A stretch of 35,531 nucleotides of DNA from an uncultured Actinomycetes bacterium (lineage in GTDB: Bacteria > Actinomycetota > Actinomycetes > Nanopelagicales > Nanopelagicaceae), in assembly GCA_903832395.1 (NCBI GenBank), contig CAILBF010000017.1, positions 1 to 35,531 of the forward strand. The letters are read 5' to 3'. The position numbers and the translations under genes are program-made. The notes under the pieces are model-generated. The model did no database searches and was not told the DNA's origin. It worked only from the letters and a program-made list of their open reading frames with translations. Below are positions 1 through 35,531 of the stretch, in pieces. How positions within the stretch are numbered: position 1 is the first letter of the stretch; every line of letters begins with the position of its first letter.

Positions 1-24
1 GCTAACTGGGCCACGCTGCGTAGA

Positions 25-837
25 TTAGTTGAAAATCTGGTCAGGACCTGGGAAATTGCCGGCTTTAACATCGTCGGCGAACTCTGCCGTTGCCGCCAAC
101 ATCTCTGCCCGCAGATTGCGATAGGCCTTAGCTAATTTCGGCGGATTTTTGGTTATGCCCATCAAATCTGTCCACACCAATACCTGTGCATCACATTGAA
201 CACCTGCCCCGATTCCAATGGTCGGAATGGTGAGCGCGGCAGTAATTCGGGCTGCAAGTTCGGCCGACATTAGCTCTAGAACTAAGGCAAAGGCACCGGC
301 TTTTTCGATCGCCAATGCGGCCTCAAAAATTACATCGGCATTAGTTCTGCCCTGTACTTTATAGCCGCCTAATTGATGAAGAGCTTGCGGAGTCAGGCCA
401 ACGTGGCCCATCACTGGAATTCCGGAGGCGACAAGTTTTTCAATAGTTTGTATATGTGCCCCCTCTATTTTTACTCCCATCGCACCAGCCTCTTTGAAGA
501 ATCGAGTGCTCGTAGCAAGCGCCTGCTCAGGTGAGGTTTCATAGGAACCAAATGGCAGATCTGCAATCACTAGCGCCGACTTGCTGGCGCGCACAACTGC
601 CCGAGTGAGCGGGATTAACTCATCGACCGTTACAGGGATGGTGTTCTCATGGCCAAGAAAATTATTTCCCGCACTATCGCCAACGAGTAAAACGGGGATT
701 CCGGCTTCATCAAAGATTTCGGCCGTCATGGCCTCATAGGAGGTGAGCATCGCCCATTTTTCACCGCGCACTTTGGCGGCAGCTAAATCCAGAATCGTGA
801 CGCGTCGGTGCATCGCACCGCCATATAAGGCTTCCAT
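25..837 (-). CDS. panB: 3-methyl-2-oxobutanoate hydroxymethyltransferase
   Basis: ORF 25..870; likely start MEALYGGAMHRRVTILDL at 837, preceded by GGAGAGG. PanB-like motifs KWAMLTSYEAMTAEIFDEAGIPVLLVGDSAGN, GGYKVQGR, IGIGAG. Confidence 0.95.
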   Translation of the reverse strand: MEALYGGAMHRRVTILDLAAAKVRGEKWAMLTSYEAMTAEIFDEAGIPVLLVGDSAGNNFLGHENTIPVTVDELIPLTRAVVRASKSALVIADLPFGSYETSPEQALATSTRFFKEAGAMGVKIEGAHIQTIEKLVASGIPVMGHVGLTPQALHQLGGYKVQGRTNADVIFEAALAIEKAGAFALVLELMSAELAARITAALTIPTIGIGAGVQCDAQVLVWTDLMGITKNPPKLAKAYRNLRAEMLAATAEFADDVKAGNFPGPDQIFN

Positions 838-914
838 GATTGTCCTCTCCTCGAGGCTCGCAGAATGCAAGTCCCCGGGTACAGAGATAAGGGTACCCCT
901 GTTACTCTTGAAAA

Positions 915-2576
915 ATGAAGCTGCGTGTGGCGCTAGCCCAAGTCAATCCAACCGTGGGCGACCTTGCGGGTAACGCGCTTCTGATTACATCGGCCGTTGC
1001 TGCCGCGGAACAAGCTGGCGCACATATTGTGACCTTTCCCGAAATGATTGTTACCGGTTATCCCGTAGAGGATTTAGCGCTGCGCCCTTCTTTTCAGAGC
1101 GCTAGCAAGAGCCAGATCGCCCAGATTGCCAAGAGCATTCACGGTGATTGTGTGGCCATCATCGGCTACTTAGATACTTCCGAAGCGGGCCGGCCACAAA
1201 ATGCGCTCGCCATAATCCATGAGGGTGTGATCAAAGCCCGATACGTTAAACGCCACCTACCTAACTACGGCGTCTTTGATGAGTTCAGAAATTTCATGGC
1301 GGGGGATGAAAGCCTTGTTGTTCGAATCCATGGTGTCGATGTGGCGTTTGCAATTTGTGAAGATATTTGGCATCCACTTCCCGATATTGCCAAACGAACT
1401 CCGGGCTTATTGGTCGTACCAAATGGCTCCCCATATGAGAGAAATAAGGATGATGTGCGGTTGGCCCTGGTTCAAAAGCGCGCCAAAGAAGTTGGCGCGC
1501 CACTGGCATATGTAAATATGACGGGCGGACAAGATGATTTAGTTTTCGATGGCGACACAATTGTGGTTGATAAAACTGGAGCGTTAATCGCTCGAGCTCC
1601 ACAGTTCGATGACCTTCTTATGATTGTTGACATCGAATGCAGCGTTGAAACATCCTCTCCAGATGTCGTTATTTCAAGTGAAGCTGGCGAACTTAAGAAT
1701 ACGATTTCATCAACTGTTGCCGCGCGCCTTGGCGATGAGGCCGAGATGTGGCAAGGGCTAGTTGTGGGTCTGCGCGATTACATCGCCAAAAATGGATTTA
1801 AATCGGTAGTACTTGGACTATCTGGCGGAATCGATTCAGCGCTAGTAGCGGCCATTGCAATCGATGCAGTCGGAGCCTCCAATGTTTATGGAGTTGCAAT
1901 GCCGAGTAAGTACTCATCGGGCCACTCTGTAGAAGATGCACAGGCTTTAGCAAATGCCACCGGTATTAATTTTCGAACCGTTCCAATTGCCCCGATGGTT
2001 GATGCATTCATGAGTAACTTAGATTTAACGGGGTTGGCCGAGGAAAATCTACAGGCCCGGGTGCGCGGTACGACGCTGATGGGGATTTCAAATGGCGAGG
2101 GCCACATTGTTTTAGCAACGGGAAATAAGAGCGAGTTGGCCGTTGGGTATTCAACGTTATATGGCGATGCCGTCGGCGGCTTTGCTCCCATTAAAGATAT
2201 TTACAAGACCGATGTGTGGGCTTTGGCTAATTGGCGCAACGCACAAGCAAGGGCAGAAGGATTAACGCCACCAATTCCCGAGCGCTCCATTACTAAAGAG
2301 CCCAGCGCCGAACTTCGACCCGATCAAAAAGACTCGGACTCTCTGCCCGATTACGCGCTTCTCGATCAAGTTTTACGCCTCTACGTCGATGAGGATCATG
2401 GCTTTGAAGCTTTAATCAAAGAGGGCTTCGAGCCCGAACTCGTTAAGCGCGTGATTGGTTTAGTGGATCGCGCCGAATACAAGCGTCGCCAATATCCACC
2501 TGGCACCAAAGTTTCAGCCCGTGCCTTTGGAAAAGATCGCCGTCTGCCAATGACTTCACGCTGGAGTCAGTCGTAG
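915..2576 (+). CDS. nadE: glutamine-dependent NAD+ synthetase (nitrilase-like amidase domain + NAD synthase domain)
   Basis: N-terminal carbon-nitrogen hydrolase (FPEMIVTGYPVEDL, AICEDIW) and C-terminal SGGIDSALVAAIA PP-loop, ATGNKSELAVGYSTLYGD. Confidence 0.96.
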   Translation: MKLRVALAQVNPTVGDLAGNALLITSAVAAAEQAGAHIVTFPEMIVTGYPVEDLALRPSFQSASKSQIAQIAKSIHGDCVAIIGYLDTSEAGRPQNALAIIHEGVIKARYVKRHLPNYGVFDEFRNFMAGDESLVVRIHGVDVAFAICEDIWHPLPDIAKRTPGLLVVPNGSPYERNKDDVRLALVQKRAKEVGAPLAYVNMTGGQDDLVFDGDTIVVDKTGALIARAPQFDDLLMIVDIECSVETSSPDVVISSEAGELKNTISSTVAARLGDEAEMWQGLVVGLRDYIAKNGFKSVVLGLSGGIDSALVAAIAIDAVGASNVYGVAMPSKYSSGHSVEDAQALANATGINFRTVPIAPMVDAFMSNLDLTGLAEENLQARVRGTTLMGISNGEGHIVLATGNKSELAVGYSTLYGDAVGGFAPIKDIYKTDVWALANWRNAQARAEGLTPPIPERSITKEPSAELRPDQKDSDSLPDYALLDQVLRLYVDEDHGFEALIKEGFEPELVKRVIGLVDRAEYKRRQYPPGTKVSARAFGKDRRLPMTSRWSQS

Positions 2577-2578
2577 AA

Positions 2579-2610
2579 GTTGCGAATAGTTCGCAACTCG
2601 CTTAATTCTT
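2579..2610 (+). terminator. putative intrinsic terminator of nadE
   Basis: Perfect 8-bp stem GTTGCGAA (2579-2586) / TTCGCAAC (2590-2597) with 3-nt loop, followed by T-rich TCGCTTAATTCTT; starts 2 nt after the nadE stop codon. Confidence 0.65.
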
Positions 2611-2632
2611 AACTCCTTGTAAACTTACCTGC

Positions 2633-2710
2633 ATGCAATCGATTATCACCTGGTTTTTCACACGTAACCGGATAGTTGATTTTTGCTTGTCAACTTCTTG
2701 CAGCTGCTGA
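2633..2710 (+). CDS. candidate Cys-rich leader peptide MQSIITWFFTRNRIVDFCLSTSCSC, upstream of cysK
   Basis: ATG 2633, TGA 2708-2710, 25 codons, three Cys codons in the last eight positions. TAAACT -10-like hexamer (2620-2625) lies 7 nt before the ATG. Located directly 5' of cysK-cysE. Confidence 0.65.
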   Translation: MQSIITWFFTRNRIVDFCLSTSCSC

Positions 2711-2752
2711 TTTTTTCTTAATCAGTTTTAAACCTGCAGTTTTTCATCAACT
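2696..2752 (+). promoter_or_regulatory. candidate cysK attenuator region with mutually exclusive pairings
   Basis: CTGATT(2707-2712)/AATCAG(2720-2725); TTGCAG(2698-2703)/CTGCAG(2734-2739) followed by TTTTT; AGTTGAT(2674-2680)/ATCAACT(2746-2752) competing with TCAACT(2690-2695). No folding program was run. Confidence 0.4.
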
Positions 2753-2768
2753 ATTTCTAGGGAGAATT

Positions 2769-3695
2769 ATGAGAATTTATAACAGCATTACAGAGGTTTT
2801 TGGAAACACCCCTTTAGTTCGCATCAATAAGCTAACTGATGGCGCACAAGGAAACGTCTATGCAAAGTTGGAGTTCTACAACCCAACATCTTCGGTGAAA
2901 GACCGTTTGGGAATTGCAATGATCGATGCCGCTGAAGCAAGTGGCGCACTAAAGCCGGGCGGAACAGTTGTTGAGGCAACATCGGGCAACACTGGTATCG
3001 CTGTGGCAATGGTTGCAGCCGCGCGTGGCTATAAGTCCATTTTCACGATGCCAGAATCGGTTTCAAAGGAGCGCCGCAAACTTATTCTGGCCTTTGGTGC
3101 CGAATTAGTTTTAACTCCAGCGGCTGAGGGCATGAAAGGCGCCGTAGCTGCAGCTGAAAAACTAAGTGATTCCGGCGCAGTTTTAGTTCGCCAATTTGAA
3201 AATGAGGCAGGCCCCGCAATCCACTATGCAACAACTGGCCCCGAAATTTGGCGTGATCTAGATGGGCAAGTCGATGCATTCATCTCAGGAATCGGTACCG
3301 GGGGAACTATTACCGGAACTGGCAGATTCTTAAAAGAGAAGAATCCAGGAATTAAAGTCTTTGGTGTTGAACCTGCGGCATCGCCAATTTTAAATGGCGG
3401 CGCACCTGGACCGCACCCACTTCAGGGCATTGGAGCGAACTTCATTCCAAATATTCTCGACCGCACTGTCTATGACGAGATTTTGGATGCAACTGCAGAT
3501 GATGCAATGAAATATGCGCGTAGAGCTGCTGCTGAAGAGGGAATCCTGGCTGGAATCTCATCGGGTGCAACGTTGTGGGCAGCTACTGAAGTTGCCAAAC
3601 GCCCAGAGTTTGCCGGAAAAAATATTGTTGTAATTGTTGCATCATCTGGTGAGCGTTACCTGTCAACGATCCTGTATCAGGATTTAGCTGAGTAA
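2769..3695 (+). CDS. cysK: cysteine synthase (O-acetylserine sulfhydrylase)
   Basis: Start [22 protein letters not shown] at 2769 after [23 protein letters not shown] lysine motif, [20 protein letters not shown]. Confidence 0.96.
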
Positions 3696-3696
3696 A

Positions 3697-4203
3697 ATGA
3701 TCTCTAGAATATTTGAAGATCTCGATAACGCTCTGACTAAAGATCCAGCGGCTAGAAATCGTCTTGAAGTTTTACTGGCCTACCCAGGTGTTCATGCAGT
3801 GTGGGGTTTTCGCGTAGCTCACTTCCTCTGGCGAAATAACTTAAAACTTATCGCTCGTATTTTCTCTAGCTGGGTGCGCACTGCGACCGGAATTGAAATC
3901 CATCCTGCGGCAACGATTGGGCGTCGATTCTTCATCGACCATGGAATGGGCGTAGTTATTGGCGCAACTGCCATCATTGGTGACGATGTCATGATGTATC
4001 ACGATGTGACGTTAGGGGCCCGTTCATATGTGAAAGGTAAGCGCCACCCAACCATTGAAAATAACGTTGTTATCGGCGCAGGAGCCAGAGTCATCGGCGA
4101 CATCACTATTGGCCATGGCGCACGTATTAACGCCAATGTGGTCATTACAAGGGACATACCAGCGCAAAGCACGCTAGATAGCAGTGAATTCTTCGTTATT
4201 TAA
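3697..4203 (+). CDS. cysE: serine O-acetyltransferase (short EpsC-type)
   Basis: Left-handed beta-helix hexapeptide repeats; [43 protein letters not shown]; starts 1 nt after cysK stop. Confidence 0.95.
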
Positions 4204-4246
4204 TGAGTTAACACGGCCGTAACCTGCCTTTGCAAGAATGCTGGCC

Positions 4247-5551
4247 ATGTCACTAGATGCCGATAAGCAACAAGAGTTCGTTCTACGAACAATTGAAGAG
4301 CGCAACATTCGTTTTGTGCGTTTATGGTTCACCGATGTTTTGGGCTTTCTAAAGTCAGTTGCAATCGCACCTGCCGAACTCGAGAACGCATTTGATGAGG
4401 GCATTGGCTTTGATGGTTCGGCAATCGAAGGCTTTGCTCGCGTTACTGAATCTGACATGTTGGCAAAACCAGATCCCTCAACTTTTTCAATTTTGCCCTG
4501 GCGCACTGAATCACCTGGGGCCGCGCGCATGTTCTGCGACATCACCATGCCAGATGGAACACCTTCTCCGGCCGACCCTCGTAATGTCTTGCGTCGCATT
4601 TTAGATAAAGCTGCAACTATGGGCTACACCTGTTACACCCATCCAGAGATTGAGTTTTTCTTATTTAAATCAATGCCAGAAGTTGGCGTCGCACCAGCTC
4701 CAGTTGATCAAGGCGGCTACTTCGATCACACTCCTGCAGTTGTAGGTCACGACTTCCGCCGACAGGCAATTACTTTGCTTGAGGCAATGGGAATCTCCGT
4801 GGAATTTTCACATCACGAAGGTGGACCAGGTCAACAAGAGATTGACTTGCGCGATGCTGACGCGCTAACAACGGCCGATAACATCATGACCTTTCGACAT
4901 GTCATCAAAGAGGTCGCGATGGATCAAGGTTTCCATGCATCTTTTATGCCAAAGCCTTTTACTGATCATCCGGGCAGTGGAATGCATACGCACGTATCGC
5001 TATTTAAGGGCGAAGAAAACGCTTTTTATGATGCAAAGGCCCAGTACAACTTATCTAATGTTGGTCGATCTTTTATCGCTGGCATTCTCAAACATGCACC
5101 TGAAATTACTGCGATAACTAATCAATGGGTGAACTCGTATAAGCGCCTGCATGGCGGAGGAGAGGCACCGGCAGTTATCAACTGGGGACCAAGTAATCGC
5201 GGAGCACTTGTGCGTCTTCCCATGTACAAGCCAGGCAAAGAGAACTCAACGCGCATTGAATTTAGATCACCGGATACTGCATGTAATCCATATCTTGCCT
5301 ATGCCGTTATGTTGGCAGCTGGACTGAAAGGCGTAGAAGAAGGCTATGTATTGAGCGATGCAAGTGATCCAATCTCACTTCCAACCGATCTCAATGAGGC
5401 AATTCTACAAATGGAGAAAAGCGCACTTGTGCGTGAGACGTTAGGCGAGCATGTATTTGAGTATGTGCTTCGCAATAAACGCGCTGAATGGCGAGATTAC
5501 AGTCGCCAGGTGAGCGCTTACGAATTAGACAGGTATTTGCCGGTTCTATAA
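4247..5551 (+). CDS. glnA: type I glutamine synthetase
   Basis: VRLWFTDVLGFLKSVAI, GFDGSAIEGFARVTESDM, PEIEFFLF, SGMHTHVSL, NRGALVRLP, EFRSPDTACNPYLAYAVM. Upstream in-frame ATG at 4238; start MSLDADKQ (4247) preferred. Confidence 0.95.
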   Translation: MSLDADKQQEFVLRTIEERNIRFVRLWFTDVLGFLKSVAIAPAELENAFDEGIGFDGSAIEGFARVTESDMLAKPDPSTFSILPWRTESPGAARMFCDITMPDGTPSPADPRNVLRRILDKAATMGYTCYTHPEIEFFLFKSMPEVGVAPAPVDQGGYFDHTPAVVGHDFRRQAITLLEAMGISVEFSHHEGGPGQQEIDLRDADALTTADNIMTFRHVIKEVAMDQGFHASFMPKPFTDHPGSGMHTHVSLFKGEENAFYDAKAQYNLSNVGRSFIAGILKHAPEITAITNQWVNSYKRLHGGGEAPAVINWGPSNRGALVRLPMYKPGKENSTRIEFRSPDTACNPYLAYAVMLAAGLKGVEEGYVLSDASDPISLPTDLNEAILQMEKSALVRETLGEHVFEYVLRNKRAEWRDYSRQVSAYELDRYLPVL

Positions 5552-5579
5552 ACAGAGAAGTGGCAGATATAATCCTCAT

Positions 5580-7592
5580 ATGCTGAGGAAGGCTGTAACT
5601 CTCGTATTAACTCTCTGCATATCGCTATTAGGCCTGCAGAGTGTTCAGGCCTCTCCACGCGTCTTTGGAACTTATCAACTTGATTTTCTGCCTATTGCCA
5701 CTAATTTAGGAAGTGCAATCCCAACAGAGGCGATTGCAAGAGAGTTGACACGTTTAGCAAGTTTGGCCTTTGAAGATGCTAGCCAAGGAAGAATTAAATT
5801 TTCATTTAGAAGATTATTACCAGAGTACAAAGCTAGCGAAAGAGTTGACAATGCAACCCAAGTGGGCAAATTTTACGGCACACCCGCTGTAGCCGATTCT
5901 GGTTTTGCTGGTGTATTTGTCGTCGGGATCATTCCGAATGACTCCACGGTATTTTTTGCAGGGCAATCCGATACAGGCCAAAATTTGATTATGAACGGCC
6001 CGCTAAATACAAATGGATCTACTGTTCATGTGTTTACTCACGAACTCGGCCACAACTTCTATTTAATGCACGCCGATACTTCGGTGTGTTCTGTAGTCAA
6101 TAGCCAATTGACGTGTGATCGAAATGACTATGGAGATAAATCCGATCCGATGGGCAGTTACATAATCGGTTACTATTCGAATCCACCTTTGGCACGTTTC
6201 AGTGCAACTATGCTCGACCAGCTCGGCCTGATCGCTGCAACGGAAAAGACCGAAGTACTAGATTCTGGTGATTTCACAATCGTTCCCGTTTACCCACTTA
6301 CGCGCTCTGGCGTGCGCCTTCTCGAGATTCCTATTAATGATGAAGTTGCGTACACCATTGAATATCGGGATCCCGTGGGGGTGGAGGCTCAATTAAATGC
6401 AACGCAAATAAATGTGCCAGGGGGGAATAGTTATTACCCGACAATTCCATCGTACGGTTTTCAACTTCGAATGGTCAAACCCCTAGCAACTCACAGTGAC
6501 GGGCTATTGCCTGTAATTAACTATGGACTACATGGAGGAACGGCGCTTGTTGTCGACTCTCAGTCTGGGCGGCAGGGTTTTGATGCAGGACGAACTCAAA
6601 ATCTCTCGGACGGGACCGTAGTCACATTCATTAGCTATGACTCTGTAGCAGGCGCAAAAATTCGCATAACTCGGCCCAAAGACTCTTCGCCACCAGTGAT
6701 AAATTCTCCTACGTTCCGCATGTATACAGAAAGTGGCTCGTATTACACCACCAACGATCTGACAATTAAGAAATCTGCGGAAGGCAGTAGTGATTGGCCG
6801 ATTTTTAAATTAGATACTCGAGCAATTTCAGATGATCGCCGCTTAAAAACTGTCAGTTTACTTTTTAACGGTGAAATTGTTGCAACTCAAAGTGATGTGC
6901 CACTCGGAGCAAAAAACCTCCTGATATATAATCCAACTCAGACGGGTAAATTTGATGTAACTGTCGAAGCGAGCGACTACTTAGGCAATAAATCTACCGC
7001 TAGTTTAGGAACCTATAACTTAATTAAGTATTTACTGCAAAAACCTTGGATAACTAGCAGCGTTAAAGAAGATACCTTGACTATTATAGTTAATAGACTC
7101 GCCACGGAGAATATTAAGTATGAGATATCTAATATCTCAGCGGGAAACTTAATTGACCAATCTACCCAAGGCAACAGCACAACTTTCACAGTTGGTGGGT
7201 TACGTTCTAAGCAAAACTTCACAGCACAATTTTCAGGCACAGATGAATTTGGAAATACCGATGATGGCTCAACGTTTGAGACCGAAATTCCGGGGCTAAC
7301 ATGCGACAGTTCGCAATGTTATGTTGGCATTACATGGGATGTTAATAATCTTTACTGGCAATCAATTACAGGCAAACTTGAGCTGCAAGAAAAACTAGCC
7401 AATAAGTGGAAGACGATCAAATCGGCAACTGCAATTAAGGATTCAACTAGGGTCGGGGGCTTTCCGTACACCTATAAAATCTCCATGATTTACACACAAC
7501 CCGGGACGCATACATATCGCCTATATATCGCTCCAAGCAAGAAGTTCACCGCGTGGATTGGGCGCAGCTTCACCCAAATCGTTCTGCCTTAA
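5580..7592 (+). CDS. secreted zinc metalloprotease, gametolysin (peptidase M11)-like, with C-terminal Ig-like/FN-like region
   Basis: Signal peptide MLRKAVTLVLTLCISLLGLQSVQASP; HELGHNFYLMHA (HExxHxxxxxH) followed by YGDKSDPMGSY (Met-turn-like) and ARFSATMLDQLGL. Confidence 0.7.
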   Translation: MLRKAVTLVLTLCISLLGLQSVQASPRVFGTYQLDFLPIATNLGSAIPTEAIARELTRLASLAFEDASQGRIKFSFRRLLPEYKASERVDNATQVGKFYGTPAVADSGFAGVFVVGIIPNDSTVFFAGQSDTGQNLIMNGPLNTNGSTVHVFTHELGHNFYLMHADTSVCSVVNSQLTCDRNDYGDKSDPMGSYIIGYYSNPPLARFSATMLDQLGLIAATEKTEVLDSGDFTIVPVYPLTRSGVRLLEIPINDEVAYTIEYRDPVGVEAQLNATQINVPGGNSYYPTIPSYGFQLRMVKPLATHSDGLLPVINYGLHGGTALVVDSQSGRQGFDAGRTQNLSDGTVVTFISYDSVAGAKIRITRPKDSSPPVINSPTFRMYTESGSYYTTNDLTIKKSAEGSSDWPIFKLDTRAISDDRRLKTVSLLFNGEIVATQSDVPLGAKNLLIYNPTQTGKFDVTVEASDYLGNKSTASLGTYNLIKYLLQKPWITSSVKEDTLTIIVNRLATENIKYEISNISAGNLIDQSTQGNSTTFTVGGLRSKQNFTAQFSGTDEFGNTDDGSTFETEIPGLTCDSSQCYVGITWDVNNLYWQSITGKLELQEKLANKWKTIKSATAIKDSTRVGGFPYTYKISMIYTQPGTHTYRLYIAPSKKFTAWIGRSFTQIVLP

Positions 7593-7633
7593 CCTCCTTT
7601 GATTCATTTCACGGCTTGAGTTAGACTTAACCT

Positions 7634-7678
7634 ATGTTGCGCAGTCTCCTCCTTAGCTGCCGTGGCGGGGTCAAATAA
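7634..7678 (+). CDS. leuA leader peptide MLRSLLLSCRGGVK
   Basis: ATG TTG CGC AGT CTC CTC CTT AGC TGC CGT GGC GGG GTC AAA TAA; consecutive Leu codons; -35-like TTGATT (7599-7604), 17-bp spacer, -10-like TAGACT (7622-7627), 6 nt to ATG. Confidence 0.85.
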   Translation: MLRSLLLSCRGGVK

Positions 7679-7741
7679 CCGATCCCCTCGCCGCGGGGTT
7701 TGTCGTATCGGTACAAACCCCGAGCCCATAAGGAGCAGTAA
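7634..7741 (+). promoter_or_regulatory. leuA leader RNA (actinobacterial LEU-element-like)
   Basis: CTCCTTA (7649-7655) complementary to TAAGGAG SD region (7729-7735); perfect hairpin CGGGGTTTGT (7694-7703)/ACAAACCCCG (7713-7722); alternative GGCGGGG (7664-7670)/CCCTCGCC (7685-7692) stem enclosing the leader stop codon. Confidence 0.8.
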
Positions 7742-9457
<1,716 letters not shown>

Positions 9458-9479
9458 CACACGCACTACCTTTATCGCT

Positions 9480-10211
9480 ATGAGTTTATATAGAGACGAA
9501 GCCATTGTGCTACGAACTCAAAAACTCGGCGAAGCCGACCGCATCATCACGCTTTTAACGCGCGATCACGGTCGAATTCGCGGTGTTGCCAAAGGCGTAC
9601 GGCGCACGATGTCAAAGTTTGGTGCACGCCTTGAACCAGGAAGCCATATCGACGCCCAGCTCTATGTTGGAAAAACTTTTGACACCATTACACAAGTGGA
9701 AGCGTTAATGAATTACGGCGAAGCCCTAACCGATGATTATCAGCGCTGGACAGTGGCTTCAGCCATCCTTGAAGCCGCCGAGCGCTTTAGTCCTAATGAA
9801 CACGAACCGGCTTTTAAGGAGTTTGGCTTAGTGGTCGGAGCAATGAAAGTATTGGCAGAAAATCGCTATGAGCCATTATTAATTTTAGATGCTTTTCTTT
9901 TACGCTCCTTAGATGTTGCGGGCTATGCACCTTCTATGACTATCTGCTCGAACTGTGAAAAACCTGGACCTCACCGTTATTTTTCTTTAGTTGGTGGCGG
10001 CTCTGTATGTGCAGATTGCAGACCTTCGGCATGTGCAACACCTGCTCCAGAGACTTTAATTTTAATGGACGCATTACTTCGCAGTGATTGGGAGATCGCA
10101 TCGGCAAGTGAGGGAAAGTTTCGCCGAGAGGCAAGTGGTTTGATCGCCGCGTATTTACAATGGCATCTTGAGCGGGGATTGCGGAGTTTGCCGATGGTTG
10201 AGCGCGTATGA
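9480..10211 (+). CDS. recO: DNA repair protein RecO
   Basis: [42 protein letters not shown]; zinc-binding [10 protein letters not shown]...CADC. ORF track start at 9270 runs back into leuA; RecO start at 9480 preferred. Confidence 0.94.
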
Positions 10212-10912
10212 CAATTCATATTCCAAATCACGTTGCAATTGTTATGGATGGCAATGGTCGATGGGCTAAACAACAGGGATTACCTCGAACCGCAGGACAT
10301 GAGGCAGGGGAGGCCGCACTCTTTGATGTAGTTGCCGGTGCGATTGAGTACGGAGTTAAAGAGATAAGCGCCTATGCATTTTCAACTGAAAATTGGCGTA
10401 GATCTCCGGAGGAAGTTAAGTTTTTAATGGGCTTTAACCGTGATGTTATTCGCAGGCGCCGTGATGAGATGAATGACATGGGTGTTCGAGTTCGCTGGGT
10501 AGGACGGCCAAAACGTTTGTGGAGCAGCGTTATCAATGAGCTGGAAGAGGCTGAGGAGTTAACTAAGAAGAACAAAGTATTAACGTTAAACATGTGTGTT
10601 AACTATGGTGGCCGTTCTGAAATAGTCGATGCGGCTACTGAATTAGCTCGTGACGTAAAACGTGGAAAAATAAAAGCCGATTCAATAACAGAGAAGGTTT
10701 TTGCTAAGTATTTGGATTCACCGACAATGAGTGATGTGGACTTATTTTTACGCTCATCTGGTGAACAGCGCACCAGCAATTTCTTGCCGTGGCAATCGGT
10801 TTATGCCGAGTTCGTTTTCATGGATGTCTTATGGCCAGATGTTACGCGTAAAACTTTGTGGAAAGCTATCGAAGAGTATTCAAAACGTGATCGAAGATTT
10901 GGAAGAGCGTAG
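10208..10912 (+). CDS. uppS: isoprenyl (undecaprenyl-type) diphosphate synthase
   Basis: [71 protein letters not shown] overlap with recO. Confidence 0.95.
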
Positions 10913-10944
10913 CGATTCCGAATTGAGGATGCCAGCGGAAGAGC

Positions 10945-11679
10945 TTAAGTAGCTGCGACTACTGCCCACATTATTAAAACACCAATTCCGGTCATAACTA
11001 AAGTCCAGCGCGATTCGTGACGTGAATGCGCCTCGGGTAAAATATGTGATGTCGCAATATAGATAACAAAGCCAGAAAATAGTGCTAAATAAAGGGCAAG
11101 ATATTTGTCGTTGAGCGCAAGGTAGGTGCCCAAGCTTGCGCCACCAATGCGCGCAATTGCATCAACACCTAAAAGATATTTACTTGACTTGGACCAGTGC
11201 CCACTTTTTACCAGCATCGAAACGGTATTGAGACCATCACTAAATGCGTGAACAACCACAGCTAAGAACACTGCAACGCCCAATGCGGTGCTCACACGAA
11301 ATGCAACGCCCAGTCCGACGCCGTCTAGAAAGACGTGACCACCCATAGCAAGAGCGCCGATAGTTCCAGAGATTGTGTGGTGCTCGTGATCATGGCCGTA
11401 ATCTGATTCGACGGGTTCGTGTGAGCCAAAGCTGCGCTCAAGAATATGCAGCAATAGGAAGCCCGCCAAAATTGCGATTGAGACGACTGGAACACCTGCG
11501 AATACATCCTTGTTCCTGGCGAAAACTTCTGGCATTAAATCAAAGCCGACTAAGCCAAGAAGTAAACCAGCTGAGAGCCCTAAAACTAAGTGAAAGCGAT
11601 CACTGGATTTAAAAGCCAGAACTCCGCCTGCAGTTGTTGCCATGACTGTGAAGATGGCAAAAAGGATCGCGAGATTCAT
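10945..11679 (-). CDS. ZIP family metal transporter
   Basis: Multi-TM protein, His-rich loop HDHEHHT, HVFLDGVGLG and HAFSDGLNTVSM motifs typical of ZIP TM4/TM5. Confidence 0.85.
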   Translation of the reverse strand: MNLAILFAIFTVMATTAGGVLAFKSSDRFHLVLGLSAGLLLGLVGFDLMPEVFARNKDVFAGVPVVSIAILAGFLLLHILERSFGSHEPVESDYGHDHEHHTISGTIGALAMGGHVFLDGVGLGVAFRVSTALGVAVFLAVVVHAFSDGLNTVSMLVKSGHWSKSSKYLLGVDAIARIGGASLGTYLALNDKYLALYLALFSGFVIYIATSHILPEAHSRHESRWTLVMTGIGVLIMWAVVAAT

Positions 11680-11711
11680 AATTTAAGCGTATCGCGATTA
11701 GGCTAGGGCTC

Positions 11712-11996
11712 ATGTTCGCAGTCGCCCGATTTAATGTCCCTCTTGCCGAATCCGCCGCTTTTCAAAGCAATCTTGAAGTGGCCCTTTCGGCGTTAGCTCT
11801 CTGCCCTGGATATATAAAGGGTGAGTTTGGGCAAAATCTCGATGAGACCACGCTCTGGTCGCTCACTACGCATTGGGAGAACGTTGGCTCGTATAGAAGG
11901 GCGCTTAGCAATAATACGGTCAAGATGCAGGCGATTCCGGTTTTAGCCCAGGCAATTGATGAGCCTGGTGCATATGAGGCGCCATATACCGAGTAA
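11712..11996 (+). CDS. small antibiotic-biosynthesis-monooxygenase-like (ABM/dimeric alpha-beta barrel) protein
   Basis: 94 aa; MFAVARFNVP...CPGYIKGEFGQNLDETTLWSLTTHWENVGSYRRALSN resembles ABM-fold small proteins. Confidence 0.6.
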   Translation: MFAVARFNVPLAESAAFQSNLEVALSALALCPGYIKGEFGQNLDETTLWSLTTHWENVGSYRRALSNNTVKMQAIPVLAQAIDEPGAYEAPYTE

Positions 11997-12059
11997 AATT
12001 TCCTGCACGGGAGTAACACCAGTTGCTTTTCGCCGACAGCCAGCCGGATGGAGATTATT

Positions 12060-13439
12060 GTGGCAACGGATCGTTTAGAAAATATCGTAGGTCTTGCAAA
12101 ACGTAGAGGTTTTGTTTACCCCTCATCTGAAATTTACGGCGGACTTCGAGCATCGTGGGATTACGGTCCACTTGGTGTTGAACTTAAAAATAATGTTAAG
12201 CGCCAATGGTGGAAATCAATGGTCATGGGTCGCGATGATGTAGTCGGCCTGGACTCATGTGTAATTTTATCTAAAGAGGTCTGGGAAGCATCGGGCCACG
12301 TAGCGACTTTTAGTGATCCTTTGACCGAGTGCACTGCATGTCATAAGCGCTATCGCGCAGATCATTTAATGGAGGCCTACGAGGCCAAGCATAAAAAAGA
12401 GGCTGGATCACTAAGTGACATTAACTGTCCAGCCTGCGGTAACAAAGGTCAGTTCACTGAACCAAAACAATTTAGTGGAATGTTAAAAACTTATCTTGGA
12501 CCCGTCGAAGATGAATCTGGATTGGCTTATTTGCGTCCAGAGACTGCACAGGGAATCTTTATTAACTTTGATCAAGTAATGACAACATCTCGCAAGAAAC
12601 CGCCATTTGGCATTGGCCAAATTGGTAAATCTTTTCGTAATGAAATCACACCTGGAAACTTTATTTTCCGCACTCGTGAATTTGAGCAGATGGAGATGGA
12701 GTTCTTTGTAGTTCCGGGAACGGACGAGGACTGGCATCAATACTGGATTGATACACGTATGGCCTGGTACTTAGATCTTGGAATTAATCCAGAGCGCTTG
12801 CGCCTCTTTGATCATCCGAAAGAGAAGTTGTCGCATTATTCAAAGCGCACCGCAGATATCGAATACAAGTTTGAGTTTGCCGGCACTGAATGGGGCGAGT
12901 TAGAGGGCATTGCTAATCGCACTGACTTTGATTTAAAGGCGCACTCTGCCGCCTCCGGCAAAGATTTGTCGTACTTTGATCAAGAAAAGGGCGAACGTTG
13001 GACGCCTTTTGTCATCGAACCCGCAGCTGGTGTCGATCGTTGTGCACTTACTTTTTTAATGGATGCTTTCACTGAAGACGAAGCACCTAATAGCAAGGGC
13101 GAGATGGAAAAGCGCGCAGTATTAAAACTAGACCACCGTTTAGCACCAATCAAAGCTGCAGTCCTTCCACTCTCACGCAACGCTGATTTATCGCCAAAGG
13201 CCAGAGATTTAGCGGCGCAGTTGCGTAAAAATTGGAGCATTGATTTTGACGATGCGGGTGCAATTGGCCGCCGTTATCGCCGTCAAGATGAGATTGGTAC
13301 TCCATACTGCATCACGATTGACTTTGAAACGCTAGAGGATAATGCAGTCACAATTCGCGATCGCGACACAATGGCACAAGAGCGCATCGGCATTGATAAT
13401 GTCGAAGCGTGGTTAGCGCCACGTTTACTAGGGTGCTAA
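12060..13439 (+). CDS. glyS: glycyl-tRNA synthetase
   Basis: [47 protein letters not shown] start at 12060 preceded by GGAG; class II motifs [28 protein letters not shown] track start is 12048. Confidence 0.96.
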
Positions 13440-14575
13440 AACCACTTCTACTTCCCCTTTCAAGCGGTGATCATTACATTGACCCACCGGTTGTTTTAGC
13501 TCCCATGGCTGGAATAACAAATGCACCATTTCGCACGCTTTGTCGCGAACAAGGTGCAGGTTTATTTGTTTCGGAGATGGTGACTGCGCGTGCATTAATC
13601 GAGCGCCGACCAGAAACTTTGCGCATGATTGTGCCAGGCAAAGATGAATGGCCACGTTCGGTGCAGTTATATAGCGTTGATCCCACGACGATGAGGGCCG
13701 CGGTCACGATGCTTGGAAAAGAAAACTTGGCCGATCATATTGATATGAACTTTGGTTGCCCGGTTCCAAAAGTGACACGCAAAGGCGGGGGAGCGGCGCT
13801 TCCATATAAACGTAAACTCTTTTCAAACATTGTCCAAGCCGCAGTTGAAGCCGCTAAGCCTTTTGGAATCCCAGTCACCGTAAAGATGCGTATTGGAATC
13901 GATAGCGATCACCATACATATTTAGAGGCGGCACAATCTGCCGCCGACCTCGGAGTTGCTTGGGTTGCACTGCACGCACGTACCGCGGCACAAATGTATG
14001 AAGGTAAATCTGATTGGTCGGCAATCACACGTTTAGTCGAGCACTTAAAGCCAAGCGGAGTACCTGTTTTAGGCAATGGTGATATCTGGTCAGGCCACGA
14101 TGCCGTCAATATGGTTCGCGAAACGGGATGTGCTGGAGTAGTTGTAGGCCGTGGTTGTTTAGGACGTCCATGGTTATTCGCTGACTTAGTTGCCGCTTTA
14201 AAGGGCAGCGAAAAAGAGTTAACACCAGCACTGCATCAAGTTCGAGAAGTAATGTTTCGTCACGCTAATTTAATTGTTGAGTATTTAGAGTCAGAGGATC
14301 GTGGCATGCGCGATATGCGCAAACACATGGCCTGGTATCTCAAGGGTTTTCGCGTGCCACGCGAAATTCGTCATGACTTAGGAATGGTCTCTTCGTTGCA
14401 AGAAATGCGTGCCCTGTTAGACCTGCTGGAGGATCAGCCATATCCAGTTGAAGTTGGCGATAAACCGCGCGGACGCACTAGCCATGGCCGACCACCCACT
14501 TTGCCCGATGGTTGGCTCAATGATCCAGATGAACTTGTTCATGTCGAACTCGAAGATGCGTTTTCGGGGGGATAG
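13433..14575 (+). CDS. dusB: tRNA-dihydrouridine synthase B
   Basis: [61 protein letters not shown]. Likely GTG start 13433 overlapping the glyS stop. Confidence 0.94.
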
Positions 14576-15229
14576 ATGTTTTTATTTCGCTGGATCGGTC
14601 GTTTAATATCGCTCATAATTATTCTTGCTTTAGTAGCTCCGGGTTATGCTGCATCAAAAGTTTGGCATGAGGCACATCATCCAGTTGTGCGAAATGCCGA
14701 TGTCATAGTTGTGCTTGGCACTGCGCAGTTAAATGGAGTTCCAGGGGATGCCTTGGAGGCGCGCTTAGTTGAAGCTAAACGCATTTATGATTTAGGTCTT
14801 GCTCCAACAATTATTACTGTCGGTGCGGGAGCTCCAGGTGATCGTACAACTGAGGCGGCATCGAGCAAGCGTTGGCTGCAATCGCATGGCATTCCAGCAA
14901 AGAAGATCACCGCCTTAGAAGTTGGCCGCGATACTTTAGTGAGCACGAAGGCATATACGGCTTTGATGAAAAAGCGCATGGTTAGCGATGTAATCATCGT
15001 GACCGATCCTTACCATTGCCTTCGCGCGATGACTATGGCAAATGATCAAGGTGTCGTTAGCACGTGCTCGCCAGTACAAACAGGTCCTAGCGCGATTGCA
15101 CATGCGGGCTATAAGTACGTGCTTCGCGAGTCAGGTGCCTACCTTGTCTACATCACCGTTGGCCGTCGAGGGATTCATGTGAGCGATCATTTACCGGGCT
15201 CTGACATTCTTATTAAGATTAATCCGTGA
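14576..15229 (+). CDS. YdcF/SanA-like DUF218 family protein, membrane-anchored
   Basis: N-terminal TM helix; ADVIVVLGTAQLNGVPGDALEARLVEAKRIYDLG, SKRWLQSHGIPAKKI, VIIVTDPYHCLRA. Confidence 0.85.
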   Translation: MFLFRWIGRLISLIIILALVAPGYAASKVWHEAHHPVVRNADVIVVLGTAQLNGVPGDALEARLVEAKRIYDLGLAPTIITVGAGAPGDRTTEAASSKRWLQSHGIPAKKITALEVGRDTLVSTKAYTALMKKRMVSDVIIVTDPYHCLRAMTMANDQGVVSTCSPVQTGPSAIAHAGYKYVLRESGAYLVYITVGRRGIHVSDHLPGSDILIKINP

Positions 15230-16443
15230 CGTACTCCGAAGACGATAGTGAGCGATTCTTAAACGAGCCAGCTAAGCGGGCAGGTCGCACTGAATTCATG
15301 CGAGATCGCGCACGCGTAATCCACTCGGCCGCCTTGCGTCGACTAGCGGCAAAAACGCAAGTAGCAGTTCCTTGGGAAAATGATTTTCAACGCACGCGTT
15401 TATCTCACTCACTAGAGTGCGCACAGATTGGCCGCGAACTTGGCGAATCATTAGGGGCTGATCCGGATTTACAAGATACCGCCTGCCTTGCCCATGACTT
15501 AGGCCATCCTCCCTTTGGCCATAACGGCGAAGAAGCGCTGGCCGATGTTGCTAAAGATTTCGGTGGCTTTGAAGGCAATGCGCAGAGCTTTAGATTACTT
15601 GTGCGCCTTGAAGCTAAAACCGTTGATGCTAATGGCAAAAGTATTGGCTTGAACTTAACTCGCGCTTCACTCGATGGAGCGACTAAATATCCGTGGCCAC
15701 GTTCACAAAATCCACGAAAGTTTGGCGTCTACGACGATGATGTTGAAGTCTTTAACTGGATGCGAATGGGTGCTCCAGTTGATAAGAAATGCATTGAAGC
15801 CCAGATTATGGATTGGTCGGATGACTGTGCATATTCGGTCCATGATTTAGAGGATGCCATCTTTGTCAAGCAAGTTTCAGTTGCGAACTTTGCAAATGAC
15901 TACGAGCAGATTTTTCAAGTCATGCGCAATGACTATGGCAGCGATGCAACCGAGCAAGAGGCAATTGATGCCCACCTTCGCTTATCGTCACTATCGGCCT
16001 GGCCGCACTATTTTGATGGCACACACCGCTCTCTAGCCAGGTTAAAGGATTCTACGTCGCAGTTAATCGGTCGTTTCGTTTTAGCTGCCGAACTTGAGAC
16101 GAGAAAAGTTTATGGGCAAGGCCCGCTCTCGCGTTATGGCGCCAACCTTGAGATTCCGCGCGAGCAAGTTGTAGAAGTTGATTTCCTAAAAGCTATCGCG
16201 GGCTACTATCTAATTAATGCCGCACATTCACAGGATCGTTATGCGAAACAACAGGTGATTATCAGGGAGCTGGTGGAGATGCTTATGGCATCGGCGCCGC
16301 GAGAGTTTGATTCGATTTTTATTAAAGCTTGGAATGAAGCCAGTGATGAAAGTGCGAAAATGCGCGTGGTTATTGACCAAGTTGCAGCTCTAACTGATCC
16401 TGGGGCATATGTCCTTCATGCGCGGCTACTGGCTAATCGCTAA
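15226..16443 (+). CDS. dgt: deoxyguanosinetriphosphate triphosphohydrolase-like HD protein
   Basis: FMRDRARVIHSAALRRLAAKTQV, RTRLSHSLECAQIGRELG, ACLAHDLGHPPFGHNGEEAL; GTG start with GTGA overlap to the upstream gene. Confidence 0.94.
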   Translation: MTYSEDDSERFLNEPAKRAGRTEFMRDRARVIHSAALRRLAAKTQVAVPWENDFQRTRLSHSLECAQIGRELGESLGADPDLQDTACLAHDLGHPPFGHNGEEALADVAKDFGGFEGNAQSFRLLVRLEAKTVDANGKSIGLNLTRASLDGATKYPWPRSQNPRKFGVYDDDVEVFNWMRMGAPVDKKCIEAQIMDWSDDCAYSVHDLEDAIFVKQVSVANFANDYEQIFQVMRNDYGSDATEQEAIDAHLRLSSLSAWPHYFDGTHRSLARLKDSTSQLIGRFVLAAELETRKVYGQGPLSRYGANLEIPREQVVEVDFLKAIAGYYLINAAHSQDRYAKQQVIIRELVEMLMASAPREFDSIFIKAWNEASDESAKMRVVIDQVAALTDPGAYVLHARLLANR

Positions 16444-16452
16444 AGTGAGCTC

Positions 16453-18291
16453 ATGAGCGGTCGCATTCGAGATGAAGATGTTGCATACATCCGCGAGCGC
16501 GCACCTATCGATGAGATTGTTGGAGATTACGTACAGTTAAAGAACGCTGGCGGCGGTCAGAAGAAAGGTCTCTGCCCTTTTCATGATGAGAAATCGCCCT
16601 CATTTCATGTGACGCCGAGCAAGGGTTATTTCCATTGCTTTGGCTGCCAAACTGGTGGAGATGTCATCGCATTCTTAATGAAGATTGACCACTTAACTTT
16701 CTCCGAAACTATCGAACGTTTAGCCGATCGCTTGGGTTACGTGCTTCGATACGAAGAGGGCGGAAGCAACACACCAACGTTTACAGCCGGTGCACGTTCT
16801 CGATTGATCGCGGCAAACACAGAGGCGGCCAAATTTTATCAAGAGCAACTCAACGGACCCAATGCCCAGCATGGACGCGATCTATTGACCAAGCGAGGTT
16901 TTGATAAAGCCGCCTGCATGCAGTTCGGTGTTGGTTTTGCACCCGATGAGTGGGATGCACTGACTAAACATTTACGGGCGATGGATTACACAATTGATGA
17001 GTTAGAAACCGCGGGTCTTTCCAAGATGGGCCAGCGCGGTCCGATTGATAGATTTCGTAACCGTCTTACGTGGCCGATAAAAGATATTTCAGGTGATGTT
17101 ATTGGTTTTGGTGCACGCAAATTGGCAAGTGATACCGAAGATCAAGGTCCTAAGTATTTAAATACCCCCGAGACTCCAATTTATAAGAAGAGCCAAGTTC
17201 TTTACGGCCTAGATGTTGCAAAAAAAGAGATTGCAAAAAAGCGCCAAGCCGTAATTGTCGAGGGTTACACCGATGTCATGGCAGCGCAATTAGCTGGCAT
17301 CACAACGGCCGTAGCAACGTGTGGCACAGCCTTTGGCGCCGACCACATCCGAATCTTGCGCCGTTTACTCATGGACGACGATGCTTTTAGAGGCGAAGTT
17401 ATTTTCACATTTGATGGCGACGCCGCTGGTCAAAAGGCGGCGCTACGTGCATTTAGCGATGATCAAAAGTTTGTAACTCAGACATTTGTTGCCGTCGAAC
17501 CCGATGGTTTAGATCCTTGCGACTTACGTCAGCAAAAGGGCGATTTAGCGCTGCGCGATTTAATTGCTCGGCGAGTACCGCTGTTCGAATTTGCAATTCG
17601 CAGCGAACTTGCGCATCACAAATTAGATTCAGCAGAGGGTCGCATCAATGCATTAAATGCGGCGGCGCCATTAGTTGCCCAGATTCGAGATAAGTCGCTG
17701 CGCCCTGAGTACACACGCCTTCTTGCAGGTTGGTTGGGAGTTGAAGTAGAGATAGTTTCTGCCGCAGTTTCACAAGGCGTTAAGGCACGTCCGCGCAGCG
17801 AAGAAGCCGTTGAGGCGACTAGCGAGGATACTAATTGGCGTCCTGATCCAAATGATGCCCGCTTAATTTTGGAGCGCGAAGTTCTCAAAGCCCGACTGCA
17901 AGAGCCAGCGCTATTTACTGGGACGCTTTGGTCGGATATAGAGGCCATTGCCTTTACCCATCCGGCATATCGGCAAATGCGCAAAACAATCGATGAGATT
18001 CAAGCGCTTTCAATGGAGTCGATTAGTGATGAAAAAATTAAAACGCTTTTTACTGAACTCACAGTCGAACCGATTCGTGCCGATGGCAAACCAACGGCGC
18101 TTTACGTCGAAAGCATTGTTGCTCGGTTACGCGAAGTTGCTATTTCAAGATCGATTGCTGAATTAAAATCGAGTCTGCAACGCCTTAATCCAGTTGAGAA
18201 TGAAATTGAATATAACGCCGCATTTAGCGCCTTGGTAGCCCTAGAAAGCACCCGTCGCTCACTGCATGATTTAGCCCTCGGCGGCCTTTAA
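16453..18291 (+). CDS. dnaG: DNA primase
   Basis: VGDYVQLKNAGGGQKKGLCPFHDEKSPSFHVTPSKGYFHCFGCQTGGDVIAF zinc-binding domain; VEGYTDVMAAQ, TFDGDAAGQKAALRAF TOPRIM. Confidence 0.97.
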   Translation: MSGRIRDEDVAYIRERAPIDEIVGDYVQLKNAGGGQKKGLCPFHDEKSPSFHVTPSKGYFHCFGCQTGGDVIAFLMKIDHLTFSETIERLADRLGYVLRYEEGGSNTPTFTAGARSRLIAANTEAAKFYQEQLNGPNAQHGRDLLTKRGFDKAACMQFGVGFAPDEWDALTKHLRAMDYTIDELETAGLSKMGQRGPIDRFRNRLTWPIKDISGDVIGFGARKLASDTEDQGPKYLNTPETPIYKKSQVLYGLDVAKKEIAKKRQAVIVEGYTDVMAAQLAGITTAVATCGTAFGADHIRILRRLLMDDDAFRGEVIFTFDGDAAGQKAALRAFSDDQKFVTQTFVAVEPDGLDPCDLRQQKGDLALRDLIARRVPLFEFAIRSELAHHKLDSAEGRINALNAAAPLVAQIRDKSLRPEYTRLLAGWLGVEVEIVSAAVSQGVKARPRSEEAVEATSEDTNWRPDPNDARLILEREVLKARLQEPALFTGTLWSDIEAIAFTHPAYRQMRKTIDEIQALSMESISDEKIKTLFTELTVEPIRADGKPTALYVESIVARLREVAISRSIAELKSSLQRLNPVENEIEYNAAFSALVALESTRRSLHDLALGGL

Positions 18292-18348
18292 CCCCTCAAT
18301 TTTCGAACCCGCCTCGCGTGCGCTAGAGTTTGCGCTCGTACGCATTGA

Positions 18349-18420
18349 TCCCTGATAGCTCAATGGCAGAGCAGCCGGCTGTTAACCGGCAGGTTCTTGG
18401 TTCGAATCCAAGTCAGGGAG
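18349..18420 (+). tRNA. tRNA-Asn (GTT)
   Basis: Acceptor TCCCTGA/TCAGGGA, anticodon stem CCGGCTGTTAACCGG with anticodon GTT, T-loop GGTTCGAATCC; discriminator G; CCA not encoded. Confidence 0.96.
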
Positions 18421-18465
18421 CTTTCATTCATTAAAAACTCAGGTTAAACCTTTATTATTTCCTCC

Positions 18466-19365
18466 ATGTCACTTATACAAAACTTCCTGCGAACCACCAC
18501 CAACTCATGGCGCACTCAAAGCGCCTCCCTACGCATAATGCGCTTATGGCTGGGAGTTACGTGGATTTATGCGGGCTGGAATAAGGCCACCGATGCTGGG
18601 TTTTTAACCCGCGGCTCAACAACGTTCATCGGCAAACAACTCAGCGGATATTCAACGCAATCTCCAATGGGTCACTTTGTTTTTAACAAATTGATGGAGC
18701 ACGCAGTTCCAGTCGGCGCCTTTGTCATGATCAGTGAGTTTGCAATTGGTCTTGCAACGTTGCTGTGGGTTGCACCTACGCTGGCCGCCTTTGGTGGCTT
18801 TTCAATGTCGCTTGGCCTGTGGCTCGCAAGTAGTTTCCACGCCCATCCATATTTCCTAGCAAGCGATACGGCCTATGCCGTGTTGTGGCTTTCCTACTTC
18901 TTATTTATTTTAGGTAAGCGGCGTACATTAGATATTTCATTAAATCGTCGCGGTGCATTGAGAGTTGGAATTGTTGGTGCAATCGCTATCGCCGGTGCCG
19001 CTGTAGGGAAGTTAACTGCTCCATCGACTAAGGCGACTGCGGCCTCCAGTTCGAGTACGGGAACAAAAACTCAACTCACCAAATTAGTTGATTTCCCAGT
19101 TGGCTCTGTTGCAAATTTTGCTTTAGCGACAGGGGAGCCTGCAATTTTATTTAGGACTAAGACTGGTGTCTTTGCCTACTCTGCAATCTGTACGCACCAA
19201 GGCTGCACCGTTGGGTACTCAGCGGGCACCAAAACTTTGGACTGTCCATGTCACGGCGCGCAGTACGACCCATTTGATTCAGCCAAAGTACTTGGTGGCC
19301 CAGCGCCAACGCCTCTTGGCTCGGTTAAAGTTGCAATCGAAGGCGCTTGGATAGTGCTCGCGTAA
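18466..19365 (+). CDS. DoxX-like membrane domain fused to Rieske [2Fe-2S] domain
   Basis: N-terminal multi-TM DoxX-like region (LRIMRLWLGVTWIYAGWNKATDAGF) and C-terminal CTHQGCTVGYSAGTKTLDCPCHGAQYD Rieske motif. Confidence 0.85.
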   Translation: MSLIQNFLRTTTNSWRTQSASLRIMRLWLGVTWIYAGWNKATDAGFLTRGSTTFIGKQLSGYSTQSPMGHFVFNKLMEHAVPVGAFVMISEFAIGLATLLWVAPTLAAFGGFSMSLGLWLASSFHAHPYFLASDTAYAVLWLSYFLFILGKRRTLDISLNRRGALRVGIVGAIAIAGAAVGKLTAPSTKATAASSSSTGTKTQLTKLVDFPVGSVANFALATGEPAILFRTKTGVFAYSAICTHQGCTVGYSAGTKTLDCPCHGAQYDPFDSAKVLGGPAPTPLGSVKVAIEGAWIVLA

Positions 19366-19399
19366 CTTAACCGAAACACAAGTGAGTTAAGATTAAGCC

Positions 19400-19639
19400 A
19401 TGGCCCTATTTCGTCTTAATGTAGCTCTGCCCGATCGTCCTGGCTCCCTTGGTTTACTCGCCTCGGCAATTGGCGCAGCTGGAGGAGATATCCGTGAACT
19501 CGTAGTTTTAAAGTCTGAAGGTGGACGTGGCTTTGATGATATTACTGTGGCAGTTCCTGGAAGTGACCCAACTGATTTAATTGAACTACTTAACTCAATC
19601 GGTGGGGTAGAGGTTATTTCTATAAACCCCGTTGGATAA
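19400..19639 (+). CDS. ACT-domain protein (79 aa)
   Basis: MALFRLNVALPDRPGSLGLLASAIGAAGGDIRELVVLKSEGGRGFDDITVAVPG, ACT-domain pattern. Confidence 0.85.
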   Translation: MALFRLNVALPDRPGSLGLLASAIGAAGGDIRELVVLKSEGGRGFDDITVAVPGSDPTDLIELLNSIGGVEVISINPVG

Positions 19640-20765
19640 TTTCGGCGCCTTGGCTCGGTAGCGAAGTAAAGAAGCGCGGTGCTTTAAATGAATTTCTTTT
19701 AAACTCTATCTCTATAGCATTTATAACCTCTTGCGTATGACTGGCTTTAATAAGGGCGATTGCACTTCCGCCGAATCCACCACCAACCATTCGGGCACCG
19801 AGTGCCCCTGCCGACAGTGATGCATTAACTGCGGCATTGAGCTCTGGACATGAGACATCATAATCATCGCGCAGTGATGTGTGAGATGCGTTGAGCAAGG
19901 CTCCTAGTTCGATGAAGTTTTTCGCCTCAAGGGCCGCTACGGCATCGATCACTCTAGCAATCTCACTCACTGCATGACGTGCCCGAATAAATTCAGTTTC
20001 AGTGATTTCATCTTTGGAGGTTTCGAGTTTTTCAAGAGTTAATTCGCGCATCGATCTGATGCCAAGTTTTGCAACTACTGAATCACATGAGGCACGGCGT
20101 TCGGCATATCCACCATCCGTGAGAGAGTGATGGGCCTGCGTATCTATTATCAAGAGCTCCAGCCCACTTGAGGCAACATCAAAGACCACATGTCTAACTG
20201 AAAGATCGCGGCAATCCAATAAAAGCGCCGAGCCGGTCTTTGCCATTAGTGAAACCGATTGATCCATAATTCCGCAAGGAACTCCTACGTAATCATTTTC
20301 AGCTTTTTGTGTAAGTCGCGCTAATGTCTCTAAATCAAACCCAAGAGAGAATAAATCATTGAGGCCCGTTGCGACACTGCATTCGAGGGCGGCCGATGAA
20401 GAAAGCCCTGCACCCAGTGGGACATGTCCATCGATCATTATATTGACACCTTGGTTAATCCCCATGGCCCAAATAACGCCGAGAACATAGCGCTCCCAAT
20501 GGCCCTTAAGCTTTGGATTAATATCATCAAGATTAACTGTGACTATCAATTTTCTTTGTTGAACCGATGCTATGCGAACTAAACGGTCAGGACGTTTGCG
20601 AAGGGCTGCATAAGTTCGATCGGCGATTGCAAATGGCAGAACATATCCGTCGCTGTAATCGATATGTTCTCCGATTAAATTAACTCGACCAGGGGCCGCA
20701 GCGATTACATCCGGAGTTTGTGCGAAAGCCTTTACAAACGCTTTATCGATTGTGGAGAGTGACAT
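19620..20765 (-). CDS. galK: galactokinase
   Basis: APGRVNLIGEHIDYSDGYVLPFAI, VPLGAGLSSSAALE, MVGGGFGGSAIALI. Confidence 0.96.
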   Translation of the reverse strand: MSLSTIDKAFVKAFAQTPDVIAAAPGRVNLIGEHIDYSDGYVLPFAIADRTYAALRKRPDRLVRIASVQQRKLIVTVNLDDINPKLKGHWERYVLGVIWAMGINQGVNIMIDGHVPLGAGLSSSAALECSVATGLNDLFSLGFDLETLARLTQKAENDYVGVPCGIMDQSVSLMAKTGSALLLDCRDLSVRHVVFDVASSGLELLIIDTQAHHSLTDGGYAERRASCDSVVAKLGIRSMRELTLEKLETSKDEITETEFIRARHAVSEIARVIDAVAALEAKNFIELGALLNASHTSLRDDYDVSCPELNAAVNASLSAGALGARMVGGGFGGSAIALIKASHTQEVINAIEIEFKRNSFKAPRFFTSLPSQGAEIIQRGL

Positions 20766-20767
20766 AG

Positions 20768-21721
20768 TTATTTAAATGAGGCCACGGTATCGGCGACCAT
20801 CGCCTCGATTCCTCGAGTGGGTATCCAGTTAAGGCCATCCCTAGCCTTACTTATATCTGCGATGAGAACTGCGGGATCACCAGCGCGACGGGGAGAATCA
20901 AGCGTCGGCACTGCATAACCGAGTGCGGTAGATGCTGCGGCAACAACTTGGCGAACCGAGTAACCATCTCCACTACCTAAGTTGTAAATCTCATGGTGTG
21001 GAGAAGCTAGGGATTCTAAAGCTTTCACATGGGCATCGATTAGATCGATGACATGGACGTAGTCCCGGATACAGGTGCCATCTGGAGTCGGCCAGTCGCC
21101 ACCAAATATTTTAAGTGGGTTTTCAGCACTACTTCGTAAAACATTTGGAATCAGATGTGTTTCGGGATTATGTCGTTCAGTGAGCCATCCACGATCACAG
21201 TGCAGTGCTCCTGCGACATTAAAATATCGAAGTGAAGTAGCAGCTAGACCTCGCACGGCCGATTCAGCGCTAAGCATGTGATCAATTGCCAATTTAGTAG
21301 CGCCATATGGATTAGTAGGTGCAGTCGCTGCGCTCTCTTTAATCGGAATCTGCGTTGGCTCACCATAAGTTGCAGCAGAGGATGAAAATACAATCTTCTT
21401 TACTCCCACTTGGTGCATCTGATCGAGAAGGATCCGAGTTCCATCCACATTAACATGGTGGTACAGATCGGGTTTTTCAACTGACTCTCCAACAAGTGAC
21501 TTTCCAGCAAAGTGCACTACCGCTTCAACGCCAGCAAGGGCTTGGGCAACATCAGTTGGGTTTAGCAGTGAGCCCTGAATAAAACTTAAACCCGTAGGGA
21601 CCGTATCGGCGTGACCTGTACTGCAATCATCCAGAATTGTGATCTCATATCCTAAGCTCCGCATTATTTCAACGGCCGTTGCACCGATATATCCAGTACC
21701 ACCAGTAATTAAAACCTTCAT
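20768..21721 (-). CDS. galE: UDP-glucose 4-epimerase
   Basis: Start MKVLITGGTGYIGATAVEIMRSLGYEITILDDCSTGH at 21721; YGATKLAIDHML; ORF track upstream extension to 21907 overlaps galT and is rejected. Confidence 0.95.
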   Translation of the reverse strand: MKVLITGGTGYIGATAVEIMRSLGYEITILDDCSTGHADTVPTGLSFIQGSLLNPTDVAQALAGVEAVVHFAGKSLVGESVEKPDLYHHVNVDGTRILLDQMHQVGVKKIVFSSSAATYGEPTQIPIKESAATAPTNPYGATKLAIDHMLSAESAVRGLAATSLRYFNVAGALHCDRGWLTERHNPETHLIPNVLRSSAENPLKIFGGDWPTPDGTCIRDYVHVIDLIDAHVKALESLASPHHEIYNLGSGDGYSVRQVVAAASTALGYAVPTLDSPRRAGDPAVLIADISKARDGLNWIPTRGIEAMVADTVASFK

Positions 21722-21723
21722 TC

Positions 21724-22836
21724 TTATAACTGTACTTCCCGAAGTTGGGCCGCTGATTGTTCGGGCCGCATATCCATAATAAATGCACCCATCGCAGATT
21801 CGGAGCCAGCTAAATACTTCAACTTTCCAGGAGCGCGACGGACACTTGTAATCTGCCAGTGAAGACGAAGGAGATCGCGACCAACGCGAACTGGAGCTTG
21901 ATGCCATGCTGCGATGTAGGCCATCTCGATTCCAAAGACGCCATCTAAGCGATTCATAACTTCTAGGGCGATCGCAGGAAACGCGTCACGTGCAGCTTCA
22001 GACAGACCGCTTAAATCGGCAACGGGTGAGAGAGGTGCGACGTGAATTTCAAAGGGATATCTCGAAGCGTAAGGAACAAAAGCGATCCAGTGTTCATTGC
22101 GGGTGATAATGCGCTCGTGGTCACGAATTTCACGGGCTAGAACTTCATCGAATAAAACCTTACCGGTCGACTCTTTGTAAACCTGTGCCGCGGCGAGCAT
22201 TTTTTCAACACGTGGTGGAAGATAGGAATAAGCATAGATTTGGCCATGTGGGTGGGAGAGAGTCACACCAATCTCTTCGCCGCGATTTTCAAAAGGGGCG
22301 ATGTGTTCGATGTAGGTTTCCAACGAGAGCTCTTCGGTGCGATCAATCCACGCTTCAAGAAGTATTCGTACTCGGGCAGGAGTTAAATCTTTAAAAGATT
22401 TTCCGTGATCTGCGGTGAAACAAATTACTTCGCACTTTCCAGCGGCCGTACCTAAATCCGTATCTGGTCCCACACGATCAGGTAGTGCCCAATCTCCGGC
22501 AGGAGGACGAAGTGAGGGCGAGCGATTATCAAATACAACGACTTCAAAATCAGATTCAGGAACTTCGGTGAGAAGTTCGCCAGTGGTCGGACAGAGAGGA
22601 CAGAGCTCTTTAGGCGGCAAAAAGATGCGACCTTGGCGATGAGCGGCCATCGCAACCCACTCATTAACAAGTGCGTCAAGTCGAAGCTCTCCGATTGCTG
22701 GCTGTTCTTCTACGGGGCGCTGATCTGGGGCAGTGCGCGATTGGTTAGCGGTGTCGTAATAGCGAATGGTGCGTCCATCGGCCATTTCACGATTGTTACG
22801 TGTGATTCCCGCCGACAATCTTTTGCTCTCTGCCAT
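21724..22836 (-). CDS. galT: galactose-1-phosphate uridylyltransferase
   Basis: LCPLCPTTGELLTEVP, VTLSHPHGQIYAYSYLPP, HIAPFENRGEEIG; 2-nt gap to galE. Confidence 0.95.
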   Translation of the reverse strand: MAESKRLSAGITRNNREMADGRTIRYYDTANQSRTAPDQRPVEEQPAIGELRLDALVNEWVAMAAHRQGRIFLPPKELCPLCPTTGELLTEVPESDFEVVVFDNRSPSLRPPAGDWALPDRVGPDTDLGTAAGKCEVICFTADHGKSFKDLTPARVRILLEAWIDRTEELSLETYIEHIAPFENRGEEIGVTLSHPHGQIYAYSYLPPRVEKMLAAAQVYKESTGKVLFDEVLAREIRDHERIITRNEHWIAFVPYASRYPFEIHVAPLSPVADLSGLSEAARDAFPAIALEVMNRLDGVFGIEMAYIAAWHQAPVRVGRDLLRLHWQITSVRRAPGKLKYLAGSESAMGAFIMDMRPEQSAAQLREVQL

Positions 22837-22856
22837 AGTGTCGATACTCTACCTCT

Positions 22857-24959
22857 GTGACTAAGCAATCCGCACTCCTTCGCACCGAAGGCAGTTCGTT
22901 GCTGCTCGAAGTCGTAGATGGCGCACTCGTTGTCGCCCACTGGGGTGCACCACTTGCCGGAGATATCACCGATATTGCACTGGCGCGCAGAGTATCAATT
23001 GCAAATAGCTCATGGGACCAGCCACAAAACCCAGGAATCATGCGAGAAAGCGCTCGCGGATTCTTGGGCCGTCCAGCTCTGAGCGGCCATAGATCAGGAC
23101 GCGCTTGGTCGACAAAATTTGAAGTTACTGATTTTCACCATGTCGATAATCAGTGCACCGTAACTTTGAGAGATTTTCATGCCGAACTTGAAATAATTGC
23201 TACCTTTACTTTGGATTCATTCGGCGTTCTTACGCAAGGTGCACGTATAAAAAATATCGGTGATAGCGATTACTTTCTTAATGAATACATTCATTGGCTC
23301 CCACTCCCACAAGAGGCGACACAGAGTTTAGATTTCACGGGTCGATGGTCCAATGAACGTAACCCTCAGCGCCGGGATATTGCAACGGGAACATGGGTTC
23401 GCGAATCTCGGGAAGGTCGTAGCGGACACAATTTTTCGATTGCAGATATTGCACTAGAGAATAGAACAACATTTAATAGTGGATCTGCATGGGCAACTAG
23501 CATTGCTTGGAGCGGAAACTCGCATTACTTGCTCGAACGCGGCTTTGATGGCGGGCAATCGATCGGCGCTGGTGAACTTTTATTGCCAGGCGAAGTGGTG
23601 CTTGGGCCGGGAGAGACATACTTTTCACCTGCGATGGTTTCGGTGTACTCGTCCGAAGGTTTAGATGGAGTGAGCGCGGCATATCATTCACATATTCGAG
23701 CGCGCACAATGCATCCACGGAGCCCACGGCCGCTCACGCTCAATATGTGGGAGGCGCTCTACTTCAACCACGATGAGGTGGCGATAAGAGAGCTCGTGGA
23801 TGTTGCCGCTGACATTGGCATCGAGCGTGTTGTTTTAGATGATGGTTGGTTTCATTCTCGGCGCAATGACCGCGCTGGTTTAGGTGATTGGGTTATTGAC
23901 CCAGCAGTTTGGCCTCAAGGACTTCAACCAGTCATTAACTATGTTAAAACCAAAGGCATTGAGTTTGGCTTATGGTTTGAAGGCGAAATGGTAAATCCAG
24001 ACTCCGATCTTTATCGTGCGCATCCCGAATGGATTTTGCATGAGGGTGACCGTGTTCCGCCGCTGTGGCGTCATCAATTAGTTTTAGATCTTGCACATGA
24101 AGATGCCTATAACCACGTCCTGGAGCAGACTTCAGCGATTTTAGCTAACCACGACATCTCATACATCAAGTGGGATCACAATCGAGTTTTAGTAGATGCT
24201 GGGCACGTAGGTCGCGCCGGTGTGCACACACAAACAGCGGCGATTTATCGTTTATTTGCCGAGCTTAAGCGGCGACATCCTGGCCTTGAAATTGAATCCT
24301 GCGCATCGGGTGGTGGGCGAATTGATTTAGGCGTCATTGATTTTGTTGATCGTTTTTGGACAAGTGATAACAATGATGCACTTGAGCGCCAAAGAATTCA
24401 GCGCTGGACTGCCCAAGTTATCCCACCTGAAATGTTAGGAACGCATATTGGACCAACGCATGGTCACCAGACTGGCCGCACACTGGAACTCTCTATGCGT
24501 GCAGCTACAGCGCTCTTTGGTCATGCTGGAATCGAGTGGAACATCACTGAGGCAACACCTGAAGAGCGCGCACATTTAAAAACTTGGGCGATATATTATA
24601 AAAATAATCGCGCGCACTTACATAGCGGCCGAATGGTTCGAGTTGATTATCCGGATGAGAATGGATATCTACATGGCGTTACCGCCCATGATAAATCCCG
24701 GGCAATTTTTGCCTACGTTCAATTAACTCCAACAGTTGGAATTCATCCAGCTGAGCTAAAATTTCCTGGATTAGATGCAAAGGCAACGTATTTGGTTAAG
24801 GCGGTTTATCCAGCAGGTAAGCCGCGCTTTATGTTGATTTCACCCCCAGCATGGATGGAGGGTGTAAAGATTTCAGGATCGGCCTTAACCCATAGTGGCA
24901 TCGCTGCACCGATTCTTGCGCCAGCTAATGCGATTATTATTGAAATAACAAAAATCTAG
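22857..24959 (+). CDS. alpha-galactosidase (GH36)
   Basis: [61 protein letters not shown] start. Confidence 0.95.
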
Positions 24960-26464
24960 TCGACCCAATTAAGCGTACGCTCAACCGCCTTTTTCCAATG
25001 TGAGTAACCAATTTCGCGAGTTTGCTCCGTACTAGTTGGCGTCCAACGCCTTGATTCCTGCCACTGTGATTTAAGTTCTTGAATTGATGACCAGAAACCA
25101 ACTGCAAGACCGGCGGCATAGGCCGCGCCTAGCGCCGTCGTTTCAGCAATGAGCGGTTTGGAGATTTCGATTCCCATAATGTCTGCTTGCATCTGCATGC
25201 ATAAAGCATTTGAAGTGATGCCTCCATCGACTCGCATTTGGCTCATCGGCACACCGCTATCGGCAATCATTGCATCGATGACATCGCGGGTTTGATAACA
25301 AATAGCTTCAAGAGCCGCTCGCGCAAGATGTGCTTTAGTCGCCGCGCGAGTTAGGCCAACGATTGCACCACGTGCATCGCTTCGCCAGTATGGGGCAAAA
25401 AGTCCCGAGAAAGCTGGAACAAAATAAACGCCAGCGGTGTCAGTGACGGAAGAGGCTAACTGCTCCGTCTCTGCTGCATTTGAAATAATTCCTAATTGAT
25501 CCCTTAACCATTGAATCGCAGAGCCCGTTACTGCAACTGAACCCTCAAGAGCATAATGTGCAGGCCGCTCGCCGAACTTAAAACATACTGTCGTCAATAA
25601 TCCATTCTTCGATCTAACAATGTCAGTGCCGGTGTTGAGTAGAGCGAAATTTCCAGTGCCGTAAGTAGTTTTAGATTCACCGCGCTCAAAACACAATTGG
25701 CCGACCATCGCGGCTTGTTGATCGCCTAAAATTCCAGCGATTGGAATTGCTGTTCCAAAAGGACCATGTGGATCGGTCAGTCCATACTGTTCAGATGAGG
25801 ATTGAATGCTTGGAAGCGAAGTTTTCTTAACGCCAAAGATGGACAACAGCTCATCATCCCACTCCAGAGTTTCAAGGTTCATCAATAATGTGCGGCTCGC
25901 ATTTGTTACATCGGTTGCATGAATCCCACCCCGTACACCGCCCGATAAATTCCACAGAAGCCACGAGTCGATAGTTCCAAAGCGCGCATTCTCACTATTG
26001 GCAGCTGGCACATTGGCGAGGAGCCAGTTCATTTTGCTGCCAGAGAAGTAAGGCGCAATTGTCAGACCAGTTTTAAATCGAATACTGTCTTTTTGAGCGG
26101 GAGTTAAGGCGGATAAAAACTCACTTGTTCGTGTGTCTTGCCAGACAATGGCGTGTGAGAGTGGTTGGCCAGTTGTGATATCCCATACAACAGTTGTTTC
26201 GCGTTGATTCGTAATTCCAATTGCCGCCAAATCCGAGCCCAAAATATCGGCCTGTTTGAGCGAGGCCACAATTACTTCCTGAGTTCGTTCCCAAATCTCG
26301 TTGGCATCGTGTTCAACCCAACCCGCCCGAGGCATTATTTGGCGGTGCTCTAATTGGTGTTGGCCAACAACTTTTCCGGCGTGGTCAAAAATCATAAAAC
26401 GGGTACTGCTCGTACCCTGATCCAAACTGCCGATGTATGTGCCTTGTGCCAAACCCGTCTCCAT
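24956..26464 (-). CDS. glpK: glycerol kinase
   Basis: [62 protein letters not shown]; start METGLAQG at 26464. Confidence 0.97.
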
Positions 26465-26511
26465 TCGGTTAGGCTTAACTCTACAAAGGCCGTAATGGAG
26501 ATGCAAAGCAT

Positions 26512-28185
26512 ATGTTTTTATCCCAGCTAAACCCGCAGCAGCGTGAGAGCGCTATTGTCACTTTAGGCAGCGAGCACTTCGATGTTCTCGTTATCGGTGG
26601 GGGAGTTAACGGCGTAGGTGCGGCACTGGACGCGGCATCTCGCGGACTCAAAGTTGCACTGATTGAATCTCAAGACATTGCCGCAGGAACATCGAGTCGA
26701 TCAAGTAAGTTGATTCACGGCGGTCTTCGATACCTTGAGCAATACGATTTTAGGTTAGTGCGCGAGGCTTTGCATGAGCGCGAACTTTTAGTCTCTACCC
26801 TTTGCCCGCATCTAGTTAAACCAGTTGGCTTTTTATTTCCCCTGACTGAAAAGTTTAAAGAACGCACCTACGTGGGTGCAGGTCTGGCTTTATATGACGC
26901 ACTTCGCGGGTTTCAACGCTCACTACCATTCCACAAACATTTGAGCCAGAAGCAGATCAATGAAATTGCGCCTTCACTTCGCCCAGATATTATTTTGGGA
27001 GCAATTAAATATTTTGATGCCCAGGTCGATGATGCTCGACACACTTTATCGGTGGCCAGAACTGCTGCGCGCCACGGAGCGATAATTGCAACGCGCGTGA
27101 GCGCCGAATCTCTTATTCGCGAAGGTAAACGCATTACCGGCGTTAAGGCCAAGGATTTAGTAACTGGGAAATCGATTTCGATTAAAGCAGATGTAACTGT
27201 TATGTGTGCGGGTATTTGGAGCGATGAACTGCACACAAAGTTCGAACTTCAAGCTGGTTACAACGTCACAATGAGTAAAGGCGTTCATATTGTTCTACCT
27301 GGATCTGCCATTAAATCCGGTGCTGGAATAATTCTAAAAACACCAGTCTCCGTTTTGTTTATTATTCCGTGGGGCGATAAGTGGATTGTCGGAACAACTG
27401 ATACGCCTTACATGGGGGATCGAGCCGAACCTTTAGCAACCCGTGAAGATGTTCAATACATTTTGGATCAGGCAAATCGCGTTCTTTCCCCGCAGCTCAA
27501 TATGGAAGAGATAATCGGCATTTATGCAGGCCTTCGTCCGTTAGTTGCTAACAATAAGAATTCAAGTACAACTAAACTCTCGCGTGAGCACACTGTTGAT
27601 CGACCAGCGGCAGGATTTGTAAGTATCGCCGGTGGCAAGTACACCACGTATCGAATCATGAGTAAGGATGTTATTGATCTGGCAGTTAATGAGCTTCGTA
27701 AACTAACCCCTGAATCAGTCACCGAAAAACTGCCACTTGTTGGCGCTGATGGCTACTTTGCTTTGGTTCAGCAAATTGATCGATTAGCCGAAGAAAGTGG
27801 TTTAGGCGCCGAATGTATTACCCACTTGCTTAATCGCTATGGTTCGATGATTAGCGAGATTTTAACTTTAGTTAAAGAAAATCCATCGCTTTCCAAGAAA
27901 CTCACCAAGGAATTGCCGTACATTAAAGCCGAGATTTACTATGCGGCAAGCAGCGAAGGCGCACTGAGTGTTGATGATGTCATTTCACGTCGCACACACA
28001 TCGCTTTCGAGGCCAAAAACAATGGAGTTCATTTAGCTGAAGCAATCGCCGAAATTATCGCACCGGTCTTAGGCTGGTCGGCAAAAGAGCGAAAGAGTTC
28101 GATCGCTGCCTATGAAACCTTAGTCGAGCGAGAAGTAGTAGCACTGGCTACCACATTAAAGAAAAGCGAAAAAGTTAATTCTTAA
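26512..28185 (+). CDS. glpD: glycerol-3-phosphate dehydrogenase (FAD-dependent)
   Basis: [65 protein letters not shown]. Confidence 0.97.
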
Positions 28186-29794
28186 TTTGGTTAGCGCAGC
28201 TATCTACTGAAGGCTTGGGAGTTGGCGTCGTTGTTGGCTTTGGAGTTGTAGTTGGTAATGGTGCCGGACCTTGAACCACGGTGAAACTTACAGGTTGACT
28301 GCTTTGAGCGTGCGTTCCAGATACATCGTTGAATTGAATTTTCCCCGCGTAAGTTCCAACTGGTAAACCTTTAACCGACAGTGTCCAAGTTCCACTTGTG
28401 GCACGGACCTGGGTTTGCGTTGGTTTTGGACTCGGCGTACTGATCGCATCAAAGACCAACTTAACACCACCGGTTACAACAGGCGTTGAGTCTGGACGCG
28501 CAACACTTACATTGAAAGAAACAACATTGCTTGTAGTTGGCACTGATTGTTTTTCAATCGTTAAGACAGTGGGTTCATTGATTGGCATTAAATCGACTTG
28601 TGCTGGTACCCAACTTCCCGCAACTAAACCCATAAATGCTTGGGCATCGCCTCTAAAAACGCTCAAGTCCAAACGCGCACCTGGAACGCCATATTTTGGG
28701 GCGATTCCGCAGGATGTGTACTGCCACATTGTCCATTGCGTGGCGCATGCAGCACTGGTCCATGAGTGCACATAACAACCTCCAGCTTTTAATCCAGGTT
28801 GATTGAGGGGATCTGCGGGATCGATTGCGTATTGCGCTAGCCAGAGTGGGTATTGAGTTAGCTCAGTAGTTCGCTGCATAGAGCCCTCGAGAAAACTAGA
28901 GTAGGAGTACACCATAGGAGTTTTGCCCGTCTTGGCTTTCAAAATGCCCAGAAAAGTTGTTGCCCAAAGCGTTACTTCGCTTTGTGAAGCATTCTTAAGG
29001 CACGTTCCACTGCTCGATACACGAACGCACTTATTCTCAAGATCTAATGCATACGGTAAATCTCGTTCGGTGTATCCACCGATTGAGGCGAGCCTCCATA
29101 TTACTTTTTGAGCCTGGGCAGTTGCATCTTGAATTATCGCCGCATCTCCAGTGACATCGGGCAAAGTCGCATAATGATAAAAGCCGGTATAAATTCCAGC
29201 GGCCTGTGCGGCACTGTGGTCCATGACTAAGTATTTCAACGCGAGCACATCGGCAGCATCTTTCGTATCTGATGCCTTAATCATGACAAATCGAACGCCT
29301 GCGTTATACATTTTTGCAAAATCAATTAGCTTGTCATTTGGATGTTGCCATCGGCTAATGTCGGCGCCATGAATTCGCCCGCCCGGACCAAACTGACCTA
29401 CGACCATGGCTGGATCAGTCTCAGATATTTGGACTATCTGTTTAATAGTTATAGTCCGGGTTGGAGAGTAAATCTTTTTCCCGTTAGATAGCGCACTTGC
29501 GCGGTAAGAAACTTTGGCGTTTAAGGCCGTTGCAAGAGCAGAGAGTTTCCACGTTCCAGCTTTGGCCGTCTTGGTTTTGAATAGAGTCGATTTCCATTTT
29601 CCAGCCGTGTTTATTTGAATCGATACTGCAACTCCCGATTTAGCGGGTTTGATAGTTCCGTAGAAAGTTATGAGTGCCTCACTTGCCGAAGGTGTTTGGC
29701 GCACAGTCAGGGAGAGTTGGGTGGTCGAAGCTGCAGTGCTTGGTACGCCAAAAGCTAATAGGGCAAGGGCAATGACAATGGCACGAAACTTCAT
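28175..29794 (-). CDS. secreted GH25-type muramidase/lysozyme-like protein with Thr/Pro-rich C-terminal tail
   Basis: Signal peptide; HGADISRWQHPNDKLIDFAKMYNAGVRFVMIKASD, AGIYTGFYHYATLPD, LPYALDLEN, PLWLAQYA; tail PLPTTTPKPTTTPTPKPS. Confidence 0.85.
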   Translation of the reverse strand: MKFRAIVIALALLAFGVPSTAASTTQLSLTVRQTPSASEALITFYGTIKPAKSGVAVSIQINTAGKWKSTLFKTKTAKAGTWKLSALATALNAKVSYRASALSNGKKIYSPTRTITIKQIVQISETDPAMVVGQFGPGGRIHGADISRWQHPNDKLIDFAKMYNAGVRFVMIKASDTKDAADVLALKYLVMDHSAAQAAGIYTGFYHYATLPDVTGDAAIIQDATAQAQKVIWRLASIGGYTERDLPYALDLENKCVRVSSSGTCLKNASQSEVTLWATTFLGILKAKTGKTPMVYSYSSFLEGSMQRTTELTQYPLWLAQYAIDPADPLNQPGLKAGGCYVHSWTSAACATQWTMWQYTSCGIAPKYGVPGARLDLSVFRGDAQAFMGLVAGSWVPAQVDLMPINEPTVLTIEKQSVPTTSNVVSFNVSVARPDSTPVVTGGVKLVFDAISTPSPKPTQTQVRATSGTWTLSVKGLPVGTYAGKIQFNDVSGTHAQSSQPVSFTVVQGPAPLPTTTPKPTTTPTPKPSVDSCANQIKN

Positions 29795-30048
29795 CGCTCT
29801 GCTATCTCTACGTCGAGCCCCAAGAGTTCCAGGATGGTTGACTGGAGTAGACGGAGTTGTTTTACACGAGTTTGTGAGTATTCGTGAGCAGAGCCCAGCT
29901 TTCTGGAGTCGGAGAAGTCCAGGGTTAGCACCTTGCCATCGAAATCTGCCAAACGGGCATCAAAGAAAGCGAGCCACGTGACACGATCTTTCGCCAAAAG
30001 CGCATCGAGAACCTCGTTCCAGCGATTGCGAATCTGACTTAGCTCCAT
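29791..30048 (-). CDS. 85-aa protein resembling the C-terminal domain of actinobacterial DnaX (gamma/tau)
   Basis: IRNRWNEVLDALLAKDRVTWLAFFDARLADFDGKVLTLDFSDSRKLGS resembles the WxEVLdavk..sR.tW..l..a.v...dG.tLtL.F pattern of actinobacterial DnaX tails; ATGA overlap with the GH25 gene. Confidence 0.55.
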   Translation of the reverse strand: MELSQIRNRWNEVLDALLAKDRVTWLAFFDARLADFDGKVLTLDFSDSRKLGSAHEYSQTRVKQLRLLQSTILELLGLDVEIAER

Positions 30049-30088
30049 AGTCGAGAACTTTACTCGTGTTGTAGCCCTGCCTTATGCC

Positions 30089-30757
30089 TTAGTGGTGAGG
30101 CGCGCCTAACCACTTGTAATACTCATTTACTAATTGGACACGTTGATTCTTGTTACGGTCGGGTTGAATATTAAATTCCTGAGCAACTCTAGAGATTATT
30201 TGTTCCACAGCCTTCTCACTAACATATCTCAGCCGCCCAATATGGGCATTAGTTGCGCCATCAGCAACCAGTCGCAACGTCTGGACTTGGATATCGGTGA
30301 GTTGAACGAGTAATCCACATAGTGATTTCTCTTCGATGCTGACACTTCCATTTATCCATGCAACTTTCTGATTCTCATCGGCGGCCACTTTAGATTCTTC
30401 AATTGCTGAACACAGAACCAAGAGGTCGGTAGCAGATTTTTTGAGAATAACTTTTGTACCCGCTGGAATATCAATATTTCTCTCACCTAGAAGACGAACG
30501 TCTGAGCAGCTTTCCAAAATAACTATCCCGACATCTGGTTTTGATTTGCGGAGGTTGATTGCAATCTTAATCGCTGAAATCCCGGCGATATGCATATCAA
30601 TAAGCACTACATCTGGCTGTAACCTTTGCAAAAGATTAAGTGCAACATTTTCACTTCGTGCCTCGCCAATAATGTCCATCTCATGCAAGCGAAGTGCGGG
30701 GACTAAAGTCGAGAGTTCGAAACCATCATCAACGACGACTAAAACTCGTTCATTCAT
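30089..30757 (-). CDS. LuxR/NarL-type response regulator
   Basis: REC-like MNERVLVVVDDGFELSTLVPAL..DVVLIDMHIAG..ILKKS and C-terminal HTH LTDIQVQTLRLVADGATNAHIGRLRYVSEKAVEQIISRVAQEF. Confidence 0.85.
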   Translation of the reverse strand: MNERVLVVVDDGFELSTLVPALRLHEMDIIGEARSENVALNLLQRLQPDVVLIDMHIAGISAIKIAINLRKSKPDVGIVILESCSDVRLLGERNIDIPAGTKVILKKSATDLLVLCSAIEESKVAADENQKVAWINGSVSIEEKSLCGLLVQLTDIQVQTLRLVADGATNAHIGRLRYVSEKAVEQIISRVAQEFNIQPDRNKNQRVQLVNEYYKWLGAPHH

Positions 30758-30792
30758 AAAAAAAGGGTAACAAAAAAGGTAGTGGTTACCCC
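30758..30792 (-). terminator. terminator-like hairpin at the nnrD 3' end overlapping the response-regulator promoter
   Basis: GGGTAAC (30765-30771)/GTTACCC (30785-30791); on the minus strand the hairpin is followed by T7 running straight into the ATG at 30757. Confidence 0.6.
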
Positions 30793-30804
30793 TAGCCCGA
30801 GAAT

Positions 30805-31659
30805 TTAATCTAGCAATTGAGAGATGGCACCAGAGATCTCTATAACTATCATCTCCGCTGAGATAGGGCCTCCCCTAGAGGCAAACTTCGCTGCTTGTGC
30901 ATGTATGAATGCACCTGTTGCGGCCACGCGGGCCAGATGATTTACATCATTTAATATTTCAATTGAATTTGTGGCAACTAAGGCACCAATGATTCCAGCC
31001 AGCACATCACCAGAACCGGCCGTTGCAAGCCAAGGAGTTGCAACGGGAAGCTCAATAAGAAGTTGGTCATTGGCGACGTATGTTCGAGAGCCTTTTAACA
31101 GAACGGCAACACCCAAAGTAGAGGCTGCAACCTGGACCCATTTTTTTGGATCGGCTTCAATCGACTCAACGGAAACGGGAACTCCGCGAGCGGTCAGTAG
31201 AACTGATAGCTCACCGCTGTGGGGGAGGATAAGCGTTGGTTGTTCTAGGGAGCCGGCTAAATACAGTGCTCCGGCATCTAAAACAGTTGGTACTGACTGC
31301 AATTTTGCTAACTTAAACCATCGATGACGAAGCCATGTTGAGATGTCTGAATACTTTTTTGCAGGAATACCAGAGCCGATTAGCCACCCTGAAACTTTTC
31401 CCGGCTGAACGACTGCAGAAGGTGTTGTGTGCAGGACCAAGTGAGCCAGTCCGGATGAGCTATGAAAGCGAATCATACCGATACCGGTTGCTGCTGCAGC
31501 CGAAGTTGTTAGTACCGATGCGCCTGGGTATTGCGCCGAACCAGTAATGATTCCAATTACGCCGCGCGAATATTTATGATCTAAATCTGATGGGACAACG
31601 ATGCAACGCTGGGCATCGCGGGAACTCCATTTTTTAATTGCGCGTGTTATTTCAGCCAT
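30805..31659 (-). CDS. nnrD: ADP-dependent NAD(P)H-hydrate dehydratase
   Basis: RGVIGIITGSAQYPGASVLTTSAAAATGIGMIRF, LILPHSGELSVLL, LKGSRTYVAN, WLATAGSGDVLAGIIGALVA. Confidence 0.9.
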   Translation of the reverse strand: MAEITRAIKKWSSRDAQRCIVVPSDLDHKYSRGVIGIITGSAQYPGASVLTTSAAAATGIGMIRFHSSSGLAHLVLHTTPSAVVQPGKVSGWLIGSGIPAKKYSDISTWLRHRWFKLAKLQSVPTVLDAGALYLAGSLEQPTLILPHSGELSVLLTARGVPVSVESIEADPKKWVQVAASTLGVAVLLKGSRTYVANDQLLIELPVATPWLATAGSGDVLAGIIGALVATNSIEILNDVNHLARVAATGAFIHAQAAKFASRGGPISAEMIVIEISGAISQLLD

Positions 31660-31735
31660 GGGTAACTATGGCATGAAATGAGTAATGAGTGATAACCCTT
31701 CAAAACCCGTACTTAGATTCATCGAAAGTGAGCCT

Positions 31736-31825
31736 ATGTTAAAACGGAGGTCTGACGTCACACTCGGCACCATCATGAGCGCGCGATTACGCGAGTATGC
31801 TAAAAAAATGGAGGGGAGAATATGA
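31736..31825 (+). CDS. candidate 29-aa sORF upstream of and overlapping the MgtA-like ATPase: MLKRRSDVTLGTIMSARLREYAKKMEGRI
   Basis: ATG 31736, TGA 31823-31825 overlapping the ATPase ATG 31822 (ATGA). The ATPase SD (GGAGGGGAG) lies inside the sORF. Confidence 0.45.
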   Translation: MLKRRSDVTLGTIMSARLREYAKKMEGRI

Positions 31826-34305
31826 GCGTTTCAGAGCCGATTCCTAATAATCTAATTGAAAGTATCAATGTAGGACTTAGTTCGAAAGAAGCAAATCGAC
31901 GATTAAAAGAAAATGGCCCGAACTCTATTTCTAATAGATCCGAAAATTCAGCTCTCCGACTCTTCCTAAGACAGTTTAAAAGCCCAATAATTCTGATTCT
32001 TTTTGGCGCGACTTTCATCTCTATGTTCGCCGGCGATATTACTGATGGCGTAATAATCTTGGCAATAATAATTCCCAGTGGCGCTTTAGGTTTTTGGCAG
32101 GAATATAGGGCGGGCAAGACGATGGCTGGATTGATCAGCCAAGTTGAAGTTCATGTCGAAACCTTCCGCGACTGTAAGGAGATCTCAGTTCCCATTACCG
32201 AAATTGTTATCGGAGATCTTGTAATTTTGCGAGCCGGAGATTTAGTTCCAGCTGATATGCAAGTTATAAAGGCTGATTCACTTATGGTTGATGAGTCAGT
32301 GATAACAGGCGAGTCATTTCCTCGCGAGAAGACAGTGGGAGAGATTGATAGCCGAAAGCCCTTGGCTGAGAGAACCGGTGAACTCTTTTCCGGGACTCAC
32401 GTTGTCAGCGGGATCGGGCAGGGGTTGGTCGTTAAGACTGGGGTAGCAACTGAGTTCGGGGTTTTATCTAAGGAGATTGCCACTAAAGATGTTGTGACGG
32501 GTTTTGAGCGAGGAACGACTGCATTTGGCATGCTCTTGTTTCATTCGATGATGGGATTGGTATCAACGCTTTTTATTATAAATATGATTTTACACCGACC
32601 TATTCTCGATTCACTTCTTTTCTCACTCGCGCTGGCCGTTGGGTTAACTCCACAACTCTTGCCGGTAATTATTTCGGTCTCCCTCTCTGCTGGCGCACGC
32701 CGCATGGCGCAGCGGAAAGTCTTAGTAAAACGCTTAGATGCTATTGAAGACTTCGGCGTGATGTCGATTCTCTGCACGGATAAGACCGGCACAATCACAA
32801 AAGGAGTTGTCAGTCTGGATGAGGCTCTGGACACTTCAGGAGAGCAAAGCGAGAGCGTCCTTCGATTGGCCTTTCTAAATGCGAGCCTTCAGAAAGGCTT
32901 CGTTAATCCACTCGATGCCGCCATAATCGAATCCGTCGCTGACAAATTTTCGGTAGCCCCAAAACTGCTCGGTGAGGTTCCCTACGATTTTCAGCGCAGG
33001 GCTCTAAGCATTCTGATCGCAGATCCTGAGCCAACCATGATTACTAAGGGTTCCTTCGATCGCATTATGTCCGTCTGTGCCACTGCTCGAAGTGGAGATA
33101 CACGCATCCCAATGGGGCAAGCGCAGCAAAGCCTCGTAGCGAAATTCACCGAACTGAGTGCACAAGGCAATCGTGTTCTAGCAATTTCCACAAAGATTAT
33201 GCCTTCGGTCGATTTGATAAACGTCAATGATGAGTGTGAAATGGTTTTTGAGGGTCTTCTTGTTTTCATGGATCCGCCCAAGGCCGATGCTTCCGCTGCA
33301 ATAGCTGAGCTGGCCGACCTTGGAATCGAACTATATTTAATCACTGGTGATAATGCCTTGGTTGCTCAATCAATTTCCAAACAAGTGGGCCTTAACGCAG
33401 ACGTTGTGATCTCTGGCAAAGAGATCTCTAACATGAGTGAGAGCCAACTAGTACTGCGTGCAAAGAACTGTCGCATCTTTGCCGAAGTCGATCCGATACA
33501 AAAAGAGCGCATCGTGCAGGCGCTTCGCAGCACTGGGGCAACGGTTGGCTACTTCGGCGATGGAATAAATGATGCCGCATCCTTACACGCCGCCGACGTA
33601 GGAATATCGGTTGATACCGCCACTGATGTTGCCAAAAGCGTGGCTTCAATTGTTTTACTTGATAAAGATTTGGCCGTGATAGCTGAAGGAATCCGTCTTG
33701 GACGTCGCACTTTTGTAAATACTATGAAATATGTCCGCGTTGGTGTTAGCGCCGCATTCGGCAATGTTTTTTCCATGGCGGTTGCCGATATTTTCCTCCC
33801 GTTTTTACCCTTATTGCCAATGCAGATCCTGCTTCTAAACTTTATGACGGATTTTCCGGCAGTGACAATCGCTGGTGACGTTGTCGATTCTGAGCGCTTA
33901 GTTCACCCAAGCGTGTGGGATATCAAGGCGATACGTAAGTTCATGATCTCTTTCGGTCTGCTCAGTTCAGTTTTTGATATCTTAACTTTTCTTGTTCTAC
34001 GCTTGGGTTTCCATGCCGATGCGCAGCTCTTTAGGGCTGGCTGGTTTGTGGAGTCAACCTTGACCGAACTTTCGGTGATGATGGTTTTGCGAACAAATCG
34101 GCGATTCTGGCAAAGCAGACCAGGCAAAGGCTTATTGTGGAGCAGCGTTATTTTGACTGCACTGACTTTATCCATCACTTATCTACCCATAAATTCACTA
34201 TTGGGGCTAAAACCACTGCCATTGACATTGATGGCGACCCTTCTAGTCCTTATTGCCGTGTACATATGCCTCAATGAAGTAGCTAAAAAATACTGGATGC
34301 CATAG
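31822..34305 (+). CDS. P-type ATPase, MgtA/MgtB-like (P3B, magnesium-translocating type)
   Basis: VDESVITGESFPREK, ILCTDKTGTITKGVVSLD phosphorylation motif, YFGDGINDAASLHAADVGISVDTATDVAKSVASIVLLDKDL. Confidence 0.9.
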   Translation: MSVSEPIPNNLIESINVGLSSKEANRRLKENGPNSISNRSENSALRLFLRQFKSPIILILFGATFISMFAGDITDGVIILAIIIPSGALGFWQEYRAGKTMAGLISQVEVHVETFRDCKEISVPITEIVIGDLVILRAGDLVPADMQVIKADSLMVDESVITGESFPREKTVGEIDSRKPLAERTGELFSGTHVVSGIGQGLVVKTGVATEFGVLSKEIATKDVVTGFERGTTAFGMLLFHSMMGLVSTLFIINMILHRPILDSLLFSLALAVGLTPQLLPVIISVSLSAGARRMAQRKVLVKRLDAIEDFGVMSILCTDKTGTITKGVVSLDEALDTSGEQSESVLRLAFLNASLQKGFVNPLDAAIIESVADKFSVAPKLLGEVPYDFQRRALSILIADPEPTMITKGSFDRIMSVCATARSGDTRIPMGQAQQSLVAKFTELSAQGNRVLAISTKIMPSVDLINVNDECEMVFEGLLVFMDPPKADASAAIAELADLGIELYLITGDNALVAQSISKQVGLNADVVISGKEISNMSESQLVLRAKNCRIFAEVDPIQKERIVQALRSTGATVGYFGDGINDAASLHAADVGISVDTATDVAKSVASIVLLDKDLAVIAEGIRLGRRTFVNTMKYVRVGVSAAFGNVFSMAVADIFLPFLPLLPMQILLLNFMTDFPAVTIAGDVVDSERLVHPSVWDIKAIRKFMISFGLLSSVFDILTFLVLRLGFHADAQLFRAGWFVESTLTELSVMMVLRTNRRFWQSRPGKGLLWSSVILTALTLSITYLPINSLLGLKPLPLTLMATLLVLIAVYICLNEVAKKYWMP

Positions 34306-34321
34306 AGATGAAGGAGCGAGA

Positions 34322-35209
34322 ATGAGCATGAATCAGTTTGAACGTATGAGCACAGGGCGAGGATTTATTGCCGCCCTTGATCAAAGTGGCGGGAGCACAC
34401 CCAAAGCTCTCAAACTCTATGGCGTTGAGGAGAGCGCATATTCAAATGAGGAGGAGATGTTTAATCTCGTTCATCAGATGCGGGCTCGGATTATGACAAG
34501 TGCGGTATTTACGAGTGCACGAATTCTGGGAGTGATCCTCTTTGAGGAGACTATGAAAAGGCAGATTGCGGGAGTAGGTAGCGCTGAGTATCTATGGTCA
34601 CACAAGGGCATAGTTCCCTTTTTGAAAATAGATAACGGTCTTCTCGCCGAAGTAAATGGTGCGCAGTTGATGAAACCAATCCCGCAACTCGAGGAGAGAT
34701 TACTTAGCGCCAAAAACCACAACGTCTTTGGCACCAAGATGCGCTCACTCATAAAGCTAGCTGATTCAATAGGAATTAAGGATTGCGTAAAGCAACAGTT
34801 CGAAATCGCAGCACAAGTTTTGGATAGTGGCTTGATGCCAATTTTAGAGCCAGAGATTGATATCAATAGTCCGGAAAAATCTGCAGCCGAAGCGATTTTA
34901 AAACGTGAGTTGATTGAGCATTTAAATGCGCTTGGATCAAAGAAAGTAATGCTGAAATTAACTCTGCCGGATACCGCCGGCTACTACACCGGACTAACCG
35001 CTCATCCTTCGGTCTTGCGCGTTGTCGCACTCTCTGGTGGATACTCGCGCGATCAGGCCAATGCGATTCTGGCCAAGAATCCAGATTTGATTGCCAGTTT
35101 TTCACGGGCATTGACGGAGGGCCTCAATAGCAAGCAGAGCGAAGACGAGTTCAATGAGTTACTCGATTTTTCCATCCAGAGTATTTATGAGGCTTCAGTT
35201 TTGAAGTAG
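34322..35209 (+). CDS. fructose-bisphosphate aldolase class I
   Basis: GRGFIAALDQSGGSTPKALKLYGV, ILGVILFEETMKRQIAG, GIVPFLKIDNGL, EPEIDI; GAAGGAG SD. Confidence 0.92.
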   Translation: MSMNQFERMSTGRGFIAALDQSGGSTPKALKLYGVEESAYSNEEEMFNLVHQMRARIMTSAVFTSARILGVILFEETMKRQIAGVGSAEYLWSHKGIVPFLKIDNGLLAEVNGAQLMKPIPQLEERLLSAKNHNVFGTKMRSLIKLADSIGIKDCVKQQFEIAAQVLDSGLMPILEPEIDINSPEKSAAEAILKRELIEHLNALGSKKVMLKLTLPDTAGYYTGLTAHPSVLRVVALSGGYSRDQANAILAKNPDLIASFSRALTEGLNSKQSEDEFNELLDFSIQSIYEASVLK

Positions 35210-35211
35210 TT

Positions 35212-35531
35212 TTACGACTGCTGATTAATCGACCAGAGTGTCCAGATGTGAGTGCGCACTGAACGTGGCTGCTTTAAAATCGTTGTAATTTGGAAAGCAA
35301 TATCTTCAGAGCGCAAGAAACTCGCCAGAATTGGTGTACCTGGAGTGCGACCGGCCCCTAAAGCAAACTCAGTCTCAGTTCCTGCAGGACATACAAGTGC
35401 AACGCGCACGCCTTTTTCGCGAAGTTCTCGATCTAGACCTCCAGCAAGTCCAACCTGTGCATGCTTAGTTCCGGCGTAAATAGATTCATCGCCGCCGCCA
35501 CGAAAACCTGCAACGGATGAGACGATCACAA
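35212..35531 (-). CDS. short-chain dehydrogenase/reductase, C-terminal part (truncated by window edge)
   Basis: IVSSVAGFRGGGDESIYAGTKHAQVGLAGGLDRELREKGVRVALVCPAGTETEF: SDR YxxxK region; no start within the window. Confidence 0.85.
   Translation of the reverse strand, partial: VIVSSVAGFRGGGDESIYAGTKHAQVGLAGGLDRELREKGVRVALVCPAGTETEFALGAGRTPGTPILASFLRSEDIAFQITTILKQPRSVRTHIWTLWSINQQS

Follow-up and report, generated by a model that had tools for sequence, protein, structure and literature searches.

What governs expression of the cysteine synthesis genes cysK and cysE in this Nanopelagicaceae genome, and what is the role of the short reading frame that precedes them? In the 35,531-nt stretch of DNA analysed here (the window), cysK (2769-3695, + strand; cysteine synthase A, NCBIfam TIGR01139, 434 bits against a cut-off of 351) and cysE (3697-4203, + strand; serine O-acetyltransferase, NCBIfam TIGR01172, 223 bits against a cut-off of 211) lie between nadE (915-2576) and glnA (4238-5551), with cysE beginning one base past the cysK stop codon. 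The 192-nt gap between nadE and cysK contains a 25-codon leader ORF (2633-2710, + strand) that runs from an ATG at 2633 to a TGA at 2708-2710, translates as MQSIITWFFTRNRIVDFCLSTSCSC, and is conserved in frame, peptide and position. It carries Cys at codon 18 (TGC, 2684-2686, + strand) and at codons 23 and 25, which form the stretch TGC AGC TGC (2699-2707, + strand) adjoining the TGA. The cysK start lies 58 nt 3′ of the leader ORF end, across a G-poor, pyrimidine-rich spacer that is unalignable among relatives (2711-2759, + strand) and the cysK Shine-Dalgarno (SD) sequence GGGAG (2760-2764, + strand), which is AGGGAG or AGGAG-like in orthologues. An earlier note on this DNA gave correct coordinates for the ORF, its Cys codons and a TAAACT box 7 nt upstream, and read the ORF as a Cys leader of cysK-cysE, kin to other actinobacterial Cys leaders and distinguished by interspersed Cys codons, a reading that the analysis supports. 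Our preferred answer, to which we assign a probability of roughly 0.78, is a leaderless cysteine-codon attenuator of cysK-cysE, that is, a cis-acting sensor, with Rho and the nascent peptide as a guess at its output.

Judged by its conservation, the small ORF is real, far beyond chance. Orthologues of cysK in the genus were gathered from 60 relatives and their upstream regions inspected. The earlier note had proposed that orthologues without the frame or its C-terminal Cys codons would count against a leader; the finding survived, as 18 of the 19 genus orthologues whose upstream sequence could be read have an equivalent peptide before cysK. The genus leaders share the consensus M-x-SIITWLFTRNRVVDFCLSTSCSC, and two start with GTG, L005 (read by eye) among them. 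In the sole exception (L004), exactly the leader and spacer are gone. A degenerate DNA pattern for FTRNRxVDFC had 42 exact matches across ~85,000 genomes (264 Gb), against ~0.1 expected from base counts. All 42 are followed by cysK (39 identified by script, the other three by eye), and nadE was scored upstream in 40. These matches are all in actinobacteria-titled records, mostly metagenome assemblies and several of them Candidatus Planktophila. The Planktophila-like contigs of L181, L185 and L208 stand in records titled Bifidobacterium breve and Streptomyces griseus, which are probably mislabelled metagenome assemblies.

Among 24 distinct genus leaders, the whole peptide has pS 0.57 and pN 0.11 (pN/pS 0.19), and the core F-T-R-N-R-[IV]-V-D-F-C (codons 9-18; 2657-2686, + strand), a near-invariant peptide with free synonymous codons, has pS 0.59 and pN 0.04 (pN/pS 0.065). 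The low pN against high pS points to selection on the peptide, more than on RNA alone. Such purifying selection on the peptide sequence would also be expected of a small peptide that is secreted or acts in trans and regulates nothing in cis. That explanation is very improbable, given that the exact pattern matches are tied to cysK without exception, the ORF is predicted to be leaderless, its terminal Cys codons resemble those of known cis-acting Cys leaders, and motif relatives stand in leader position in nearly all strong matches inspected.

The cysteine-attenuator explanation draws on the Cys codons themselves. Cys18 is present in 24/24 genus leaders, as TGC every time, Cys23 in 22/24 and Cys25 in 23/24, and across the 56 cysK leaders collected the majority of Cys fall at positions -1 and -3 relative to the stop. 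Cys codons of the genus leaders are almost all TGC, compared with 50% TGC in coding sequence (the window plus one complete relative); we attach no p-value to this bias because orthologues are not independent. In sister genera, Cys18 is mostly replaced by Gly and the stop-proximal Cys are kept, and most leaders contain only 2-4 Cys, fewer than polycysteine leaders; both the replacement and the low count weigh against a cysteine sensor.

The leader appears to have its own promoter. TAAACT (2620-2625, + strand), its putative -10 box, sits 7 nt 5′ of the leader ATG, and nearly every one of the 56 cysK leaders has a TANNNT box 6 or 7 nt 5′ of its start codon. Because of this fixed spacing, the transcript is predicted to start at or next to the start codon and thus to be leaderless, as the earlier note had supposed. 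In L004 (G040:C40), the same box, TAGAAT, lies 7 nt ahead of cysK itself; this locus is probably a natural leader deletion that yields a leaderless cysK, and its arrangement therefore supports the predicted start site. Between nadE and the leader promoter, a perfect inverted repeat is present in the sequence, GTTGCGAA-TAG-TTCGCAAC (2580-2598, no strand assigned). Its genus form is TTGCRAA-N3-YTNGCAACTCGC (alignment of ten genus loci), its position is kept in L002-L039, and GCAACT[CG]GC always begins 39-41 nt before the leader start (24 loci). The earlier interpretation of this element (~2580-2598) as a nadE terminator is doubtful because no T-run follows it and its position just upstream of the promoter is fixed; it looks like a candidate operator or -35 element instead. 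A similar TTYGCAANTNGCG stretch occurs upstream of the leader promoter in sister genera.

Relatives of the peptide extend through the class, in front of other genes. A model of 14 genus peptides has matches in 113 of 151 family genomes (E up to 1), and its strong matches are sister-genus cysK leaders of the form W-x-FTRRRVIDFGRxxSCxC. A broader model has matches in 226/297 class genomes (E up to 0.1), and most of those inspected read [L/F]TKRRxVDFCRxxSxxC and precede rhodanese, DUF4395, carbonic anhydrase or symporter genes. The class leaders are named in NCBIfam as NF042933 leader_Ms5788A, NF042934 putative leader peptide (cis_reg_atten) and NF042936 leader_Ms4527A, and all 20 class leaders tested match NF042933. 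In profile-profile comparisons the genus cysK leaders gave E = 6e-11 against the class leaders and 6e-14 against the family-wide cysK leaders. The model used to assemble the class set contained cysK leaders, which favours the profile match; the NCBIfam matches are independent of that model. FTRNRIVDFCL aligns with the whole NF042933 core TKRRxVDFCR in the profile comparison, with two basic positions differing. Rhodanese or DUF4395 leaders in other species of the genus match NF042933 with E down to 1e-7, and the best Planktophila cysK leader reaches 16 bits (E = 0.0069). The window peptide falls below the curated NF042933 score (at least 45 bits) and matched no NCBIfam leader model, NF042933 and NF042939 included, at E up to 10. 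Pfam held no family for any of the leaders, an Rfam search of 2500-2900 returned no family, and a literature search with the exact motif gave no match.

Several loci show the range of genes behind these leaders. In L073-L076, L079, L087 and L159 (genus or family members), the gene behind a same-family leader is a rhodanese that has an apparent signal peptide, and in L073 and L074 the leader-linked rhodanese is followed by a Sulf_transp (YeeE/YedE) transporter. The complete genomes G039, G087 and G120 encode the rhodanese-type leader and have no cysK orthologue. Leaders with the same motif also precede carbonic anhydrase and sodium:dicarboxylate symporter genes (L145, L152, L158, L129 and L147), for which a link to cysteine is not obvious.

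The window leader has the features of a Cys-codon leader in the broad sense, namely a short ORF, stop-adjacent Cys codons, a cysteine operon downstream and conservation by descent, and would work in the manner of the actinobacterial Cys-codon leaders (Seliverstov 2005; Shell 2015; Canestrari 2020 as cited). As it failed the curated cut-offs of the named families, we file it as a divergent new leader of this broad kind; on these sequence comparisons, the peptide is an uncatalogued outlier among actinobacterial cysteine leader peptides. With the NF042933/NF042934 families it shares the core [F/L]T[RK]xRx[VI]DFC, stop-adjacent Cys codons, a leaderless start (predicted here) and sulfur genes downstream, and it differs in having RNR in place of RRx, Leu in place of the Arg after it and W-x-F at the N-terminus, and in preceding cysK-cysE rather than rhodanese or DUF4395. 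Cys leaders ahead of cysK have a precedent in NCBIfam, the Rv2334A family (NF042939). From the gene numbering we take the Rv2334A tag to denote the Mycobacterium tuberculosis cysK1 locus, and NF042939 to be the mycobacterial cysK1 leader. This family would likewise stand before cysK, in the same regulated operon type, but its model does not match the window peptide at E up to 10. Among class members of other families with a readable cysK upstream region, two (L237 and L242) have a candidate leader, and that of L242, a possible relative, matches NF042939 leader_Rv2334A only at E = 0.39. Seliverstov et al. 2005 (PMC1262725) described Cys leader peptides of Mycobacterium, Propionibacterium acnes and Bifidobacterium with no conserved terminator, and suggested Rho. 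Those leaders share with the window a short ORF, Cys codons near the stop, a following cys operon and a pyrimidine-rich stretch; they have runs of Cys codons whereas those of the window leader are interspersed, and Nanopelagicales lie outside their coverage. Cysteine-responsive leaderless sORFs of M. smegmatis, for which PMC9031893 and PMC13236596 cite Canestrari 2020, share with the window a leaderless start (predicted here), Cys-codon sensing (inferred here) and downstream sulfur genes. As cited there, they have consecutive Cys codons, unlike the codons at 18, 23 and 25 of the window, and act by translation attenuation, whereas no masked ribosome-binding site is predicted in the window.

How a stalled ribosome might reach cysK was addressed by RNA folding; all folding results are predictions, and the orthologous loci are not independent. 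The complementary segments listed in the earlier note are present in the window (2674-2680 with 2690-2695 or 2746-2752; 2707-2712 with 2720-2725; and 2698-2703 with 2734-2739, followed by T5), and the sequence containing them folds with an MFE of -30.8 kcal/mol (z -1.76), a value equalled or bettered by 11 of 200 shuffles. Under transcription attenuation of the trp type, the hairpin at 2698-2739 and its T5 would be an intrinsic terminator set by ribosome position. The window hairpin does fold, at -11.1 kcal/mol with the T-run behind, and pairing between the leader tail and the spacer is slightly above shuffles in the genus. Across homologues, however, a terminator-like hairpin with T-run was found in 12/56, the window among them, against 15 expected in shuffles. 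A conserved intrinsic terminator for cysK leaders was rejected on this count, most orthologues having none, and since actinobacterial Cys leaders have also been reported without conserved terminators (PMC1262725), a trp-type switch at this locus is improbable.

Under translation attenuation, as in the mycobacterial polycysteine type, leader RNA would pair with the cysK ribosome-binding site and a Cys-stalled ribosome would free it. PMC13236596 cites this mode of control for cysteine genes of M. smegmatis, and the window offers a possible pairing of AGTTGAT (2674-2680) with ATCAACT (2746-2752), immediately 5′ of the SD. Opening the SD of the 56 cysK leaders costs 4.25 kcal/mol free and 3.9 once a ribosome has stalled on the final Cys codon, against 5.45 for shuffled spacers in the free state, and the gain on stalling (0.34) is close to that in shuffles (0.24; p = 0.27). 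In the window itself the cost is 2.95 free and 3.21 stalled, and within the genus cognate leaders and SDs pair no better than permuted ones (p = 0.81). SD masking relieved by stalling was thus rejected for cysK leaders, whose SD is already more open than in shuffles. The same test can detect unmasking, because DUF4395-linked leaders of this family, used as a control, show a gain: their mean opening cost falls from 6.7 to 3.8 kcal/mol on stalling (6.0 to 4.5 in shuffles), and within the same family their median gain is 1.3 compared with 0.34 for cysK leaders (p = 0.026). Individual DUF4395-linked leaders with predicted unmasking upon a stall at the last Cys codon include L154, L138, L122 and L090. 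Masking is therefore a predicted point of difference between the window leader and DUF4395-linked leaders of the NF042933/NF042934 type, and although their behaviour lends it some plausibility, translation attenuation of cysK is unlikely.

Comparisons of cognate with permuted partners were null for the most part in the genus. Pairing of the whole leader with the spacer is better for cognate than for permuted partners in the genus (p = 0.038) and over all genera (p = 0.0004), the latter value being confounded by composition differences between genera. A hairpin of codons 22-25 and the stop with the spacer is somewhat better than shuffles in the genus (z -2.6 for energy), but cognate partners do no better than permuted ones (p = 0.36). 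Leader-tail/spacer hairpins occur at 2698-2739 in the window and in the sister-genus loci L069, L070 and L094-L097, and their sequences differ by clade. From this weak excess in modelled pairing, a structural role is possible. The alignment and folding proposed in the earlier note thus bore out conserved Cys codons, a conserved frame and the window hairpin; its stems, and with them the competing segments as a fold switch, were not conserved among relatives, and neither terminators above chance nor SD masking emerged in the 56 homologues.

With these two standard routes absent, Rho-dependent termination in the G-poor spacer is our leading guess for the downstream step. Genus spacers have a C/G ratio of 2.3 and 64% pyrimidine, whereas 102 control upstream regions average 0.97 and 50%. 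There is also a rho gene. This composition supports Rho weakly, because G-poor spacers are common to all leader classes, the DUF4395-linked class included. A 58-nt spacer is also short for Rho loading.

The cysteine-codon attenuator would operate as follows. RNA polymerase would start at or next to the ATG at 2633, so that the mRNA lacks a 5′ UTR, and the 25-codon leader would be translated while it is being transcribed. With ample Cys-tRNA, codons 18, 23 and 25 would be read, translation would terminate at the TGA, and cysK-cysE would be held down. With scarce Cys-tRNA, the ribosome would stall at the stop-proximal Cys codons and cysK-cysE expression would rise. We guess that the stalled ribosome shields the spacer, poor in G and rich in pyrimidine, against Rho-dependent termination or RNA decay, and that the conserved FTRxRxVDF nascent peptide may assist this protection. 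The conserved peptide, frame, promoter spacing and operon, the homology to known Cys leaders and the absence of the two standard output routes are computational observations. The sensing half would follow from conservation and from homology to mycobacterial relatives, and the cysteine-sensor reading is favoured because same-family leaders precede sulfur genes, namely rhodanese, a sulphur transporter and DUF4395.

Plain codon counting accounts least well for the motif that the peptide carries before its Cys codons, and the presence of this motif across the class hints that the nascent chain itself acts. If so, FTRxRxVDF in the exit tunnel would pause the ribosome, and regulation would depend on the peptide plus Cys-tRNA supply, an added element compatible with the cysteine-attenuator explanation. 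The near-invariant amino acids and free synonymous sites of codons 9-18 are consistent with such arrest, and so is the finding that all of 42 class-level leaders keep one Arg and the Asp while their codons vary. The motif may also be kept for slowing translation just enough for Cys-codon sensing, and we hold arrest as a tentative suggestion, less probable than its alternatives taken together. In its general form, [F/L]T[KR]xRx[VI]DF would be a nascent-chain pausing element, lying in the exit tunnel by the time the ribosome arrives at the Cys codons, with peptide and Cys-tRNA shortage jointly tripping a switch whose outputs differ by gene, a proposal that is likewise speculative. If true, the family would be a modular cysteine arrest peptide and not a set of plain codon-counting attenuators, with SD unmasking as the output before DUF4395 and another route before cysK.

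As a whole, the leader, conserved across relatives, very probably lets the cell switch cysK-cysE on when cysteine is short, and widespread small-genome freshwater bacteria very probably control cysteine synthesis via a 25-codon leader. The leader tracks the sulfur strategy of the lineage, preceding cysK-cysE where cysteine is made; in relatives without cysK it stands before a rhodanese and a sulphur transporter. Because the peptide is so strongly conserved ahead of its Cys codons, a general question about actinobacterial Cys leaders becomes testable: whether the peptide is read besides the codons.

Follow-up and report, generated by a model that had tools for sequence, protein, structure and literature searches.

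The leuA leader and its helices

The window analyzed here, a stretch of 35,531 nucleotides from an uncultured Actinomycetes bacterium whose closest named genomes belong to Planktophila and other Nanopelagicaceae, contains leuA at positions 7742 to 9457. This is the regulated gene of the locus and encodes a 2-isopropylmalate synthase with matches to Pfam HMGL-like, IPMS_D2, and LeuA_dimer; the gene and all leader features described below lie on the plus strand. The region between glnA and leuA encodes a 670-aa protein with a weak match to reprolysin-like metallopeptidases (5580 to 7592), while in several relatives glnA directly adjoins the leuA leader.

leuA is preceded by an open reading frame of 14 codons (7634 to 7678, with the ATG at 7634 and the TAA at 7676 to 7678) whose product is MLRSLLLSCRGGVK and whose start coincides, or nearly so, with the inferred transcription start. 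A -10 box of the form TANNNT, TAGACT, occupies 7622 to 7627, 6 nt 5' of the leader ATG, and a possible -35 box, TTGATT, is found at 7599 to 7604. An initial interpretation, here called the sequence-only reading, had proposed a promoter made up of these two hexamers, and both are indeed in place with a spacing of 17 nt, TTGATT being a weak consensus match that the promoter consensus scan did not pick up. The regulatory Leu codons CTC CTC CTT (7646 to 7654) overlap the sequence CTCCTTA (7649 to 7655), which had been noted as an anti-Shine-Dalgarno and is a perfect 7-bp complement of the leuA Shine-Dalgarno (SD) sequence TAAGGAG (7729 to 7735). Six nucleotides separate the SD from the leuA ATG at 7742, and the two complementary segments form the arms of what we refer to as the base stem.

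Between these arms lies a pseudoknot that had been overlooked. Its first stem, S1, is an unbulged helix of 11 bp with two G-U pairs (7660 to 7670 with 7686 to 7696), and its 5' arm also codes for the C-terminal part of the peptide. The second stem, S2, pairs ACCGAT (7678 to 7683), the first base of which is the last base of the stop codon, with ATCGGT (7707 to 7712). S2 crosses S1, giving an H-type pseudoknot, and the leader stop codon is located in loop L1, as it is in nearly all relatives. The sequence-only reading contained a bulged 7-bp stem presented as an alternative to the other helices. This stem proved to be the core of S1, while the bulge and its status as an alternative did not hold up. 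One RNA segment would in this way combine putative sensor codons, the peptide code, a pseudoknot arm, and the anti-SD.

A perfect 10-bp hairpin, also described previously, is formed by CGGGGTTTGT (7694 to 7703) and its exact complement ACAAACCCCG (7713 to 7722), and it presents the 3' strand of S2 in its apical loop. Since its 5' arm shares no more than three bases with S1, at the end of the S1 3' arm, the two helices can largely coexist, and the hairpin does not conflict with the base stem either. The predicted fold of the leader is more stable than those of its shuffled versions (z -3.0, 1/200). When the window was searched against Rfam 15 at the gathering threshold the only hit was a tRNA elsewhere, with chance-level matches at the leader locus, and a known riboswitch or T-box was rejected as an identity for the leader for want of a family match.

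Conservation of the leader across the class

In an alignment built from the leuA upstream regions of relatives, S1 and S2 together were paired in 97.1% of alignment cells, as compared to 31-56% in slid versions, and 13 cells were doubly changed versus 2.5 in shuffles. All 11 pairs of S1 were present in 167 of 195 representatives. The arms of S2 matched their own partners better than swapped ones both in the low-GC, Nanopelagicaceae-type sequences (z -5.9) and in the GC-rich others (z -7.4). The window therefore has the conserved pseudoknot that characterizes a LEU element, with both stems covarying. In three Planktophila-type genomes (L013, L014, and L034) an extra hairpin, CCGAAACT...AGTTTCGG, is inserted after the leader, with S1 on one side and the S2 5' arm on the other, which is what a free L1 loop would lead one to expect.

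The 10-bp hairpin behaved differently from S2, with its arms preferring their own partners in the Nanopelagicaceae-type sequences (z -6.5) and not in other Actinomycetia (z +0.6). It was rejected as a core element because the partner test fails outside of the Nanopelagicaceae, and from this comparison it looks like a lineage-specific addition of that family.

For the base stem, the complementarity seen in the window alone is weak (P about 0.05), and so the single-window statistic was not used as proof. Random synonymous Leu codons drawn according to local usage gave a complement of at least 7 nt in 5.4% of draws, and random 15-mers of the window did so in 0.9%. Across relatives, own partners were preferred over swapped ones (z -5.9), and the own-partner test limited to the SD zone gave a z of 5.0. 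The partner of the codons ends mostly 4-12 nt 5' of the start codon, which is where the SD lies. These swap tests leave some relatedness signal, the size of which was gauged with an upstream control segment. With the Leu codons only, z was -3.4 and -3.9 against control values of -2.7 and -1.1, respectively, and the control value of -2.7, obtained in the Nanopelagicaceae, indicates that part of the base-stem signal there is relatedness.

Codon choice in the leaders carries a signal of its own. Among leaders with a single CTCCTN in which N is not T, the SD-side base matched in 10 of 10 (5 G-C, 4 A-T, and 1 G-T; all-case permutation P 0.0002), and the unusual codons CTA and TTG are paired with matching unusual partners (L053, L070, and L223). 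In 88% of the GC-rich relatives the final Leu codon of the leader is CTT, a codon that makes up 5% of the Leu codons in the genes downstream; in the low-GC, Nanopelagicaceae-type leaders it is CTT in 42 of 42, versus 29% of gene Leu codons. Judged by these counts, the choice of the leader Leu codons is not made for the protein. The base stem is weaker than both S1 and S2, with a contiguous helix of at least 6 bp missing in 28% of representatives, and on this comparative evidence the codon-SD pairing is nonetheless real across the class. The complementarity proposed from the window is in this sense kept in homologous leaders, and the window itself has the full 7 bp expected of the base stem of a LEU element.

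The leaderless start of the leader is conserved as well. An in-frame leader start is present in 214 elements, and 213 of them have TANNNT 5-10 nt upstream of it, the most common distance being 6 nt (108 elements). Shifting the search by 7, 14, 21, and 28 nt reduced this to 28/211, 19/209, 3/206, and 4/201, and we rejected an artefact of start-codon choice as the source of the conservation given this collapse. The S. lividans leuA leader, MRFGLLLLSCRGEGL, is a leaderless transcript without a terminator (PMC8079986), which agrees with the leaderless initiation proposed for the window; the same peptide is also encoded at locus L314 of the compared set. Taken together, covariation, codon choice, partner tests, and placement of the -10 box put the element far above chance.

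Distribution and copies before other leu genes

A covariance search had been suggested as a check, and a model built from the leader core with S1 as its only structure matched 284 of the 296 class genomes. The window's own genome had a single match, and in other classes of the phylum 3 of 73 genomes had weak ones. The leader ORF is conserved over 224 unique elements. The identification of a LEU element in the leuA leader is thus borne out, with the leader peptide, the pseudoknot, and the codon-SD base stem all present and covarying class-wide. In some Nanopelagicaceae (L066, L076, L077, L079, L080, and L081) the element has been lost and the end of glnA abuts leuA. The low-scoring second matches L329, L332, L335, L337, and L338 were discarded as chance-like since they lack a proper leader or leu gene. 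The LeuA proteins of two metagenome-assembled genomes titled Bifidobacterium breve (L216) and Streptomyces griseus (L226) are 91% and 85% identical to that of the window, and these titles look misassigned.

At L162, L174, L177, and L190 a second leuA gene is preceded by a further copy of the core. A LEU-type element is also found directly 5' of leuC in L310, L316, and L330, with leaders that contain RLLLRCRGGAS and read ...RLLLRCRGGASS. The pseudoknot core was additionally found before leuB at 13 loci spread over at least six families (L312, L313, L317, L319, L320, L321, L331, L333, L334, L336, L351, L353, and L367), and an element was present at 6 of 30 leuB loci examined. Where the leuA leaders have their Leu run, the leuB leaders have Val, Ile, Leu, and Phe codons, as in MLWSVRILSCRDEAR and MRSVFVLIDCRGEA, and those checked have a -10 box 6-10 nt 5' of the start. 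S1 has 11 of 11 pairs at all 13 loci, and S2 keeps its pairing while its sequence varies (GAGAGGCC/GGCCTCTC, GTCAGCCA/TGGCTGAC, and GGTCGGC/GCCGACC; z -4.0). Most of these loci (L312, L313, L319, L320, L321, L353, and others) have a small conserved ORF between the element and leuB, with a ...DRRDNGGETGH-like tail ending like ALQEAMDRRDNGGETGH, and the output step is therefore probably different there. No leuB or leuC version was described in the literature we searched, which comprised papers available without subscription. This distribution makes it somewhat probable that the LEU pseudoknot, rather than being specific to leuA, serves as a portable sensor of branched-chain amino acids, with a codon run that can be exchanged and several outputs, of which the codon-SD stem is one.

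A probable ribosome-sensed leader and related systems

The best mechanism for these features, and one that we consider likely from the sequence comparisons and the folding model, is that the LEU element is a ribosome-sensed leader controlling the translation of leuA. Transcription would start at or beside the leader AUG, with a ribosome initiating on the leaderless 14-codon ORF. When leucyl-tRNA is plentiful, this ribosome would pass the Leu codons, reach the stop codon in L1, and depart, after which the S1/S2 pseudoknot could form and be closed by the base stem, with CUCCUUA pairing to UAAGGAG and hiding the leuA SD. When leucine is scarce, the ribosome would stall on the Leu codons and cover the anti-SD along with the beginning of S1, which would free the SD and allow leuA to be translated. 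We infer from the model the stalling itself, the direction of control, and action at the level of translation rather than transcription.

A direction of control in which a stalled ribosome frees the SD fits the anatomy of the leader and its predicted folding. In a nested folding model, which ignores the pseudoknot and kinetics, the free leader folded from its own start formed the base stem with a probability of 0.84 and left the SD unpaired with a probability of 0.065. Masking the Leu codons with a ribosome footprint brought the base stem to 0 and the unpaired SD to 0.34-0.37, the SD being only partly freed because a weak local hairpin remains. Within this model, the masking result supports the stalled ribosome as the opener of the SD. 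With a ribosome placed at the stop codon, the base stem is likewise lost in this nested model, which counts against the proposal.

A single tRNA(Leu) isoacceptor probably reads both CTC and CTT, which could explain part of the codon bias without any pairing. Codons of this kind resemble an anti-SD, and the complementarity could be incidental if the codon choice reflects that isoacceptor or slow codons, a reading that draws on the P of about 0.05 in the window alone, on the dominance of CTC and CTT in leaders throughout, and on the more than one register possible in many leaders. It is quite improbable given that own partners outscore swapped ones, that 9 of 10 wobble changes to G or A face a matching C or T on the SD side, with a G-U pair in the tenth, and that unusual codons come with matching partners. 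Another explanation accepts the Leu-rich leader as the classic signature of transcription attenuation, intrinsic or Rho-dependent, with ribosome position deciding the outcome and codon-SD pairing being secondary. Classical attenuators have been predicted at actinobacterial trp operons, as have ilvB leader peptides with terminators (PMC1262725). Our terminator scan found no conserved terminator, and a terminator-like stem with a short T run at 7686 to 7698 is weak, having only 5 pairs and overlapping the S1 3' arm. The sequence-only reading had pointed to the absence of a terminal T-tract, and the relatives likewise have no conserved T run 3' of their hairpins, so the leader was not accepted as a terminator in the absence of a conserved stem and T run. 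With S. lividans leuA also reported without a terminator (PMC8079986), attenuation appears unlikely here.

Seliverstov et al. proposed a ligand from the ML1624 family with a DEAD-box domain (PMC1262725), and the pseudoknot could accordingly be the site of such a trans-acting protein, which would govern access to the SD and leave the leader peptide secondary. The element co-occurs phylogenetically with ML1624 orthologs (PMC1262725), and several S1 pairs are invariant in sequence, but the S1 5' arm is also coding and hence constrained for that reason. As summarized in PMC1262725, leader mutations in S. coelicolor are inconsistent with classical attenuation, and Leu-codon mutations are concluded to have no influence on regulation, which is the main fact that speaks against the ribosome-sensed leader and would suit a protein ligand. 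If the base stem was not restored when the Leu codons were mutated, the pairing would be lost too and such a test would be confounded. The leader ORF, its leaderless start, and the position of its stop are conserved as much as the RNA, and the replacement of Leu codons by Val, Ile, and Leu codons before leuB points to codon sensing; a protein as the main regulator therefore seems improbable, and we continue to favor the ribosome-sensed leader.

For nonspecialists, the locus is an ordinary and widespread regulator of leucine synthesis; the analysis adds numbers from sequence comparison in support of each helix, together with a module that is likely wider. Transcription attenuators of leu and trp genes in Proteobacteria have leaders rich in codons for the pathway amino acid, as the leader here does, but require a terminator hairpin and a U run, a combination that this leader lacks. 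We know of no such conserved pseudoknot in the polycysteine leaderless sORFs of mycobacteria. In those sORFs, codons for the product of the pathway likewise control a downstream operon, with cysteine taking the place of the leucine in the window, as far as Canestrari et al. 2020 is recounted in PMC9094748. In Corynebacterium, too, the leu leaders have consecutive Leu codons ahead of leuA, as in MNRANLLLLRRGGSQA of C. diphtheriae, a species in which the leuA transcription start could not be assigned; these leaders are termed attenuators, unlike the element in the window (PMC4046766, PMC5784534).

The peptide of LeuL1 in S. lividans TK24 closely resembles that of the window in its plan, and LeuL1 is also leaderless and without a Rho-independent terminator; it was seen by RNA-seq in a paper that does not give a structure or mechanism (PMC8079986). 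The closest likeness is to the LEU element predicted 5' of leuA in Actinobacteria by Seliverstov, Putzer, Gelfand, and Lyubetsky in 2005 (PMC1262725), which shares with the window the position before leuA, a leader ORF with a Leu run, the pseudoknot, the codon-SD base stem, and the lack of a terminator. As far as we found, the window places this element in a lineage without an earlier description, and it adds to the 2005 element both the Nanopelagicaceae and the 10-bp hairpin presenting the S2 3' strand. Leaderless spacing and covariation are quantified here, while the 2005 paper favored a protein ligand. The class-wide data make the mechanism of the LEU element directly testable, and the natural compensatory changes suggest which mutants to make.
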